From contig NZ_NEDJ01000007.1 of NCBI RefSeq assembly GCF_002114285.1, positions 1 through 64,000 of the forward strand: a stretch of 64,000 nt of DNA, in the 5' to 3' direction. How positions within the stretch are numbered: the first letter of the stretch is position 1; each line of letters starts with the position of its first letter. The translations under genes were made by a program, and so were the position numbers. This document shows, in pieces, positions 1-64,000 of this stretch. The notes under the pieces were generated by a model. That model was given only the letters and a program-made list of their open reading frames with translations. It did not search any database and was not told where the DNA came from. Source of the stretch: Halorubrum ezzemoulense DSM 17463 (GTDB taxonomy: Archaea > Halobacteriota > Halobacteria > Halobacteriales > Haloferacaceae).

Positions 1-1
1 G

Positions 2-175
2 GCGACCTTCCGGTCGCACGCCCAGCTCATCCTCCATGAACTCGGTGAGTATCTCGGTTACTCGCCACCGCCGTTGCTGGAGCGGCTGATCGAGGACGCC
101 CAGAAGATTCACCAGCAACGACCGATCTTACAGGAGACGCTCGCTACCGCTACACAACCGAGGTGTGAGTCTTAG
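2..175 (+). CDS. C-terminal fragment of an unrecognised protein
   Basis: The window opens inside this reading frame, which runs without a stop for 57 codons and ends in TAG. The visible peptide has a hydrophobic/aromatic helical stretch (HELGEYLGYSPPPLLERL) and a polar tail ending in CES. I do not recognise the family. The end of a transposase or another mobile-element protein is possible because the next gene has lost its 5' end exactly here, but nothing in the residues proves that. Codon use is less G/C-biased than in the genes after position 870. The stop lies 10 bases before the ATG of the pilin-like gene. Confidence 0.4.
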   Translation, partial: ATFRSHAQLILHELGEYLGYSPPPLLERLIEDAQKIHQQRPILQETLATATQPRCES

Positions 176-185
176 CTAAAGACGA

Positions 186-692
186 ATGACTCCTGTGGTT
201 TCGACTATTCTCATGGTCGCAGTTGTGGTTGTTTTAGCCGCAACTGTTTCTGTATTTTTCCTTGATGTCACAGAGAATATTAACGAACCTGCGCCAGTCG
301 TTGGCCAGACGAGTGGAGAATTTGAGCCAGGAGCGGATGCCCAACGTGTACGTATTACGCACATAGCTGGGGAGAGCATTCCCGCTGAAGAATTGGAAGT
401 TGTCGTTCGTGCGTCTGGCCCTGATGTGGATGCTGAAGCACGACTGGTTAACCTTCCCGAGTTTGATGAGGAGAAAGATCCTGAGAACATAATATCATCT
501 TATAACGATGAGATCGAGAGTAACGATCCAAATACGTGGGGCGTTGGTGACACAATCCAATCTGAGATAAACGTAAACGCTGATTTTCGTGAGCCGCCGG
601 TAGATAGTAGTAATGATGCTGACGAACTTACCGTTCTAATTGTTCATACGCCTTCGGAGGCTGTCATTGTTAGAAAGACGTTTACACCGTAG
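186..692 (+). CDS. archaeal type IV pilin-like protein lacking its leader peptide
   Basis: The 168-residue product begins MTPVVSTILMVAVVVVLAA, the hydrophobic N-terminal helix typical of haloarchaeal type IV pilins (DUF1628/Arch_pilN family). Such pilins assemble into surface filaments after a prepilin peptidase (PibD) removes a charged leader. The rest is an acidic globular domain with beta-rich segments. Normally 5-20 residues precede the TPVV motif and supply the cleavage site. Here only two in-frame codons (both Arg) separate an in-frame TAA from the ATG, so the leader is missing and the gene may be a 5'-truncated remnant. The region is clearly richer in A/T than the genes downstream, which suggests transfer or rearrangement. 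Coding sense is convincing, function is not. Confidence 0.65.
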   Translation: MTPVVSTILMVAVVVVLAATVSVFFLDVTENINEPAPVVGQTSGEFEPGADAQRVRITHIAGESIPAEELEVVVRASGPDVDAEARLVNLPEFDEEKDPENIISSYNDEIESNDPNTWGVGDTIQSEINVNADFREPPVDSSNDADELTVLIVHTPSEAVIVRKTFTP

Positions 693-788
693 TGTGAGAT
701 ACGCAAGCGAATTCTACCGGCTGATTCAGGATATAGACGGAGAAAGTAACATTGTTCAGGTGCTGACTACACCCTCCGTATCTCGCAC
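692..788. repeat. 12-base imperfect inverted repeat after the pilin-like gene
   Basis: GTGTGAGATACG at 692-703 and CGTATCTCGCAC at 777-788 are inverted copies with one mismatch, 73 bases apart. They start at the pilin stop codon and lie in the A/T-richer gap before msrA. They could be a stem used in termination or the ends of a small decayed element. No coding sequence is visible between them. Confidence 0.35.
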
Positions 789-876
789 GCCGATCCTATC
801 AATGCTTAAGGATTTCAACGGAGCCGGCTATTTATCAACGGATGAATGCGGCCTCGGAGGCGTTCCCTACCGGTCC

Positions 877-1416
877 CTACGCTTTGACCTTCTCGCGGAA
901 CCGCTCGCGGACCTTCTCAACCTTCGGCTGCGCGTGCATCGTACAGTAGGCGTCGGCCGGGTTCTTCTCGAAGTAGTCCTGGTGTTTCTCCTCGGCGCGG
1001 TAGAACGTCTCCAGCGGTTCGACCTCGGTCACGACCTCGTCGTCGTAGCCGCCCTCCTCGTCGAGGGCCGCCACGTACTCCTCCGCGAGCCGCCGCTGCT
1101 CGTCGTCGTGAGAGAGCACGATCGAGCGGTACTGGCTCCCAACGTCCGGGCCCTGTCGGTTCAGTTGCGTCGGGTCGTGGACCGTGAAGAACACTTCGAG
1201 GATGTCCTCGTAGGAGAGGGCGTCGGCGTCGTACTCGACCTGGACGACCTCCGCGTGGCCGGTGTTGCCGGTACACACCTCGCGGTAGGTCGGGTCGTCC
1301 GCGTGGCCGCCGGCGTAGCCGGAGGTGACGCTTTCGATCCCGTCGAGCTGCTTGAACGCCGCCTCGACGCACCAGAAGCAGCCGCCGCCGACCGTCGCGG
1401 TCTCGGTCTCTGTCAT
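877..1416 (-). CDS. msrA: peptide-methionine (S)-S-oxide reductase MsrA
   Basis: This enzyme reduces methionine-S-sulfoxide in oxidised proteins back to methionine in the cytoplasm. The 179-residue product starts MTETETATVGGGCFWCVEAAF. It carries the GCFWC motif with the catalytic cysteine, the GYAGG motif and the downstream HDPTQLNRQGPDVGSQYRS block. Length is normal for MsrA. I chose the ATG just before the conserved core because an upstream in-frame alternative adds 46 basic residues with no family similarity, and because a TATA-like TTAATA lies 25-30 bases before the chosen start, fitting a leaderless transcript. It stands alone and converges on the pilin-like region. Confidence 0.96.
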   Translation of the reverse strand: MTETETATVGGGCFWCVEAAFKQLDGIESVTSGYAGGHADDPTYREVCTGNTGHAEVVQVEYDADALSYEDILEVFFTVHDPTQLNRQGPDVGSQYRSIVLSHDDEQRRLAEEYVAALDEEGGYDDEVVTEVEPLETFYRAEEKHQDYFEKNPADAYCTMHAQPKVEKVRERFREKVKA

Positions 1417-1440
1417 GGGATCCCGTTGGCGTCGCAGACG

Positions 1441-1446
1441 TATTAA
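1441..1446 (-). promoter_or_regulatory. TATA box of msrA
   Basis: TTAATA on the minus strand lies 25-30 bases upstream of the msrA ATG, the spacing seen for leaderless haloarchaeal transcripts. Confidence 0.55.
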
Positions 1447-1580
1447 TGACCCGCGGCGTGCGGCGCGTGTGCCGGCTGGCGATCCACAGCTAACCCGAAT
1501 CGCGGTCACGACGTGCCGGACCCCGTCCGAGGAATCAGCGAACCGAGGCACCAAGTTCTCCGAGCGGAGATGTTCCCCAG

Positions 1581-1889
1581 ATGATCGAGTGGTTCGGTGG
1601 TGGCGAAAACGCTCTATCCATGCTCATCCCGCTGGTCGGGATCTGCGTCATCGTGGTTGCCGAACGAGTGACCGGGACCAACCGCGCCAAACGGTACGTC
1701 CTCCCGGCGTTCGTCCTCTGGTTCGGCCTCCGAGCCGTGATCGGACTCGAACAGGGACCGATCGTTTCGCTTCCCCCTCCGATCGGGCTCCTCCTCGCCG
1801 TCTCGCTTCTGGTCGGGTTCCTGTCGCTGCTGCTGTACGGGTTCTACGTCCTGTGGGCGGGACGGGACCCGATCGCCTCACGCGCGTGA
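1581..1889 (+). CDS. small membrane protein, unknown function
   Basis: The 102-residue product has about three hydrophobic segments: one near residues 12-26, a second around 39-54 and a third around 67-92 that is nearly all Leu/Val/Phe. The loops contain Arg/Lys and the ends are short and polar, so an integral membrane protein is likely. I recognise no family. It lies between the divergent msrA and ribH and appears monocistronic. The hydrophobic pattern and high-GC codon use support a real gene, but a chance ORF cannot be excluded. Confidence 0.6.
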   Translation: MIEWFGGGENALSMLIPLVGICVIVVAERVTGTNRAKRYVLPAFVLWFGLRAVIGLEQGPIVSLPPPIGLLLAVSLLVGFLSLLLYGFYVLWAGRDPIASRA

Positions 1890-1997
1890 CCTCGTGTCCG
1901 GCGGTCGGGCTCCGACCGCCCCCGTCGCCGAACGCGTTCGCCCGGCAACCCTGCGGTCGAACGGTAGACCTTTGCCGTCGCCCGCTCCAGTCCCGGT

Positions 1998-2402
1998 ATG
2001 GTCTCGCTGGGACTGGTGGTGGCGCGGTTCAACGACTCCGTCACGGAGCCGATGGCCGAGGCCGCCCGCGAGGCGGCGGCCGACCGCGACGCCGTCGTCG
2101 TCGACGAACTGAGCGTGCCGGGCGCGTACGACAGCCCGCTGGCCGCCGACCGCCTCGCGCGCCGCGAGGACGTCGACGCGGTCGCGGTCGTCGGCGCCAT
2201 CGTCACCGGCGACACCGACCACGACCGGGTCATCGCGACCGCGACCGCCGAGAAGCTCACCGACGTGAGCCTCGACCGGGACACGCCGGTCACCTTCGGC
2301 GTGAGCGGCCCCGGGATGTCCGGCGCGGAGGCGCGCGAGCGGATCGACAAGGGCGCGGACGCGGCCGCGGCGGCGATTGACCTCGCCGAGGAACTCGACT
2401 GA
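1998..2402 (+). CDS. ribH: 6,7-dimethyl-8-ribityllumazine synthase
   Basis: RibH condenses 5-amino-6-ribitylaminouracil with 3,4-dihydroxy-2-butanone 4-phosphate to give the lumazine precursor of riboflavin. The 134-residue length suits the short archaeal type. Family landmarks are visible: an N-terminal strand with LVVARFN, the VPGAYDSPLAA block that binds substrate, the AVVGAIVTGDTDHD segment with the conserved loop, and the TPVTFGVSGPGMS segment near the C-terminus. The protein normally forms pentamers or larger shells. It is followed after 27 bases by the aminotransferase gene, possibly in the same transcript. Confidence 0.94.
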   Translation: MVSLGLVVARFNDSVTEPMAEAAREAAADRDAVVVDELSVPGAYDSPLAADRLARREDVDAVAVVGAIVTGDTDHDRVIATATAEKLTDVSLDRDTPVTFGVSGPGMSGAEARERIDKGADAAAAAIDLAEELD

Positions 2403-2429
2403 CACCCACGAGCCGACTACACACGACAC

Positions 2430-3584
2430 ATGAGCGACGCATACGACTTCTCGGAGCGGATCGGACGCGTAGAGCCCAGCGCGACGCTGGCGATATCGAA
2501 CCTCGCGGCGGAGAAGGAGGCCGAAGGAGCCGACATCGTCGACCTCTCGGTCGGCGAGCCCGACTTCGACACCCCGGAGAACGTCGTCGAAGCGGGCAAG
2601 GACGCGCTCGACGCAGGCCACACGGGATACACCTCCTCGAACGGCGTGCCCGAACTCAAGGAGGCGATCGCGGCGAAGCTCCGCGGCACCGGGATCGACG
2701 CCGACGCGGACGAGGTGATCGTCACCCCCGGCGGCAAGCAGGCGCTGTACGAGACGTTCCAGACGCTGATCGACGAGGGCGACGAGGTCGTGCTCCTCGA
2801 CCCCGCGTGGGTCTCCTACGAGGCGATGGCGAAGCTCGCCGGCGGCGACCTCTCTCGGGTCGACCTCGCGCCGCACGGGTTCCAGCTGGAGCCCGCGCTC
2901 GACGAGCTCGCCGAGACGGTCTCCGACGACACCGAACTCCTCGTCGTCAACTCCCCGTCCAATCCCACCGGCGCGGTGTTCTCCGAGGCCGCGATGGAGG
3001 GCGTTCGCGACCTCGCCGTCGAGCACGACGTTGCGGTCATCTCCGACGAGATATACGAGCGCATCGTCTACGACGCCGAGCACGTCTCGCTCGCGAGCCT
3101 CGACGGGATGGCCGACCGCACGGTGACGATCAACGGCTTCTCGAAGGCGTACTCGATGACCGGCTGGCGGCTCGGCTACCTCCACGCCACCGACGAGTTC
3201 GTCGGCGAGGCGGGGAAGCTCCACTCCCACTCCGTCTCCTGCGCGACGAACTTCGTCCAGCGCGCCGGGATCGAGGCCTTAGAGAACACCGAGGCGGCGG
3301 TTGAGGAGATGCGCGACGCCTTCGCCGACCGCCGCGACCTCCTCGTCGACCTGTTCGACGAGCACGGCGTCGACGTCGACGTCGGCGACGGCGCGTTCTA
3401 CATGATGATCCCCGTCGACGACGACGATCAGGCGTGGTGCGAGGCGGCGATCGAGGAGGCCGCGGTCGCCTGCGTCCCCGGGAGCGCGTTCAACGCCCCG
3501 GGCTACGCGCGCATCTCCTACGCCGCGAGCGAAGAGCGCCTGCGCGAGGCGGTCGACCGTCTCGTCTCGAACGACCTGCTGTAG
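2430..3584 (+). CDS. PLP-dependent aminotransferase (aspartate aminotransferase fold type I)
   Basis: This cytoplasmic aminotransferase moves amino groups between amino acids and 2-oxoacids. It has 384 residues, usual for class I/II enzymes. Visible landmarks are SVGEPDFDTPE for the substrate loop, TGYTSSNG, the NSPSNPTG motif that holds the cofactor, SDEIYE, and INGFSKAYSMTGWRLGYL, where Lys239 should form the Schiff base with pyridoxal phosphate. The C-terminal PGSAF and RISYA elements are also present. Substrate cannot be set from sequence; aspartate, aromatic or alanine activity are all possible. It follows ribH by 27 bases on the same strand. Confidence 0.93.
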   Translation: MSDAYDFSERIGRVEPSATLAISNLAAEKEAEGADIVDLSVGEPDFDTPENVVEAGKDALDAGHTGYTSSNGVPELKEAIAAKLRGTGIDADADEVIVTPGGKQALYETFQTLIDEGDEVVLLDPAWVSYEAMAKLAGGDLSRVDLAPHGFQLEPALDELAETVSDDTELLVVNSPSNPTGAVFSEAAMEGVRDLAVEHDVAVISDEIYERIVYDAEHVSLASLDGMADRTVTINGFSKAYSMTGWRLGYLHATDEFVGEAGKLHSHSVSCATNFVQRAGIEALENTEAAVEEMRDAFADRRDLLVDLFDEHGVDVDVGDGAFYMMIPVDDDDQAWCEAAIEEAAVACVPGSAFNAPGYARISYAASEERLREAVDRLVSNDLL

Positions 3585-3782
3585 CGGGGGACGGTCTCCG
3601 GACCGGCGCGTCGCGGCCGGCACACCGCCGCGCTCTCGGGAGCCCTCCCGGTCGACGCATCGCCTCGCTTTTCGTCAGTGCGTCGTCGCTGAATTCTCCA
3701 GCTGAGCGGCCGCATCCCCCAGTAGCGCGAATCTGCGGTGCGTTTTTACCGCTGCTCCGCGAAGTTTCAACTCGGTGGTACG

Positions 3783-4298
3783 ATGTACGACAACATACTG
3801 TTCCCGACGGACGGAAGCGCCGGCTCGGAAGCGGCGGCGGCACACGTGAGCGAACTCGCGTCGGCGTTCGACGCGACGGTCCACGTGGTCCACGTCGTCG
3901 ACACCCGCGAGGGCGGCCTCGGCGTGAGCGGGGCGTTCGTCCACGAAGACAGCCAGGCGATGAGCGGGGTCTCGCCGGAGACGGGCTACATCGGCAGACA
4001 CGAGGATGTCGACGCCGACGAGGTCGAGGCCGAGCTCACCGCTCACGCGAGAGAGCTCGTCGGGGCCGCGGCGGAGTCACCGGACGACATCGACATGACG
4101 ACGGCCGTCGAGATGGGGACCCCTCACTCGGCGATCCTCCAGTACGCCGACGACCACGACGCCGACCTCATCGTGATGGGGACCCACGGCCGCACTGGCG
4201 GCGAGCGCTACCTGCTGGGGAGCGTCACAGAGAAGGTCGTGCGGCTGGCGGACGCGCCCGTCGTGACGGTCCGGGCGGACGAATCGGACGGCGAGTGA
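3783..4298 (+). CDS. universal stress protein, UspA family
   Basis: The 171-residue product begins MYDNILFPTDGSAGSE, the usual start of UspA domains, and ends with the nucleotide-binding motif GTHGRTGGERYLLGSVTE, which matches G-x2-G-x9-G-S/T. It should bind ATP in the cytoplasm. An insert in the middle (around residues 48-85) is typical of longer UspA forms. I chose this ATG instead of one 45 bases upstream because it starts the domain exactly and is preceded by GGTGG, a possible ribosome-binding site. A TTTTTA stretch about 40 bases upstream may be the promoter. It appears to be a single gene. Confidence 0.93.
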   Translation: MYDNILFPTDGSAGSEAAAAHVSELASAFDATVHVVHVVDTREGGLGVSGAFVHEDSQAMSGVSPETGYIGRHEDVDADEVEAELTAHARELVGAAAESPDDIDMTTAVEMGTPHSAILQYADDHDADLIVMGTHGRTGGERYLLGSVTEKVVRLADAPVVTVRADESDGE

Positions 4299-4350
4299 CG
4301 GTCGCTCCGTCACCGCAGCACATTTTCCCGGCGCCCCGCAACGGGACCGC

Positions 4351-4794
4351 ATGGACGAGGCCGAGCGAGAGGCGATACTCGACCGGGTCACCAGCCAGAG
4401 CGCGACGGTCGGCGCGTCGGTCCCGGACGAGGTCACCATCGACGGCACCGCGGTCGACCTCTCCGAGTTCATCGTGGAGACGCGCGCCGTCGACCCGGTC
4501 CCGCCGGAGGTCGAGCGCAAGGTGTCGTCGGTGAAGTCGACGCTCCGCGCCGAGCGCGAGCGTCGGATGGCCCGACTGCGAGGCGAAGGCGCCGAAACCA
4601 ACGCGGGCGACACCCCCGATGACCCCCCGCTCGACCGTGAGACCGCCGAACGGCTCGCGGACGAGGTCGTCGGGATCGACCGGGCGCTGAACGCATTGGA
4701 GACGATCCGCCACCCCGACTTCGCCGACGCGCACCGCTCCGCGACGCTGGACGGCCACGAGCGCTGGCTCGCCTTCGTCGACGAGGTCCGGTGA
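4351..4794 (+). CDS. conserved haloarchaeal protein, DUF5788-like
   Basis: The 147-residue acidic, soluble protein resembles what I recall as haloarchaeal family DUF5788. Its features are an N-terminal segment with DEVTIDGTAVDLSEF, the motif FIVETRAVDPVPPEVE, a long charged helix rich in Arg/Glu, and a helical C-terminal part ending WLAFVDEVR. No catalytic motif, signal peptide or membrane segment is visible. It lies between uspA and gatC. The family name is from memory and function is unknown. Confidence 0.76.
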   Translation: MDEAEREAILDRVTSQSATVGASVPDEVTIDGTAVDLSEFIVETRAVDPVPPEVERKVSSVKSTLRAERERRMARLRGEGAETNAGDTPDDPPLDRETAERLADEVVGIDRALNALETIRHPDFADAHRSATLDGHERWLAFVDEVR

Positions 4795-4864
4795 TCGCGG
4801 GCCTCGGCGGGCGTCCGATGCGACGTTCCGAAACCCTTACTCCCGGTCCGGGACACCTGCTCGT

Positions 4865-5200
4865 ATGAGCGATACGTCCGAGTCGACGGATGACGCGGGG
4901 GAGTCCCCCGACGGGGGCGACGACGCCGCGGCCGCCGTCGACGCCGAGGAGGTCCGTCACGTCGCCGACCTGGCGCGCGTCCGGCTCGCCGACGACGAGG
5001 TCGACGAGTTCGCGGCGCAGTTCGGCGACATCTTAGAGCACTTCGAGGCGCTCGACGAGGTCCCCGAGACCGAACGCGAGGAGGACCTCGTCAACGTGAT
5101 GCGCCCCGACGAGGTCCGCGACGGCCTCTCGCAGGAGGAGGCGCTCGCGAACGCCGAGGAGACGGAAGACGGCTTCTTCGTCGGCCCGAAGGTGTCGTAG
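4865..5200 (+). CDS. gatC: Asp/Glu-tRNA amidotransferase subunit C
   Basis: GatC stabilises GatA in the amidotransferase that converts misacylated Asp-tRNA(Asn) (or Glu-tRNA(Gln)) to the correct aminoacyl-tRNA. After an acidic N-terminal extension of about 30 residues, the 111-residue protein has the family core: VRHVADLARVRLADDEVDEF, a helix around DILEHFEALDEV, and the C-terminal FFVGPKVS strand. A TTAC-rich stretch about 25-30 bases upstream may be the TATA element. The stop codon abuts the gatA ATG directly, so the two are co-translated. No gatB is in the window. Confidence 0.95.
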   Translation: MSDTSESTDDAGESPDGGDDAAAAVDAEEVRHVADLARVRLADDEVDEFAAQFGDILEHFEALDEVPETEREEDLVNVMRPDEVRDGLSQEEALANAEETEDGFFVGPKVS

Positions 5201-6505
5201 ATGGCGGCCGACATCAACGCCTTCGTGACGGAGGAGCGGATCGAGGGCGACGCGGACGCGGACGGTCCCCTCGCGGACGCGACCGTGGCGGTGAAGGACA
5301 ACATCTCCACCGAGGGGGTCCGGACGACCTGCGGCTCGGAGATGCTCGCCGACTACGTCCCGCCCTACTCCGCGACCGTGGTCGACCGGCTGACCGACGC
5401 GGGCGCGACGGTCGTCGGGAAGACGAACATGGACGAGTTCGGGATGGGGACGACGACCGAGACCTCGGCGTTCGGCCCCACCCGGAACCCGGTCGACACC
5501 GACCGCGTCCCGGGCGGCTCCTCGGGCGGCTCCGCGGCCGCGGTCGCGGCGGGCGAGGCGGACGTCGCGCTCGGCTCCGACACCGGCGGCTCGGTGCGCT
5601 GTCCGGCCGCGTTCTGCGGCGTCGTCGGGATCAAGCCGACGTACGGGCTCGTCTCCCGGTACGGGCTCATCGCGTACGCGAACTCGCTCGAACAGATCGG
5701 GCCGATCGCGGGCACCGTCGAGGAGGCCGCCGCAGCGCTCGATGTCATCGCCGGCGACGACCCCCACGACGGGACGACCCGCGACCTGCGCGAGGTCGAG
5801 GGCGCGGACCCGGACGCGAGCTACGCCGCGGCCGCGGACGGCGACGTGGCGGGGCTGACGATCGGCGTCCCCACGGAGCTGTTCGAGGGCGCCGACGAGC
5901 GCGTCGTCGAGACGGTCGAGGCCGCGATCGCGGACCTCGAAGCGCAGGGCGCGGAGACGACCGACATCTCCCTGCCGTCCGTCGAGCACGCGGTCCAGGC
6001 GTACTACGTGATCGCGATGGCGGAGGCGTCCTCGAACCTCGCGCGCTTCGACGGGGTCCGGTACGGCCACCGGAGCGGCGCCGACGGCAACTGGAACGAG
6101 TCGTTCGCGGAGACGCGCGAGGAGGGGTTCGGGGCGGAGGTCAAGCGCCGGATCCTCCTCGGCACGTACGCGCTCTCGGCCGGGTACCACGACAAGTACT
6201 ACGAGAAGGCGCAGGACGCCCGCGCGTGGGTCCGGCAGGACTTCGAGGCGGCGTTCGACGAGGTAGATGTCATCGCCTCACCGACCATGCCGGTCCTCCC
6301 CTTCGAACTAGGCGAGAGCCTCGACGACCCGCTGCGGATGTACCTCGCCGACGCGAACACGACGCCGGCCAACCTCGCGAACCTCCCAGCGATCTCGGTC
6401 CCCGCCGGTGAGGCCGACGGGCTCCCGGTCGGGCTCCAGCTCGTCGGGCCGAAGTTCGGCGAGGAGACCATCGTCCGCGCCGCGAGCGCGGTCGAAGACA
6501 GATGA
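5201..6505 (+). CDS. gatA: Asp/Glu-tRNA amidotransferase subunit A
   Basis: GatA releases ammonia from glutamine for the tRNA-dependent amidation. The 434-residue product shows the amidase signature: VAVKDNIS with the first catalytic lysine (Lys32), PGGSSGGSAAAVAAG around residues 105-119, and LGSDTGGSVRCPAAFCG with the cis-Ser and nucleophilic Ser of the Ser-cisSer-Lys triad. The C-terminal LPVGLQLVGPKFGE block is also typical. It is shorter than bacterial GatA (about 485) because the N-terminus is compact, as in haloarchaeal homologues. The gene overlaps the next one by four bases (ATGA). Confidence 0.97.
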   Translation: MAADINAFVTEERIEGDADADGPLADATVAVKDNISTEGVRTTCGSEMLADYVPPYSATVVDRLTDAGATVVGKTNMDEFGMGTTTETSAFGPTRNPVDTDRVPGGSSGGSAAAVAAGEADVALGSDTGGSVRCPAAFCGVVGIKPTYGLVSRYGLIAYANSLEQIGPIAGTVEEAAAALDVIAGDDPHDGTTRDLREVEGADPDASYAAAADGDVAGLTIGVPTELFEGADERVVETVEAAIADLEAQGAETTDISLPSVEHAVQAYYVIAMAEASSNLARFDGVRYGHRSGADGNWNESFAETREEGFGAEVKRRILLGTYALSAGYHDKYYEKAQDARAWVRQDFEAAFDEVDVIASPTMPVLPFELGESLDDPLRMYLADANTTPANLANLPAISVPAGEADGLPVGLQLVGPKFGEETIVRAASAVEDR

Positions 6506-7008
6506 GCCTCACGGACGAGGAGCGGGACCGACTGGCGGACGTGGTCCGCCTCCAGCCGACGAAGAACGGCGAGCTCCAGGACGCCTGGGAGATGGAGAGC
6601 GGCAGCGAGGTCCACGGCTACCTCGAGAACCACCTGAAGGAGTACTACTACCGCGACGACGACAGCCTGATCCGCGCGACGGCGGAGGCGAACGACCTCG
6701 TCGACGTCGAGCCCGGGGTCGAGCCCGACGCGGTCGCGCGCGGCGCGGTCCCGGAGACGATCCGCGTCTCTGAGTTGGAGTCGCGGGTCACCGAGGTGCT
6801 CGCCGGACCGGACGAGCGCTCGCAGTCCGTCGTGAGCGTGCTCAACGCGCTCCGCGAGGCGTTCGACGCCGAGCCCGAGGTGGACGCGGTGCGGCGGGCG
6901 CTCCGCAGTCTGGAGCGCAAGAACGTCGTCGAGGTGGTTTACCGCACCGTGCCGACGTTCCGGCTGGCGGTCGCGCGCGACGAGATCACGGTCGAGGTCG
7001 AGGAGTAG
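6502..7008 (+). CDS. conserved haloarchaeal protein, DUF5797-like, in the gatCA operon
   Basis: The 168-residue protein begins MSLTDEERDRLADVVRLQPTK and resembles what I recall as haloarchaeal DUF5797. An N-terminal winged-helix-like part (LQDAWEMESGSEVHGYLENH, DDDSLIRATAEA) is followed by an acidic region and a second helical part with LRSLERKNVVEVVYRTVPTF. The two halves look like small nucleic-acid- or protein-binding domains, so a regulatory or tRNA-related role is conceivable but unproven. The ATG overlaps the gatA stop by four bases, which argues for co-translation with gatCA. Confidence 0.85.
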   Translation: MSLTDEERDRLADVVRLQPTKNGELQDAWEMESGSEVHGYLENHLKEYYYRDDDSLIRATAEANDLVDVEPGVEPDAVARGAVPETIRVSELESRVTEVLAGPDERSQSVVSVLNALREAFDAEPEVDAVRRALRSLERKNVVEVVYRTVPTFRLAVARDEITVEVEE

Positions 7009-7069
7009 GCGCCCGTCGGCCGACCGAGTGCCGATACGATTTTGTACCGGCACGGAAACCGTCCTCCCA

Positions 7070-7516
7070 ATGAGCGACGCCGCCACTCCCCGCGAGCGGT
7101 TTCGCCGCAATGCGAGCAGCATCGCCGCGACGGTGGTCACCGGCACGTGGCTCGGCGCCCTCCTGGCCGGGTTCGACTGGTGGCTCGGGTTCATGCTGTT
7201 CGGGTACATCGTGATCATTCCGGTCGTCTCGATGTTGTTCGACGAGGAAGCGGAGGACTCGCTCGCCGTCGAGCCCGAGGCCGAGTCGGCCCCCGTCGAA
7301 CGCGGAGAGACGGCGGAGCGCGGCGAGGCGGCCGGCGACACCACGGACGCTCTCGAACGCCTGCGGACCCGGTACGCGAACGGTGACCTCACCGACGAGC
7401 AGTTCGAGCGGAAGCTCGATCGCCTACTGGAGACCGAGACGCCGGAGGACGCCGCCGAGTGGGCGGAGCGGAACCGCGCCGCGGCTCCGGAACGCGAAGC
7501 CGAGCGGGAGCGGTGA
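7070..7516 (+). CDS. membrane protein with C-terminal SHOCT-like domain
   Basis: The 149-residue product has two membrane segments (roughly residues 16-33 and 36-54, with ATVVTGTWLGALLAGF and FMLFGYIVIIPVVSMLF), an acidic linker, and a C-terminal short helical domain (LRTRYANGDLTDEQFERKLD). That last part matches the SHOCT family often found at the end of small haloarchaeal membrane proteins. I chose the internal ATG before SDAATPRE because the upstream extension is not conserved-looking and a T-rich stretch (GATTTTG) lies 25-30 bases before it. Function is unknown; a role in oligomerisation or membrane stress is only a guess. Confidence 0.8.
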   Translation: MSDAATPRERFRRNASSIAATVVTGTWLGALLAGFDWWLGFMLFGYIVIIPVVSMLFDEEAEDSLAVEPEAESAPVERGETAERGEAAGDTTDALERLRTRYANGDLTDEQFERKLDRLLETETPEDAAEWAERNRAAAPEREAERER

Positions 7517-7595
7517 CGCGGGGCGCCGCGCCGCTCCGACGCGCCCGGCGCGACCGAACCTCAAGCTTCAATGCGCGCGGCCGACTCGACCGCGT

Positions 7596-7841
7596 ATGAG
7601 CGACCACGAACTGCGGAAGGAGGCGCACGACCTCGACGTGACCGTCTGGGTCGGGAAGAGCGGCGTCGACGCGGTCGTCGACGAGCTTGCCGACCAACTC
7701 GACGACCGGAAGCTGGTGAAGGTGAAGTTCCTTCGGGCGGCCCGCGGCGGCACGTCGACCGACGAACTCGCCGACGAGCTCGCCGAGGCGGTCGGCGCCG
7801 ACCTGATCGAGACGCGCGGCAACACGGCGGTGCTCCACTGA
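7596..7841 (+). CDS. CRM-domain (YhbY-like) RNA-binding protein
   Basis: This 81-residue protein is a single CRM domain (CRS1/YhbY family), which binds RNA and in bacteria associates with pre-50S particles. The pattern LRKEAHDLDVTVWVGKSGVD gives the conserved W-G-K-G-like loop. The helix DELADQLDDRKLVKVKFL and the C-terminal RGNTAVLH strand are typical. Length equals that of stand-alone archaeal homologues. Its stop codon overlaps the next ATG by one base (TGATG), so translation of the MscS gene is likely coupled to it, although the two have no obvious shared function. Confidence 0.92.
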   Translation: MSDHELRKEAHDLDVTVWVGKSGVDAVVDELADQLDDRKLVKVKFLRAARGGTSTDELADELAEAVGADLIETRGNTAVLH

Positions 7842-8734
7842 TGGGCGCCCCCGCGGGCGCGTCCGGAGTCGTCGCGGTCGCGGGGACGCTGGAGCCGTAC
7901 CTCGGTCCGCTGGCCGACATCGTCGTCGACGCCGCGATCTTCCTCGCCGTCGTCACCGCGACGTACGTCCTGTACAAGGCGGCCGTCAAGCCGCTCGTCC
8001 GCCGGGTGTTCGACCGACAGGGGCTCGACGAGCACGCCCGGCGCCCGCTCCAGAAGATCGTGGCGTTCCTCGTCCTGTTCGCCGGCGTCACGGTCGCGTT
8101 CGGCGCGGCGGGCTACCAGGGGTTCCTGCGCTCGCTCGCGACGATCGCGGCGGCGGCGACGCTCGCGATCGGCTTCGCGCTTCAGGACGTGATCAAGAAC
8201 TTCGTCGCGGGCGTGTTCATCTACACGGACAAGCCGTTCCGCATCGGCGACTGGATCGAGTGGAACGGCAACTCGGGGGTCGTCGAGGACATCTCTTTCC
8301 GGGTCACCCGCGTGCGCACCTTCGACAACGAACTGCTTACGGTGCCGAACCACGCGCTGACGAGCGACGTGGTGAAGAACCCGGTCGCGAAGAAGACACT
8401 GCGGCTGAAGTTCGTCTTCGGGATCGACTACGAGGACGACGTGGAGAAGGCGACGGACATCATCGTCGAGGAGGCCGAGAGGAGCGACGCGATCCTCGAA
8501 GACCCCGCGCCGTCGGTCCGGCTGACCGAACTGGCCGACTCGTACGTCGGCCTCCAGTCGCGGATCTGGATCGACGACCCCTCGCGGGCGGACTTCGTGA
8601 AGGCGCGCGCCGACTACGTGAAGGCCGTCAAGGCGCGCTTCGACGAGGCGGGCATCTCGATCCCGTTCCCCCAGCGCACCGTCTCGGGACGCAACGAGTG
8701 GACGGATCCCTCGTCGTTCGGCGGAGACGATTGA
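7841..8734 (+). CDS. small-conductance mechanosensitive channel, MscS family
   Basis: MscS channels open under membrane tension and release solutes on hypo-osmotic shock. The 297-residue protein has membrane helices around residues 25-45 and 65-85. The pore helix is ATIAAAATLAIGFALQDVIKN, split by the conserved Gln-Asp-Val-Ile turn. A beta domain follows with YTDKPFRIGDWIE, FRVTRVRTFDNELLTVPN and the alpha/beta domain ending FPQRTV. The family core is complete. The start overlaps the CRM gene's stop by one base. Its location ahead of the K+ uptake island fits a general osmoregulation neighbourhood. Confidence 0.95.
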   Translation: MGAPAGASGVVAVAGTLEPYLGPLADIVVDAAIFLAVVTATYVLYKAAVKPLVRRVFDRQGLDEHARRPLQKIVAFLVLFAGVTVAFGAAGYQGFLRSLATIAAAATLAIGFALQDVIKNFVAGVFIYTDKPFRIGDWIEWNGNSGVVEDISFRVTRVRTFDNELLTVPNHALTSDVVKNPVAKKTLRLKFVFGIDYEDDVEKATDIIVEEAERSDAILEDPAPSVRLTELADSYVGLQSRIWIDDPSRADFVKARADYVKAVKARFDEAGISIPFPQRTVSGRNEWTDPSSFGGDD

Positions 8735-8893
8735 AGCGGCGGCCGCGGCGGAGAACTCCCGCTCGGTGGAGCGGCGTCACCCGGCAGGGCGGCGCCTCGA
8801 ACCGTCTGGCGGCGTCTTCCCCGTCGCTGGCGCGCTGAGTACGCCCGAGCACCGATAGTAACGAACTTCAAGGTCGGGTCTCTGGGTTGGTCC

Positions 8894-10231
8894 ATGTACG
8901 TGGTCGTCATCGGGGCCGGCGAGGTCGGGACGAGCATGGCCGCGAGTCTCGCGTCGGACCACGAGGTCGTCGTCGTCGACGTCGATCCGGACCGGGCGGA
9001 ACAGCTCAAGTACGAGCTCGACGTGCTCACCATCGCCGGGGACGGGACGTCCTCTGAGATCCAGTCGGCCGCCGACGTCGACCGCGCGGACATGGTCATC
9101 GCGTGTACCGACGACGACCAGACGAACCTCGTCGCGTGCGGGGCCGCGAAGACGCTCGGCGACGGGTTCACCATCGCCCGCGTGAAAAGCACCGAGTTCC
9201 TCCGCACCTGGCAGGGCAGCGAGGGCGCGTTCGGCGTCGACTTCATGGTGTGTACGGACCTGTTGACCGCGGAGAACATCGTCCGCGTCATCGGGCTCCC
9301 GGCGGCGATCGACGTCGACCCGTTCGCCGGCGGGCTCGTCCAGATGGCGGAGTTCGAGATCGGCGAGGGGAGCCCCGTCGCTGGACAGACCGTCTCGGAG
9401 GCCGACCGGTTCGAGTCGCTCACCTTCGTCGGGCTGTTCCGCGACGGCGAGATGACGATCCCCCGCGGCGACACGGACATCGTCGTCGGCGACCGCGCGG
9501 TGGTGGTCGGAAGCCCCGAGAGCGTTCAGTCGTTCGCGACCGACATCGCGCCCGAGGCGACGCCGGACGACGCCGACGAGATCGTCGTCGTCGGCGGCAG
9601 CGAGATCGGGTATCAGACCGCCCGGCTGCTGGAGGAGCGGGACTTCACGCCGCGGCTGATCGAGCGCGACGCCGACCGCGCGCGGTGGCTCGCCGAGAAC
9701 CTCCCGGACACCGTCGTGATGGAACACGACCCCACCGACACCGAGTTCCTCTCCCGCGAACACGTCGACGAGGCCGATATCGTCGTCACGGCGCTCGGCT
9801 CCGACGAGAAGAACCTGCTCATCTCCGTGCTCGCCAAGCGCCTCGGCGTCGACCGCGTGATCGCCGTCGTCGACAGCCCCGACTACGTCACCGTCTTCGA
9901 GGAGATCGGCATCGACATCGCGATCAATCCCCGGACGGTCACCGCCGCGGAGATCACCCGGTTCACCTACGAGAGCGTCGCGGAGAACATCGCGGTGTTG
10001 GAAAACGACCAGGCGGAGGTCCTCGAACTCGAACTCACCGAGGGGTGCGGGCTCACGGGGCGACCGATATCGGACATCGTCGCGGAGAGCGACGCGCGGT
10101 TCGTTATCGGCGCGATCACGCGCAACCACCAGCTGGTCACCCCGCGCGGGGACACCGTACTTCAGGCCGGTGACCACGTGATACTCCTCGTGGAGTCCGA
10201 CTCGGTCGGACAGATCGCCTCGATGGCGTGA
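8894..10231 (+). CDS. trkA: TrkA, K+ uptake regulatory subunit with two RCK units
   Basis: TrkA is the cytoplasmic ring that binds NAD(H)/ATP and gates TrkH. The 445-residue protein has two RCK units: RCK_N with MYVVVIGAGEVGTSMA (residues 1-120), RCK_C (about 140-220), a second RCK_N with IVVVGGSEIGYQTARLLE (about 230-350) and a final RCK_C (about 365-445). The first Rossmann motif is GxGxxG; the second is altered to GGSEIG. This is full length for a classical TrkA. The TrkH gene follows after 10 bases in the same transcript. Confidence 0.96.
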   Translation: MYVVVIGAGEVGTSMAASLASDHEVVVVDVDPDRAEQLKYELDVLTIAGDGTSSEIQSAADVDRADMVIACTDDDQTNLVACGAAKTLGDGFTIARVKSTEFLRTWQGSEGAFGVDFMVCTDLLTAENIVRVIGLPAAIDVDPFAGGLVQMAEFEIGEGSPVAGQTVSEADRFESLTFVGLFRDGEMTIPRGDTDIVVGDRAVVVGSPESVQSFATDIAPEATPDDADEIVVVGGSEIGYQTARLLEERDFTPRLIERDADRARWLAENLPDTVVMEHDPTDTEFLSREHVDEADIVVTALGSDEKNLLISVLAKRLGVDRVIAVVDSPDYVTVFEEIGIDIAINPRTVTAAEITRFTYESVAENIAVLENDQAEVLELELTEGCGLTGRPISDIVAESDARFVIGAITRNHQLVTPRGDTVLQAGDHVILLVESDSVGQIASMA

Positions 10232-10241
10232 CCGCCTCCAC

Positions 10242-11744
10242 GTGAGTACCACGATCCGCGTCGGCTGGCGGGCGAGCGTGGGACTCACCGGCGACGTCCT
10301 CGCCGCCCTCCCGGTTCCGCTCGCGTTTCCGCTGCTGATAGCCCTCTACTACGGCGAGTCGCCCGTGCCGTTCCTCGCGGCGATCGCCGTCTCGCTCGCG
10401 ATCGGTGCGGCGTTCCGGTCGGTACGGGACCCCGAGGGAGACCTCGGCCCGCGGGAGGCGTTCCTCGCGGTGGCGCTGATCTGGTTCCTCGTCGCCGCCG
10501 TCGGCGCGATCCCCTTCGTCGTCGCGGGCGTCGGCACGGTCGCGCACCCGGTGAACGCGCTGTTCGAGTCGATGAGCGGACTCACCACGACGGGCGCGAC
10601 GGTGCTGCGCGACTTCTCGCTCCACTCGCGGTCCGTCATGATGTGGCGGCAGGTGATCCAATGGCTCGGCGGCCTCGGAATCCTGATCCTGGCGACCGCG
10701 GTGCTCTCCGAGATCGGCGTCGGCGGGGCACAGCTGATGGAGTCGGAGTCACAGACGCAAGACGTCAACAAGCTCACGCCGAAGATATCGCGGACCGCAC
10801 AGCTCATCTGGGGGATCTACTTCGGGCTCACCGGCCTCGCGATCGCGGTGTACTTCCTGCTCGGGCTCGCCGTCGACCCGCGGATGGACCTGTACAACGC
10901 GGTCGCGCACGCGTTCACGTCCGTCGCGACCGCCGGCTTCTCGCCGGAGCCGCTCTCGGTCGGCGCGTTCCACCCGCTGATCCAGTGGGCGGTCGTCCCG
11001 TTCATGGTGATCGGCTCGACCAGTTTCGTCCTCATCTACTTCGCCATCAACGGCGAGCCGATGCGCCTGCTGCGAAACGAGGAGTTTCACTTCTACCTCG
11101 GCGCGATGGCGACGTTCGCGTCGATCGTCGGGGGCGCGCTGTTCCTCGATCCGAGCGTCACCTTCGGCGCCGAGGCGACGATCCGCCACGCAGTGTTCAA
11201 CGTCGCGTCCATCGTGACGACGACCGGGTACGCCAGCACCGACTACGTGCTGTGGGCGCCCGCTGCGAAGCACATGCTGTTCATGGGGATGTTCGTCGGC
11301 GGGATGGTCGGGTCGACCACCTGCTCGATCAAGTCGCTGCGGTGGCTGGTCGCGCTGAAGTCGTTCCGCCGGGACCTCTTCACCGCGATCCACCCGGAGT
11401 CCGTTCGCCCGGTCCGGATATCGGGGGAGCCGGTCGACGAGGGCGCGATCCGCGACATCTACGCGTACCTCCTCTTGAGCATCGTGATCTTCTTCCTGCT
11501 CGCCGTGGTCATCGTCGTCGACGCCGGGCGGGCGAACCTGCGCGTGACCGAGTTCGAGGCGCTCGGGGCCGCGGCGACCACGTTCCTCAATATCGGCCCG
11601 GCGTTCGGCGACGCGGGCCCGTACGGGACGTTCGCGACGTTCCCGCTGAGTACGCGGGCCGTGATGATCGTCCTGATGTGGATCGGCCGGATCGAGATCA
11701 TCCCGGTCCTCGTGTTGTTCACGAAGGCGTTCTGGACCTCCTGA
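10242..11744 (+). CDS. trkH: TrkH-type K+ transporter, paralogue 1
   Basis: TrkH is the membrane subunit for K+ uptake. The 500-residue protein starts at GTG, 10 bases after trkA. It has about ten hydrophobic helices and four pore loops whose central glycines form the selectivity filter: SGLTTTGATVL (near residue 112), TSVATAGFSP (near 226), IVTTTGYAS (near 326) and FLNIGPAFG (near 448). The cytoplasmic RCK contact region contains RPVRISGEPVDEGAIRDI. It ends with the usual WIGRIEIIPVLVLF. Coupling to the preceding TrkA suggests the two form one complex. Confidence 0.95.
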   Translation: MSTTIRVGWRASVGLTGDVLAALPVPLAFPLLIALYYGESPVPFLAAIAVSLAIGAAFRSVRDPEGDLGPREAFLAVALIWFLVAAVGAIPFVVAGVGTVAHPVNALFESMSGLTTTGATVLRDFSLHSRSVMMWRQVIQWLGGLGILILATAVLSEIGVGGAQLMESESQTQDVNKLTPKISRTAQLIWGIYFGLTGLAIAVYFLLGLAVDPRMDLYNAVAHAFTSVATAGFSPEPLSVGAFHPLIQWAVVPFMVIGSTSFVLIYFAINGEPMRLLRNEEFHFYLGAMATFASIVGGALFLDPSVTFGAEATIRHAVFNVASIVTTTGYASTDYVLWAPAAKHMLFMGMFVGGMVGSTTCSIKSLRWLVALKSFRRDLFTAIHPESVRPVRISGEPVDEGAIRDIYAYLLLSIVIFFLLAVVIVVDAGRANLRVTEFEALGAAATTFLNIGPAFGDAGPYGTFATFPLSTRAVMIVLMWIGRIEIIPVLVLFTKAFWTS

Positions 11745-11822
11745 GTCAAGGCGGCTCTCCCGTCGTCCCCCCTTCGACAGTTTAATACAGCGAACGGGCG
11801 ACCGCCATACCGTTCGAGTATC

Positions 11823-13391
11823 ATGTCTTGGGGCGTCAACTGGAAGGCGAGTGTCGGGCTTCTCGGCGTCGGCATCAAGTACCTCGCCGTCACGCTGCTT
11901 GTTCCTCTGGTGGTGGCGCTCGCGTACGGCAAAGACATCTGGGTCTTTCTGGTCTCCATGGCGATCGTCGCGGGGCTCGGCTTCGCGGTCGAGCGAGTCG
12001 ACCCCGACCCGGATCTCGGTCCCCGCGAGGCGCTGCTGTTCGTCTCGCTCGCGTGGATCGCGGCGGCGGTCATCGGCACTATCCCGTACCTGATAGCCGG
12101 CTACGGGACCGCGTCGACGATCGGTCTCCAGACCGGGTCCGTCGGCGCGTTCACGGAGTCGATCGCCAACGCGCTGTTCGAGTCGATGAGCGGGTTCACC
12201 ACGACCGGTGCGACCGTCCTCGGTGAGATCAGCACCGACCGGCACTCGCACGCCGTGCTGATGTGGCGGCAGCTGACGCAGTGGCTCGGCGGGATGGGGA
12301 TCATCGTCCTGATGATCGCGATCCTCCCCGAGGTCGCCGTCAACGGCGCCCAACTGATGGAGTCGGAGGCGCCCGGGCCGGAGCTACAGAAGCTCACCCC
12401 GAAGATAGCCGAGACCGCGCGGGCGCTCTGGCTCATCTACTTCGGGTTCACCGTGGTGTACATCGCGATCCTGTACGGGCTCCACCTCGCCGGGATGGCG
12501 CCGAAAATGAACCTGTTCAACGCGATCGCGCACGGGTTTACGACCCTCCCGACGGGCGGGTTCTCCCCGAAGGCCGACAGCGTCGCGGCGTTCTCGGCCG
12601 TCGTCCAGTGGGTCGTCATCCCCTTCATGCTCGTCGCCGGCGTCAACTTCGCGCTGTTCTGGCACGTGCTACGCGGCGAGGTCGAGACGATGGTGAAGAA
12701 CGCGGAGTTCCGCGCGTACGCCGGGGCCGTCGCGGTCGTGACCGCCGTGCTCGCGGTGTTGCTGTTCCGCGGCGCGGCGCCGCCGATCGAGCTCGGCGGG
12801 GCGACCCAGGGGGTCGCCGAGAACTCGCTCCGGCAGGCGGCGTTCCAGATCGCGTCGCTGCTGAACTCGACGGGGTACGCCACCGCCGACTTCGCGCAGT
12901 GGAACGCCGACGCACAGATTCTCCTCATGTTCGCGATGTTCATCGGCGGTTCCGCCGGCTCGACCGGCGGCGGCGTCAAGATCGTACGGTGGCTGATCGT
13001 CGGGAAGGCGATCCGGCGCGAGCTGTTCACCTCCGCCCACCCCGACGTCGTCCGGCCGGTCCGCCTCAGCGGGAACGTCGTCGACGAGGACGCGATCCGC
13101 GGCATCATGGCGTTCACCATCCTGTACCTCGTCCTGTTCGGCGTCTCGGCGGTGTTCCTGTCCCTCGACGCGAGCCGGATCGGCGTCCAGCTGACGATGT
13201 TGGAGTCGACGAGCGCGTCGCTCGCGACGATCGGAAACATCGGCCCCGGGTTCGGTCGCCTCGGGCCGTTCGGAAGCTACCTGTTCTTCCCGGACACGTC
13301 GAAGCTGCTGATGATCTTCCTGATGTGGGTCGGTCGGCTGGAGATCGTCCCGGTGCTGGCCGTGTTCATCTCGGCCGTGGACGGTCGGTGA
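11823..13391 (+). CDS. trkH: TrkH-type K+ transporter, paralogue 2
   Basis: This second TrkH has 522 residues and the same architecture as the upstream copy. Its four pore loops are SGFTTTGATVL, TTLPTGGFSP, LNSTGYATAD and TIGNIGPGFG, all with conserved glycines. The GGSAGSTGGGVKIVRWL segment before the last helices is the classic TrkH motif. The gap of 78 bases from paralogue 1 contains TTTAATA about 40 bases before the ATG, so it may have its own promoter and a short leader. Similar ends (RPVRLSGNVVDEDAIRGI) suggest tandem duplication followed by divergence. Confidence 0.95.
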   Translation: MSWGVNWKASVGLLGVGIKYLAVTLLVPLVVALAYGKDIWVFLVSMAIVAGLGFAVERVDPDPDLGPREALLFVSLAWIAAAVIGTIPYLIAGYGTASTIGLQTGSVGAFTESIANALFESMSGFTTTGATVLGEISTDRHSHAVLMWRQLTQWLGGMGIIVLMIAILPEVAVNGAQLMESEAPGPELQKLTPKIAETARALWLIYFGFTVVYIAILYGLHLAGMAPKMNLFNAIAHGFTTLPTGGFSPKADSVAAFSAVVQWVVIPFMLVAGVNFALFWHVLRGEVETMVKNAEFRAYAGAVAVVTAVLAVLLFRGAAPPIELGGATQGVAENSLRQAAFQIASLLNSTGYATADFAQWNADAQILLMFAMFIGGSAGSTGGGVKIVRWLIVGKAIRRELFTSAHPDVVRPVRLSGNVVDEDAIRGIMAFTILYLVLFGVSAVFLSLDASRIGVQLTMLESTSASLATIGNIGPGFGRLGPFGSYLFFPDTSKLLMIFLMWVGRLEIVPVLAVFISAVDGR

Positions 13392-13475
13392 GGACGGTCT
13401 CGGACCCGAACGGGTCCCGATACGTCCCTAGCGAGGTGCCTGCTATCGGGCCAACCGAGGTTCGGAGTGCGTATC

Positions 13476-13482
13476 TTCTTAA
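13476..13482 (+). promoter_or_regulatory. TATA box of the UspA-like gene in the K+ island
   Basis: TTCTTAA sits 24-30 bases before the ATG and suggests the island has an internal promoter here, so it need not be one operon. Confidence 0.5.
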
Positions 13483-13505
13483 CCGACCGGAGTATCGGTG
13501 TTCGT

Positions 13506-13946
13506 ATGACGAGTACAGCCGATCCCGACGGGCAGAATCTCCTCGGCCACGTCCTCCTCCCGGTCGCGAACGAGGAGGACGCGCTGGCGACGGCGCGGGC
13601 GCTCGAACCGTACGACCCGGAGCGCGTGACCGCGCTCCACGTGGTCGAGAAGGGCGAGGGCGTCCCGGACAAGACGCCCGTCGAACAGTCGGAGGAACTC
13701 GCCGAGGAGTCGTACGCCGCGGTCCGGCGCGTGTTCCCGGACGCCGGCGACCACACCGCGTACGCTCGCGACATCGCCGGTGCGATCTTCGACGCCGTCG
13801 ACGAGGTCGGCGCGAGCGCGATCGGCTATCGCTCTCGCGGCGGCAACCGCCTGTTCCGGTTCCTCTCGGGCGATGTCTCGCTCGAACTCGTGACTGAGTC
13901 GCACGTGCCCGTGGTCGCGCTTCCGCGCGGGGGAGCGGCCGACTGA
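13506..13946 (+). CDS. UspA-like protein inside the K+ uptake cluster
   Basis: The 146-residue protein has the fold of a universal stress domain: HVLLPVANEEDALATARALE at the start, a middle helix, and a C-terminal GYRSRGGNRLFRFLSGDVSL. That last stretch corresponds to the nucleotide-binding loop but departs from the canonical GTHGRxG form. Bacterial and archaeal transporters often have UspA partners that sense adenine nucleotides. A TATA-like TTCTTAA lies 24-30 bases before this ATG, which decides the start over an upstream alternative. It lies between two TrkH genes and the small TrkA. Confidence 0.88.
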   Translation: MTSTADPDGQNLLGHVLLPVANEEDALATARALEPYDPERVTALHVVEKGEGVPDKTPVEQSEELAEESYAAVRRVFPDAGDHTAYARDIAGAIFDAVDEVGASAIGYRSRGGNRLFRFLSGDVSLELVTESHVPVVALPRGGAAD

Positions 13947-14053
13947 GTCGGCCGCCTCCCGGTCCGCCGCGACCGCTCGTGCCGCGGCGTCCGATCGCTC
14001 CGTTGTGTCGGGGAACGGTAGGTTTTCGTCGATCCTTTTTGAACACGTGTCGT

Positions 14054-14737
14054 ATGTACGTGATCGTCGTGGGCGCGGGCGACATCGGGACCCCGCTCGT
14101 CGACCTCGCGACCGACAGCGGCAACGAGGTCGTCGTCATCGAGCGTGACGAGGAACGGGCGGAGCGGGCGTCGCGGCAGTACGACTGCCTCGTGCTTAAC
14201 GACGACGCGACCTCGAAGGAGACCCTCCAAGACGCCGGGGCCGAACGGGCCGACGCGCTCATATCGACGACGGATCAGGACGCGACGAACATCATGGTCT
14301 GTCTGCTGGCCCAGGAGCTGTCGGTCCCGAACATCGTCTCGGTCGTCCACAACCCCGAGCACATGAGCGTGTTCGAGCAGATCGGCGTCAACACGATGCA
14401 GAACCCCCAGAGCCTGATCGCGGAGTACCTCTACCGGGCGGTGAGCCGGCCGTCGGTCGTCGACTTCATGCACATCGGCGAGGAGGCGGAGGTGTTCGAG
14501 ATCACCGTGGGAGGAGACGCCCCGATCGCCGGGAAGACGCTCCGCGAGGCGGACGAGGCGGACCTCATCGGCGGCCAGACGCTGATCGTCGCCGTCGAGC
14601 GCGACAGATCGGAGGCCCCGATAACGCCGCGCGGGGAGACCCGCATTCACGAAGGCGACATGCTCACCGTGTACTCCGGCGTCGGCGCGACCGCCGAGGT
14701 GACCGACGTGTTCGGGCACGCGGAGGATCGCGACTGA
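14054..14737 (+). CDS. TrkA-type K+ channel regulator with a single RCK unit
   Basis: The 227-residue protein has one RCK_N domain starting MYVIVVGAGDIGTPLVDLA, with the GxGxxG nucleotide motif and a conserved acidic residue at the end of strand 2 (VVVIERDEER). An RCK_C domain follows (about residues 140-220, with PIAGKTLREAD and GETRIHEGDML). Half-length TrkA proteins assemble as octameric or double rings. I chose the ATG at the start of the domain; a longer reading frame adds 25 basic residues. The next TrkH gene begins one base after the stop, so this RCK protein probably regulates paralogue 3. Confidence 0.94.
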   Translation: MYVIVVGAGDIGTPLVDLATDSGNEVVVIERDEERAERASRQYDCLVLNDDATSKETLQDAGAERADALISTTDQDATNIMVCLLAQELSVPNIVSVVHNPEHMSVFEQIGVNTMQNPQSLIAEYLYRAVSRPSVVDFMHIGEEAEVFEITVGGDAPIAGKTLREADEADLIGGQTLIVAVERDRSEAPITPRGETRIHEGDMLTVYSGVGATAEVTDVFGHAEDRD

Positions 14738-14738
14738 G

Positions 14739-16433
14739 ATGCCCGACCGGAACGGCAACCGATTCCCAACCGATCTCGGCGTCATCGCCCGGGACATCGG
14801 CTCGCTCCTCCTGATGGAGGCCGGGCTGATGACCGTCACGGTGGTCGTCGCGCTCGGGTTCGGAGAGTTCCACGCGGCGCTCGGCTTCCTCCTCGCGGGC
14901 GGGGTGACGGCGCTCGTCGGCGGCGCCGCGAACAGGCGGTTCGCCGACGCCCCGGAGCCGAAAATGAAACACGGGATGGTGATCGCGGCCGGCGGCTGGC
15001 TCATGGTCGCCCTCTTCGGCGGCCTGCCGCTGTTCCTCACGGCGTGGACGACGCCAGCGGCCGCGATGGACGCGTTCGTTCCGGCGGCCGCGGACACCGC
15101 CTCGTGGGAGCCGATCGGGGTCGGCGGGACGACGACCCTCTCCAGTCTCGCGTACTTCCGCGACCCGCTCCACGCCTTCTTCGAGAGCATGAGCGGGTGG
15201 ACCGGGAGCGGGCTGACGATGGCCGTCCACGAGCCGTCGCTGCCGCGGGCGGTGCAGTGGTGGCGCTCGTTCATCCAGTGGGTCGGCGGGGTGGGCGTCA
15301 TCGTCCTCACGGTCTCGATTCTCTCGCGTCCCGGCAGCGGGAGCTACGCCCTCTACCGCAGCGAGGCGCGCGAGCGGAAGATCCACCCGAGCGTCGTCTC
15401 GACGGTCCGGACGGTCTGGAAGCTCGTGGTGGCGTACACGCTGTTGGCCTTCGCGGCGCTGTTCGTCGCGATCCGGGCGAGCGAGAGCGCGTACGCCGAG
15501 TCGCTCTCGCTCGGCGAGACGGCGTGGCAGGCGCTCAACCACGCGATGACCGGGCTCACGACCGGCGGGTTCTCCGTCACGGACAACTCGATCGCGACGT
15601 ACGGCTCCCCGCTAGTTGAGGCGACGCTGCTGCCGATCATGGTGCTCGGCGCGATCGCGTTCCCGGTCCACTACGTCGTGCTCAGCGACCGGAACGTGCG
15701 CGAACTGGCCGCAGACCTCCAGACGAGGTGGCTGTTCACGCTGCTGGGCGCGGGCGTCGTCGTGCTCTCGGTACAGAACGTCGCGTCCGCCGAGATAGCG
15801 TCGAGCGCGTTCTCGACGGGATCGTTCTTCCCGCTCTCCGCGTCTCCCCTCGACTGGGCGCAGCTCGACGCCGTTCGGGACTCGACGTTCCAGTGGATCA
15901 GCGCGCTCACGTGTACCGGCTTCCAGTCCGCACCGATCGGCCGCTGGGTCGCCGGCGCGAAGGTGTTGGTCGTCGGCGCGATGACGCTCGGCGGCGCGGC
16001 GGGGTCGACCGTCGGCGGTATCAAGATCGTCCGCGGGTACACGGTCGCCCGGGGCATCGTCTGGCAGTTCTCACGCGTGTTCCTCCCGAAGAACGCGGTC
16101 GTCACCGCGCGGCTGGGCGACCGAACGCTGGACCGCGAGGCGATGGAGCGCGAGTTCGGCGAGGCGGCCATCGTCACCCTGCTGTGGCTCCTCGCGCTCG
16201 TCGCCGGCAGCCTCGTCCTCGTCAACGTCGCCGGGCCGGAGTTCGGCTACGCCGACGCGCTGTTCGAGGTCGCGAGCGCACAGGGGAACGTCGGCCTCTC
16301 GACGGGGATCACGGGGCCCTCGATGTCGCCGGCCGCCGAGGGGATGTTCGTCCTGAACATGTGGATCGGCCGGTTGGAGATTATCCCGGTGCTGGTGTTC
16401 GTCCGGGCCGGGATCTGGGGGCTGAACCCCTGA
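14739..16433 (+). CDS. trkH: TrkH-type cation transporter, divergent paralogue 3
   Basis: The longest TrkH here (564 residues) has an N-terminal extension that adds membrane segments. Its first pore loop reads SGWTGSGLTMA instead of the usual SGxTTTGATV. Loops 2-4 (TGLTTGGFSV, ALTCTGFQSA, QGNVGLSTG) keep the glycines. GGAAGSTVGGIKIVRG and WIGRLEIIPVLVF confirm the family. The altered first loop could change ion preference (K+ versus Na+), but this cannot be decided from sequence. The gene is paired with the single-RCK TrkA immediately upstream. Confidence 0.93.
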   Translation: MPDRNGNRFPTDLGVIARDIGSLLLMEAGLMTVTVVVALGFGEFHAALGFLLAGGVTALVGGAANRRFADAPEPKMKHGMVIAAGGWLMVALFGGLPLFLTAWTTPAAAMDAFVPAAADTASWEPIGVGGTTTLSSLAYFRDPLHAFFESMSGWTGSGLTMAVHEPSLPRAVQWWRSFIQWVGGVGVIVLTVSILSRPGSGSYALYRSEARERKIHPSVVSTVRTVWKLVVAYTLLAFAALFVAIRASESAYAESLSLGETAWQALNHAMTGLTTGGFSVTDNSIATYGSPLVEATLLPIMVLGAIAFPVHYVVLSDRNVRELAADLQTRWLFTLLGAGVVVLSVQNVASAEIASSAFSTGSFFPLSASPLDWAQLDAVRDSTFQWISALTCTGFQSAPIGRWVAGAKVLVVGAMTLGGAAGSTVGGIKIVRGYTVARGIVWQFSRVFLPKNAVVTARLGDRTLDREAMEREFGEAAIVTLLWLLALVAGSLVLVNVAGPEFGYADALFEVASAQGNVGLSTGITGPSMSPAAEGMFVLNMWIGRLEIIPVLVFVRAGIWGLNP

Positions 16434-16469
16434 CGGCCGACTCTCTCTCGACGTCGTAGCTCGTCTCGC

Positions 16470-16826
16470 TCACACCTCTCGCTCGTGAACCGTCCCCATG
16501 AACGACCAGTGTACCTTGCTGGTCCCGTCCGGATGCGGCTCCTCCGTGACGTGGTAGAGGTAGGGCCCGTGTGGGCAGTCGTCGCAGCCGTCGGCGCAGC
16601 GGAACTGCTTCACCACCTCGGTGTAGCCGTCGTGCTCGGTGACGCGGAGGATGTCGTCGTTGTCCTCCGGGTCGATCGGGAGTTCTGCCTCCCCGTGGAA
16701 GTGGAGCAGTTCCTGCGCGTGGACGATGGCCTTCCGGAGCTCTCCCGGCGTACACTCGCGCAGCTCCGCAACGAGCTTCGGCGGGAGTCCTTCGGGCGGC
16801 GTCGGGCGCTCGGCGGCATCTGTCAT
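16470..16826 (-). CDS. conserved protein with a Cys-rich C-terminal motif
   Basis: The 118-residue soluble protein has an N-terminal helical part (PPKLVAELRECTPGELRKAI) and a C-terminal half with a cysteine cluster, FRCADGCDDCPHGPYLYHV (C-x3-C-x2-C followed by HGPY). That cluster resembles the zinc-binding ends of DUF6788-like proteins, a tentative comparison from memory. The start is supported by a TATA-like ATTATA 25-30 bases upstream. The gene diverges from the methylmalonyl-CoA mutase gene and converges on trkH. Function unknown. Confidence 0.8.
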   Translation of the reverse strand: MTDAAERPTPPEGLPPKLVAELRECTPGELRKAIVHAQELLHFHGEAELPIDPEDNDDILRVTEHDGYTEVVKQFRCADGCDDCPHGPYLYHVTEEPHPDGTSKVHWSFMGTVHEREV

Positions 16827-16850
16827 AGCCGGCACTTCGACTCGGTCCCA

Positions 16851-16856
16851 TATAAT
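16851..16856 (-). promoter_or_regulatory. TATA box for the Cys-rich protein gene
   Basis: ATTATA on the minus strand, 25-30 bases before the ATG. It shares a 112-base divergent region with the mutase promoter. Confidence 0.55.
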
Positions 16857-16908
16857 GGATCCGTGGGGGGTCGGGAGGGCGCCGGGCCCTTCCAAAATAT
16901 AATGAATA

Positions 16909-16914
16909 TTTATA
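16909..16914 (+). promoter_or_regulatory. TATA box of the methylmalonyl-CoA mutase gene
   Basis: TTTATA lies 25-30 bases before the ATG within a notably A/T-rich patch (16893-16914), consistent with a strong leaderless promoter. Confidence 0.65.
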
Positions 16915-16938
16915 CGCGACCGGCGGGTAACGGGCGGT

Positions 16939-18639
16939 ATGTACGACGACGAGGAGCTCTCCCAGATCCGCGAGGCGAAGGCGTCGTGGGAGGCGGAAAC
17001 GCTCGACCCGACGCTCGACCGCCACGGGGAGCGGAGCGAGCGGTTCGCGACCGTGTCGAACCGCGAGGTCGACCGCATCTACACGCCCGACGACGTCGCC
17101 GACCTCGACTACGAGGAGGACCTCGGCTTCCCGGGCGAGCCGCCGTACACCCGCGGGGTCTACCCGACGATGTACCGCGGGCGCACGTGGACGATGCGGC
17201 AGTTCGCTGGGTTCGGCACCGCGGAGGAGACGAACGAGCGGTTCCACTACCTGATAGACGAGGGGCAGACCGGGCTCTCGACCGCGTTCGACATGCCCTC
17301 GCTGATGGGGATCGACTCCGACGACAAGATGTCGCTCGGCGAGGTGGGCAAGGAGGGCGTCGCGGTCGACACGCTCCGCGACATGGAGGTGCTGTTCGAC
17401 GGGATCGACCTCGCGGAGGTGTCCACCTCGTTTACTATCAACCCGAGCGCACCGGTGATCTACGCGATGTACGTCGCGCTCGCCGACCAGCGCGGAGTCC
17501 CGCGCGAGAAGCTCCGGGGGACCCTCCAGAACGATATGCTCAAAGAGTTCATCGCGCAGAAGGAGTGGGTGGTCCCGCCGGCGCCGTCGCTCAAGCTGGT
17601 GACGGACACGATCGAGTTCGCCGTCGCGGAGACGCCGAAGTTCAAACCCATCTCGGTGTCGGGGTACCACATCCGCGAGGCGGGGTCGACCGCGGTCCAG
17701 GAGCTCGCCTTCACCCTCGCCGACGGCTTCGCCTACGTCGAGGCGTGCCTCGACCGCGGGCTCGACGTCGACGAGTTCGCCCCTCAGCTCTCCTTCTTCT
17801 TCAACTCGCACAACTCCCTCTTCGAGGAGGTCGCGAAGTTCCGCGCGGCGCGCCGGATCTACGCGACGGTGATGAATGAGTGGTACGGCGCCGAGGCCGA
17901 GGCGTCGAAACAGCTGAAGTTCCACACCCAGACCGCCGGGCAGTCGCTGACGGCCCAACAGCCGCTCAACAACGTCGCGCGCGTCACGATCCAGGCGCTC
18001 GCGGGCGTGCTGGGCGGCACGCAGAGCCTCCACACCAACTCCTTCGACGAGGCGCTCGCGCTCCCCTCCGAGCAGGCGGTCCGCGTCGCGCTCCGGACCC
18101 AGCAGATCATCGCCGAGGAGTCCGGCGCGGCCGACATCGTCGACCCGCTCGGGGGCTCGTTCGCGGTCGAGTCGCTCACCGACGAGACGGAGGCGGCAGC
18201 GATGGAGTACATCGAGGAGATCAAAGAGATGGGCGACGGCTCCGTACGCGACGGCGTCCTCCGGGGGATCGAGCAGGGGTACTTCCACCGCGAGATCCAG
18301 GAGTCGGCCTACGAGTACCAGGAGCGCGTCGACGAGGGTGACGAGACGGTCGTCGGCGTCAACGCCTACGAGATCGACGAGGACACGCGGCCGGACCTGC
18401 TGAAGGTCGACGAGACCACCCGCGAGCGACAGCTCGATCGCCTCGAATCGGTGAAGGCCGAACGCGACGACGACGCGGTCGAGAGCGCGCTCGACGACCT
18501 CCGCGACGCCGTCGAGGCCGGGGAGAACGCCATGCCCGAGATCGTCGCGGCGGTGAAGGCGTACGCGACGATGGGCGAGATCATGGCGGTGTTCGAGGAG
18601 GAACACGGCACGTACCGCGAGCGGATCGGCGTCGCCTGA
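16939..18639 (+). CDS. mcmA: methylmalonyl-CoA mutase, large (catalytic) subunit
   Basis: The enzyme interconverts (R)-methylmalonyl-CoA and succinyl-CoA using adenosylcobalamin, linking propionate metabolism and anaplerotic cycles to the TCA cycle. The 566-residue chain is the substrate-binding barrel only. Visible blocks include GVYPTMYRGRTWTMRQFAG, the GLSTAFDMPSLMG segment, TLQNDMLKEFIAQ, VSGYHIREAGS with the catalytic His, SFFFNSHNSLFEE and GGTQSLHTNSFDEAL. The cobalamin-binding domain is absent, so a separate small subunit must be encoded outside this window. The protein ends with a helical tail also seen in archaeal large subunits. Confidence 0.97.
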   Translation: MYDDEELSQIREAKASWEAETLDPTLDRHGERSERFATVSNREVDRIYTPDDVADLDYEEDLGFPGEPPYTRGVYPTMYRGRTWTMRQFAGFGTAEETNERFHYLIDEGQTGLSTAFDMPSLMGIDSDDKMSLGEVGKEGVAVDTLRDMEVLFDGIDLAEVSTSFTINPSAPVIYAMYVALADQRGVPREKLRGTLQNDMLKEFIAQKEWVVPPAPSLKLVTDTIEFAVAETPKFKPISVSGYHIREAGSTAVQELAFTLADGFAYVEACLDRGLDVDEFAPQLSFFFNSHNSLFEEVAKFRAARRIYATVMNEWYGAEAEASKQLKFHTQTAGQSLTAQQPLNNVARVTIQALAGVLGGTQSLHTNSFDEALALPSEQAVRVALRTQQIIAEESGAADIVDPLGGSFAVESLTDETEAAAMEYIEEIKEMGDGSVRDGVLRGIEQGYFHREIQESAYEYQERVDEGDETVVGVNAYEIDEDTRPDLLKVDETTRERQLDRLESVKAERDDDAVESALDDLRDAVEAGENAMPEIVAAVKAYATMGEIMAVFEEEHGTYRERIGVA

Positions 18640-18696
18640 CGCGAAAAACCGAGGGAGTCGGACCGACTGCGCTGCGCCGTCCCGACCGGTCGCTCG

Positions 18697-18933
18697 CTAC
18701 GCCGTCTCGACCGGTCGCGCGGACTCCGCGCACCACGCGTTGCCCCGGCGGCCCGCCCGCCTGAGGTCGAGTTCGACGACCGAGCCGGCGTCGAGCGCGG
18801 ACAGCTCGGCCTCCACGTCGGGGTCGTCGTACTCGACGACGTACAGCGTCCCGTTGCGCGGGTACTCGCGGAGCGTGATCGCCCCGTGGTCGTTGCACGC
18901 GTCGACGACAGTGTACTTGCCAGTGCGGTCCAT
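18697..18933 (-). CDS. small conserved haloarchaeal protein
   Basis: The 78-residue protein begins MDRTGKYTVVDACNDHGAIT. It alternates short strands (GTLYVVEYDD, SVVELDLRRAG) in the pattern of a small beta-barrel, and ends in a Cys/Trp-containing tail. No membrane segment is present. A TATA-like ATATAAA 23-29 bases upstream fixes the start and supports expression. I do not recognise a family with a known role. It converges on the mutase gene and diverges from the CoA biosynthesis gene. Confidence 0.78.
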   Translation of the reverse strand: MDRTGKYTVVDACNDHGAITLREYPRNGTLYVVEYDDPDVEAELSALDAGSVVELDLRRAGRRGNAWCAESARPVETA

Positions 18934-18955
18934 CCCGTCCCGAGCTACGCCGTGG

Positions 18956-18962
18956 TTTATAT
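18956..18962 (-). promoter_or_regulatory. TATA box of the 78-residue protein gene
   Basis: ATATAAA on the minus strand, 23-29 bases before the ATG, within the 112-base divergent gap. Confidence 0.55.
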
Positions 18963-19045
18963 TAACAGTTGTGCGTGTGGGCGCGCCGACCGCACGCGGC
19001 GGCCGCGAACGGTCCACTTTAATCGGCGCGTCGCCTCGCTCGCGT

Positions 19046-19810
19046 ATGACGGAGACGGAGATCCCCGAGGACCACCCGCGGTACGCGTCGCTCGTGACGC
19101 GCCACCGGATCGAGGCGGGCGTCGAGCAAGGGATCACCTCGAAGCAGGGGCTGATCGCGCAGGGGCGCGGCGAGGCGTTCGACTACCTCCTCGGCGAGCG
19201 CACGCTCCCGAGCGCCGACGCGGCCGCGCGCGCCGCTGCCGCGACGCTCCTGCTCGCGGAGCGGCCCGTCATCTCGGTGAACGGGAACGTCGCGGCGCTC
19301 GCGCCGGCGGAGACGGTCGACCTCGCGGAGGCGGTCGACGCGGACTTGGAGGTGAACCTGTTCAACCACACCGACGAGCGCGTCCGGCGGATCGCTGACC
19401 ACCTCCGGGAGTACGACGCCGACGAGGTGAAGGGGCTCGCCGGCGACGGCGAGATCCCCGGGCTCGACCACGCCCGCGGCGTCGTCGACGCCGACGGGAT
19501 CGAGGCGGCCGACGCCGTCGTGGTCCCGCTGGAGGACGGCGACCGCGCCGCCGCGCTCGACGCGATGGGAAAGACGGAGATCGTGATCGATCTCAATCCG
19601 GGAAGCCGCTCGCCGCAGACCGCCGACGTGCCGATAATCGACAACCTGCTGCGCGCGGTGCCGAACGTCGCCGCTCACGCGCGCGACCTCGCGGACGCGA
19701 CGCCAGCCGAACTGGAGCGGATCGCCGACGAGTTCGACGCGGACGCGGCCCTCGACGCCGCCGAGGCGGCGATCCGCGAGGGGTCGTTCGCCGACGGGGA
19801 CGGGGCGTAG
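19046..19810 (+). CDS. 4-phosphopantoate--beta-alanine ligase (archaeal phosphopantothenate synthetase)
   Basis: This cytoplasmic enzyme joins 4-phosphopantoate to beta-alanine using ATP, replacing the bacterial PanC/PanK order in archaeal CoA synthesis. The 254-residue protein matches the archaeal PPS (former DUF137) family: PEDHPRYASLVTRHRIEAG at the start, GLIAQGRGEAFDYLLGE, PVISVNGNVAALAP and the C-terminal block EIVIDLNPGSRSPQTADVPI. Length is normal. The later CoA gene coaBC lies about 2.4 kb downstream, so CoA synthesis is loosely clustered. A TTTAAT stretch 24-29 bases before the ATG is the probable TATA element. Confidence 0.95.
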   Translation: MTETEIPEDHPRYASLVTRHRIEAGVEQGITSKQGLIAQGRGEAFDYLLGERTLPSADAAARAAAATLLLAERPVISVNGNVAALAPAETVDLAEAVDADLEVNLFNHTDERVRRIADHLREYDADEVKGLAGDGEIPGLDHARGVVDADGIEAADAVVVPLEDGDRAAALDAMGKTEIVIDLNPGSRSPQTADVPIIDNLLRAVPNVAAHARDLADATPAELERIADEFDADAALDAAEAAIREGSFADGDGA

Positions 19811-19864
19811 TCCGGGCACAACCCTCGCCGGAAGGCAAAAGCCTCCGCCGCTCCTAGCGGGAGT

Positions 19865-20314
19865 ATGGAACTCGACGAGACGGACCGGGCGATCCTGCGG
19901 ATCCTCCAAGAGGACGCGCGGACCCCGTTCTCGGAGGTCGCACGCCGGATCGACATGTCTAGCGCCACCGTCCACGACCGGGTCAGCCGCCTCGAAGAGG
20001 CGGGCGTCATCCGCGGGTATCACGCCGACATCGACCCGAAGGCGGTCGGTCACGGCGTCGGCGCCTTCGTCGGCCTGCGAGTCGAACAGGGCCGCGAGGA
20101 GGACGCGCTCGAACGGCTCCGGGGAATCGACGGCGTGCGCGAGATACACCTCACCACCGGCGAGTGGGACGTCATCCTCCGCGTCGTCGCGGCCGACACC
20201 GACCGGCTCCGGGAGCTGATGTTCGAGCGGATCGCGGAGACCGAGGGATTCTCGCGCTCGCAGACGATGGTGATCCTCGGCACCGACTACGAACAGCCCG
20301 GACCGCCGTTATAA
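19865..20314 (+). CDS. Lrp/AsnC-family transcription regulator
   Basis: The 149-residue protein has an N-terminal winged helix-turn-helix (ELDETDRAILRILQEDART, FSEVARRIDMSSATVHDRV) followed by the RAM ligand-binding domain (GVGAFVGLRVEQG, VREIHLTTGEWDVILRV). Such regulators bind DNA as octamers or dimers and often sense amino acids. The ligand and targets are not visible. It begins 54 bases after the phosphopantothenate synthetase gene and could be co-transcribed. Length is standard for the family. Confidence 0.95.
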   Translation: MELDETDRAILRILQEDARTPFSEVARRIDMSSATVHDRVSRLEEAGVIRGYHADIDPKAVGHGVGAFVGLRVEQGREEDALERLRGIDGVREIHLTTGEWDVILRVVAADTDRLRELMFERIAETEGFSRSQTMVILGTDYEQPGPPL

Positions 20315-21598
<1,284 letters not shown>

Positions 21599-21695
21599 AT
21601 GGCGGGCGGTTAATCCCCGTAGTTCAGGACGCTCGCAGATCCGCTCGTTTATCCCGAGATCGGATTACTGGCAGTCGGAAACCGAATTTGACACA

Positions 21696-21884
21696 ATGAA
21701 CGGGCACGTCAGAATTATGCTTCTCGGAAGTCTCGGTCTGATTATTAGCGTCCCCATTTGGTATACGATTATATCCTCCGAGGAATTTTCACCGGACGTT
21801 TTCTTGAATCCGAGCCTGCTATTCTGGCTGATATTCGGGTTTGTCGTTTTCCTGTTCGGGTATTACAACACCGATGTAGAGTAA
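21696..21884 (+). CDS. short two-helix membrane protein in an A/T-rich island
   Basis: The 62-residue product has two clear membrane helices, MLLGSLGLIISVPIWYTII and LLFWLIFGFVVFLFGYY, separated by an acidic loop, with a short DVE tail. Base composition is much lower in G+C than in flanking genes, so it may be a recent arrival, although small haloarchaeal membrane genes sometimes look like this. A TTTATC box about 45 bases upstream could be its promoter. I recognise no family. Confidence 0.6.
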   Translation: MNGHVRIMLLGSLGLIISVPIWYTIISSEEFSPDVFLNPSLLFWLIFGFVVFLFGYYNTDVE

Positions 21885-22020
21885 TTCGGGTCCACTCACG
21901 AGGCGATCGTTCCCGAAGGCTCACTCGCTCATTTATAGATGGCTAACCGCGGATCAGTGGCGGACTCCTCCAAAGCCCCGCCCGCACAGCAACCGCGCCT
22001 CACGCCTCCCCAGCCTCGTC

Positions 22021-22037
22021 ACCGGACGACGTCCGGT
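22021..22037. repeat. perfect palindrome, 8-base arms
   Basis: ACCGGACG and CGTCCGGT flank a single A. It is the first of three hairpin-forming repeats in this gap. Confidence 0.8.
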
Positions 22038-22043
22038 TGTAAG

Positions 22044-22060
22044 CGAGAGCGGGGCTCTCG
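22044..22060. repeat. hairpin, 7-base stem and 3-base loop
   Basis: CGAGAGC and GCTCTCG flank GGG. It lies six bases after the first palindrome. Confidence 0.8.
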
Positions 22061-22119
22061 CCCTGTCGGTGGTCCTCCGCTTCGCTCCGGACCACGGACT
22101 CCCTCGCGCGTCCTGTCTC

Positions 22120-22140
22120 GCGGCCGCCGGGGGCGGCCGC
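22120..22140. repeat. hairpin, 9-base G/C stem and 3-base loop
   Basis: GCGGCCGCC and GGCGGCCGC flank GGG. All nine pairs are G:C, so this is the most stable hairpin of the block. Confidence 0.85.
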
Positions 22141-22232
22141 TCGCAGGCACGCGCCACCGCACCGCATGTTTATGAATGAATCTCGGGACACCACGTCGCG
22201 ATCGGTCACTCGGGTCGCTCCGCAACGGCATC

Positions 22233-22238
22233 TTATAA
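22233..22238 (+). promoter_or_regulatory. TATA box of coaBC
   Basis: TTATAA lies 28-33 bases before the coaBC ATG. Confidence 0.6.
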
Positions 22239-22265
22239 GCCGTCGCGGGGGGAACGGTCTCGGTA

Positions 22266-23444
22266 ATGCTGGACGGGGTCAACGTCGCGCTCGGCGTCTC
22301 GGGGAGCATCGCGGCGGTGAAGGTCGTCGAACTCGCGCACGAACTGCGCCGCCACGGCGCGAGCGTCCGCGCCGTCATGTCCCCGGCGGCGACGAACATC
22401 GTCCACCCGTGGGCGGTCGACTTCGCGACCGACGAGCCGGTCGTCACGGAGATCACCGGCAGCGTCGAACACGTCGAGTTATGCGGCCGGGAGGGGTGGG
22501 CCGACGTGCTCCTGCTCGCGCCCGCGACCGCCAACACCGCGGGGAAGATCGCCGCGGCCGTCGACGACACGCCCGTGACGACCTGTGCGACGACCGCGCT
22601 CGGCGCGGACGTACCGGTCGTGATGGCCCCGGCGATGCACGAGCCGATGTACGACCACCCGGGCGTCCTCGACGCCCTCGACCGCTTGGAGTCGTGGGGG
22701 ATCCGCTTCGCGGACCCGCGTATCGAGGAGGGGAAAGCGAAGATCGCCGCCGAGGAAGACATCGTCACGGAGGTCGCCCGCGCGACGACGCCCCAGACCC
22801 TCTCGGACGCGCATATCGTCGTCACCGCGGGCGCGACGAAGGAGCGGATCGACCCGATCCGCATCCTGACGAACCGCGCGTCGGGGAAGACGGGCCGCGC
22901 CCTGGCGCGGGCGTGCTACGTCCGCGGTGCGCGCGTGACGCTCGTTCAGGACGGCCCCGAGGTCCCCTACGCCGACGTGGTCGCCGTCGAGACCGCCGAC
23001 GAGATGATGGACGCCTGTCGGCGGACCGCCGCGACCGCGGACGCGCTGGTGTCCGCGGCCGCCATCTCGGATTTCACCGCCGACGCCGTCGACGAGAAGA
23101 TCCGGTCCGGATCGCCGCTGTCGGTCGATCTCAGGCCGACGCCGAAGCTCATCGACTCGGTGCGCGAGGCGTATCCCGACCTCCCGATCGTCGGCTTCAA
23201 GGCCGAGACGTCGGGCGACGACGCGGCGATGGTGGCGGAAGCGGAGCGCATCCGCGACCGCGTGGGGCTCTCGTTCGTGGTCGCCAACGACGCGAGCGTG
23301 ATGGGCGAGGAGGCGACGCGGGCGCTGCTCGTCGGCCGAGGGGACACCCGCGAGTTCGTCGGTGATAAGGACGGGCTCGGCGCCCGCGTCGCCGACGAAC
23401 TCGCCGGCGTCCTCGGGCGATCCGAGAGCGAAACCGTGGGATAA
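22266..23444 (+). CDS. coaBC: CoaBC: phosphopantothenoylcysteine decarboxylase / phosphopantothenate--cysteine ligase
   Basis: This two-domain enzyme makes phosphopantothenoyl-cysteine and decarboxylates it to phosphopantetheine in CoA synthesis. The 392-residue protein has the N-terminal FMN-binding CoaC domain (GVSGSIAAVKVVELAHELRR, LLLAPATANTAGKIA and the PAMH motif in MAPAMHEPMYDHPG). From about residue 185 the CoaB ligase domain follows (HIVVTAGATKERIDPIRILT, NRASGKTGRALARA, VSAAAISDFTAD, PTPKLIDSV, GFKAET). Both halves look intact. It has its own promoter. The archaeal PPS gene of the same pathway lies upstream. Confidence 0.96.
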   Translation: MLDGVNVALGVSGSIAAVKVVELAHELRRHGASVRAVMSPAATNIVHPWAVDFATDEPVVTEITGSVEHVELCGREGWADVLLLAPATANTAGKIAAAVDDTPVTTCATTALGADVPVVMAPAMHEPMYDHPGVLDALDRLESWGIRFADPRIEEGKAKIAAEEDIVTEVARATTPQTLSDAHIVVTAGATKERIDPIRILTNRASGKTGRALARACYVRGARVTLVQDGPEVPYADVVAVETADEMMDACRRTAATADALVSAAAISDFTADAVDEKIRSGSPLSVDLRPTPKLIDSVREAYPDLPIVGFKAETSGDDAAMVAEAERIRDRVGLSFVVANDASVMGEEATRALLVGRGDTREFVGDKDGLGARVADELAGVLGRSESETVG

Positions 23445-23528
23445 CGAAATAGTTTTGACCTTGCCATTGTTTTGCCACACTGGATAGTCTCGCGTTTTTC
23501 GCACGAAGACGTGAGAGACAGTTCACAC

Positions 23529-24662
23529 ATGTCAGACACAGACGCCCGCCGAATACTCGTTCCCGTCGGCGACTCGGACAGCCTCCGAGACACTGTCTCG
23601 TACGTCGTCGACTTGGCGACCGAGACGGCCCCGGCGCCGGTCGAGATTCACTTGGTCCTCGCGGCTCGGACGCAGGCCGTCAGCCCCGACGCCCCGACGG
23701 AGCTCGGCACAGCCCGCGAACAGTTGGAACGCGTCGCCCTCTGGGTCGAGGAGGAGACGGCCGAGGGGACGGTCGTCGCTCGGGAGGACCGAGAGGCGGA
23801 CGCGGCGGGCGAGTCCGAGGCGGACGCCGACGGCGAAGCGCCCGCCGATGCGGCCGATGCCCCCGGGTGGCTCACCGTCGTCACCGACACCGTCGGAACC
23901 GACCGGTACCTGTTCAGCCCGGGCGACTACGCCGACGCGCTCCTCGAGTACGCGGCCGCGGCGGGTATCGACCGGATCGTCGTCGACCCGGAGTACAAGC
24001 CCGGCGGCACCGCGTCGATGCTCCAGCCGATGTCGGTGGAGCTGGCCCGCGGCGACGTGCCGGTCGAGACGGCGCCGGTCGACCGACCGACCGAGGGGGC
24101 GGTGCTCGCCCGCGCGGCGTCGCTGTCGAAGTACCTCTCCGTCTTCGTCGTCTCGTACCTGTTTTACATGTCGCTGAGCGCCTGGAAGCCGCTCGACTTC
24201 TTCACCGGCTTCGTGACGGCGTCGATCGTCTCCCTCGTCCTCGCGCCGGTCGTGGCGAACCGCTCCGCGCCGCTCGGGGTGACGCTCCGCCGGCTGGCCC
24301 GACTGCTGGTGTACGCTCCGTACCTGGTCAAGGAGATCGCGGTCGCGAACCTTCAGGTCGCGTACGTCGTCCTCCACCCCGACATGCCGATCGACCCGGA
24401 GGTCGTTCAGCTCCGCGCCGCGGTCTGGGGCGACGGCGCGGTGACGACGCTCGCGAACAGCATCACCCTCACGCCCGGAACCTTGACCGTCAACGTCTCC
24501 GAGCGCTCGTTCGACATCCACTCGCTGACCGCCGACTCGCGCGCGGACCTCTTCGACGGCGGGTTAGAGCGCGCGGTTCGGTTCGTCTTCTACGGCCGCG
24601 CGGCGGCCCGGATCCCGACGCCGCGCGAACGCGGCGACGCCGGGGAGGGACGAGATGGTTGA
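23529..24662 (+). CDS. mrpE: MrpE antiporter subunit with N-terminal UspA-like domain
   Basis: The 377-residue protein has two parts. Residues 1-190 look like a universal stress domain (ARRILVPVGDSDSLRDTVSY, LVLAARTQAV, an acidic insert around 85-115, and GIDRIVVDPEYKPGGTASML). Residues 195-370 form the membrane subunit E of the Mrp/Mnh Na+/H+ antiporter, with helices near YLSVFVVSYLFYMSLSAWKP, ASIVSLVLAPVVA, and the LTPGTLTVNVSE motif. MrpE alone is usually about 160 residues, so this is a fusion. The nucleotide-binding loop of UspA is degenerate. It is the first gene of the nine-gene mrp operon and overlaps mrpF by eight bases. Confidence 0.93.
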   Translation: MSDTDARRILVPVGDSDSLRDTVSYVVDLATETAPAPVEIHLVLAARTQAVSPDAPTELGTAREQLERVALWVEEETAEGTVVAREDREADAAGESEADADGEAPADAADAPGWLTVVTDTVGTDRYLFSPGDYADALLEYAAAAGIDRIVVDPEYKPGGTASMLQPMSVELARGDVPVETAPVDRPTEGAVLARAASLSKYLSVFVVSYLFYMSLSAWKPLDFFTGFVTASIVSLVLAPVVANRSAPLGVTLRRLARLLVYAPYLVKEIAVANLQVAYVVLHPDMPIDPEVVQLRAAVWGDGAVTTLANSITLTPGTLTVNVSERSFDIHSLTADSRADLFDGGLERAVRFVFYGRAAARIPTPRERGDAGEGRDG

Positions 24663-24930
24663 GTTCGAGACCGCGCTGCTGGCCATCGCGGCGGCCTTCG
24701 TCCTCTTCGCCGTCGTCGCGCTGTACCGGGTGTACGACGGGCCGACGACCCACGACCGTGTCATCGCGGTGAACGTCGCCGGGACGAACACCGTCATCGC
24801 CATCACGCTCGTGGCCGCGGCGTTCCAGCAGTCGACGTTCCTCGACGTGGCGCTCGTGTACGCCCTGCTGAACTTCCTGCTGTCGATAGCGTTCTCGAAG
24901 TTCAACGTCGAGCGCGGGGGTGTGCTGTGA
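24655..24930 (+). CDS. mrpF: Mrp antiporter subunit F
   Basis: MrpF is a small membrane subunit of the multi-subunit Na+(K+)/H+ antiporter. The 91-residue protein has three helices and the family motif LYRVYDGPTTHDRVIAVN between the first two, with NFLLSIAFSKF near the end. Its start overlaps mrpE by eight bases and its stop overlaps mrpG (GTGA), indicating translational coupling in the operon. Confidence 0.95.
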   Translation: MVEFETALLAIAAAFVLFAVVALYRVYDGPTTHDRVIAVNVAGTNTVIAITLVAAAFQQSTFLDVALVYALLNFLLSIAFSKFNVERGGVL

Positions 24931-25244
24931 CGCCGACCGAGTGGGGCATCGTCGCCCTCGCGCTCGCCGGGGCCTTCTTCGGCGGCGTCGCCGCAGTCGG
25001 CCTCGTCCGACTGCCGGACGTCTACACCCGTTCGCATGCCGCCTCGAAGAGCGACACGTTGGGGGCGATCCTCGCGATCGCCGCCGCCGCGCTCGCGCTC
25101 CAGTCGGGGCTCTCGACGGCGAAGTCCGTCTTCCTCCTGTTGTTCATGTTCATCACGAACCCGACGGCAGCACACGCCGTCGCCCGCGCGGCGCAGGACC
25201 AGGGAATCGAACCGTGGACCGCCGACGAGGGTGACGAGCCATGA
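24927..25244 (+). CDS. mrpG: Mrp antiporter subunit G
   Basis: The 105-residue membrane protein starts at a GTG that overlaps the mrpF stop. Family features are an N-terminal helix (WGIVALALAGAFFGGVAAVG), the LVRLPDVYTRSHAASKSDTL motif and the FMFITNPTAAHAVARAA segment. It forms part of the membrane core with MrpE and MrpF. The end overlaps the next ATG by four bases. Confidence 0.95.
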   Translation: MTPTEWGIVALALAGAFFGGVAAVGLVRLPDVYTRSHAASKSDTLGAILAIAAAALALQSGLSTAKSVFLLLFMFITNPTAAHAVARAAQDQGIEPWTADEGDEP

Positions 25245-25780
25245 CGCTCTCGCTGATCGAAGCCGTGCTGCTGGTGTTCGTCCTCGGCTGCGCAGTCGGC
25301 GCGGCCCTGCTGAAGGACACGCTGGCGGCGGTGATGGCGTTCGCGGCGTACAGCCTCGGCGTCTCGGTGCTCTGGCTCGTGCTTCAGGCGCCCGACGTCG
25401 GGCTCACGGAGGCGGCCGTCGGCGCCGGCATCATGACCGTGCTGTTCCTGCTGGCGCTGTCGAACACCGCCTCGCCGGATGTCGACCGCCTGTTCGAGTC
25501 GATCGGGTGGCAGACGGCGGCGCTCGTCGCCGGGTTCGTCCTGCTCGTCGGCGCGACGGTCCCCGCGCTCCCGGCCATCGGCGACCCGAACTCGGCGGTT
25601 GTCGGCGGCGAGGTGACCCAGTACTACCTCGAGAACGCGTACGACCAGACCGAGGTCAAAAACGCCGTGACGGCCGTCCTCGCCGCGTACCGCGGCTTCG
25701 ACACGCTCGGCGAGGGCGTGGTCGTCTTCAGCGCCGTCGTCGTCACGCTGTCAGTACTGCGCCGCGAGGTGGTGGCATGA
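25241..25780 (+). CDS. Mrp subunit with DUF4040 domain (MrpA C-terminal-like)
   Basis: This 179-residue protein corresponds to the C-terminal DUF4040 and MbhE-like portion of bacterial MrpA, here a separate gene. The DUF4040 core is VLGCAVGAALLKDTLAAVMA with QAPDVGLTEAAVGAGIMTVL. A second part has YYLENAYDQTEVKNAVTAVL and FDTLGEGVVVFSAVVV, as in the MbhE/MrpA end. About five membrane helices are visible. Start and stop overlap the neighbours by four bases each. Confidence 0.92.
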   Translation: MTLSLIEAVLLVFVLGCAVGAALLKDTLAAVMAFAAYSLGVSVLWLVLQAPDVGLTEAAVGAGIMTVLFLLALSNTASPDVDRLFESIGWQTAALVAGFVLLVGATVPALPAIGDPNSAVVGGEVTQYYLENAYDQTEVKNAVTAVLAAYRGFDTLGEGVVVFSAVVVTLSVLRREVVA

Positions 25781-26271
25781 GCACCGGCGACGCGGACCCG
25801 GCGGCGGGCGACGACGAGGGGCCCGGGCTGTACGTCGAGTCGACGATCATCATGACCACCGTCCGGTTGGTCGCCCCGTTCATCCTCACGTTCGCGCTGT
25901 TCATCATGTTCCACGGGGCCGACTCGCCCGGCGGCGGGTTCCAGGGCGGCGTCATCGCCGGGTCCGTGGTGATGATGCTCGCCTTCGCGTACGGCATCGA
26001 CTCGACCCGTCAGTGGCTCGACGTCCGCGTCGTCTCCGCGCTGGCCTCCGGGGGCGTGTTCGCGTTCGTCGGGATCGGTCTCGGCGCGATGGCGCTCGGC
26101 GGACAGTTCCTCCAGTACGCGGAGTTCGAGGCGCTGTTCGGCCACGCGATCAAGTACGCAATCGAACTCGTCGAACTCGGCATCGGCGCCATCGTCGCCG
26201 CTGTCGCGATCGGGCTATTCTTCCTGCTCGCGGCCGGCTTCGACGGCGTCGCCGAGGGGGACTCCTCATGA
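25777..26271 (+). CDS. mrpB: Mrp antiporter subunit B
   Basis: The 164-residue membrane protein has an acidic N-terminus, then four helices. The MnhB signature is FIMFHGADSPGGGFQGGVIA, followed by MMLAFAYGID and the last helices (IGAIVAAVAIGLFFLLAAGF). It should pair with the DUF4040 protein and MrpC. Both ends overlap adjacent genes by four bases, within a tightly packed operon. Confidence 0.95.
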   Translation: MSTGDADPAAGDDEGPGLYVESTIIMTTVRLVAPFILTFALFIMFHGADSPGGGFQGGVIAGSVVMMLAFAYGIDSTRQWLDVRVVSALASGGVFAFVGIGLGAMALGGQFLQYAEFEALFGHAIKYAIELVELGIGAIVAAVAIGLFFLLAAGFDGVAEGDSS

Positions 26272-26627
26272 CACTCGACTTACTCACGACGCACTACAAC
26301 TACTACGCGGTCGTCCTGCTGCTCGGGATCGGGCTGTACACCGTGATCGAATCCAGGAACCTCGTGAAGAAGGTGATCGGGATGAACGTGTTCCAGACCG
26401 GGATCTTCCTGTTCTTCATCACGCTCGCGTACCGCGCAGGCGGCAATCCCCCGGTCGTCACCGAGGGCGCCGGCCCGTACGTGAGCCCGCTGCCGCACGT
26501 GCTCATCCTGACCGCCATCGTCGTCGGCGTGAGCCTGACCGCGGTGGCGCTCGCACTGGTCGTGCGCGTCTACTCCGAGTACGGCACGCTCGACGAGCAC
26601 ACCCTGGAGGAACTCTACCATGATTGA
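26268..26627 (+). CDS. mrpC: Mrp antiporter subunit C (NuoK-like)
   Basis: This 119-residue protein has three membrane helices and resembles NuoK of complex I. Visible motifs are LLLGIGLYTVIESRNLVKKV, IGMNVFQTGIFLFFI and LPHVLILTAIVVGVSLTAV. It is of normal length for MnhC/MrpC. The gene overlaps mrpD1 by eight bases, and its start overlaps mrpB by four. Confidence 0.95.
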   Translation: MTLDLLTTHYNYYAVVLLLGIGLYTVIESRNLVKKVIGMNVFQTGIFLFFITLAYRAGGNPPVVTEGAGPYVSPLPHVLILTAIVVGVSLTAVALALVVRVYSEYGTLDEHTLEELYHD

Positions 26628-28098
26628 CCACCTGATCGTCCTGTTGGTCGTCCTGCCGATCCTCGGCGCCGCGGTCCCGCCGCTGGCCAGTCTCCGCTAC
26701 GACCGCGTCGGCTGGGCGGTCGCGACGGCGACGGCCCTCGGGCACGCCGCGCTCGCCGGCGCGCTCGCGTGGACCGTCTGGACCGACGGGGTCGTTCGGT
26801 ACGCGGTCGGCGGGTTCGTCGCCCCCTACGGGATCGAACTCGTCGCCGACGGACTGACGATCCTACTCGTCGCCCTCATCAGCGCGGTCTCGCTCGGCGT
26901 ACTCGCGTACGCACGTCACGCGGGCCCCCACGAGAACTCGTTCTACTCGCAGTTCCTGCTCCTCGTCGCCGGCCTGTCCGGGATGACCGTGACCGGCGAC
27001 GTGTTCAACCTGTACGTCTTCCTCGAGATCACCGGGCTCGCGGCGTACGGGCTGGTCGCGAGCGGCCCCGGAGCCCGGTCCGCCGTCGCGGCCCTGAAAT
27101 ACCTCATCATCGGAACCATCGGCGCGTCGCTGTACCTGCTCGGCGTCGGCTACGCGCTCGCCGCCACTGGCACGCTGAACATGGCGGACCTCAGCGACAA
27201 ACTCGCCGCCGCGGGATACGACTCGACGCTCGTCTTAACCGCGTTCGGCCTGATCGTCGCCGGACTCTTAGTGAAGGTCGCGCTGTTCCCGATCCACACC
27301 TGGCAACCCGACGCGTACGCGGACTCGCCGGACAGCGTGAGCGCGTTCATCTCGGCGCTCGTCTCCACGGTCTCCGCGTACGCCCTGGCGCGCGTGTTGT
27401 TCTCCGTGTTCACGGTCGACTTCCTCGAGGCGGTTCCGATCGCGCGCCAGGCGCTGGTCGCCGTCGCCTGCGTCAGCATCGTCGCCGGGAGCGCCCTCGC
27501 CGTCGCGCAGTCCGACGTTCAGCGCATGCTGGCGTACTCGTCGGTGTCGCAGTTCGGCCTCGTGATCGCCGGATTCGCGATCGCGACGCCGCTGGCGGTC
27601 GTCGGCGCGACCGTCCACCTCGTCGGGCACGCGGTGATGAAGGGCGGCCTCTTCGCCGCGACCGGGATCATCGAGCGGAAGACCGGCGCGACGACGGTCG
27701 GCGGGTACGCCGGGATCGCCGGTCGCGCGCCGGCCGCCACCGGCGCCTTCACGCTGCTGGCGCTCGCGATGGTCGGCGTTCCGCCGGCCGTCGGGTTCAT
27801 GGGGAAGTGGTACATCGTCCTCGGCGCGGTGAACGCCGGGTCCTGGCCGGTGGTCGCCGTCCTCTTGGCGAGCACGCTGCTGACGCTGGCGTACTTCGCG
27901 CGGCTCGCCGAGCGACTCTACTTTGCCAAGGCGACCATCGCGCCGGAGGCGGTCGCCGCCGACGGGGGTGAGCGCGTCTCGACGGCCATGATCGTGACCG
28001 TCGTCGTCGCCGCCGTCCTCGCCGTGGGACTCGCGGCCGCCGTCCCGGTGATAGACCAGTTGATCGACATGACCGTGTTCGAGCTGATGCTCCAATGA
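26620..28098 (+). CDS. mrpD: Mrp antiporter subunit D, paralogue 1 (proton-channel subunit)
   Basis: The 492-residue protein belongs to the NuoL/M/N-MrpA/D family of ion-translocating subunits with about 14 helices. Landmarks are the helix with NLYVFLEITGLAAYGLVASG, a long central stretch with HTWQPDAYADSPDSVSAFIS, LAYSSVSQFGLVIAG and GVPPAVGFMGKWY. Conserved Lys in VKVALFPIH and the Glu in LEITGL are the expected proton-path residues. It is the first of three such genes in a row. Confidence 0.94.
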   Translation: MIDHLIVLLVVLPILGAAVPPLASLRYDRVGWAVATATALGHAALAGALAWTVWTDGVVRYAVGGFVAPYGIELVADGLTILLVALISAVSLGVLAYARHAGPHENSFYSQFLLLVAGLSGMTVTGDVFNLYVFLEITGLAAYGLVASGPGARSAVAALKYLIIGTIGASLYLLGVGYALAATGTLNMADLSDKLAAAGYDSTLVLTAFGLIVAGLLVKVALFPIHTWQPDAYADSPDSVSAFISALVSTVSAYALARVLFSVFTVDFLEAVPIARQALVAVACVSIVAGSALAVAQSDVQRMLAYSSVSQFGLVIAGFAIATPLAVVGATVHLVGHAVMKGGLFAATGIIERKTGATTVGGYAGIAGRAPAATGAFTLLALAMVGVPPAVGFMGKWYIVLGAVNAGSWPVVAVLLASTLLTLAYFARLAERLYFAKATIAPEAVAADGGERVSTAMIVTVVVAAVLAVGLAAAVPVIDQLIDMTVFELMLQ

Positions 28099-29774
28099 CC
28101 GACGTCACCTCCCTTCGACCGTTGTTCGCCGTGCTCGTGTCGGCCGTGGCCATCCCCGTCATCCTCTCGCTCCGATCGCGGCCGAACGTCCGTGAGGGCG
28201 TCACCCTCACCGTCGCCGCGACGAAGTTCGCCCTCGTCGCCAGCATGGTCCCCGGCGTCCTCTCGGGGACCACCTACGTCACGCGGATCGGCGAGCTGGG
28301 CGACGGTATCTCGCTCGTGCTCCGCGCGGACCCCCTCGGGATCCTGTTCGCGCTGCTCGCGAGCCTCCTGTGGATCGTCACGAGCTTCTACTCCATCGGG
28401 TACATGCGCGGACTGAGCGAACACGCGCAGACCCGCTACTTCGCCTCGTTCGCCGCGAGCCTCGCCTCGGCCGTCGGGGTCGCGTTCGGGGCGAACCTCG
28501 TCACGCTGTTCGTCTTCTATGAGCTGCTGACGGTGTCGACGTACCCGCTGGTCACGCACGACGAGACCGACGAGGCCCGCGCGGCCGGTCGGAAGTACCT
28601 CACGTACACCTTCGGCGGCGGCGTGGCCGTGCTCGGCGGGACCGCGCTCGTCTACGTGCTGACGGGCACCACGGCGTTCACGCCGGGCGGGATCGAGGCG
28701 CTCGCCGGCGCGGACCCGACGCTGGCGCGCGTGGCGTTCGGCCTCCTCGCCGGCGGGTTCGGCGTCAAGGCGGCGCTGATGCCGGTCCACTCGTGGCTCC
28801 CCGACGCGATGGTCGCGCCGACGCCGGTCTCGGGGCTGCTCCACGCGGTCGCGGTCGTCAAGAGCGGCATCTTCGGCATCGCCCGCGTCGTGCTTGACGT
28901 GTTCGGCACGGAGACGATGGCGGAGCTGGGCGTGGCGGCGCCGCTCGCGGTCGTCGCCGCGATCACGCTCCTGACCGCGAGCGTCATCGCACTGCGGCAG
29001 GACAACCTCAAGCGGCGGCTGGCGTACTCGACGATCAGCCAGCTGTCGTACATCGTCCTCGGGCTCGCGCTGCTGGAGGGCGAGGCGCTCGTCGGCGGGC
29101 TGCTCCACATCCCGGCGCACGCGTTCATGAAGCTCACCCTCTTCTTCTGTGCGGGCGCAATCCACGTCGAGACCCACACGGACGACATCAGCGACATGGC
29201 CGGCATCGGCGACCGGATGCCGCTGACGATGGCGGCGTTCGCCGTCGCAGCCGCGGGGATGGCCGGCATCCCGCTGATAGCCGGGTTCGTCAGCAAGTGG
29301 TACATCGTCATCGGCGCCCTGGAGGGCGGCGGCCTCGTGTTTGCCGGCGCGCTGCTGGTGTCCGGCGTCCTCAACATCGCGTACTTCTGGCCGATCGTGT
29401 ACCAGGCGTACTTCGAGTCACCGGACGGGCACGACAAGAAGCCGCTCGTGACCGCGGCGCTCGGCGGCCGCGGGAGCCCCCGCGCCGACGGCGGCCACGA
29501 GGCCGCGACGCACGCGAGCGCTGACGAGACCGCAGCGCACGGCGATGACCACGAGGCGGCGACGCACGAGGGTCACGACGACCACCACGGCGGCCCGCCG
29601 GCGGGCGGGTGGGACGTTCGTGGCTGGCGCGGCGCCGAGAGCACGTGGTTCATGCTCGGGCCGATCCTGACGGCCGCGAGCCTCTCGGTCCTGCTCGGCG
29701 TCGTCCCGCGGACGGCGGTGTTCCTCCGGATAATCGAGACCGTCGTCGGTTCGCTCCCGGGGGTGATGGGCTGA
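28095..29774 (+). CDS. mrpD: Mrp antiporter subunit D, paralogue 2, with a His-rich insert
   Basis: The second proton-channel subunit (559 residues) shows VFYELLTVSTYPLVTH, FGVKAALMPVHSWLPDAM with the key Lys and His, LAYSTISQLSYIVLGLAL and IPLIAGFVSKWY. Between the last two helices (about residues 455-505) is a hydrophilic insert rich in His, Asp, Glu and Ala (for example HEAATHEGHDDHHGG), unlike paralogue 1. It may face the cytoplasm and could bind metal or respond to pH; that is inference. Start overlaps paralogue 1 by four bases. Confidence 0.93.
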   Translation: MTDVTSLRPLFAVLVSAVAIPVILSLRSRPNVREGVTLTVAATKFALVASMVPGVLSGTTYVTRIGELGDGISLVLRADPLGILFALLASLLWIVTSFYSIGYMRGLSEHAQTRYFASFAASLASAVGVAFGANLVTLFVFYELLTVSTYPLVTHDETDEARAAGRKYLTYTFGGGVAVLGGTALVYVLTGTTAFTPGGIEALAGADPTLARVAFGLLAGGFGVKAALMPVHSWLPDAMVAPTPVSGLLHAVAVVKSGIFGIARVVLDVFGTETMAELGVAAPLAVVAAITLLTASVIALRQDNLKRRLAYSTISQLSYIVLGLALLEGEALVGGLLHIPAHAFMKLTLFFCAGAIHVETHTDDISDMAGIGDRMPLTMAAFAVAAAGMAGIPLIAGFVSKWYIVIGALEGGGLVFAGALLVSGVLNIAYFWPIVYQAYFESPDGHDKKPLVTAALGGRGSPRADGGHEAATHASADETAAHGDDHEAATHEGHDDHHGGPPAGGWDVRGWRGAESTWFMLGPILTAASLSVLLGVVPRTAVFLRIIETVVGSLPGVMG

Positions 29775-31588
29775 TGACCGCCGCGCTCACTGCCCTCCCG
29801 CCCGGTCCGGTCCTCCTCGTCATCGCCGCGCTGATCGCCCTCACGCCCCGCCGCGTCGGGCACGCGCTGGGCGTCGCCGCGTCCGGGGTCGCGGTGGCTT
29901 GGGCGTGGACCGTCCCGGCGGGCGCGCACCTCCAGGCCACGTTCCTCGGTTTCGACGCCATCCTGCTCAACGTCGACGAGTTCTCGCGGCTCATGGGGCT
30001 GATATTCGGGATCATCGGCGTCGTCGCCGTCCTCTACTCGTACGCGAGCGAGGCCGAGAGCATTCAGACCGCGTTCGCGTTCTCCTACGTCGCGACGAGC
30101 TTCGGCGCGGTGTTCGCCGGCGACTGGCTCACGCTGCTGTTCTTTTGGGAGCTGATGGCCGTCACCAGCACGCTGCTCGTCTGGCACTACCGCGGCGAGG
30201 CGGTCCGGGCCGGCTTCCGGTACGCGCTGCTCCACGGCCTCGGCGGGACGCTGCTGATGGCGGCGATACTCGGTAACTACGTCGCGAAGGGGACCTTCCT
30301 GTTCGCCACGGTGCCGGGCGGCCCCGAGACGGCGGGGATCGTGGCAGGGCTCCCGGCCGCGCTCGCCGCCGTCGGCATCGGCGTCAACGTCGGGTTCATC
30401 GGCCTCCACGCGTGGCTCCCCGACACGTATCCGCGCCCGCACATCGCCGCCAGCGTCTTCCTCTGCGTGTTCACGACCAAGACGGGCGTCTACGGGATGT
30501 ACCGGGCGTTCCCCGACGGGCACGTCGCGATCGCCTACATGGGCGGCGGGATGGCCGTGTTCGGGGCGACGTTCGCGCTGTTCCAGAACGACATGCGGCG
30601 GCTGCTCTCGTACCACATCCAGTCGCAGGTCGGCTACATGATCGCCGGCGTCGGCATCGGGTCGGCCCTGTCGCAGGCCGGCGCGTTCGCCCACGTGTTC
30701 AACCACATCCTCTACAAGGGGCTGCTCTTCATGACGGCCGGCGTCGTCGTCTACCGGACCGGCGAGGAGAGCCTGAAGAAGCTGGGCGGGCTGGCCCGCG
30801 ACATGCCGGTCACCGCCGGCGCGTTCACGATCGCCGCGCTGTCGATCGCGGGGTTCCCCGGGTTCAACGGCTTCGTCAGCAAGGGGATCATCATCTCCGG
30901 GAGCCACTACACCTTCCCGAAGGGCCCGCTCCCGATCGGCGACTTCCATACGCTCGAATGGCTGCTCCTGCTCGGCGGGATCGGGACGTTCATGTCGTTC
31001 ATCAAGTTCGGCTACTACGCGTTCTTCCACGGGAGCTACGACGGCGACGTGCGGGACGCCAACCGGGGGCAGAGCGTCGCGATGGGCGCGGTGGCGGTGC
31101 TCTGCGTCGCTTACGGCGTCCTCGTTCCCACCTCGCCGCTCGCGGCGGTCGTCCCGGCCGACGTGGGACTGTTCGGGATCCTCCCGTTCGACGTGACGAG
31201 CGAGGCCGTCGTCGAGAAGGTGTACAAGACGTACACCGTCGACCACCTGATCGAAGGCGTCGCCCTCGCCGTCCTCGGCCTGATCGGCTTCGCGCTCACC
31301 AAGAGGCCGCTCTCGAAGCTGGGGCGGGTCCCGGACGTCGACTCGCTGTACAACCCCGCCGTGTTCTACGGCACCCGCGGGCTCGTGGTCGGCGTCACGG
31401 AGCTTTACGCCGCCGTCGACCGCGCCGTCGTCGGGCTCACGACGGCGACCGTCCGGACGGTCACCGACCCGCAGGCGGCCGTCCGACGCGTCGGCAGCGA
31501 CGTCGAGATCAAGTCCGGGATCGGCCGCAGCGTGCTGATACTGACGCTGGCGGTCGGGATCGCACTGTTCGGAGTCCTGTTCCTCTGA
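29774..31588 (+). CDS. mrpD: Mrp antiporter large subunit, paralogue 3 (MrpA/D-like)
   Basis: The 604-residue protein is the last gene of the operon. Motifs of the antiporter family include WELMAVTSTLLVWHYRGE, VGFIGLHAWLPDTYPRPH, LLSYHIQSQVGYMIAGVG, FNHILYKGLLFMTAG and FPGFNGFVSKGII. It is longer at the C-terminus, with two extra membrane segments and a soluble link, and may replace the N-terminal part of bacterial MrpA. I chose the ATG that overlaps the previous stop by one base (TGATG); a longer reading frame upstream is a shadow of paralogue 2. Confidence 0.93.
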   Translation: MTAALTALPPGPVLLVIAALIALTPRRVGHALGVAASGVAVAWAWTVPAGAHLQATFLGFDAILLNVDEFSRLMGLIFGIIGVVAVLYSYASEAESIQTAFAFSYVATSFGAVFAGDWLTLLFFWELMAVTSTLLVWHYRGEAVRAGFRYALLHGLGGTLLMAAILGNYVAKGTFLFATVPGGPETAGIVAGLPAALAAVGIGVNVGFIGLHAWLPDTYPRPHIAASVFLCVFTTKTGVYGMYRAFPDGHVAIAYMGGGMAVFGATFALFQNDMRRLLSYHIQSQVGYMIAGVGIGSALSQAGAFAHVFNHILYKGLLFMTAGVVVYRTGEESLKKLGGLARDMPVTAGAFTIAALSIAGFPGFNGFVSKGIIISGSHYTFPKGPLPIGDFHTLEWLLLLGGIGTFMSFIKFGYYAFFHGSYDGDVRDANRGQSVAMGAVAVLCVAYGVLVPTSPLAAVVPADVGLFGILPFDVTSEAVVEKVYKTYTVDHLIEGVALAVLGLIGFALTKRPLSKLGRVPDVDSLYNPAVFYGTRGLVVGVTELYAAVDRAVVGLTTATVRTVTDPQAAVRRVGSDVEIKSGIGRSVLILTLAVGIALFGVLFL

Positions 31589-31612
31589 CCGCAGCCAAGC
31601 GCCGCCGCGGTC

Positions 31613-31972
31613 TCATTCTCCGCCGCCGCGACGGCGGCGCGCCTGTTCGCTGAGGGTGAGGAAGGCGACCGCGCCGAAGAACGCGATCACGAAGCCGAAC
31701 ACCGTCGCGTCGCCGCCGCCGGCGGACTGCGCGAACAGGATCGGGGTGACGCTCAGTCCGAAGAGGCCGACGCCGTACCCGAGCCTGTCGCTGCGGTCGT
31801 CGAACCGCGGTGCGGCGGCGAGCAGCGAGATGTCGAACGCGAAGTAGAAGTACGCCGCGCCGACGTAGACGGCGGCGGTTCCGAGCGCGGTCGGGACCGA
31901 CGAGACCAGCGCGTACACGCCGAGCGCGGGGACGACGCCGACGCCGAGTGCGAGCGGGAGGGCCCTGTTCAT
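31613..31972 (-). CDS. small membrane protein, unknown function
   Basis: The 119-residue product has four hydrophobic stretches: residues 5-24, 28-54 (AVYVGAAYFYFAFDISLLAA), 67-82 and 89-107, with basic residues at the C-terminus (RRRRGGGE). It lacks recognisable motifs. A GTAAAA box on the plus strand corresponds to TTTTAC 26-31 bases before this start, so expression is plausible. It converges on the mrp operon. No family recognised. Confidence 0.72.
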   Translation of the reverse strand: MNRALPLALGVGVVPALGVYALVSSVPTALGTAAVYVGAAYFYFAFDISLLAAAPRFDDRSDRLGYGVGLFGLSVTPILFAQSAGGGDATVFGFVIAFFGAVAFLTLSEQARRRRGGGE

Positions 31973-32092
31973 ACGGGATCGATCCGGATCCGATCGAGTA
32001 AAACCCTCGGGGCAGCGGTGGGCTGCGAACGTCGATGAAACTGGCAGGACCGTATTCGAAGCGGGGCGGCGCAGAGTCGCCTGCCGCCGGCC

Positions 32093-32446
32093 TCAGTACT
32101 CCTCGTACGCGAGGTTCATCATCCACTGCGAGAAGGCGTCCGCCTGCGCGTCGACCTCCTCCTCGCCGATGAACGGCGAGAGCATGTCGTCGGCCATAAG
32201 CAGCGAGAAGTCGAGGTCGCGCGGGGCGGGCTCCAGGTAGTAGGTGTTGTGGCCGTTGTAGACGGTGTCCTCCCGCTGGATCAGGCCCGACTCCTCTAAC
32301 GCATCGGCGATGCGGCTCCCCTTCCGCGACGAGACATCGAGTTCCTTCCAGAAGTCGCTCTGGTGGATGCCGCCGGTCTCGCGGATGAGTTCGAGACCGG
32401 CGCGCTCGTCCGCCGACAGGTCGGACTCGATTTCAGACGCGCTCAT
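32093..32446 (-). CDS. winged helix-turn-helix regulator
   Basis: The 117-residue protein begins with an acidic segment followed by a helix-turn-helix: ERAGLELIRETGGIHQSDFW, SSRKGSRIADALEESGLI, then a wing (YNGHNTYYLEP). This resembles MarR/Lrp-like DNA-binding domains of haloarchaea. The C-terminal half is acidic with SLLMADDMLSPF and may mediate dimerisation. A TTTTAA box 25-30 bases upstream supports the start. Targets are unknown. Confidence 0.85.
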   Translation of the reverse strand: MSASEIESDLSADERAGLELIRETGGIHQSDFWKELDVSSRKGSRIADALEESGLIQREDTVYNGHNTYYLEPAPRDLDFSLLMADDMLSPFIGEEEVDAQADAFSQWMMNLAYEEY

Positions 32447-32520
32447 ACTCTCTCACGCCTCCCGAATCGGTTAAAACTGGCCTTCCGCTCGGCCCGCCCC
32501 GAGCCCGCGCGAGCGCCGCC

Positions 32521-33405
32521 TCACCAGCGCGTGAACGCGAACTCTCCCCGCGCCGGGCCGACAGTCACGACGCCGACGCCGCGGAAGCCGAGGTTGAGCA
32601 GGTGCGGTCGACCGCCGTCGCCGTCACCGGGGTCGTACCCGAACGCGTGCGAGTGACCGCTGAACGCGGCGAACACGTCGTGGTCTCGGACCGCGAGGGC
32701 GAGCGCAATCGATCCGGTGTGGAGGTGCTCGCGGTCCGTCTCGCGCGTACCGAGCGCGTGGTGGCGATCGAAGGAGGTACCGAACGGAGGCACGTGCGTC
32801 GCGAGCAGCACGTCGGAACGGCGCCGCAGGCGGTCCGAAAGCCGCTCGTACGTCGTCTCGATTTCGGCCATTCCGCGGTGGAACGCGACCGCCTCCTCGT
32901 CCGCGATGCCCAGCGACGCGGCGACCTCCTCGGTCGACGCCGCTCCGCTGACGACGCGGTGACACGCGTCGAGCAGGTCGTCCGCGAGACGGTCGGCGGC
33001 GTGTCTCCGGTCCTCGCGAGGGGCCGTCCGCGGGTCGAGCGCGTCGAAGTCGGTCTGCGGGAGCGACGGAGCGAGCGACCGGCGCTCGCAGCCCCACCCG
33101 ACCACGGTGAGGTTCCCGAGCGTCCGCGCGCTCAGGTGCTCCGCGGTGGCCCCGAGAGCGGTGTCGACCACTTCCCCCGGCATCGGCGCTGGGTCGTGGT
33201 TCCCCGGGACGTAGACGACCGGGACGTCCGGCGCGAGTCGCCCGATGAACCGGCGGGCCAGCTCGGCATCGTCGTCGCCCGCGCGGTGCGTGAGGTCGCC
33301 GAGGACGAGCGCGGCGTCGACGTCCGCCGGCGGCGACACCGCGGCGAGGTCGTAGTCGTCGGCCGCGGGCTTCAGGTGGAGGTCGCCGAAGACGAGGAGC
33401 CGCAT
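32521..33405 (-). CDS. metallophosphoesterase (calcineurin-like)
   Basis: The 294-residue protein carries the five blocks of the dimetal phosphoesterase fold: VFGDLHL at the start, LGDLTHRAG, VPGNHDPAP, ATHVPPFG and FSGHSHAFG. These bind two metal ions for hydrolysis of phosphoester bonds. A helical insert (about residues 100-190) differs from the simplest family members. The substrate is not apparent. A longer reading frame upstream is a shadow, since the family start is MRLLVFGDLHL. It follows the TANGO2-like gene by 89 bases on the same strand. Confidence 0.92.
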   Translation of the reverse strand: MRLLVFGDLHLKPAADDYDLAAVSPPADVDAALVLGDLTHRAGDDDAELARRFIGRLAPDVPVVYVPGNHDPAPMPGEVVDTALGATAEHLSARTLGNLTVVGWGCERRSLAPSLPQTDFDALDPRTAPREDRRHAADRLADDLLDACHRVVSGAASTEEVAASLGIADEEAVAFHRGMAEIETTYERLSDRLRRRSDVLLATHVPPFGTSFDRHHALGTRETDREHLHTGSIALALAVRDHDVFAAFSGHSHAFGYDPGDGDGGRPHLLNLGFRGVGVVTVGPARGEFAFTRW

Positions 33406-33494
33406 GACCGCTACGTCCGTCTCCGAGGTAAAAACGCTCCGCCCGTCTCGGTACCGAGTCGCACGGCGGCCGGGGTACGCTCCGCTCCGCCCCG

Positions 33495-34319
33495 CTACGC
33501 CCGGCCCGTCGCGAAGTCGGCCGGGAGCGGCACCGCCTCGGCCGGCGTCTCGCAGGGCGGTCCGTCGGCGTACGCGACGGCGGGGTCGCCGCCGGTCCGG
33601 ATCCGGGTGAACGAGCGCGTTCCGAACCCGTCGCCGTGGAGGCAGGCGCCGTACTCGTGGTCCGCGAGGACGGCGCTCGCGCAGTCGAGCCACGACGCTC
33701 CCGACTCCCCCGGCTCCGGGGCGAGCGCGGCCGCGATCCGCCTCGTGCTGTCGGCCCGCTCCTCGCCGAACGCCCGGCGTCGCTCGGGGACCGCGAACCG
33801 CTCCGTCCCGTTGACCACGCCGCCGACGTTGCCGATCACGTGGACGCCCGGGTCGAGCCGGGTCACGGCGAGGCCGCCGTCGTACGCCAAGAGGAACGCC
33901 GCGCGGTCGTCGGCGAGGACGAGGTTGAAGCCGTCGTACGCGCGCTCGTCGAGTTCGCGCTCGACGGTCCGCACCGCGTCCTCCGCGGAGGCGGCCGTCA
34001 GGCAGTCGCGCACGAGCAGCCCGCGGGAGCGGTCGCCCTCGCGGTCGGCGTCGAGCCAGCGGTTCGTGACGGCGACGACGAGACCGTCCTCGGAGAGGCC
34101 GATCCACGTACCGCCGGCCTCAGCGTCGCGCGGGGCCACGTACCGGCCGCCGCCGTCGAACCCCTCGCCGTCGTCTCCGCCGTCACCCTGCCCGCTATCG
34201 CCGTCGCCCTCTCGGAGTGCCGGCGGTTCGCTCGGGCGGTCGTGCGCCTCGTCGCGGGTGGCGGCGAGCGCGACGGGGGCGTCGCCGAACGTCCGCCACG
34301 CCAGAGTCAGTGTACACAC
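33495..34319 (-). CDS. TANGO2/NRDE-family protein
   Basis: The 274-residue protein starts at GTG and reads (M)CTLTLAWRTFGDAPVALAA, so a Cys is residue 2 and becomes the N-terminal nucleophile after Met removal, as in Ntn-hydrolase folds. The family NRDE motif is TRDE here (ATRDEAHDRPS). GGTWIGLSEDGLVVAVTN and the C-terminal part with AYDGFNLVLAD also match TANGO2/T10 proteins. The eukaryotic relatives affect lipid and haem handling but the chemistry is unsettled. An insert of Asp/Gly-rich repeats (about residues 35-55) looks haloarchaeal. It diverges from the glucose dehydrogenase gene. Confidence 0.86.
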   Translation of the reverse strand: MCTLTLAWRTFGDAPVALAATRDEAHDRPSEPPALREGDGDSGQGDGGDDGEGFDGGGRYVAPRDAEAGGTWIGLSEDGLVVAVTNRWLDADREGDRSRGLLVRDCLTAASAEDAVRTVERELDERAYDGFNLVLADDRAAFLLAYDGGLAVTRLDPGVHVIGNVGGVVNGTERFAVPERRRAFGEERADSTRRIAAALAPEPGESGASWLDCASAVLADHEYGACLHGDGFGTRSFTRIRTGGDPAVAYADGPPCETPAEAVPLPADFATGRA

Positions 34320-34347
34320 GCCAGCGAGTACGGCCGACCGGGTGAAA

Positions 34348-34399
34348 ACTCCACGGTGGAGTCCCCACACGTGTTTACTCGAAATAAAAGAAATCTTTT
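34348..34399 (+). promoter_or_regulatory. three palindromes before the glucose dehydrogenase gene
   Basis: In 52 bases there are three inverted repeats: ACTCCAC-G-GTGGAGT (34348-34362), ACACGTGT (34367-34374) and AAAAGA-AA-TCTTTT (34386-34399). The last lies 26-39 bases before the ATG, overlapping where TATA/BRE elements would be. They are likely binding sites for a regulator, with GfcR, encoded next door, an obvious candidate; that link is inferred. Confidence 0.55.
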
Positions 34400-34424
34400 G
34401 AGGGCCGACCGCTTGGGTCGTGGT

Positions 34425-35495
34425 ATGGACGCGATTGCCGTCTACGAGGGAGCCGACGAACCGGTCGTGACAGAGAGACCGCGACCGGAGCCCGCGCCCG
34501 GCGAGGCGCTGGTTCGGACGCTCCGGGTCGGCGTCGACGGGACCGACCACGAGGTCATCGCCGGCGGGCACGGCGGGGCGCCCGCGGGCGAGGACCACCT
34601 CGTGTTGGGTCACGAGGCCGTCGGCGTGATCGAGGAGCCGAACGACACGCCGTTCGAGGTCGGCGATGTCGTCGTCCCGACGGTCCGCCGCCCGCCGAAC
34701 GGCGCCAACGAGTACTTCGCGCGCGGCGAGCCCGACATGGCGCCGGACGGCGAGTACCACGAGCGGGGCATCGTCGGGGCGCACGGGTTCATGGCGGAGT
34801 ACTTCACCAGCCCGGCCGAGTTTCTCGTCGAGATCCCCCCGGCGCTCGCCGACTGGGGCTTCCTCGTCGAACCGGTCTCGATCGCGGAGAAGGCGATCGA
34901 GCACGCGTACGCCAGCCGGTCGGCGTTCCACTGGGAGCCCGAGTCGGCGCTCGTGCTGGGGAACGGGTCGCTCGGCCTGCTGACCGTGGCGACCCTCGAC
35001 GAGTCGTTCGACCGGATCTACTGTCTCGGACGGCGCGAGCGCCCCGACCCGACGATCGAGATCATCGAGTCGCTCGGAGCGACGTACGTGAACTCCAACG
35101 ACACCGCGATCCCGGAGGTGCCAGAGGTGTACGAACCGATGGACCTCGTCTTCGAGGCGACCGGCTACGCGCCCCACGCCTTCGAGACGATCGAGGCGCT
35201 CGCGCCCAACGGCGTCGGCGCGCTCCTCGGCGTCCCGGGGGACTGGGAGTTCGAAATCGACGGCGGCCGGCTCCACCGGGAGTTCGTCCTCCACAACAAG
35301 GCGCTCGTCGGCAGCGTCAACTCCGGGTACGGGCACTTCGAGTCGGCCGTCGAGTCGCTCTCGCGACTCTCCGACGGGTTCCTCGATGATCTCGTGACCG
35401 GCGTCCACGGGCTCGACGACTTCGAGGCCGCGTTCGCGGATGACGACACGACTATTAAAACGGCGGTCGAATTTGCCGCGTATGAAGAACGTTGA
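34425..35495 (+). CDS. gdh: glucose 1-dehydrogenase, zinc MDR family
   Basis: It oxidises glucose to gluconolactone with NAD(P)+, the first step of the semi-phosphorylative Entner-Doudoroff pathway of haloarchaea. The 356-residue length equals that of the Haloferax mediterranei enzyme. As in that enzyme, the catalytic zinc site uses Asp38 in VGVDGTDHE in place of the usual Cys, with His63 and Glu64 in LGHEAVG and a Glu near 149. The lobe that in other MDR proteins carries four structural-zinc cysteines has none. The Rossmann region is SALVLGNGSLGLLTV. The gene overlaps gfcR by 14 bases. Confidence 0.96.
   Translation: MDAIAVYEGADEPVVTERPRPEPAPGEALVRTLRVGVDGTDHEVIAGGHGGAPAGEDHLVLGHEAVGVIEEPNDTPFEVGDVVVPTVRRPPNGANEYFARGEPDMAPDGEYHERGIVGAHGFMAEYFTSPAEFLVEIPPALADWGFLVEPVSIAEKAIEHAYASRSAFHWEPESALVLGNGSLGLLTVATLDESFDRIYCLGRRERPDPTIEIIESLGATYVNSNDTAIPEVPEVYEPMDLVFEATGYAPHAFETIEALAPNGVGALLGVPGDWEFEIDGGRLHREFVLHNKALVGSVNSGYGHFESAVESLSRLSDGFLDDLVTGVHGLDDFEAAFADDDTTIKTAVEFAAYEER
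35453..35460 (+). promoter_or_regulatory. TATA box inside gdh driving gfcR
   Basis: TATTAAAA lies inside the last codons of gdh and 22-29 bases before the gfcR ATG, so gfcR can be made from its own leaderless transcript. Confidence 0.55.
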
Positions 35496-36117
35496 CGACC
35501 TCATCGACAGCGCTGCCGAGCTCGCGGAGCGGGGGCTCTCGAAGGGAGAGATCGCGGACGAACTGAACGTCTCCCGCGAGACGGCGAGCTGGCTGGTCGA
35601 GCGCGGCGGCGGCGCCGAGACGGACGAGGCGGCCGCGGACGCGGCGGCGTCGGCCGACATCCACGTCGACTGGTCGGCGCTCGGGCGCGACTCGACCCGC
35701 CTCGGCTTCGCGGCGAGCGCGATGGCGGACCTGCTGGCCAAACAGGGCGAGGCGGTCGACCTGACCGTCGGCATCGAGAAGGCGGGCGCGCCGCTCGCGA
35801 CCGCGGTCGCCGACCGGCTCGACACCGACCTCGGTACGTACGCCCCCGCGAAACACCAGTGGGATGAGGGCGACATCGACGAGCACGGCGGCGGCTTCTC
35901 GCGGAACTTCGCCGCGATCCGGAACCGCGACTGCTACGTCGTCGACGACATCATCACCTCCGGGACGACGATGCGGGAGTCGATCGACGCGATCCGCGAG
36001 CAGGGCGGCGAGCCGGTCGCGTGCGTCGTCCTCGTCGACAAGATGGGGTACGACGACATCGACGGCGTTCCGGTCTACTCGCTCGTCGACGTGGTGCGCG
36101 TCGACCGCGAGGAGTAA
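35482..36117 (+). CDS. gfcR: GfcR, PRTase-like transcription regulator of sugar degradation
   Basis: The 211-residue protein combines an N-terminal helix-turn-helix (KGEIADELNVSRETASWLVE) with a phosphoribosyltransferase domain related to orotate PRTase. The PRPP loop is YVVDDIITSGTTMRES. Proteins of this type in Haloferax (GfcR) activate genes of glucose, galactose and fructose degradation, and presumably sense a sugar acid instead of making nucleotides. The genomic position, overlapping gdh by 14 bases, supports that role. I chose the ATG after the gdh-internal TATA box; an upstream start adds 14 residues with no domain value. Confidence 0.92.
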   Translation: MKNVDDLIDSAAELAERGLSKGEIADELNVSRETASWLVERGGGAETDEAAADAAASADIHVDWSALGRDSTRLGFAASAMADLLAKQGEAVDLTVGIEKAGAPLATAVADRLDTDLGTYAPAKHQWDEGDIDEHGGGFSRNFAAIRNRDCYVVDDIITSGTTMRESIDAIREQGGEPVACVVLVDKMGYDDIDGVPVYSLVDVVRVDREE

Positions 36118-36199
36118 GCGCCGAGCCGGTCGGCGGTCGGCCCGTCACGTCGCCCGCCCGTGCGGAACCCATTTGCCTCGGCGTCGCGTATCGAGCCGT

Positions 36200-36544
36200 A
36201 TGACGTTCAGTCCCGAAGCCGACGCCGACGCCGAAGAGATCGAACAGCGAGTCGAGACGGTCCTCGCCGACAACGACGTGGTACTCTTCATGAAGGGGAA
36301 CCGTCTGATGCCCCAGTGCGGCTACTCCCAGCGCGCCGTCGAGCTGATCTCCCAGCACGTCGAGGAGTTCGAGACGGTCGACGTGTTGCCCGCGCTGCCG
36401 CAGTACCGCGAGGCGCTGGAGTCTCACAGCGGGTGGGAGACGATTCCGCAGACGTTCGTCGACGGCGAGTTCGTCGGCGGCAGCGACGTGCTCGGCGAAC
36501 TCGACGAGCGCGGCGAGCTCGCCGCGGAACTGGGCGCTGAGTGA
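36200..36544 (+). CDS. monothiol glutaredoxin (Grx4-type)
   Basis: The 114-residue protein has the glutaredoxin fold with the monothiol active site CGYS in MPQCGYSQRAVELI, a preceding VVLFMKGNRLM strand and the ETIPQTFVDGEFVGGSD segment that binds the thiol ligand. Monothiol glutaredoxins carry and transfer Fe-S clusters; haloarchaea have gamma-glutamylcysteine in place of glutathione, so its ligand may differ. A T-A-T stretch shortly before the ATG is only a weak promoter candidate. It follows gfcR. Confidence 0.94.
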   Translation: MTFSPEADADAEEIEQRVETVLADNDVVLFMKGNRLMPQCGYSQRAVELISQHVEEFETVDVLPALPQYREALESHSGWETIPQTFVDGEFVGGSDVLGELDERGELAAELGAE

Positions 36545-36619
36545 GCCGTCGCCCCCGCCGTTGATCCTCCGGTCCGGGCGCGACGTGTACGCGGATCCTG
36601 ACACATCGAAGGGCAGTCC

Positions 36620-36626
36620 ATATAAA
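36620..36626 (+). promoter_or_regulatory. TATA box with a palindromic transcription start region
   Basis: ATATAAA lies about 85-90 bases before the next ATG. Just downstream is the palindrome CGTAGCTACG (36636-36645), flanked by two copies of CTACGGT. The resulting mRNA would have a leader of about 60 bases, unusual among the leaderless genes here. Confidence 0.5.
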
Positions 36627-36709
36627 CCTACGGTGCGTAGCTACGGTAGGTGCGGCCGTTGCCGCCGCCGCCGTGACCACCGGTTCGACCCCACCGCATT
36701 CCACAAACA

Positions 36710-37279
36710 ATGACAGGCCGCGTGTTCCGACTCCATTCGACGCTCGAACTGCCACTCGAAGACGTAGAGACGTACTTCGACGAAGACCCCGATCTGCCGG
36801 AGGAGATCGACGACATCGACATCACGCGTCGAAACAACACACTCATCATCAAGGCCCTGTCCGACGACGAGTCGATCAGCAAGTACACGCCCACGGCGCA
36901 GCTGAAGGCGTCGGTCACGGAGACCCGCGTCTGGGAGGAGGAACCGCCCCGCGCCGGCGGCCCCCAGTGGATGGACGACGAGGAGGAGGAGATCCCCTCC
37001 GAGCTCGTCGAGTTCGCCTGCTTCAAGGGCGACCGCGAGACCGTCCTCCAGAACTCCGCGCTCCAGTACCCGATGTTCCGCGTGCTCCGCAAGATCGCGA
37101 CGCTCTCCGAGAAGGGGACGCTCACCGCGATCACGGAGGAGGACGGCGAACTGGAGGCGACCCGGATCGTCGAAGGTGAACCCCGTCCCGCCAGCATCGA
37201 GGTCGTCGAGAGCCCGCAGGGCGCCGGCGAGGGCGACGGCGGCGTCAACTGGCGCGACAACGAGTTCATCTCCGACTGA
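36710..37279 (+). CDS. conserved acidic haloarchaeal protein, unknown function
   Basis: The 189-residue soluble protein starts MTGRVFRLHSTLELPLEDVE. An N-terminal alpha-beta part (DIDITRRNNTLIIKALSDDE) is followed by an acidic linker with WMDDEEEEIP and a helical middle containing FACFKGDRETVLQNSALQY and FRVLRKIATLSEKGTLTAI. No signal peptide, membrane segment or catalytic motif is visible. A haloarchaea-specific DUF family is likely, but I do not recognise a function. Its mRNA appears to carry a leader of about 60 bases with a palindrome near the start site. Confidence 0.85.
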   Translation: MTGRVFRLHSTLELPLEDVETYFDEDPDLPEEIDDIDITRRNNTLIIKALSDDESISKYTPTAQLKASVTETRVWEEEPPRAGGPQWMDDEEEEIPSELVEFACFKGDRETVLQNSALQYPMFRVLRKIATLSEKGTLTAITEEDGELEATRIVEGEPRPASIEVVESPQGAGEGDGGVNWRDNEFISD

Positions 37280-37354
37280 GGCGGCGCGTTCGCCGCGGCC
37301 GGTCCCGCGTGCGGCGTGCGATTCGCGGCTCCCTCGCCGTCCGACCGCCGACTC

Positions 37355-37359
37355 TTTAT
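37355..37359 (+). promoter_or_regulatory. TATA box of dph6
   Basis: TTTAT lies 24-28 bases before the ATG, consistent with a leaderless mRNA. Confidence 0.5.
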
Positions 37360-37382
37360 CCGCGCGACTCCCTCTCCCGCTC

Positions 37383-38096
37383 ATGAGCAACTGGGTGAGC
37401 CTCTTCTCCGGCGGCAAGGACTCCTCGTGGGCCCTGTACCGCGCGCTGGAGGAAGGGCTCGACGTCTCGCGGCTGCTGACCGTCCACCCCGCCGGCGACT
37501 CGTACATGTACCACACGCCGGCGACCGAGCTCGCCGAACTCGCGGCCGAGAGCGTCGGCGTCGACCTCGTCGAGGTGTCGCCGGACGACTTCGGCGCCGC
37601 AGACGTCGACGACGCCGGCGCGCAGGGCGACGCGGAGCTGGAGCCGATGGAGGCGGCGCTCCGAGAGATCGCCGCCGCGGACGACCTCGACCTCGCCGGC
37701 GTCACGGCCGGCGCCGTCGAGAGCGAGTTCCAGACGGACCGGATTCGGGGGATGTGCGACCGGCTCGGGATCGACCTGTTCGCCCCGCTGTGGCAGCGGG
37801 ACCCGGTCGAACTCGCGGAGGCGATGTTCGACGCCGACTTCGAGATCCGGATCATCCAAGTGGCGGCGTACGGGCTCGACGAATCATGGCTCGGACGACG
37901 GTACGACGCGGACGCGCTCGACGACCTGCTCGCGCTCCGCGAGGAGTACGGCGTCCACCCGCTCGGCGAGGGCGGCGAGTTCGAGACGTACGTCGTCGAC
38001 GGCCCGCACATGGACCGCCGCATCGACCTGACGTACGACACGGTCTGGGAGGGTGACCGCGGTCACATCGAGGTCCGCGACGCGACGCTGGAGTAG
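37383..38096 (+). CDS. dph6: diphthine--ammonia ligase
   Basis: Dph6 amidates diphthine on elongation factor 2 in the last step of diphthamide synthesis, using ATP. The 237-residue protein starts with the PP-loop SLFSGGKDSSWALYRA. Further ATP-pyrophosphatase family blocks are VHPAGDSYMYHTP, VTAGAVESEFQTDRI, DLFAPLWQRDP and the terminal PLGEGGEFETYVVDGP. Length matches single-domain archaeal Dph6 (the eukaryotic protein has extra domains). The start is set by the PP-loop and by a TTTAT box 24-28 bases upstream. dph2 lies about 8 kb away. Confidence 0.95.
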   Translation: MSNWVSLFSGGKDSSWALYRALEEGLDVSRLLTVHPAGDSYMYHTPATELAELAAESVGVDLVEVSPDDFGAADVDDAGAQGDAELEPMEAALREIAAADDLDLAGVTAGAVESEFQTDRIRGMCDRLGIDLFAPLWQRDPVELAEAMFDADFEIRIIQVAAYGLDESWLGRRYDADALDDLLALREEYGVHPLGEGGEFETYVVDGPHMDRRIDLTYDTVWEGDRGHIEVRDATLE

Positions 38097-38126
38097 AGCG
38101 CCCTTTGAAACGGCGAAAGAGTCCCG

Positions 38127-39380
38127 TTACGGCCAGTTTCCGGCCTGATCGTACGCGTCCACGATCCGACCGATACCGACGACGTACGCCGCGGTGCGGA
38201 GGTTGCGAACGTCGTTCGACTCGTAGGTGTCGACCAGCGTGTCGAACGCCTCCGTGATCACGCGTTCCAGTTCCTCGTTGACGCGCGCCTCGGTCCAACT
38301 GAACCGCTGTCGGTTCTGGACCCACTCAAAGTACGACACGGTGACGCCTCCCGCGTTCGCGAGGATGTCGGGGACGACGTTGACGTCGCGGTCGGCGAGC
38401 ACGTCGTCGGCGTCGGGCGTGAGCGGACCGTTCGCCGCCTCGACGATCAGGTCGGCGCCGACGTCCGCCGCGAGCTCGGCGTCGACCGCGTTCTCCAGCG
38501 CGGCCGGGACGAGGCAGTCGACGTCGAGCGTGAGCAGCTCGTCGTTCGTGAGGCCGTCGGCGCCGGGGTAGCCCGTCACCGACCCGGTCTCGGCCTTGTG
38601 CGCCTTCACGTCGCGGGGGTCGAGCCCTTCGGGGTCGCGGATCCCGCCGGCGGAGTCGGAGACCGCGACCACGTCGGCGCCGAGGTCGTCGAGCAGCGCC
38701 GCCGCGATCGACCCGGCGTTGCCGTACCCCTGAACCGCGACGGTCGCGTCCGCGACGTCGCGGCCGAGCCAGTCGAACGCCTCGCGGGCCGACAGCGCGA
38801 CGGAGCGACCGGTCGCCTCGACGCGACCCTCGCTGCCGCCGGAGTCGAGCGCCTTCCCCGTGATGACGCCGGGGGCGGTGGTGTTTTCGAGGGTCTCGTA
38901 GGTGTCTTTGATCCAGTTCATCTCCCGCTGGCCGGTGTTGACATCCGGCGCGGGGATGTCGCGGTCCTCGCCGATCAGCGGCCGGAGTTCCGTCGCGAAC
39001 GCCCGCGTGAGTCGCTCCAGCTCGGACTCGGAGTAGTCCGCCGGATCGATCGCGATGCCGCCCTTGCCGCCGCCGTACGGGACGTCGACGACGGCGCACT
39101 TGTACGCCATCCAGCCCGACAGCGCCTTCACCTCGTCGCGGGTGACGCCCGGGTGATAGCGGATCCCGCCCTTGTACGGCCCCCGGTCGCCGTTGAACTG
39201 CGCGCGGTACGCGCGCACCGTCTCCAGCGAGCCGTCGTCGCGCTCGAACGTCAGGTTCGTCTCCAACACCCGTTCCGGGTTCTTCAGGCGCTCGATGACG
39301 CCCGAGTCGGCGTCGACGACCGCCGCGGCGTCGTCTACCTGCTCCCGCAGGCTCTCGAACGGATTCGCCTCCGTAGTCAT
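38127..39380 (-). CDS. gdhA: glutamate dehydrogenase (Glu/Leu/Phe/Val family)
   Basis: It interconverts glutamate and 2-oxoglutarate plus ammonia. The 417-residue protein has the family signature [17 protein letters not shown] with the active-site Lys, the earlier [14 protein letters not shown] block, [14 protein letters not shown], a Rossmann motif [17 protein letters not shown] and the C-terminal [11 protein letters not shown]. Length is standard for hexameric enzymes. A TTAA-containing box lies 24-29 bases before the start. It faces the CitE-type lyase gene on the same strand 173 bases downstream of that gene's end. Confidence 0.96.
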
Positions 39381-39553
39381 ACGATCAGTCTCGGTGGGCG
39401 GTGGTTAACTGTGGCGACCGGTACGGAAATTGTGCGTGCCGACACCGTCCGAACGACGCGCATCGACGCCGATCGAGCGATGCGGGTCGACCCCGTCCAC
39501 AGCGACAGCCGGGCGGATCGCGACCCGAACGCCGGCCGGGCCACCGATCCGAC

Positions 39554-40417
39554 TCAGCGGGTCCCGTCGGGCGCGCGGTCGAGGATCCGCTCCGCCTGCG
39601 CGATCAGCGGCGCGTCGATCATCTCGCCGTCCACCTGGAAGACGGCGCGTCCCTCCCCCTCCGCCTCGTCGCGGGCGTCGAGGACCGCCGCGGCCCACTC
39701 GACGTCGTCCGGGTCCGGGGTGAACGCCTCGGTGATCGGGCCTACCTGCGCCGGGTGGATCGCCAGCTTCCCGTCGTAGCCGAGCCGGCGCGCGAACGCG
39801 GCGTCCTCCCGGAGCCCCGACTCGTCCGAGAAGTCCGTGTAGACCGTGTCGAGCGCGTCGACGCCGGCCGCGCTCGCGGCGAGGACGACGTGTTCGCGGG
39901 CGTACAGCACCTCCGTCCCCTCGTCGGTCCGGGTCGCGCCCACGTCCGCGGCGAGGTCTTCGGCGCCGAACGCGACCGCGTCGGTCGCCTCCGCCGCCGC
40001 GATCGCCTCCGCCGCGAGGACGCCCGCCGCCGTCTCGACGAGCGAGAACACTGCGGGATCGCGGCCCCGCTCGGCGCACAGTTCGGCGACGCGCTCGACC
40101 CGACCCGCGCCCTCGACCTTCGGGAGCATCACCGCGTCGAGGGTGACCGCGTCGCCGCCCCCCTCTCTGTCGGTACCGATCACTCCGTCGAGGTCGGCCG
40201 CGGGCGACTCGGCGGTGAGCCGGACGCAGACCTCCGCGTCCGGGTCGAAGGCGGGGTCCGCGAGCACCTCGCGGACCGCCGCCCTCGCCTCGTCCTTCCG
40301 GCCGGGCGCGACGGCGTCCTCGAGGTCGAAACAGATCACGTCGGCGCCGGTTCCCGGCGCCTTCCGCATGAGTTCGGGGCTGTCGCCGGGCGAGAACAGC
40401 AGGCTTCGGCGTGGCAT
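39554..40417 (-). CDS. CitE-type lyase (HpcH/HpaI aldolase superfamily)
   Basis: The 287-residue protein belongs to the family of malyl-CoA, citramalyl-CoA and citrate lyase beta subunits. Key blocks are MPRRSLLFSPGDSPELMRKA, VICFDLEDAVAPGRK, VMLPKVEGAGRVERVAEL, SLVETAAGVLAAEA with the metal-binding Glu, VAFGAEDLAADVG with the Asp, and LGYDGKLAIHPAQVGP. In haloarchaea such enzymes can act on beta-methylmalyl-CoA or malyl-CoA. A TTTTATT box 24-30 bases upstream supports the start. It diverges from the MaoC-type hydratase gene, which suggests a shared pathway. Confidence 0.9.
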   Translation of the reverse strand: MPRRSLLFSPGDSPELMRKAPGTGADVICFDLEDAVAPGRKDEARAAVREVLADPAFDPDAEVCVRLTAESPAADLDGVIGTDREGGGDAVTLDAVMLPKVEGAGRVERVAELCAERGRDPAVFSLVETAAGVLAAEAIAAAEATDAVAFGAEDLAADVGATRTDEGTEVLYAREHVVLAASAAGVDALDTVYTDFSDESGLREDAAFARRLGYDGKLAIHPAQVGPITEAFTPDPDDVEWAAAVLDARDEAEGEGRAVFQVDGEMIDAPLIAQAERILDRAPDGTR

Positions 40418-40440
40418 GTGCGGGGGTGCGCGGGCGGGCA

Positions 40441-40447
40441 AATAAAA
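40441..40447 (-). promoter_or_regulatory. TATA box of the CitE-type lyase gene
   Basis: TTTTATT on the minus strand, 24-30 bases before the ATG, in the 87-base region shared with the divergent hydratase gene. Confidence 0.55.
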
Positions 40448-40504
40448 CCCGACGGCCGCCCCGAGAGCGGTACCGATTTCACGCCGCCGGTCGAGCGGGG
40501 GCCC

Positions 40505-40981
40505 ATGCCCGGACTGTACTACGAGGAGTTCGAAGTCGGCGAGACGATCGACCACGCGACGCGGCGGACGATAAGCGAGGCCGACAACCAGCGCTTCTGC
40601 GACATGACGATGAACCAGCAGCCGCTCCACCTCGACGCCGACTTCGCCGCGGAGACGGAGTTCGGCGAGCGACTGGTGAACGGACTGTACACGATGTCGC
40701 TCGCGGTCGGGATGTCGATCCCGGAGACGACCGACGGCACCATCGTCGCGAACCTCTCGTACGACGGCGTCGAACACCCGAACCCGGTGTTCCACGGCGA
40801 CACGATCCGCGCCCGCTCGACGGTCACCGACAAGCGCGAGACGAGCGACGGCGAGCGCGGCGTCGTCACCATGCGCGTGGAAGCGTTCAAGATCGTCGAC
40901 GGCGACGACGACGTCTTAGTCTGCGAGTTCGAGCGGACGGTCCTCTCCGAGAAGCGGCCGACGGGGGACGGGGACGGCTGA
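40505..40981 (+). CDS. MaoC-like (hot-dog) acyl-CoA hydratase
   Basis: The 158-residue protein is a single hot-dog domain of the MaoC type. It shows YYEEFEVGETIDHATRRTIS, the hydratase motif DNQRFCDMTMNQQPLHLDAD with the catalytic Asp and His, GLYTMSLAVGMSI and NPVFHGDTIRARSTV. Such proteins hydrate enoyl-CoA thioesters; paired with a CitE-type lyase, a mesaconyl-CoA- or related hydratase role is plausible. The characterised haloarchaeal mesaconyl-CoA hydratase is, as I recall, larger with two domains, so this is not certain. Confidence 0.88.
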   Translation: MPGLYYEEFEVGETIDHATRRTISEADNQRFCDMTMNQQPLHLDADFAAETEFGERLVNGLYTMSLAVGMSIPETTDGTIVANLSYDGVEHPNPVFHGDTIRARSTVTDKRETSDGERGVVTMRVEAFKIVDGDDDVLVCEFERTVLSEKRPTGDGDG

Positions 40982-40986
40982 CTGCC

Positions 40987-41565
40987 TCAGTCGTCCTCGC
41001 CGGCGAGCAGCAGCCCGAGGTAGGAGGTGCGAACCTGGTCGTCGGCGTCGAGGCCGAGCCGGTCGAGCGCCTCGATCGCTGCCTCGCGCGCCGCGTCGAC
41101 CTCGCTTTCGGACTCGACGGCGCGTTCGATCTCGACGTACTCGTCGAGCCCGGTGACGGCGTCGAGCGTCACGGTGAACCCGTCGTACGCCCAGAACTCG
41201 CGCCGCTTCTCCACCGTCGCGGCCGGCTCGAAGCCGAGCCCGGAGAGGGCCGCCGCGAGCGCCTCTCCGTCGTCGACGCCCGTCTCGTGTTCGGCGCGGG
41301 TCTTCGAGGCCTCGTCGAGGAGGGGTCCCTTATAGGTGATCGTCGCCGCCGGGTCGTCGGCGGAGGACGCCGACCCCTCGCCGTCCGACAGCGGCATCTC
41401 GCGCCGGATCCGGAGCGCCTCGTCCGTTTCGGCGAACTCGCGGTGCGGCGCGTCGTAGTACGTGTCGCGCTGTCGCTTGGCGGCGACGTGCTCGGCCCCG
41501 ACCTCGCGGAGGCGCTCTCGCGTCGCGTCCAGGTCCGCCGGTACCTTGATCTCGACCTCGTACAT
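40987..41565 (-). CDS. CYTH-domain protein (class IV adenylate cyclase/thiamine triphosphatase-like)
   Basis: The 192-residue product starts MYEVEIKV, giving the ExExK signature of CYTH enzymes, which hydrolyse or cyclise triphosphates. Further blocks are RQRDTYYDAPHREFAETDEA, LRIRREM, ITYKGPLLD, KRREFWAYDGFTVTLD and GLDEYVEIE with charged residues lining the tunnel. It could be a CyaB-like cyclase or a triphosphatase. I chose the ATG nine codons inside the longer frame because it starts the motif directly and has a TTAT box about 25 bases upstream. It converges on the hydratase gene. Confidence 0.87.
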   Translation of the reverse strand: MYEVEIKVPADLDATRERLREVGAEHVAAKRQRDTYYDAPHREFAETDEALRIRREMPLSDGEGSASSADDPAATITYKGPLLDEASKTRAEHETGVDDGEALAAALSGLGFEPAATVEKRREFWAYDGFTVTLDAVTGLDEYVEIERAVESESEVDAAREAAIEALDRLGLDADDQVRTSYLGLLLAGEDD

Positions 41566-41712
41566 GCCCGGCACTGCGGTCGGACCGCTCATAAGGAGCG
41601 CGGGACGCCGCCGTGCTCCGCGACGAACCGCCGCGACCCGTAGGCCGGCGCGTCGGCCGCCGAATCGCCGCTGTCGCCCGCTCGTCGGCGGGCTTCGGGC
41701 CGAACCGTGCTT

Positions 41713-41717
41713 CTTAA
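41713..41717 (+). promoter_or_regulatory. TATA box of the FKBP gene
   Basis: CTTAA lies 25-29 bases before the ATG. Confidence 0.5.
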
Positions 41718-41741
41718 GGGTGTAACAGGTGACCTTCAGGT

Positions 41742-42677
41742 ATGAGCGATCAGGAGCAAGCGGACGCGGCCGCCGAGGCCGAGGAGACCGAGACCGAGAC
41801 TGACGCTGACGGACTCGAAGACGGCGACTTCGTCCGCGTCGCGTACACGATCCGAACGGCCGACGACGACCGCGTCATCGACACGACCGACAAGGAGACG
41901 GCCGAGGACGCCGAGATCGACGTCGACGAGTACGACTTCGAGCCCCGGATCATCGCGCTCGGTGCCGGCCACGTGTTCCCCTCCGTCGAGGAGGCGTTCA
42001 TCGGCGGCGCCGTCGGCGACGAGGGAACGGTCGACGTCCCGGCCGACGACGCCTTCGGCGAGTACGACCCCGACGAGGTCGAGACCGTCAAGGCCGACAA
42101 GATCCCCGAGGACAGCCGCTACCCCGGCGCGCAGGTCCAGATCGACAATCAGCAGGGCCACCTCGAGACGATCATCGGCGGCCGCGCCCGCGTCGACTTT
42201 AACCACCCGCTCGCCGGCGAGGACCTCGAGTACGAGTACGAGATCCTCGAAGCCATCGACGACCGCGAGGAGCAGGCCGCCGGCATGCTCGGGATGTACC
42301 TCCAGGAGGCGCCCGAGGTCCGCATCGAGACGGAGACCGAGGAGGAGGAGACCGTCACGGAGGACGAGGACGGCGAGGAGACCGTCGAGACCGAGGAGGT
42401 CGAGAAGGACATCCTCTACGTCACCGCGACGCAGGCGATGCAGATGAACCAGCAGTGGATGTTCCAGAAACAGCAGATCGCGCAGGACCTCATGGACCGC
42501 CTCGACCTCGACCGCGTCGTGATCGAGGAGGTCATCGAGGGCGGCGGCATGGGTGGCCTCGGCGGCATGATGGGCGGCATGGGCGGCGCCGGCGCCGGCG
42601 ATGTCGACATCGAGGAGGCGCTCGAGGACGTCGACGTCGACGCCGACGAGATCGTCGACGAGATCGACGAAGAGTAA
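41742..42677 (+). CDS. FKBP-type peptidyl-prolyl isomerase with chaperonin-like Gly/Met tail
   Basis: The 311-residue protein isomerises prolyl bonds and assists folding in the cytoplasm. An acidic N-terminus is followed by an FKBP domain of the SlyD type (DFVRVAYTIRTADD, FEPRIIALGAGHVFPSVEEA, VDVPADDAFGEYDPD) with the IF insert and the later NHPLAGEDLEYEYEIL. Then comes an extension of about 120 residues rich in Glu, ending in GGGMGGLGGMMGGMGGAGAG (about residues 266-285) and an acidic tail. A Gly/Met-rich end like this is usual for chaperonins, not for FKBPs. The start has a TATA box at 25-29 bases. Confidence 0.94.
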   Translation: MSDQEQADAAAEAEETETETDADGLEDGDFVRVAYTIRTADDDRVIDTTDKETAEDAEIDVDEYDFEPRIIALGAGHVFPSVEEAFIGGAVGDEGTVDVPADDAFGEYDPDEVETVKADKIPEDSRYPGAQVQIDNQQGHLETIIGGRARVDFNHPLAGEDLEYEYEILEAIDDREEQAAGMLGMYLQEAPEVRIETETEEEETVTEDEDGEETVETEEVEKDILYVTATQAMQMNQQWMFQKQQIAQDLMDRLDLDRVVIEEVIEGGGMGGLGGMMGGMGGAGAGDVDIEEALEDVDVDADEIVDEIDEE

Positions 42678-42827
42678 CGGACCCCGTCGCTGCCGAGTTT
42701 CGCTTCTTCGAGACGCTGGTGCCTCGAGCGGCCGCGCTACGCCGCCACTCACTCCGGTGGCTCAGCCCGCAGCGTCAGGTCGACCGACGAACGGATCGCT
42801 TTTGCCCGACGCCGCGCCCACACCGGT

Positions 42828-43088
42828 ATGGAGATCGAACGGGCACGCGAGGACGCGCTCGTCGCCGCGGTCGCGGGCGCGACGACCGTCGCGGTCGCGT
42901 TGTTGTCGAGCTTCACCGCCGTCGTCTCGGTTGCGACGCTCCCGACGCTGGCGCCGCTCGCCGTGTACGCGTCGTACCTCTTCTCGCGGAAGGGCGGGCC
43001 GTACGGAGCGTTCGACACCGCGCGAAACTGGGCGATCGCTTCGGCCGTCGTCGGCGCGCTAACACTTCTCGCGTCCGTCGTGTCGTAG
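42828..43088 (+). CDS. small membrane protein, unknown function
   Basis: The 86-residue protein has two to three hydrophobic segments: residues 11-29, 32-50 (VVSVATLPTLAPLAVYASYL) and 67-86 (IASAVVGALTLLASVVS), and a short KGGPYG loop. No motif identifies a family. It stands alone, converging on the RAD55-like gene. A CTTTTG stretch about 27 bases upstream is a weak promoter candidate. Confidence 0.65.
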   Translation: MEIERAREDALVAAVAGATTVAVALLSSFTAVVSVATLPTLAPLAVYASYLFSRKGGPYGAFDTARNWAIASAVVGALTLLASVVS

Positions 43089-43110
43089 CCGAATCAAGCG
43101 ATCGGCCGCG

Positions 43111-43731
43111 TCAGGCGATGTCGCGGCTCGTGTCGACGGCGACCTCGTCGGTGAGTTTCAACTTCAGCGGCTCCTCCAAGGCGGCGCCGCCGCGGAACTT
43201 GGCGACGACGAGCCGGTTCGCGATCTCGGTCCCGGTGACCGTCGTCCGGAGGTCGAACACGATGTCCGCGACCTGTTCCGTGATCCGGCGCGCCTGCGGG
43301 TCCTCCCCGCCGCGGAGCGCGTGGAGCAGCGCGACGCCGTCGGCGTCGTCGACCCGAGCACGCACGCCGTCGAGGAACTCGGCGTACGCCGCCGGAGACG
43401 CGCCGCGCTCCAGCGGCTCCACGGAGTCGACGATCAGCGTTCCCTCCTCCGGGAGATCGGTCGTGAGCGACGCCGCCTCGTCGAGGTCGCCGATCTCGTC
43501 GGTGGCCTCCACCGTCGTCTCCCCGTCCCCGTCGCGGCTGAGCGCCGCCTCCACCGCCCCGGCCGATCGGACGGTCGTGAGGTAGCGGCACCTCCGAACG
43601 CGGGCGAACCGGTCCAAGATGAGCTCGGACTGGCTGTCGGGGTTCGCCTTCAACACGACGACGCTACCGCTCGGGAACCCCCCGCCGAACTGTCGGTCCA
43701 GCACCGAGACCCCGGTCGGAAGCGTCTCCAT
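43111..43731 (-). CDS. RAD55/RecA-like protein with a degenerate P-loop
   Basis: The product (206 residues from the ATG chosen here) has the fold pattern of RAD55/KaiC-type ATPases: PTGVSVLDRQFGGGFPSGSV, the place of Walker A, then a Walker-B-like strand in GTLIVDSVEPLE. At the P-loop, however, it reads KANPDSQSE in place of GxxGxGKT/S, so ATP hydrolysis is unlikely. C-terminal blocks are VALLHALRGGED and VADIVFDLRTTVTGTEIAN. An in-frame start 120 bases upstream would add 40 residues and overlap the MinD-like gene, so the N-terminus is not certain. Co-oriented with that gene. Confidence 0.8.
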   Translation of the reverse strand: METLPTGVSVLDRQFGGGFPSGSVVVLKANPDSQSELILDRFARVRRCRYLTTVRSAGAVEAALSRDGDGETTVEATDEIGDLDEAASLTTDLPEEGTLIVDSVEPLERGASPAAYAEFLDGVRARVDDADGVALLHALRGGEDPQARRITEQVADIVFDLRTTVTGTEIANRLVVAKFRGGAALEEPLKLKLTDEVAVDTSRDIA

Positions 43732-43835
43732 ATGATCGCTGCCGCCCGTGGAGGTTTGGGTCTGTCGGTGGCGGCTCTCTCGACCGGTCTCGCCACCGAA
43801 ATCCGCCGCCCCGGAGTCGGCCGCGTCCGTGATTC

Positions 43836-44534
43836 TCACGCGATCTGCCACCCGTCCGCCGCCGCCGTCTCGCCGAGTCGCCGAGCGAGTTCGTCGTACG
43901 CGCTCCGGACCGCGGGGTCGGACAGCGGCTCGGCTCCGCCGTCGGGAACCGCACCGAGGACGGGACAGCCGAGCAGCGTCGCAACCGAGTCCGGTACGCT
44001 CGCCTCGCCGACGGCGACCGCCCCGACCGGCGGGCAGTCGAGGCGGCGAGCGATCGCCGCCGTCTTCGCGGCGTCACGGAGCGCGGCGCGGCGGAGCGGC
44101 GTCGCGATCAGCGCGCGGTCCGCGGCCCGAAGCGGTGCGGCCGCGTCCGCCGACGCGCCCGCCGGGCAGTCGAGCAACACCGGCGCGCCGTCGGGCGTCG
44201 CGCCGTCGAGCGCCGCGAGCGCTCCGAACGCGTCGACCGATCGCGGCGCGTCCGGGGCGGCGAGAACGGTCGGCTCGGAGCGGTCGGGACGGACCGGAAC
44301 GGTCCCGCGGACCGCGTCGCGGACCGTCGTCTCGTCCTCTGGACCGCTAGGGAGATCGGGATCGGCCGGACCGCCGTCGGTCGCGGTCTCCGCTGCGAGC
44401 CGCGCGAGGTTCGGCAGACCCCAGTCGGCGTCGGCCGCGATGGTCCGCGCGCCGCGCCGCGAGAGTGCGCGCGCGAGCCCGAGGGTGGTGGTCGTCTTTC
44501 CGCTTCCGCCCTTGCCGCCGGCGACGGCTATCAC
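43836..44534 (-). CDS. MinD/ParA-type P-loop ATPase
   Basis: The 232-residue protein begins MIAVAGGKGGSGKTTTTLGL, the deviant Walker A of the MinD/ParA family with two lysines. Switch and Walker B regions are seen in TIAADADWGLPNLARLA and PVLLDCPAGASADAAAP. Such ATPases dimerise on ATP and position proteins on membranes or DNA; the missing amphipathic C-terminal helix argues against a canonical MinD. It lies upstream of the RAD55-like gene on the same strand, with which it may act. Confidence 0.9.
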   Translation of the reverse strand: MIAVAGGKGGSGKTTTTLGLARALSRRGARTIAADADWGLPNLARLAAETATDGGPADPDLPSGPEDETTVRDAVRGTVPVRPDRSEPTVLAAPDAPRSVDAFGALAALDGATPDGAPVLLDCPAGASADAAAPLRAADRALIATPLRRAALRDAAKTAAIARRLDCPPVGAVAVGEASVPDSVATLLGCPVLGAVPDGGAEPLSDPAVRSAYDELARRLGETAAADGWQIA

Positions 44535-44627
44535 GGGGGTGGTGCGTCGGTATTCGTCATAAGGAGCGGGCCGGTCGCCGGGGGTGCGGGCGTTCGGCTC
44601 GCCGGAACGACGGGCGTAGTCCGCGAG

Positions 44628-45002
44628 TCAGTCCTGACAGCAGCCGCCGGCTTCCCCACCGAAGTCGACCGCGAGGGGCTCCGAGATGGCTTCGTTGATC
44701 GCTTCGAGGGTCTCGTTCAGCTCGTCTTGTGCGTCGAGGTACTCGCTCATCACCGGCATCGAGTGGAGCTCGTCCTGCGCCTCCTGAACGCGCTGAAGTT
44801 CGGCGTTCGTCGCCTGCCCGGTCTGGCGGGCCTGCATGAACTCCGCGCGAAGCTGCTCGAACTCGTCGATCGCCGCTTGTACCTCCTCGTCTCGCTGGAC
44901 CGCGGCCCTCGTCTCCTCGAAGCGCTCGTACTCCGGGGTTTCGGCGATGCGTTCGCCGAGCTCTCGACCGAGGTCCTCGATGGAGACCTGTTCGACGCTC
45001 AT
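44628..45002 (-). CDS. YlbF-family protein with C-terminal cysteine pair
   Basis: The 124-residue protein is almost entirely helical and matches the YlbF/YmcA (DUF964) family: ELGERIAETPEYERFEETRA, VQRDEEVQAAIDEFEQL and the LHSMPVMSEYLDAQDELNE segment. In Bacillus these proteins form a complex with YaaT that controls RNA processing and carries Fe-S clusters. Here the end reads GGCCQD, a pair of cysteines that could bind a cluster or metal. Coiled-coil character is visible throughout. It is a single gene in the minus orientation. Confidence 0.9.
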   Translation of the reverse strand: MSVEQVSIEDLGRELGERIAETPEYERFEETRAAVQRDEEVQAAIDEFEQLRAEFMQARQTGQATNAELQRVQEAQDELHSMPVMSEYLDAQDELNETLEAINEAISEPLAVDFGGEAGGCCQD

Positions 45003-45071
45003 GTTCTGACATCGTGGCCGAGCGGTTTGAACCTGCCGGAGCCGGGGCTCGGCGGCGACGTTCGGGGTTCG

Positions 45072-45731
45072 CTACGCCGTCCGAGACGCGACGAACTCGA
45101 CGACGGCATCGAGCTCTTGCGGGCCGATGCCGTGGCCGCCCGGGAAGCTCCCGCTCGCGACATCGGCGTCGAGAGTTTCGAACCGTTCGACGGCCGCGGT
45201 CGTCCGCGACTCGGGAATCACCCGGTCGCCGGCGCCAGCGCCGACGAAGACCGGCTTCCCCTCGATCCCGTCCGGGTCGAGGTCGGCGTGCGACTCCGCG
45301 AGGTACCCGTGGAGGGCGACGACCCACGCGTAGCGGTCAGGGTCCTCCAAGAGGAGCGAGAGGCTCGTTATCGCGCCCTGACTGAACCCGAGCAGCCCGA
45401 GCCGGTCGGCGTCGAGTCCGTAGGCGTCGACCGCGCGCTCGACGCTCTCACCGATCAGGTCGAGGCTCCGCCGGAAGTCGTCGGCGTCCGGTTGGCTGGA
45501 CTCCAGCCCGCCCGCCGAGAGGTCCAGTTCGTACCACGTGTACCCGCCCTGAAGCGGATCGGGAGCGCGAAGGCTGACGACGTGGAGCTCGTCGGGCAGT
45601 TCGGCCGCGACCGGGAGGAGGTCCTCCTCGTCGGCGCCGCGCCCGTGGAGGACGAAGACGGCGGGCGCGGGCTCGCCGCCGGACTCCTCGTCGGGGGCGA
45701 CGTGAACGTGTTCGAGCGGAATCTCGGTCAT
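45072..45731 (-). CDS. alpha/beta-hydrolase, phospholipase/carboxylesterase family
   Basis: The 219-residue protein carries the hydrolase motifs: FVLHGRGADEEDLL (oxyanion hole), GLLGFSQGAITSLSLL with the nucleophilic Ser, the later Asp in VFVGAGAGDRVIPES and the His in SFPGGHGIGPQEL. It resembles bacterial carboxylesterase/thioesterase YpfH-like enzymes that cleave small esters. Substrate unknown. It is followed by the YlbF gene on the same strand and diverges from dph2. Confidence 0.93.
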   Translation of the reverse strand: MTEIPLEHVHVAPDEESGGEPAPAVFVLHGRGADEEDLLPVAAELPDELHVVSLRAPDPLQGGYTWYELDLSAGGLESSQPDADDFRRSLDLIGESVERAVDAYGLDADRLGLLGFSQGAITSLSLLLEDPDRYAWVVALHGYLAESHADLDPDGIEGKPVFVGAGAGDRVIPESRTTAAVERFETLDADVASGSFPGGHGIGPQELDAVVEFVASRTA

Positions 45732-45930
45732 CGGTGCGGGGTTAGCGAGGGCGGCTGTTAGGTCCGTCGACCGCGGCAGCGCGTCGGTTCGGCGGGCCGC
45801 TCGTCGTCTCAGGATCGGCCGACTTGGACGCCGAGTGCGACGCGTCGAGACGCCGTGACGACCCCGGCGCGGGGCGAGGGATTCCGACGATCACGAACGT
45901 CTGGGACGAAACTCGGGGTCGAACGCGCCG

Positions 45931-45935
45931 TTTAA
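45931..45935 (+). promoter_or_regulatory. TATA box of dph2
   Basis: TTTAA lies 27-31 bases before the dph2 ATG. Confidence 0.55.
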
Positions 45936-45961
45936 CCGTCCTGCCGCACAATCCGGTCGAC

Positions 45962-47005
45962 ATGAGCGGCTCCACCGAGGGCGACCTGACGAAGACGGGG
46001 ATGGCCCTCAAGCACGACCGCGAGTGGGACTACGAGCTCGACCGAATCTTGGAGGCCATCGAGGAGCGCGACGCTTCGAAGGTCGGCTTACAGTTCCCCG
46101 AGGGGCTCAAGCGCCGCGGTCCGAAGGTCGCGGACGACCTCCGCGAGGTCGCACCCGACGACGTCACGTTCATGCTCTCGGGGCAGCCCTGCTACGGGGC
46201 CTGCGACCTCGACACGTACCTGATGCGGCGGACGGACGTGTTCGTTCACTTCGGCCACACGCCGATGAAGGAGTCCGACAGCATCGTTTACGTCCCGCTG
46301 TTCTCGAACGTCGACCCGTTCCCGATCATGGAGGACGCGCTGGAGGAGGAACTCGCGCCCCCCGAAGAGGACGCCGACGTGGGCCTCGTCACGACCGCCC
46401 AGCACATGAACCGGTTCGAGGAGATGACGGACTGGCTGGAGGAACGCGGCTACGAGGTCCACACCCGCCGGGGCGACGACCGCCTCACGAAGGAGGGGCA
46501 GGTGCTCGGCTGTAACTACGCCTCCGCGGACATCGACGCCGAGCAGGTGCTGTACGTCGGCGGCGGGAAGTTCCACCCGGTCGGGCTGGCGATGGAGCAC
46601 CCGGACAAGCGCGTCGTCATCGCGGACCCGGTCAACAACGCCGTCTCGGTCGCCGAACACGACCAGTTCCTCAAGCAGCGCTACGCCGCGGTCCACAAGG
46701 CGATGGACGCCGAGAAGTGGGGCGTCATCTTCTGTACGAAGATCGGGCAGGGCCGCTGGGAGAAGGCCCAGGAGATCGTCGACAACAACGACAACGCCTA
46801 CCTGATCACGATGGACGAGGTGACGCCGGACCGCCTCCGGAACTTCGACATGGACGCGTTCGTCAACACCGGCTGCCCGCGGATCACGACCGACGACGGC
46901 CCGCGGTTCCACAAGCCGATGCTGACGCCGGGCGAGTACGAGGCCGCGATCGGGGAGAAGCCGCTCGACTCGATCGAGTTCGACACGTTCCACGACACCT
47001 GGTAG
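45962..47005 (+). CDS. dph2: 2-(3-amino-3-carboxypropyl)histidine synthase Dph2
   Basis: Dph2 transfers a 3-amino-3-carboxypropyl group from S-adenosylmethionine to a histidine of elongation factor 2, starting diphthamide. The 347-residue protein shows three cysteines in the expected Fe-S positions: SGQPCYGACDLD, VLGCNYASAD and FVNTGCPRITTDD. Other blocks are VGLQFPEGLKRRG, VYVGGGKFHPVGLA and the terminal PLDSIEFDTF. A longer reading frame upstream is not used, because a TTTAA box sits 27-31 bases before the chosen ATG. A seven-T run after the stop is the likely terminator. Confidence 0.96.
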   Translation: MSGSTEGDLTKTGMALKHDREWDYELDRILEAIEERDASKVGLQFPEGLKRRGPKVADDLREVAPDDVTFMLSGQPCYGACDLDTYLMRRTDVFVHFGHTPMKESDSIVYVPLFSNVDPFPIMEDALEEELAPPEEDADVGLVTTAQHMNRFEEMTDWLEERGYEVHTRRGDDRLTKEGQVLGCNYASADIDAEQVLYVGGGKFHPVGLAMEHPDKRVVIADPVNNAVSVAEHDQFLKQRYAAVHKAMDAEKWGVIFCTKIGQGRWEKAQEIVDNNDNAYLITMDEVTPDRLRNFDMDAFVNTGCPRITTDDGPRFHKPMLTPGEYEAAIGEKPLDSIEFDTFHDTW

Positions 47006-47032
47006 GGCGGCGCACGGAAGCAGGAGACGCTA

Positions 47033-47039
47033 TTTTTTT
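47033..47039 (+). terminator. oligo-T terminator of dph2
   Basis: Seven consecutive T, 28 bases after the dph2 stop, fits an archaeal oligo-T transcription terminator. Confidence 0.6.
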
Positions 47040-47067
47040 GGGTACCGTCCTCGGAGCGGAATCGCCG

Positions 47068-47280
47068 TCACGCTTCGTTCGGCGGATGCACAAAGAGCCC
47101 GTCGACCACGAGGGCCCCGGCCGCGAGCGACGCGCCAGCGACGGGAACCGCGTTCCCCTGCGCGAGGAGCGACCCGACCGCGTACACGGCGCAGAACGCG
47201 AGCGGGATCGCGAGCAGGACGAGGTCGGCGCGGTCGAGGCCGTCGAGGACCGCCCCCTGTCCGCGGTGGCTCCCGCTCAT
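47068..47280 (-). CDS. small two-helix membrane protein paired with an RHH regulator
   Basis: The 70-residue protein has two membrane helices (LVLLAIPLAFCAVYAVGSLL and PVAGASLAAGALVVDGLF) and a short polar N-terminus (MSGSHRGQG). Its ATG overlaps the stop of the ribbon-helix-helix gene by four bases, so it is translated from the same mRNA. No family is recognised. In such pairs the membrane product may be a target or antagonist of the regulator, but this is inference. Confidence 0.75.
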   Translation of the reverse strand: MSGSHRGQGAVLDGLDRADLVLLAIPLAFCAVYAVGSLLAQGNAVPVAGASLAAGALVVDGLFVHPPNEA

Positions 47281-47477
47281 TCCATGTACCCGAGGTCGCG
47301 GAGCTTCTGTGCGATCTGCTTCGCCTCCGCCTCGGAGACCCCGTCGTCCGACTCCATCTCCTGAACAACGACGTGTTTCACGAACTCCTTGACGGAGCCG
47401 AACGGTTCGTCTTCGATGTACTCCTCCACGTCCGCGACGAACTCCTTCCGCAGTGAAATCGTGGTGTACTCGCTCAT
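47277..47477 (-). CDS. ribbon-helix-helix (CopG-like) DNA-binding protein
   Basis: The 66-residue protein begins MSEYTTISLRKEFVADVEEY, a beta strand with alternating residues followed by a helix, as in ribbon-helix-helix repressors; two such strands pair to grip DNA. The second half has FGSVKEFVKHVVVQEM and a helix with KQIAQKLRDLGYME. A TTG two codons earlier is a weaker start. Upstream lies a striking repeat of TAATTA with ten-base spacing, a suitable operator, so autoregulation is likely. Confidence 0.86.
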   Translation of the reverse strand: MSEYTTISLRKEFVADVEEYIEDEPFGSVKEFVKHVVVQEMESDDGVSEAEAKQIAQKLRDLGYME

Positions 47478-47503
47478 TGGCAAACATCTCCCGCTCCGCC
47501 GAC

Positions 47504-47526
47504 AAAAATTTAATTATATCTAATTA
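47504..47526 (-). promoter_or_regulatory. A/T-rich promoter with two TAATTA half-sites
   Basis: TAATTA occurs at 47511-47516 and 47521-47526, ten bases apart (one helical turn), in a 23-base A/T-rich block. The block lies 27-49 bases before the RHH gene ATG and overlaps the probable TATA element. Two sites on one DNA face suit a pair of RHH dimers. Confidence 0.6.
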
Positions 47527-47712
47527 GGCCGTTCCGCGGCCCGACACGCTCGATCGGTGAGCGTTCGTCGAAGGGGCCGGCCTCGCGAGCGATCGGCTCG
47601 GCGAGCGCCGAGCGGCGAAAGACCAACATTCGATGGAAGCGGCCCTGCCGGCGCGCGTCGGAACAACGTTTATCTGCCGAGCGGACGGGCGTTGAGGGTA
47701 AGGTTCTCCGTG

Positions 47713-48789
47713 ATGTCCACACCCAGCGGTTCGATCACCGTCGTCCTCGCCGCGGGAACGCCCGACCGAGCCGCGGAGCTGAAGGACTCGCTTGAGCGCG
47801 CGGACGACCGCCTCGCCGTCGAGCCGGTCGCGGGGGCCGACGCGGCCGCGGAGATAATCGAGGACTCGCCCGTCGATTGTCTGGTCACGGTCGGCGACCC
47901 GGCGGAACGGACCGGCCTCTCCCTCGTTTCGACGGCCCGCGATCGGCACCCGGAGCTTCCGATCCTGTTTTGCCCCGACCAGACGCTCGACGCGCCCGCC
48001 GTGTCCGCGGCGTTCGACGCGGGTGCCACCGACGTCGCGAGGGCGTGTCCCGATTCGGACCGGACGCCCGTCCTCGTTCACCGGGTATCGAACGCCGTCG
48101 CGTCCGCCCGCGCCGTCGCGGAGGCGGAGCGGCAGCGCGACCGGTTCGAGGAGTTCGTCCAGGGCGTCTCTCACGACCTGCGGAGCCCGCTCAACGTCGC
48201 GCAGGGTCGGCTCGCGATGGCGCAAGCGGAGGGCGGCGGCGAACACGTCGACGACGCGGCGTCAGCGGTCGACCGGACGCTGGAACTACTCTCCGACCTG
48301 TTGACGCTCGCGGAACAGGGCGAGCGGCCGGAAGACCTCGATCCGGTCGAACTGGCGGCCCTCGCCGACGAGTGTTGGGCGAACGTCGCGACCGGCGACG
48401 CCACGCTGACCGTCGACACCGACCGGCGTATCCTCGCCGACAGCGGGCGGCTGAAGCGGCTGTTGGAGAACCTGTTCCGGAACAGCGTGGAACACGCCGG
48501 CGACGACGTGGTCGTCGTTATCGGCGACATCTCCCCGATGTACACGACGACGCGCGCCGGCGCGGTCCTGCCGGCCGGGTTCTTCGTGGCGGACGACGGC
48601 CCGGGAATCTCGCCGGAAGCGCGCGACCGCGTGTTCGAGGTGGGGTACACGACGGGCGCGAACGGGACCGGCTTCGGACTGAACATCGTCAGCGAGGTCG
48701 CCAGGGCCCACGGGTGGGAGGTCACCGTCTCCGAGGGGGCGCGAGGCGGTGCCAGGTTCGACGTGACCGGCGTCGAGTTCAACGACTGA
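47713..48789 (+). CDS. soluble histidine kinase with pseudo-receiver domain
   Basis: The 358-residue protein has no membrane helix. Residues 1-130 resemble a receiver domain, but at the expected phospho-Asp site the strand reads DCLVTVGDP, with Val in place of Asp, so it cannot be phosphorylated in the usual way. A histidine kinase follows: GVSHDLRSPLNVAQ (His at about 153), ENLFRNSVEHA, FVADDGPGIS and GTGFGLNIVSEV for ATP binding. Its response partner is not in the window. I chose the ATG before STPSGS; TTTAT lies about 40 bases upstream. Confidence 0.9.
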   Translation: MSTPSGSITVVLAAGTPDRAAELKDSLERADDRLAVEPVAGADAAAEIIEDSPVDCLVTVGDPAERTGLSLVSTARDRHPELPILFCPDQTLDAPAVSAAFDAGATDVARACPDSDRTPVLVHRVSNAVASARAVAEAERQRDRFEEFVQGVSHDLRSPLNVAQGRLAMAQAEGGGEHVDDAASAVDRTLELLSDLLTLAEQGERPEDLDPVELAALADECWANVATGDATLTVDTDRRILADSGRLKRLLENLFRNSVEHAGDDVVVVIGDISPMYTTTRAGAVLPAGFFVADDGPGISPEARDRVFEVGYTTGANGTGFGLNIVSEVARAHGWEVTVSEGARGGARFDVTGVEFND

Positions 48790-48795
48790 CCGGCT

Positions 48796-49245
48796 TCAGT
48801 CCGCACCCGCGGCCCGCTCGACGTACGTGACCGCCGCCGTTGGCGAGTCGACGGCCTCGACGCCGTCCACGTCGTGCGTGTCGATTCCGGCCACCGGACG
48901 GCCCTGCGCGAGTGCGAGCCCGATCTCGGAGAGCGTGCCCCCCGCCCCGTCGACCGCGACCGCGGCATCCCCGTTCATGACGACGAGGGCGTTACGCGCG
49001 TGGCCGAGCCCCGTCGCGATCGGCGTCGTGACGTGGGGGTTGGCGTCTCTCCGGTCGTCGGTCGGGAGGATCCCGATCGTCTCGCCGTCGGCCGTCCGGG
49101 CCCCGCGACAGACAGCAGCCATGACGCCGCCGAGGCCCCCGCAGACCACGGCGTGGCCCCGCTCGGCGAGCCGCTCGCCGAGGGCCTCCGCGACCGCCGC
49201 CGTCTCCGGACCGATCGTACTCCCGCCGATGACGCTGACGCGCAT
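48796..49245 (-). CDS. LOG-like nucleotide hydrolase homologue (TIGR00725-type)
   Basis: The 149-residue protein has a Rossmann-like fold of the LOG/lysine-decarboxylase-like family. It starts MRVSVIGGSTIGPETAAVAE, with VVCGGLGGVMAAVCRGA as the phosphate-binding segment and VDGAGGTLSEIGLAL in place of the usual PGGxGTxxE. Family members cleave nucleoside monophosphates or bind nucleotides; the variant PGG region makes the activity uncertain. It converges on the histidine kinase gene and diverges from the HAD gene. Confidence 0.87.
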   Translation of the reverse strand: MRVSVIGGSTIGPETAAVAEALGERLAERGHAVVCGGLGGVMAAVCRGARTADGETIGILPTDDRRDANPHVTTPIATGLGHARNALVVMNGDAAVAVDGAGGTLSEIGLALAQGRPVAGIDTHDVDGVEAVDSPTAAVTYVERAAGAD

Positions 49246-49352
49246 GGCCCGTCGGTGGGTCCGCGCCGGGTAAAATCGGTCGGTCGCGGCCGCGAGGGGC
49301 GTCGAGACGGGCTCCCCGCCGATTCTCGTCGTCGAGACGCCCACTGAAACCC

Positions 49353-49356
49353 TTAT
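49353..49356 (+). promoter_or_regulatory. TATA box of the HAD hydrolase gene
   Basis: TTAT in CCCTTATCCC lies 25-28 bases before the ATG. Confidence 0.45.
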
Positions 49357-49380
49357 CCCTGCCGGCCGTGAATGAGGGCT

Positions 49381-50037
49381 ATGACGTACGATACCGTCGT
49401 GTTCGACAACGACGGTGTCCTCGTGGGCCGCACGCGCTTCGACGTGCTCCGGGATGCGACCCGGAACGCGTTCGAGGAGTGCGGCGTCGAGGAGCCCGAT
49501 CCGGACGACGTAGAGCAGATGACCATCGGTGCGACCCCCGGTAGCGTCGGCACCGTCTGTCAGACGTACGACCTCGACCCGGGGTCGTTCTGGCGGACGC
49601 GCGACGACGTGGTGTCGCGGGCCCAACAGCAGGAGGCCCGTCAGGGACGCAAGACGCCGTACGACGACCTCGACGAGCTCCAGGACCTCGACGTCCAGAT
49701 GGGGATCGTCTCGTCGAACCAGCAGGCAACCGTCGACTTCCTCGTCGATCACTTCGACGGGTTCGACCGGATCGGCGCCGCGTACGGTCGCGAGCCGACG
49801 ATCCACTCGCTCCAGCTCCGCAAGCCGAACCCCCACTACATCGAGCAGGCGCTCGGCGACCTCGACGCGGACAACGCCCTGTTCGTCGGCGACAACGAGT
49901 CCGACGTGCGCGCCGCCGAGAACGCCGGGATCGACTCCGCGTTTATCCGCCGTCCCCACCGCCGCGACTGGGAACTGAACGTCTGGCCGACGTGGGAGAT
50001 CGACCGGCTCTCCGACCTCCACGACATCGTGGAGTGA
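49381..50037 (+). CDS. HAD-superfamily hydrolase
   Basis: The 218-residue protein contains the four HAD motifs: VVFDNDGVLVGRT (nucleophilic Asp, with Asn in place of the usual middle residue), GIVSSNQQ, the Lys in RKPNPHYIE, and FVGDNESDVRAAENAG. A cap domain lies between motifs I and II. It is most like phosphoglycolate phosphatases but the substrate is not known. I chose the ATG three codons inside a longer frame because a TTAT box sits 25-28 bases upstream. Confidence 0.93.
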   Translation: MTYDTVVFDNDGVLVGRTRFDVLRDATRNAFEECGVEEPDPDDVEQMTIGATPGSVGTVCQTYDLDPGSFWRTRDDVVSRAQQQEARQGRKTPYDDLDELQDLDVQMGIVSSNQQATVDFLVDHFDGFDRIGAAYGREPTIHSLQLRKPNPHYIEQALGDLDADNALFVGDNESDVRAAENAGIDSAFIRRPHRRDWELNVWPTWEIDRLSDLHDIVE

Positions 50038-50146
50038 GGCCGAGCCCCTTCCGAGCGTCCGCTTTCCGGCAGCGACGCGTCGACGACGACCGCGGGCCGC
50101 GTCCGGCGATGAAGCGTTTAAATCGCATGGTGCGTAACTCGCCTCC

Positions 50147-52515
50147 GTGACCGACTCGCCCCCGTGGGCCGACCTCTTCGGCCATCCCGAACCGTACCCC
50201 GAGCAGGCCGACGGCATCGACGCCGCCGTCGACGCCGCCGCGGACGGCGGCTTCCTTGCCCTCGAAGGCGCCTGCGGGACGGGGAAGACGATGCTCGCGC
50301 TCACCGCCGGGCTCGACCGCGTCCGCGACCCCGACTCCGACTTCGAGCGGGTCTTCGTCCTCACCAGCGTCAAACAGCAGCTGCGCCAGTTCGAGACGGA
50401 TCTCCGGGCGGTGAACGAGAACCTGCCGAGCGACTACGACCCCGTCTCTGGTCTCACCCTCGTCGGGAAGGCCGACGTCTGTCCGTACGCCCGCGAGAAC
50501 CGGGGCGGGATCGACCGCGAGAACGTGTACGAGCGCTGCGAGGGGCTCCGCGAGCGGACCCGGAACCTCGTCGGCGACGGCGGCGCGACGACGACCGCGA
50601 ACCTCGTGAGCGAGGCGCGGAGCCAGCAGGTGGGACTCATGGACTCGGGGTCGGCGGGACCCGCCGGCGGGACTGCCGCCGCCGACTCGGGCGCGCCCGA
50701 CGCCGACTACCTCTCCGTCGACGGCGAGCCGACGCCGTATCGCCCCGACACGGAGGAGTACGACGACGTGGAGTTCTGCCCGTTCTACGCCGGCTTCCTC
50801 GACGACCTGCCGGAGGACGGCGAGCCCGCCGAGGCGGTCCCGTTCGACGTGACCGAGCTCGGCCACGTCGACGCCGACGAACTCGTCCGGCTCGCGGCGG
50901 GCCACGGCTCGTGTCCGCACTCGATCATGGGCGCGCTCGTCCCCGAGGTCGAGGTCGTCATCGGCAACTACTATCACGCGTTCGATCCGGTGACGACGGG
51001 GACGTTCACCGGCGCGCTCCTCGACGACTCGACGTTCGTCGTCTGCGACGAGGCGCACATGCTCGAACCGCGCGTCCGGGACCTCGTGAGCGACGCCGTC
51101 CGGACGCGAGCCTCCGCGACGCGGAGAACGAGCTCACGCGCGTCGTTCAGCCCCTCTCGTTCGAGAGCGCGGGCGCCGAGTCGGACGACGCCGCCCTCGT
51201 CCGCGGCGAGCTGGAGGACGCGGACGTGACCGTCGAGGAGATCGAGGCGGTCCGAGAGTTCTACGCCGACCTCCGCGGCGAGCTCGACCGCCGCGTGACC
51301 GCGCACCTCGACCGCGAGCGCCCCGACTGGCGGGCGTCGATGCGCGACCTCGACGACGAGGAGATCCCGCTCCGCGACCCCGAGGAGCCGGGCGAAGACG
51401 CGATCACCGAGTGGGCCGACGGCGAGGGGTACGGCGAGCGCGTCTGGGCGCGCGCCGAGCAGGTCGGCGCGGTCGTCAAGCGCGTCCTCGACTCGCTCGA
51501 AGACGAGGACAAGCAGCGCGCCGCGCCCGGGGTCGGCCGCACCCTCAACGCCTGGTATCGCCAGGGACACACCGACTTCTTCCGCGCGATCGAGCTCGAA
51601 CGCACGTTCGACGAGACGAAGCCGCCGGACTCGTGGCGGCGCGCGTACAACGCCCGCCTCGCGCTCCACAACTGCCTTCCGAGCGAACCGATCGGCGACC
51701 GGCTCGCCGAGTTCGGCGGCGGCGTCCTCATGAGCGCGACGCTGGAGCCGATGGACCTCTTCCGCGAGGTGACCGGACTCGATCACCTGGCCGAGCGCGG
51801 CCGCCCGGTCATCGAGCGGACGTACGGCCTCTCGTTCCCCGAGGAGAACCGCGCGAGCCTCGCGGTCGACGCGCCGAAGTTCACCCACCAGAACCGCGGC
51901 GCGCCGGGGGAGGAGAACCCGACGCGGCTCGCGCACCTCGACGCGACGACCGCGGTCGCGCGCCGCGACGGGAACGTCCTCGTCGGCACCCCGAGCTACG
52001 CAGAGGCGACGTGGATGGCGGAGTCGCTCTCGGCGCGGCTCGACAAGCCTGTCCTCTTAGACGAGTCCTCCGGCGACCGAGAGACGGAGTCACTGAAGGA
52101 CGACTTCTTCGCCGGCGACGGCAAGGTGCTGGTGACGAGCCTCCGCGGCACCCTCACGGAGGGCGTCGACTACCGCGGGGACCGGCTCTCGGCGGCCGTC
52201 GTCTGCGGCGTCCCGATCATCAACACGGCGCGACCGCAGACGCGGGCGGTAATCACCGCCTACGACTGCCGGTTCGAGTCCGGCTTCGAGACGGCCCTGA
52301 CGGTGCCCGCCGTCAGAAAGGCGCGGCAGGCGGTCGGCCGCGTCATCCGCGGACCGGACGAGCGAGGCGTCCGCGTCCTCCTCGACGCCCGGTACGCCCG
52401 CGACTCGTGGAACGCGGTCAGGGAGTACCTGCCCGATCACGAGCGGGAGGAGTACCAGCCGGTGAGTCCGGACATGCTGGATGTCGCGCTCGACCGGTTC
52501 GAGTCGCGCCGGTAG
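50147..52515 (+). pseudogene. XPD/DinG-type DNA helicase gene, split by a one-base frameshift
   Basis: The frame from GTG encodes about 318 residues of a Rad3-type helicase: LEGACGTGKTMLAL (Walker A), four cysteines near residues 112, 131, 211 and 256 that could hold an Fe-S cluster, and VVCDEAHMLEPR (Walker B/DEAH). Near 51100 the sense moves to the minus-one frame: the first frame runs on through an unlike basic tail to a stop at 51229, while helicase sequence resumes as PDASLRDAENELTR and continues to 52515 (GGGVLMSATLEPMD, SLRGTLTEGVDYRGD, KARQAVGRVIRGPDE). GTCCGG at the junction would read through if it were GTCCCGG. Either a sequencing error or a real inactivating deletion. Confidence 0.9.
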
Positions 52516-52527
52516 CCGGTGACTAAC

Positions 52528-52578
52528 AGCGCGTTCAATGCGAGTAGGGAGCGCGTTCAATGCGAGTAGGCAGCGCGT
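52528..52578. repeat. 22-base tandem repeat, two copies and part of a third
   Basis: The unit beginning AGCGCGTTCAATGCGAGTAGG occurs at 52528-52549 and 52550-52571 with one difference at the last base; a third copy starts at 52572 and breaks off after AGCGCGT. It lies between the helicase stop and a small zinc-protein gene. Confidence 0.85.
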
Positions 52579-52609
52579 AACTACGTCTCCGGGGAACGTG
52601 TGTCAACGT

Positions 52610-52762
52610 ATGGAACCACCATTTCCCGGCGAACTGTACCACGTCGTCTGTCGCGAGTGCCCCTTCGAACGGCTGATCGGAATCGCGGGAGACGCGGACG
52701 ACTACGGCCGCAACCACGCCGCAGACACCGGTCATCGAGTGGTGATCGACCGGGTCGAGTGA
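52610..52762 (+). CDS. 50-residue zinc-finger-like protein
   Basis: The small protein has two cysteines in VVCRECPFE, then about 20 residues later NHAADTGHRV, giving a C-x2-C...H-x5-H pattern suited to one zinc ion. Small proteins with this CxxC/TGH arrangement are common in haloarchaea and probably bind nucleic acid or protein. I chose the ATG before EPPFPGEL; an upstream start would read through the tandem repeat. The helicase stop lies about 95 bases upstream. Confidence 0.82.
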   Translation: MEPPFPGELYHVVCRECPFERLIGIAGDADDYGRNHAADTGHRVVIDRVE

Positions 52763-52831
52763 GTCTCGGCTCGCCCGGCCCGACGGTCTCGAGCGGGCCC
52801 GGTCACCCCGGCCAAGGCGTTTGAACGACCC

Positions 52832-54007
52832 TCAGACGACGTTCGAGTCGATGTCGCGCGGGAAGTTCGTGAGCCGTTCCGTCCCCGACTCGGTGATCGC
52901 CACCGTGTCCGAGTGTCGGTAGCCGTACTCGTCGGTGTACAGCCCGGGCTCGATCGTGTACACGTGGCCGGGCGCCATCACGGCGTCGTCGCCGTCGTAG
53001 CGCTCGTCCCAGCCGCGGTCGATGTACGGCGGCTCGTGGGCGCCGAGCCCGATGTTGTGGCCGACGTGGTGTTGCGCCAGGTCGGTCACGCCCTGTTCCT
53101 CGAGGTAGTCCCAGACGACCCGATCGACCTCGGCCACCGGGACGCCGGGACCCAAGGCGTCGATTGCGAGCGTCTGCGCTTCCAGCATGAGCTCGAAGTA
53201 GTGCTCCTGTTCGTCGGTGTAATCGCCGACGAACATCGTCCGTTCTAACTCCGAGCGGTAGCCGTCGACGTTCGCGGTCGCGCCCGTAACGAGCACGTCG
53301 CCCTCGGAGAGCCGCTCGTTCGGGGTGTGCCCGTGCGGGAGCGCGGTCTCCTCGCCGGAGATGTAGCCTGCGTGGACCGGCCCGTCGCCGCGGACGCGGA
53401 CGCTGTAGGCGTCGCCGAGCGCGTCGAGCATAGCGCGCGACGCCTCCGTGGACGCGCGCTGCGAGACGGTCGCCGGGTGCGCGCCCGGTCCGGAGAAGTC
53501 GGCGAGGTAGCGGTGGCCGAGGTTCGCCCACTTCGCGGACTCGCGAATCAGGTCGACCTCCGCGTCGGACTTCGCCCAGCGCATCCGGTCGACCCACGCT
53601 TGGGCCCTGACGTCGACCGAGTCGGAAAACGCGGGCCCCTCGTACCCCATCACGCCCGGCGGGCCGTCGGCGTCGGCGGCTATCGTCTCGGCGCCGAGGT
53701 CGCGCAGCATCTCGACGGCGACCGAGACGGGCTCGCCACCGGGATAGTCGAAGTAGTGGTGGACGGCGTCGATCCGCGGGTTGGGCTCGACGCGCTCGAC
53801 CTCCAGCCTCGGAACGGTTATCTCGACGCGGTCGTCGGTGACCGCGAGGACGACCGGCCGCTCCGTCTGGATGTGGTGGAAGCCGGTGAGGTACTCTATC
53901 GCCGTCGCGCCGACCCACGTCGCGGCGTCGGCGTCGGTGTCGGCGAGCCGGTCTCGGACGGCGGCGAGCCGGTCGTCGAAGGTCGACTCGGGAAGTCGCG
54001 TGGCCAT
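52832..54007 (-). CDS. M24 family (pita-bread fold) protein with altered metal site
   Basis: The 391-residue protein has the layout of Xaa-Pro peptidases: an N-terminal creatinase-like domain (residues 1-140, with ATAIEYLTGFHHIQ) and the pita-bread domain. Of the five expected metal ligands only two are seen unchanged: His317 in HHVGHNIGLG and Glu353 in TIEPGLY. The first Asp is Gly242 (TGATANVDGYRSE), the second Asp is Glu253, and the last Glu is Ser366 (YRHSDTV). Creatinase, which also lacks a metal site, has this fold. A TTTTTATG box 25-33 bases upstream supports the start. Substrate unknown. Confidence 0.9.
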   Translation of the reverse strand: MATRLPESTFDDRLAAVRDRLADTDADAATWVGATAIEYLTGFHHIQTERPVVLAVTDDRVEITVPRLEVERVEPNPRIDAVHHYFDYPGGEPVSVAVEMLRDLGAETIAADADGPPGVMGYEGPAFSDSVDVRAQAWVDRMRWAKSDAEVDLIRESAKWANLGHRYLADFSGPGAHPATVSQRASTEASRAMLDALGDAYSVRVRGDGPVHAGYISGEETALPHGHTPNERLSEGDVLVTGATANVDGYRSELERTMFVGDYTDEQEHYFELMLEAQTLAIDALGPGVPVAEVDRVVWDYLEEQGVTDLAQHHVGHNIGLGAHEPPYIDRGWDERYDGDDAVMAPGHVYTIEPGLYTDEYGYRHSDTVAITESGTERLTNFPRDIDSNVV

Positions 54008-54031
54008 GGCTCAGGGATGTGCGAACGCGCG

Positions 54032-54040
54032 CATAAAAAG
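54032..54040 (-). promoter_or_regulatory. TATA box of the M24 gene
   Basis: CTTTTTATG on the minus strand lies 25-33 bases before the ATG. The same T-run could also end the aIF2 beta transcript. Confidence 0.5.
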
Positions 54041-54082
54041 TCGGGTAGCGGAACGCGAAGTACGGGCGTCTTCGACGCCGGC

Positions 54083-54694
54083 TCAGCTCTCGCGGCGAGC
54101 GAAGGCGAGGTTGCCGGAGACGTTCTTGATGTAGGCGGTCACGGTCTCGCCCTCCTGCGCGCCGGGGACGAAGATGGTGTACTCGCCGCGCTCGGCGACC
54201 CCGTCGCCCTTGCGGCCGGTGCCGACGATCTCGAGCTCGTAGGTGTTGCCCGACTCGACGGCGTCCTCCTGCCGCTGGGTGTCGGAGGTGTTCTGCTTCG
54301 CCACCGGTCGGAAGGCCCCGCAGGCCTCACAGCGGAGCATCGGCGTCCGGTTCTCGGTCTCCAGTCGCGTGTCGGGGAGGCCGCACTCCGAGCAGGTGAC
54401 GAACGACTCGATGTACGAGTCGATCGCGGCCTGGAAGTCGCGCTCGCGGAAGTTCCCGCTGTAGCGCGCGCGGCCGTCCTCGTACTGCCCGGCCGTCCCG
54501 AGCTCCTGCTGTATCTTCGAGTGGACGTGTTCGGGGTCGCGGCTCAGCGCGTCGGCGATCGCGGAGAGGTTCGTCAGTCGCGTGAACGCCCCGTCCTTCT
54601 GCGTTTCGGGGTCGGGTACCGACAGCCGCTCGTCGGAGCCGCCGAGGTCCGGCACCTCCTCCATCGCGCGGTCGAGGCTCGATTCGTAATCCAT
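54083..54694 (-). CDS. eif2b: translation initiation factor aIF2 beta subunit with TRAM domain
   Basis: aIF2 beta is part of the factor that brings initiator Met-tRNA to the ribosome. The 203-residue protein has an N-terminal helix, the core domain (FTRLTNLSAIADALSRDPEH, KIQQELGTAGQYEDGRARYS) and a zinc ribbon (VTCSECGLPDTRL and LRCEACGAFRPV, four Cys). From about residue 145 a TRAM domain is fused (GNTYELEIVGTGRKGDGVAE, GETVTAYIKNVSGNLAF), usually found in tRNA-modifying enzymes and common in haloarchaea. The tRNA gene for initiator Met lies 97 bases upstream on the same strand. Confidence 0.95.
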   Translation of the reverse strand: MDYESSLDRAMEEVPDLGGSDERLSVPDPETQKDGAFTRLTNLSAIADALSRDPEHVHSKIQQELGTAGQYEDGRARYSGNFRERDFQAAIDSYIESFVTCSECGLPDTRLETENRTPMLRCEACGAFRPVAKQNTSDTQRQEDAVESGNTYELEIVGTGRKGDGVAERGEYTIFVPGAQEGETVTAYIKNVSGNLAFARRES

Positions 54695-54791
54695 ACGCGA
54701 TGGAACGACAGCGCGACGGAAATCGCTTCCGGGTTCGGAGCGGCAGCCCGGAATGGACCCGGTGCTAGGAGAGTGGCAGTCGGTCAGAAGT

Positions 54792-54865
54792 AGCGGGAGG
54801 TAGATTTGAACTACCGATCTCCGGGTTATGAGCCCGGCGGAATCTCCTGGCTATCCCATCCCGCT
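54792..54865 (-). tRNA. initiator tRNA-Met (CAT)
   Basis: The 74-base sequence folds as a cloverleaf: a seven-pair acceptor stem (AGCGGGA with TCCCGCT), a D arm, an anticodon stem CCGGG/CCCGG with loop CTCATAA, and a T arm GGTAG-TTCAAAT-CTACC. The A1:U72 end pair and the three G:C pairs next to the anticodon loop mark an archaeal initiator tRNA. No CCA is encoded. A TTAA box 26-31 bases upstream supports transcription. Confidence 0.95.
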
Positions 54866-54890
54866 ATCGTAGCACAATCGCGTGTGACTG

Positions 54891-54896
54891 TTAAGG
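54891..54896 (-). promoter_or_regulatory. TATA box of the initiator tRNA gene
   Basis: CCTTAA on the minus strand, 26-31 bases upstream of the mature tRNA end. Confidence 0.5.
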
Positions 54897-55200
54897 GTTC
54901 TGATCCCGCCGCCGGTGTGCGATTCGTCCACGCGTCTGCGCCGTTCGCGTTCCCCCGAATCGGTGCCGCGGGGACGTTCGATCACTCCTCGCTCGCGGCT
55001 TCGCCGTCCTCCGCTCGCGCCGCGATGGCCCTGATCCGTACTCGCAGCGCGAGAACCACATATCCATCGCTGAACACCGATCCGACGGACCCGTCGATCA
55101 CTTCCCGACGGTCCGCGGCCGAGCGTAAAAATGATCCCGGGACCGCCCCTCCATTGCGTCGGCCGCAAACAATTTCACACATCATAGATAGTGATAGACG
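54897..55200. other. intergenic region before the acyl-CoA synthetase gene
   Basis: No credible gene is visible. The end is A/T-richer, with AATTTC (55170-55175) followed by the imperfect palindrome ATCATAGATAGTGAT just before the ATG, a possible regulator site. The remainder has no recognisable structure. Confidence 0.45.
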
Positions 55201-56817
55201 ATGTACAAGCCGCTGTTGACGACGGACTTTCTGGACCGGGCGCGACGCCACTACGCCGACGAGGAGGCCGTCCTCGCGGTCGACGGGACGCGGTACACGT
55301 ACGCCGAACTCGGCGACCGCGCCGACCGCTTCTCCGCCGCGCTTCAGGCGCGCGGGATCGAGAAGGGCGACCGGGTCGCGGTGTTGGACCCGAACACGCA
55401 CTACCACTTGGAGGCCGCCTACGGCGCGATGCAGGTCGGGGCGATCCACGCCCCGCTGAACTACCGGCTTACGCCGGACGACTTCTCGTACATGCTCTCC
55501 GACGCCGGAGTCGACGCCATCTACGCCGACGCCGAGTACGCCCCGAACGTCGAGGCGATCCACGACGAGGTGCCCACGGAGACGTTCCTCACGAACGACG
55601 CCGACGCGGTCGAAGGCGACTGGGAGTCGTTCGACGCGGCGCTCGACGACGCGGACCCGGACGCCTACGAACGGCCGGCAATGGACGAGGACGACGTGAT
55701 CACGATCAACTACACCTCCGGCACCACCGGCGACCCGAAGGGCGTGTGTCGGACCCACCGGGCCGAGACGCTCCACGCGTACCTCATCTCCATCCATCAG
55801 GAAATAACGGACGACGAAGTGTACCTCTGGACGCTACCGATGTTCCACGTCAACGGCTGGGGCCACATCTACGCGATCACCGGGGCCGGCGCTCGCCACG
55901 TCTGTACCCGCGGGGTCGACGTCGCCGAGACGTTCGACCGGATCCGGAGCGAGGACGTGTCGTACTTCTGTGCGGCGCCGACCGTCCTCAACATGCTCGG
56001 CGACCACCACGCCGAACACGGCGGCGCGACGGCCGGCGACAACGACGTGCGGGTCGCCACCGCGGGCGCGGCGCCGCCGGAGGCGACGATCCGCACCGTC
56101 GAGGAGGAGTTCGGCTGGGATCTCAAACACGTGTACGGCGCGACCGAGACGGGGCCGCTGATCACCACCTCCGACGCGAAGCGCCACTTCGAGGCGGACT
56201 CGGACGACCGCTTCGCCGTGAAGAAGACGCAGGGGATCGGCTACCTCGGCACCGACGTACGCGTCGTCGACGAGAACGGTGAGGACGTGGCCGCGGACGG
56301 CGAGACGATCGGCGAGATCGTCGTCCGCGGTAATCAAGTGATGGACCGCTACTGGAACAAGCCCGAGGCCACCGATGAGGCGTTCTCCGAGCGGTTGGAG
56401 GGGTACTACCACATGGGCGATCTGGCCGTCGTCGACGAGGACGGGTTCGTCTCGATACAGGACCGCAAGAAGGACATCATCATCTCCGGCGGGGAGAACA
56501 TCTCCTCGATCGAACTGGAGGACACACTCTTCGAGCACGACGTCGTCTCCGACGTGGCCGTGATCCCCGCGCCCGACGAGCGGTGGGGCGAGACCCCGAA
56601 GGCCTTCGTCGTCCCCGAGGGCGGTGACCCCGACGACGCGGGCGCGACGCCCGAGGAGCTGAAGACGTTCGTCCGCGAGCGCGTCGCGGACTACAAGACG
56701 CCGGGCGAGGTGGAGTTCGTCGCCGAACTCCCGACCACCGCGACCGGCAAGATCCAGAAGTACGAACTGCGCGAGCGCGAGTGGGACGAGGAGGACCGGA
56801 TGGTCGGCGAGGGATAA
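55201..56817 (+). CDS. acyl-CoA synthetase, AMP-binding family
   Basis: The 538-residue enzyme activates a carboxylic acid with ATP and joins it to CoA. Motifs are the AMP-binding loop INYTSGTTGDPKGV (about residues 168-181), VYGATETGPL, the hinge LAVVDEDGFVSIQDRKKDII and the C-terminal Lys in TATGKIQKYELRER. Length fits medium/long-chain or fatty-acyl ligases of this family. The acid substrate is unknown. The ATG follows the possible palindromic site, suggesting regulated expression. It is convergent with the next gene. Confidence 0.94.
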   Translation: MYKPLLTTDFLDRARRHYADEEAVLAVDGTRYTYAELGDRADRFSAALQARGIEKGDRVAVLDPNTHYHLEAAYGAMQVGAIHAPLNYRLTPDDFSYMLSDAGVDAIYADAEYAPNVEAIHDEVPTETFLTNDADAVEGDWESFDAALDDADPDAYERPAMDEDDVITINYTSGTTGDPKGVCRTHRAETLHAYLISIHQEITDDEVYLWTLPMFHVNGWGHIYAITGAGARHVCTRGVDVAETFDRIRSEDVSYFCAAPTVLNMLGDHHAEHGGATAGDNDVRVATAGAAPPEATIRTVEEEFGWDLKHVYGATETGPLITTSDAKRHFEADSDDRFAVKKTQGIGYLGTDVRVVDENGEDVAADGETIGEIVVRGNQVMDRYWNKPEATDEAFSERLEGYYHMGDLAVVDEDGFVSIQDRKKDIIISGGENISSIELEDTLFEHDVVSDVAVIPAPDERWGETPKAFVVPEGGDPDDAGATPEELKTFVRERVADYKTPGEVEFVAELPTTATGKIQKYELREREWDEEDRMVGEG

Positions 56818-56856
56818 CCGGCGCCTCTCCCGCGGTCGTACGAGAAAAGAAACCGT

Positions 56857-57228
56857 TCAGACCTCTTCGACGCCTTTCGGCTCTGCTTCGTCGGCGTCGT
56901 CCGCTTCGCCGGTCTCCGCCTCGGCGCCGCCGGAGTCGCCCAGTCGGTCCGTGTCGATGCTGACGCCCGGAGGAGTCACCACGAGGAAGCCGCGGAAGTG
57001 CATCAGCTCGCCGTCCATCTCCTTCACGTCGCGCGCGAAGGGGGCGGCGAGCTCGTTGAGGTCGCCCTCGATCGACAGCACCAGCGTGTTCCCGTAGTCG
57101 ACGCTGCGGACCCACTCCTCCGGGTCGGTCGTGCCGTCCAGCACGCCGAGGACGACGTCGCCGGCCGCCGCGAACGCCTCGTCCATCTTCTCCTCGGCGT
57201 CCCGCAGGTCGAGGTCCCAGTCGCTCAT
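56857..57228 (-). CDS. conserved acidic haloarchaeal protein, DUF5779-like
   Basis: The 123-residue protein starts MSDWDLDLRDAEEKMDEAFA. It has a compact core with VVLGVLDGTTDPEEWVRSVD, NTLVLSIEGDLNELAAPFAR and MHFRGFLVVTPPGVSID, followed by an acidic tail rich in Glu/Asp/Ala. It resembles a family I recall as DUF5779, without a known role. A longer upstream reading frame is basic and Pro-rich and looks like shadow sequence. It diverges from the lipoprotein gene. Confidence 0.8.
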   Translation of the reverse strand: MSDWDLDLRDAEEKMDEAFAAAGDVVLGVLDGTTDPEEWVRSVDYGNTLVLSIEGDLNELAAPFARDVKEMDGELMHFRGFLVVTPPGVSIDTDRLGDSGGAEAETGEADDADEAEPKGVEEV

Positions 57229-57311
57229 ACGTGGTCGTCGACAGGCGGCGGCAAAAACGTTCGGACGCGCGCCGCGTCTCCGCTCCGAGCCGCCGTCCGG
57301 TCGCGGAGTGG

Positions 57312-57318
57312 TTAAGTA
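57312..57318 (+). promoter_or_regulatory. TATA box of the DsbA-like lipoprotein gene
   Basis: TTAAGTA lies 23-29 bases before the ATG. Confidence 0.5.
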
Positions 57319-57340
57319 CGCACCGACCCCAGCGATAGGC

Positions 57341-58018
57341 ATGGAACGTACGCGGCGGTCCCTGCTCGCGGCCGGGGCCACGGCCGGCGTCGTCGGTGTC
57401 GCCGGCTGTCTCGGCGGCGGAGGCGGCGACGGAAACGGCGGCGAACTCAGCCTCGACACGGGGTCGTACGACTGCTCGCTTTCTGAGCCGACGGACCCCA
57501 ACCTCGACTACCGGCCGACGCTCGGGGACCCGGACGCGGACGTGGTCGTCCGGGCGTTCGAGGACTTCACCTGCGGGCACTGCGCGACGTACAACCTCGA
57601 CCACTTCCCGACGATCCGCGAGGAGTACGTCGACCCCGGACGGGTCCGCTACGAGCACTGGGATTTCCCGATCCCGGTCAACGAGCGGTGGGCTGTCCCG
57701 GTCGCCAGCGCGGCCCGCGGGGTCGGGATCCGTCACGACGACGAGGCGTTCTTCGAGTTCGCGAAGGCGGCCTACGAGTCGCAGGGAAACTACAGCGGCG
57801 AGGCGCTCGGGTCCGCCGCCGAGACCGCCGGCGCGGACCCTTGTGCGGTGTTGTCCGACGCGGAGTTCTCCACGTACGAGGCGGCTACGCAGGACGACAG
57901 GTCGGAGGGCTCGTCGATGGGCGTCGAGGGGACGCCGACGATCTTCGTGAACGGCGAGCCGGTAGAGGGCGGGTACGCCGCCGAGACGGTCGCCGCGGCG
58001 ATCGACGCTGAACTCTGA
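57341..58018 (+). CDS. Tat-exported DsbA-like thiol-disulfide lipoprotein
   Basis: The 225-residue product has a twin-arginine signal (MERTRRSLLAAGATAGVVG), a lipobox ending in AGC and a flexible Gly/Asp linker, as in haloarchaeal lipoproteins anchored outside the membrane. The mature part is a thioredoxin-fold oxidoreductase with the CGHC active site in FEDFTCGHCATYNLDHFP, and SMGVEGTPTIFVNGEPVE with the cis-proline. It probably makes or reshuffles disulfides in surface proteins. It belongs to the DsbA/DSBA-like family. A TTAAGTA box 23-29 bases upstream sets the start. Confidence 0.93.
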   Translation: MERTRRSLLAAGATAGVVGVAGCLGGGGGDGNGGELSLDTGSYDCSLSEPTDPNLDYRPTLGDPDADVVVRAFEDFTCGHCATYNLDHFPTIREEYVDPGRVRYEHWDFPIPVNERWAVPVASAARGVGIRHDDEAFFEFAKAAYESQGNYSGEALGSAAETAGADPCAVLSDAEFSTYEAATQDDRSEGSSMGVEGTPTIFVNGEPVEGGYAAETVAAAIDAEL

Positions 58019-58120
58019 GGCGCGTGACGGCCCCGGCCGGACCCGAGTCGTGAGGGGACTCTCCGGCCGATACTCTGCGGAGCGTCGGTCTTTTGCCCGT
58101 TCGTCCCGTCGTACCCGCAG

Positions 58121-59458
58121 ATGAGCGACGGCGATACCTCCGCCGCGACCGCGGCCGGCGGCGACCGCGCGGCCGAGATCGACACCGCCGGAGCCGCGGC
58201 CGACGCGACCGACCGCCGCCGGCTCGGCGCGGTCGTCCTCGCGGTGCTGATCTCGCAGGTCCTCCTCTACCCGGGCGTGCCGGACCTCGTCGTCGCGCTC
58301 GGCGCCCCGGCCGGCATCGACGCCGGGATGTGGTTCCTCGTCGCGGAGTTCGGCGCGTTCGTGACGTTCGCGGTCGTCTGGGGCGCGCTCTCGGACGCGC
58401 TCGGGACGCGAGTTCCGCTGATCGTCACCGGCGCGCTCGGCGGTGCGGCCTCCTACGTCGCGCTCGCGTCGCTGCCGGGACTCGGGCTCGGCTTCGGGGC
58501 CGCGCTCCTCGTCAGGGTCGTCGGGGGCGCCCTCACTATCGGCGCGTTCTCGCTGTCGATCACGCTGTTGATGGATCTTCGCGGCGGCAACGGCCGGAAC
58601 ATGGGGACCGCCGGGTTCGCCATCGGCCTCGGTGCCGCGGTCGGCTCCGTCGTCGGCGGTTCGCTCGCTGGCCTCGGCGCGCTGTACCCGGTGTACGCCG
58701 GGGCGGTCGTGCTGGCGGCGGCGGGGCTGTTGGCGGCGACGGTCGACGACCGAAGGAGGACCGCGGCCGCGAACAACTCGGGGGCGAGCGACTCGGAGGC
58801 GAGCGACTCGGCGAGTGAGACCGACGGGGGCGGCTTCCGGGACGTTCTCGCCCGCGCCCGGACGACGCCCGGCCTCCTCGTCCCGCTCGCGTTCGGCTTC
58901 GTCGACCGACTGACGGCGGGCTTCTTCGCTTTGGTCGGCGTCTACTACTTCCAGGACCCGGCGACGTTCGGGCTGTCAGCGGCCGGCGCGGGCGCGACCC
59001 TCGCGCTCTTCTTCGTCCCGTTTGCGCTCCTCCAGTCGCCATTCGGCGCGCTCTCGGACCGGATCGGCCGCTTCCTCCCTGTGGTGGCCGGGTCGCTCGC
59101 GTACGGCGTCGCAACGGTCGGCGTCGGCGTGGCGCCCGCGTACCCAATCGCCGCGGCGCTGATGGTCCTCGTCGGCGTCTGCGGCGCGCTGATGGCCCCG
59201 GCGACGATGGCGCTCGTCACCGACCTCGTCGAGCCGGAAGTGCGGGGCGCGGCGATGGGGCTGTTCAACGTGTTCGGCTCGCTCGGCTTCCTCGCCGGTT
59301 TCCTCGTCGGCGGGAGCCCCACGGGCGCGTTCGGGTACACGCCCGCGTTCCTCGCGGTCGGCGGACTGGAACTGGCCATCGCGCTCGCGCTGCTCCCGGC
59401 GGTCCGGTCTCTCTCGGCCGGCGCGGGCGTGATCGGTCGACTCGGCGCGGAGGGGTGA
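58121..59458 (+). CDS. major facilitator superfamily transporter
   Basis: The 445-residue protein has about twelve membrane helices. Between helices 2 and 3 is the MFS loop (GALSDALGTRVPLIVTGAL), repeated in the second half (LSDRIGRFLPVVAGSLA). A charged linker with Asp/Ser/Glu separates the halves (residues 205-240). An acidic N-terminus of about 40 residues precedes helix 1. The transported substrate cannot be inferred. It may share regulation with no neighbour, being flanked by gaps of about 100 and 180 bases. Confidence 0.92.
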   Translation: MSDGDTSAATAAGGDRAAEIDTAGAAADATDRRRLGAVVLAVLISQVLLYPGVPDLVVALGAPAGIDAGMWFLVAEFGAFVTFAVVWGALSDALGTRVPLIVTGALGGAASYVALASLPGLGLGFGAALLVRVVGGALTIGAFSLSITLLMDLRGGNGRNMGTAGFAIGLGAAVGSVVGGSLAGLGALYPVYAGAVVLAAAGLLAATVDDRRRTAAANNSGASDSEASDSASETDGGGFRDVLARARTTPGLLVPLAFGFVDRLTAGFFALVGVYYFQDPATFGLSAAGAGATLALFFVPFALLQSPFGALSDRIGRFLPVVAGSLAYGVATVGVGVAPAYPIAAALMVLVGVCGALMAPATMALVTDLVEPEVRGAAMGLFNVFGSLGFLAGFLVGGSPTGAFGYTPAFLAVGGLELAIALALLPAVRSLSAGAGVIGRLGAEG

Positions 59459-59640
59459 GACCGACCGACGCCCCCGGCCCGGAGCGTCGCGTCGGGAGTC
59501 CTGCCGAGTCGGATCCCACCGCGCCCCAATCTCCGGCACGTCCGAGCCTCCGTCGCGTCTAAGCCTCCGGCGCGTCCGATCCCTCGCCCGCCCCGAGGCG
59601 AGTCCTTTTAACCGGCGCGTCACCTCCGTTCGCGTAACCG

Positions 59641-60414
59641 ATGGACCTCCTCGTGGTCGGCGCCGGCGAGATCGGTCGCTGGGTCGCCGACACCGTCTCG
59701 GCCGACGCCGCGCCGGTCGACGCGACCGTCGCGTTCGCCGACCGCGACCCGGCCGTCGCGGCCGACGCCGCCGCGGACCGCGACGCGAGAGCGGTCGACG
59801 CCGACGGGGACACCGCCCACGACGCCGTCTGCCTCGCGGTGCCGATGTCGGCGGTCCCCGCGGCGGTCGAGGCGTACGCGCCCCGCGCGGAGCGGGCGAT
59901 CGTCGACGTCTCCGGCGAGATGACCGACGCGCTCGCGGCGATGCGCGAGCACGCCCCCGGCCTCGAACGCGCGAGCTACCACCCGCTGTTTGCCCCGCCG
60001 CGCGTTCCGGGGAACGTCGCGGTCGTCGTCGACGAGGGCGGCCCGACGGTCGATGGGCTCACCGACTCGGTCCAGGCGGGGGGCAACGACGTGTTCGAGA
60101 CGACCGCGGACGAACACGATGCGGCGATGGAGACGGTCCAAGCGGGCGCGCACGCCGCGGTGCTCGCGTGGCGGCTCGCCGCGGACCCGGTCCGCGAGGA
60201 GTTCCACACGCCGGTGTCGGCCGCGCTGGAGGAGGTCGCCGACACGGTCACCGAGGGCTCGCCCGCGGTGTACGCGGAGATTCAGCGCGCCTTCGACGGC
60301 GCGGACGGGGTGGCCGACGCCGCGGCAGAGATCGCGGCGGCCGACGACGAGGCGTTCGCCGCCCTCTACGAGCGCGCCCGCGGCGACCGCGAGGGGCGAG
60401 ACCGGCTGGAGTGA
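59641..60414 (+). CDS. tyrA: prephenate dehydrogenase
   Basis: This enzyme oxidises and decarboxylates prephenate to 4-hydroxyphenylpyruvate in tyrosine synthesis. The 257-residue protein starts with the nucleotide-binding motif LLVVGAGEIGRWVA. Further blocks are VCLAVPMSAVPAAV, ERAIVDVSGEMTDAL and SYHPLFAPPRVPGNVAVVV with the conserved His. Helical C-terminal parts complete the short archaeal form, without a fused chorismate mutase. The Rsm22-like gene follows 25 bases downstream. A TTTTAACC box 25-33 bases upstream supports the start. Confidence 0.9.
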   Translation: MDLLVVGAGEIGRWVADTVSADAAPVDATVAFADRDPAVAADAAADRDARAVDADGDTAHDAVCLAVPMSAVPAAVEAYAPRAERAIVDVSGEMTDALAAMREHAPGLERASYHPLFAPPRVPGNVAVVVDEGGPTVDGLTDSVQAGGNDVFETTADEHDAAMETVQAGAHAAVLAWRLAADPVREEFHTPVSAALEEVADTVTEGSPAVYAEIQRAFDGADGVADAAAEIAAADDEAFAALYERARGDREGRDRLE

Positions 60415-60439
60415 GCCGATGCGAAGCAGACGAGAAACC

Positions 60440-61906
60440 ATGATCGACAGAACCGCGGTCCGGAACAACGCGAACTACCTGCGCAACGTCAGACCGATCG
60501 ACCCCGAGGAGATCGCCGAGTACATCGAGGGGACGCCGCACCCGGCGGTCGTCCGCGAGACGCTCCGCGAGGAGGCGTTCGACCTCCGGCTCCGCGAGCG
60601 CGAAGACGGGGCGTTCGTCCCCGTCGAGGAGTCGCCCGTCGACCCACCGGGCTGGGCCCCGGAGGCACTTCCGGAGGCGTACGCGTTCGCGGTTGAGGAC
60701 CTGCTCGTCCGCGAGTACGGCGCCAACTGGCACCGCGGCGAGTCCGGCGACGAGCTCCGCGAGCGGGTCCGCCAGCTGAAGACGGACTACCTCTACGAGA
60801 ACGAGGTCGAGTACGACCGCGTCGCGGCGCTCGGCTACGCGATCTACCACCTCCCCGCGTACTACGCCACGGTCGGCCACGTCCTCGACGACCTCACCGA
60901 GAACGGCCTGCTCGACCGGACGCTCCGCGTCCTCGACGTGGGAGCCGGCGTGGGCGGCCCCGCGCTCGGCCTCCACGACTACCTCCCCGACGACGCGATC
61001 GTCGAGTACCACGCCGTCGAGCCGAGCGCCGCGACCGACGTGCTCGACCGGCTCTTGGAGGAGACCGGCCGCAACTTCCGGACGACGCTCCACGAGGCGA
61101 CGGCCGAGGCGTTCCTCGGTCTCGACGAGGGCGAATCGCCCGCCGCAGCGACCGACGACCCCTTCGACATCGTGATATTCGGTAACGTGCTCTCGGAGCT
61201 CGCCGACCCGGTCACGGTCGCCGACGCCGCCCTCGACGCGCTCGCGCCCGACGGGAGCCTCGTGGCGTTCGCGCCCGCCGACCGGAACACCGCGGTCGGG
61301 CTCCGGCGGGTCGAACGCGCGCTCGTCGCGGGCGACGGGGACGGCGCCGGCCCGGGACGCGACGCCGAAATGTACTCGCCGGCGCTCCGACTGTGGCCCG
61401 ACGCGGTCCCGAGCGATCCGGGGTGGTCGTTCGACGTGGCCCCGGACCTCGCGGTCCCGCCCTTCCAGCGCCGGCTCGACGAGGCGACGGCGCGCGGCGA
61501 GACCGACGAGCCGGGCGAGTTCGTCAACGTCGATGTCCAGTTCGCTTACTCGATACTCCGCCCCGACGGGCGGCGACGGGTCGACATCGAGGCGAGCGCG
61601 GAGCGGTGCGCGCGCATGGCCGAGTCCGAGCGCCACGTCACCGACCGGGTGAACCTGCTCGCGGTGAAGCTGAGCCACGACCTGAGCGAGGGGGACAACG
61701 CGCTCTACCGCGTCGGCGACGGCTCGCAGGCGACCGACCACTACCTCGTCTGTACCCGCGAGACCGCGCTGAACCGCGACCTCCGCGAGGCCGACTACGG
61801 GTCGGTGGTCTTCGTCGAGAACGGGCTCGTCCTCTGGAACGAGGACGAGGGCGCGTACAACGTCGTCGTCGACGACGAGACGGTGGTCGACCTCGTCGCG
61901 CCCTGA
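60440..61906 (+). CDS. Rsm22-like ribosomal small-subunit methyltransferase family protein
   Basis: The 488-residue protein has the order of Rsm22-type methyltransferases: a helical N-terminal part (about residues 1-150), the SAM motif LRVLDVGAGVGGPALGLHDY, then VIFGNVLSELADP as the later motif, and a C-terminal beta-rich part (EFVNVDVQFAYSILRPDG, YNVVVDDETVVDLVAP). Relatives in mitochondria help to assemble the small ribosomal subunit and carry a four-Cys Fe-S cluster; no such cluster is seen here. A start seven codons earlier is possible. It follows tyrA by 25 bases. Confidence 0.85.
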   Translation: MIDRTAVRNNANYLRNVRPIDPEEIAEYIEGTPHPAVVRETLREEAFDLRLREREDGAFVPVEESPVDPPGWAPEALPEAYAFAVEDLLVREYGANWHRGESGDELRERVRQLKTDYLYENEVEYDRVAALGYAIYHLPAYYATVGHVLDDLTENGLLDRTLRVLDVGAGVGGPALGLHDYLPDDAIVEYHAVEPSAATDVLDRLLEETGRNFRTTLHEATAEAFLGLDEGESPAAATDDPFDIVIFGNVLSELADPVTVADAALDALAPDGSLVAFAPADRNTAVGLRRVERALVAGDGDGAGPGRDAEMYSPALRLWPDAVPSDPGWSFDVAPDLAVPPFQRRLDEATARGETDEPGEFVNVDVQFAYSILRPDGRRRVDIEASAERCARMAESERHVTDRVNLLAVKLSHDLSEGDNALYRVGDGSQATDHYLVCTRETALNRDLREADYGSVVFVENGLVLWNEDEGAYNVVVDDETVVDLVAP

Positions 61907-61967
61907 GCGGTCGCGGGCGCCGGGTCCGACGAGCCGGACCGCTCCGGCTCAGCCGTTGGCGTACGGT

Positions 61968-62696
61968 TCAGTCGCTGGCCACCGGTTCGATCAGGTCGGG
62001 CGCGTCGACGCTCGGCGAGTTCACCCGCGTCGACACCGGGTGCGCGGTGAGGTCGTCGCTCGGGTACGGGTCGAGCAGCGCTGCGGCCTCGTCGGGGCCC
62101 CCGTGGAGCCACGTCTCCTCCTCGCCCGCGTCGGGGTCGAGTATCACCGCCATCCGGTGGTGGAGGTCCGCCACGAGGTCGTTCGGCTCGGTGGTGACGA
62201 TCGAGAACGTCTCGACCGCGTCCGATTCGTCGCCCGTCTCGCCGCCCTCAGCCCCGCCGCCGAACGCGCCGAGCCCCGTTTGGGTCGTCTCCGGCGTCGG
62301 CGGCTCCCACCGCTCGTAGATCCCCGCCATCGCGAACGGGCGGTCGTCGTCGAACGCGACGCGGTAGGGGGTCTTCCCGCCGCCGCGGTCGCCGCCGACC
62401 CACTCGTAGAAGCCGTCGGCGGGGACGAGACAGCGCCGGCGCTCGAAGGCGTCGGCGAAGCTCCGCTTCTCCCGCACGGTCTCCGCGCGGGCGTTGATGA
62501 GGTCGAACGACTCGTCCGCCCACGACGGGGTCAGCCCCCACTCCATCCGGGTCGTCTTGCCGGGATCCCGGTCTGCGATCACCGGTAGCGACTGCCCGGG
62601 CGCGCAGTTGTAGCTCGGCTCACGGTCGCCGAAGTCGGCGTCGAACCGCGCTTCGAGGTCGGCGGTGGGGGTGAAGAGGGTGTAGCGGCCGCACAT
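61968..62696 (-). CDS. SRAP-domain protein (YedK/HMCES type)
   Basis: SRAP proteins cross-link through Cys2 to abasic sites in single-stranded DNA and protect them. The 242-residue protein begins MCGRYTLFTPTADLEARF, so Cys2 is available after Met removal. Other residues of the site are visible: the Asn in DLINARAETVREK, the Glu in LVPADGFYEWVGG and the His in ADLHHRMAVILD. A Gly/Glu-rich insert around residues 140-160 is haloarchaeal. The phosphodiesterase gene lies 25 bases upstream, so an operon is likely. Confidence 0.95.
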   Translation of the reverse strand: MCGRYTLFTPTADLEARFDADFGDREPSYNCAPGQSLPVIADRDPGKTTRMEWGLTPSWADESFDLINARAETVREKRSFADAFERRRCLVPADGFYEWVGGDRGGGKTPYRVAFDDDRPFAMAGIYERWEPPTPETTQTGLGAFGGGAEGGETGDESDAVETFSIVTTEPNDLVADLHHRMAVILDPDAGEEETWLHGGPDEAAALLDPYPSDDLTAHPVSTRVNSPSVDAPDLIEPVASD

Positions 62697-62721
62697 ATCG
62701 TCGCGTTGGAGCGGGAGCTAC

Positions 62722-63435
62722 TTAGTCCCGCGACGACCGCCCCGGCTCCGGGAGCAGGTCCCACCGGTCGGCGATGATCCCGTCGACGCCGGCTCCGAGG
62801 AGCCGCTCGACCTCGTCGCGGTCTGTCGCGGTCCACGCGTTCACCCGCAGCCCGGCCTCGTGTACCGCATCGACGAACCCCGGCTCGGTCGCGACGTCGA
62901 TCGGGGGGTGGACCGCGACGCAGCCGAGGTCGGTCGCCGCCTCGACCGCGCGCTCGGCGTCCCCGCCCGCGACGAGCAGCGCGCGCGCAGTCTCGGGGTC
63001 GCGGTCCCGCAGCGCCGCGAGCGCCTGAGGGTGAAACGACGAGAACAGTACTTCGTTCGCCGCCCGCCGGGCCGCGTCGGGCGCGTCGCCCGCGACGGTC
63101 GGCTCCTTGACCTCGACGTTGACGGTGAGGTCGTCGGGCGCGGCGTCGAGCGCGCCGTCGAGCCGCGGGATCGACTCCTCGGAGCCGAGGACCGTCAGTT
63201 CGCGGAGTTCGCTCCAGTCGGCATCCGCGACGGGTCCGGACGCGTCGGTCAGTCGGCCGAGATCCGCGTCGTGGACGACGACGAGTTCGCCGCTCGCACA
63301 CCGTCGCACGTCGAGCTCGACGGCGTCGACGCGCGGTGACGCGCGCTCGATCGCTCCGACCGTGTTCTCCGGGTACTGGTCGGCGCAGGCGCGATGCCCG
63401 ATCAGCGTGACATCGTCTGGGTCTGTCCGTGTCAT
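62722..63435 (-). CDS. glycerophosphodiester phosphodiesterase
   Basis: The 237-residue TIM-barrel enzyme hydrolyses glycerophosphodiesters to glycerol phosphate and an alcohol. Motifs are VTLIGHRACADQYPENT (metal and catalytic His), VDAVELDVRRCASGELVVVHD, NVEVKEP and the C-terminal VNAWTATDRDEVERLLGAGV. No signal peptide is visible, so it acts in the cytoplasm, perhaps on archaeal lipid head groups. I chose the ATG before TRTDPDDV; a longer start adds 17 residues. It is followed closely by the SRAP gene. Confidence 0.93.
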   Translation of the reverse strand: MTRTDPDDVTLIGHRACADQYPENTVGAIERASPRVDAVELDVRRCASGELVVVHDADLGRLTDASGPVADADWSELRELTVLGSEESIPRLDGALDAAPDDLTVNVEVKEPTVAGDAPDAARRAANEVLFSSFHPQALAALRDRDPETARALLVAGGDAERAVEAATDLGCVAVHPPIDVATEPGFVDAVHEAGLRVNAWTATDRDEVERLLGAGVDGIIADRWDLLPEPGRSSRD

Positions 63436-63550
63436 CGCGGCGCTCGCGCCTCGCCCTCCCGTCGGTTCGCTCGCTCGATCACGCACGGCCCTCGGGCCCG
63501 GACCGTGTTAGCTCTTCGTCGGTCGGGGCCGCCCGCCCGCTCCCGTCGGC

Positions 63551-63560
63551 TTTTTAGCTA
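63551..63560 (+). promoter_or_regulatory. TATA-like box of the terminal exonuclease gene
   Basis: TTTTTAGCTA lies 21-30 bases before the last ATG in the window. Confidence 0.5.
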
Positions 63561-63580
63561 CGCGTCGCGCCGGAACGGAC

Positions 63581-64000
63581 ATGCGCATCGAGAACAGCTT
63601 CATCCCCGTCGAGGGGGTGGGCGAGACGACCGAACGACGCCTCTGGGGGCGGGGCGTCACCACGTGGGAGGCGTTCGACCCCGGGGTCGACGTCGCGGGC
63701 GTCGGGACGACGACCGCGGACCGGATCGAGTCGTTCATCGCGGAGGCGCTGACGCGGCTCGACGACGGCGACGCGGCCTACTTCGACCGCGAGTTCCCCT
63801 CCGGCGAGCGCTGGCGGCTCTACGAGAACTTCCGCGAGGAGACCTGCTTCTTTGACATCGAGACCACCGGCCTCGACGAGCGCCGCGACCGCGTGACGAC
63901 GGTCAGCTTCCATCAGGGCGGCGAGACGACGACGCTCGTCGCGGGCGAGGACCTCACCGCGCGCCGGCTCCGGGAGCAGTTCGCGGACGCGAGCCTGCTC
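63581..64000 (+). CDS. RNase H-like 3'-5' exonuclease domain protein, 3' end outside the window
   Basis: The frame runs open to the end of the window (140 residues visible). The N-terminal part contains a helix-hairpin-helix-like segment (VEGVGETTERRLWGRGVTTW), then the first exonuclease motif CFFDIETTGLDERRDRVTTV with the metal-binding Asp-x-Glu. The later motifs are not included. It resembles archaeal YprB/DnaQ-like proteins with ribonuclease H fold. Processing of RNA or DNA ends is plausible. A TATA-like TTTTTA box lies 21-30 bases upstream. Confidence 0.85.
   Translation, partial: MRIENSFIPVEGVGETTERRLWGRGVTTWEAFDPGVDVAGVGTTTADRIESFIAEALTRLDDGDAAYFDREFPSGERWRLYENFREETCFFDIETTGLDERRDRVTTVSFHQGGETTTLVAGEDLTARRLREQFADASLL

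Follow-up and report, generated by a model that had tools for sequence, protein, structure and literature searches.

An open reading frame at 23529..24662 in a 64,000-nucleotide stretch of Halorubrum ezzemoulense DSM 17463 DNA (the window, meaning the whole stretch analyzed; the fused gene and the mrp genes that follow it lie on its + strand) raises the question of what has been joined to the antiporter subunit MrpE, and what the added part might do for the pump. The frame is single and uninterrupted, with an ATG start and no internal stop, and encodes 377 aa plus a stop codon. In-frame TTG (23472) and GTG (23511) codons are present upstream, and the ATG at 23529 was retained as the start because several orthologues align from about this position. 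The original prediction had assigned to this frame a stress protein-like (Usp) domain of ~190 residues before a normal MrpE, acting as a possible adenine-nucleotide or stress sensor on the antiporter. The coordinates and domain size proved correct, but the proposed mechanism as a whole was only partly supported.

A Usp-fold domain ahead of a complete MrpE

The C-terminal half of the protein was matched by Pfam MNHE (PF01899) over residues 207-351 (E 7e-31; 107.4 bits against a cutoff of 27). Its nearest solved relatives are the MrpE-type subunits of MBS, MBH and two Mrp complexes; the top PDB sequence match was MBS (6u8y, 2.4e-20), and Foldseek matched the MrpE part to 7qru_E, 6u8y_A and 6z16_E. 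The AF2 model shows the features expected of MrpE: two predicted N-terminal membrane helices (residues 199-216 and 221-242; 24123..24254), a long and probably amphipathic helix (residues 249-282; 24273..24374) and a ferredoxin-like C-terminal domain with the conserved stretch ANSITLTPGT (24399..24611), which is cytosolic by homology; the helix assignments agree with published MrpE topology (PMC7419157). The full-length model was of modest confidence (pTM 0.51) and matched both MrpE and Usp structures. The MrpE chains of 6z16, 7qru, 6u8y and 6cfw share the MrpE fold and conserved region with the window protein but, at 158-168 aa, have no N-terminal Usp domain.

The N-terminal domain (residues 1-186; 23529..24086) is less readily recognized. 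Searched alone against Pfam Usp (PF00582), the window sequence scored 17.6 bits (E 0.0057), below the cutoff of 24, and homology to Usp therefore rests on profile evidence. Usp was the commonest Pfam match, returned for 17 of 25 orthologous N-domains (best 7.6e-4). When a profile of the N-domain was searched against 393 genomes of the phylum, the second tier of matches after the family itself comprised mostly Usp-sized proteins (1e-8 to 1e-3), and stand-alone Usp proteins of other haloarchaea were retrieved; a second-tier match in the genome under study (C82:16090-16416) is a Pfam Usp at 6e-31. Alignment of the N-domain with 14 Usp domains of the same genome by hhalign gave a probability of 95.6%. 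The AF2 model of the isolated domain (mean pLDDT 84, pTM 0.82) has the five-stranded α/β/α fold with the topology β1-α1-β2-α2-β3-α3-β4-α4-β5, which is the Usp order, and the first 35 Foldseek matches in the PDB were all Usp proteins (best E 7e-6), with TeaD (3hgm), MJ0577 (1mjh) and dAMP-bound AF0826 (3qtb) among the best.

Domain search and structure prediction, the checks that the original prediction had put forward, thus confirm that ~185 residues with a Usp fold, homologous to Usp, precede a complete MrpE. The possibility of an unrelated extension or chance match was rejected on the combined orthologue Pfam, profile, hhalign, AF2 and Foldseek results. Two competing matches, a weak Pfam CysS_C match in one sequence and a PDB profile match to the repeat protein 7rdr, were dismissed as chance, given that neither the other orthologues nor the fold supports them. 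One orthologue (L012) had appeared truncated in a first alignment, with no start codon near the domain, but its frame does contain the N-domain.

The N-domain has the fold and remote sequence homology in common with members of the Usp family (PF00582) such as AF0826 and MJ0577; it differs from them in the absence of the ATP motif, an additional YLFxxxDY stretch and a single-sequence score under the Pfam cutoff. An acidic insert between α2 and β3 (residues 77-113; 23757..23867) is long in the alignment only in the window species and one close relative, and was modeled mostly at pLDDT 55-67.

A curated family already describes the complete Usp plus MrpE architecture. The model NCBIfam NF009295 (PRK12652, monovalent cation/H+ antiporter subunit E) matched residues 5-371, N-domain included, with a score of 436 bits where the cutoff is 290, and the window protein shows no substantive difference from this model, whose name refers to the MrpE half only and leaves the Usp domain unmentioned.

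Distribution of the fusion and the Mrp type that carries it

The 393 genomes of the phylum comprised 91 from the order and 302 others, and a strong N-domain match was defined by E < 1e-20. Such matches were found in 76 of the 91 order genomes and in none of the 302 others. MNHE was present in all 91 order genomes; 15 of them have MrpE without the N-domain only, so haloarchaea can do without the Usp-MrpE system. Nearly all MNHE frames among the matches listed for genomes outside the order had the size of an ordinary MrpE. A scan of 84,980 genomes with one peptide pattern returned 101 relatives, of which the 80 listed are all haloarchaea, with genera that include Halorubrum, Haloarcula, Natrinema, Natronomonas and Haloquadratum.

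Among 125 N-domain frames, 124 also contain MrpE and the lone exception runs off a contig end; all 108 distinct N-domain proteins are joined to MrpE. In a phylogenetic tree, 31 fused MrpE sequences formed one clade (SH-aLRT 100) alongside the MrpE of some other archaea, and haloarchaeal MrpE without a Usp domain was placed elsewhere. Several independent fusions were rejected for the sampled genes on account of this single clade. The fusion is thus old, conserved and of single origin, and is not peculiar to the window genome.

Within the genus, the window protein clusters with relatives resembling Halorubrum sodomense (L002 and L003, at 67-77% identity) and apart from most congeners, with which it shares about 40-44% identity, a difference that points to two old fused-gene lineages within the genus.

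The genes around the fusion distinguish two haloarchaeal Mrp types. In all 15 fused loci inspected (L051-L065), the order was [Usp]E-F-G-MbhD/E-B-C followed by three MrpD-like large subunits. By contrast, unfused haloarchaeal MrpE was encoded in canonical A-B-C-D-E-F-G operons with two large-subunit genes at 20 of 20 loci (L031-L050), none of which carried the fusion. Given this segregation, the Usp domain marks a type of complex. The window operon departs from the canonical group 1 mrpABCDEFG order with full-length MrpA: the fused gene is followed by mrpF (24655..24930; NCBIfam NF009244), mrpG (24927..25244; NF009314/TIGR01300), a gene for an MbhD/MbhE-like subunit equivalent to the C-terminal part of MrpA (25241..25780; Pfam MbhD and MbhE, NF009159), mrpB (25777..26271; NF009160), mrpC (26268..26627; NF005621) and genes for three MrpD-like large subunits, at 26620..28098 (Proton_antipo_M), 28095..29774 (NF005561, 965 bits) and 29774..31588 (NF009310, 708 bits).

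With three MrpD-like subunits and a separate MbhD/E-like subunit, the genes at 24655-31588 resemble MBH/MBS membrane arms; no redox gene was found among the genes examined in operons of this type. Directly upstream of the fused gene lies a coaBC-like gene (22266-23444), a homologue of which was present near the fused gene and on the same strand at 5 of the 15 fused loci.

Conserved residues at the former nucleotide site

Canonical ATP-binding Usp proteins carry the motif G-2x-G-9x-G(S/T) after β4 (PMC3673472). This motif was found in none of the 108 distinct fused proteins. As a control, the strict motif was present in 5 of the 14 Usp domains from the same genome and its final glycine in all 14. 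The fused family has lost this final glycine, and the motif glycines are replaced by conserved residues other than glycine. In the window protein, the loop after β4 that stands in for the glycine motif reads DPEYKPGG (23985..24008), and the hhalign alignment with Usp runs up to this loop and then ends. Asp-153 and Pro-154, in place of the first motif glycine, were invariant in an alignment of 25 sequences, Glu-155 was present in 22 and Tyr-156 in 23, and Pro-158 and Pro-167 also fall at the place of the motif; the strict pattern DP[EGN][YF]xP occurred in 98 of the 108 fused proteins. A second conserved stretch, YLFxxxDY (YLFSPGDY in the window protein; 23907..23930), lies at the β3/α3 junction, where the usual turn would be, and was found in 100 of 108 with Leu or Ile allowed. 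The replacement of the ATP motif by a conserved DPEYxP in the matching loop makes a usual-type adenine-nucleotide site in the N-domain unlikely.

Mean pairwise identity was 47-58% in the N-domain core, 51% in the membrane helices and 69% in the C-domain. With a value of 58%, the second half of the N-domain is no less conserved than the membrane helices (51%), so the domain is under selection. In a diverged subgroup of five fused proteins (L051-L055), both the YLFxxxDY and DPEY motifs are degraded, and the three large subunits follow one another in a different order; the degraded motifs make it less likely that the motif face serves a single function throughout the family.

Possible roles of the domain at the pump

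The gene is tentatively read as the MrpE of a predicted three-large-subunit Mrp antiporter, to which a repurposed Usp has been attached as a dimerization or regulatory module at the dimer interface. The domain more likely serves the pump structurally or as a regulator than as an ATP sensor, and it may act on ion export. In the Mrp structure from Anoxybacillus, the dimer interface is built largely from the first two helices of MrpE, whose C-domain lies in the cytosol close to where cations are proposed to enter (PMC7419157). Given an even number of helices (two) and a cytosolic C-domain, the N terminus and the Usp domain would also be cytosolic, and by analogy with that structure the domain would sit where the two Mrp units of the dimer meet, beside the partner. 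Dimerization of the three-D type is assumed here from bacterial Mrp; we know of no structure of a three-D Mrp.

Usp proteins dimerize mostly via β5 and α4 (PMC3673472). In the fused protein, the Usp domain would stand in the cytosol immediately ahead of the two short helices that form the interface, and Usp-type dimerization would engage α4 and β5, which connect directly with the linker and TM1. On the simplest mechanical reading, a Usp pair would bridge the two pump halves, and the domain could stabilize or gate the pump dimer close to the cation entry at MrpE/MrpG. The remodeled DPEYxP/YLFxxxDY face would be its working surface, possibly set by another protein or by binding of a ligand other than ATP. 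The most specific version of this proposal, in which an Mrp with three NuoL/M/N-like subunits carries a non-ATP Usp pair that dimerizes across the interface and gates the entry of cations, cued by a ligand or partner new for Usp, is a long shot.

A sensor of some other ligand, for instance c-di-AMP or an ion, would likewise use the YLFxxxDY and DPEYxP residues, and the strong conservation of aromatic and acidic residues at the former nucleotide site would fit such a role. The c-di-AMP-binding USP domain of KdpD (7ji4) was among the structural matches at 1.2e-3, but this similarity is no better than that of many other Usp proteins, and no ligand motif could be demonstrated; this reading is considered unlikely. 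The c-di-AMP site motif of KdpD did not match YLFxxxDY when compared by eye, a comparison that carries no evidential weight.

The adenine-nucleotide sensor of the original prediction, which would bind ATP or AMP like a canonical Usp and adjust antiport accordingly, has a parallel in TeaD, an ATP-binding Usp that modulates the salt-related TRAP transporter TeaABC of Halomonas elongata (PMC9006882). TeaD and the nucleotide-bound AF0826 are, as described above, among the top structural matches, and some Usp domains bind ATP despite a degenerate motif, as does the C-terminal domain of TTHA0350; structures with a completely degenerate motif, however, mostly contain no ligand (PMC3673472). TeaD is also a separate protein, whereas the window Usp domain is covalently attached to MrpE. 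With the motif absent throughout the fused family and its final glycine lost, an energy or stress sensor of this kind is rather unlikely, and the sequences lend the nucleotide part of the original claim no support.

A module for assembly or stability only, helping MrpE to enter the three-D complex without conveying any signal, would agree with the strict confinement of the domain to one complex type, with the loss of the ATP motif and with the finding that MrpE is the last subunit to join the Mrp assembly in Bacillus (PMC5703873). Such a role leaves the recruitment of a Usp fold and the strong conservation of the former ligand face unexplained, and is judged quite unlikely. That MrpE is also or mainly translated from an internal start, which would make the Usp part optional, is very improbable: a GTG (residue 192; 24102..24104) preceded by a GAGG stretch does lie immediately ahead of TM1, yet only 21 of 108 orthologues have a start codon in the linker, and its position varies among them. 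A conserved internal start for free MrpE, which the original prediction had named as a possible refutation, was rejected on this basis.

Covalent links between Usp domains and transporters have precedents in the same archaeal class. Haloarchaeal Usp domains fused or adjacent to APC, FNT and SSS transporters, with APC and FNT among the fusions, were described in 2011 (PMC3102087), and Usp domains with cation/H+ exchangers, including Na+/H+ exchangers, have also been reported (PMC12159084). The cases are described as single-protein transporters and, as far as the available text of these two papers goes, MrpE or MnhE is not named among them, whereas in the window the Usp domain is attached to one accessory subunit of an antiporter built from many subunits. 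Among open-licence papers, none linking MrpE or MnhE with Usp was found. The N-terminal half of a conserved, already modeled haloarchaeal protein is here identified as a Usp-derived, probably non-ATP domain tied to the three-large-subunit Mrp. As it stands, the analysis mainly assigns a fold to the unexplained half of that family. Should the domain regulate the pump, a complex I-related antiporter would have a covalent control input, for which haloarchaea, with one Mrp type that has the Usp domain and one that lacks it in the same class, provide a natural comparison. The N-domain would also give a defined example of a Usp fold without ATP binding, which bears on the roles of transporter-attached Usp domains.

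The genome contains 36 Usp domain matches. The original prediction had noted UspA-like proteins in the K+ island, and a stand-alone Usp (13506-13946) does lie between TrkH and TrkA genes within a Trk K+ transport cluster (8894-16433) that encodes TrkA, two TrkH, this Usp, a second TrkA and a third TrkH. Linkage between Usp domains and transporters is common, as the original prediction had supposed, but is a property of the class, already reported (PMC3102087, PMC12159084), rather than a principle of this organism.
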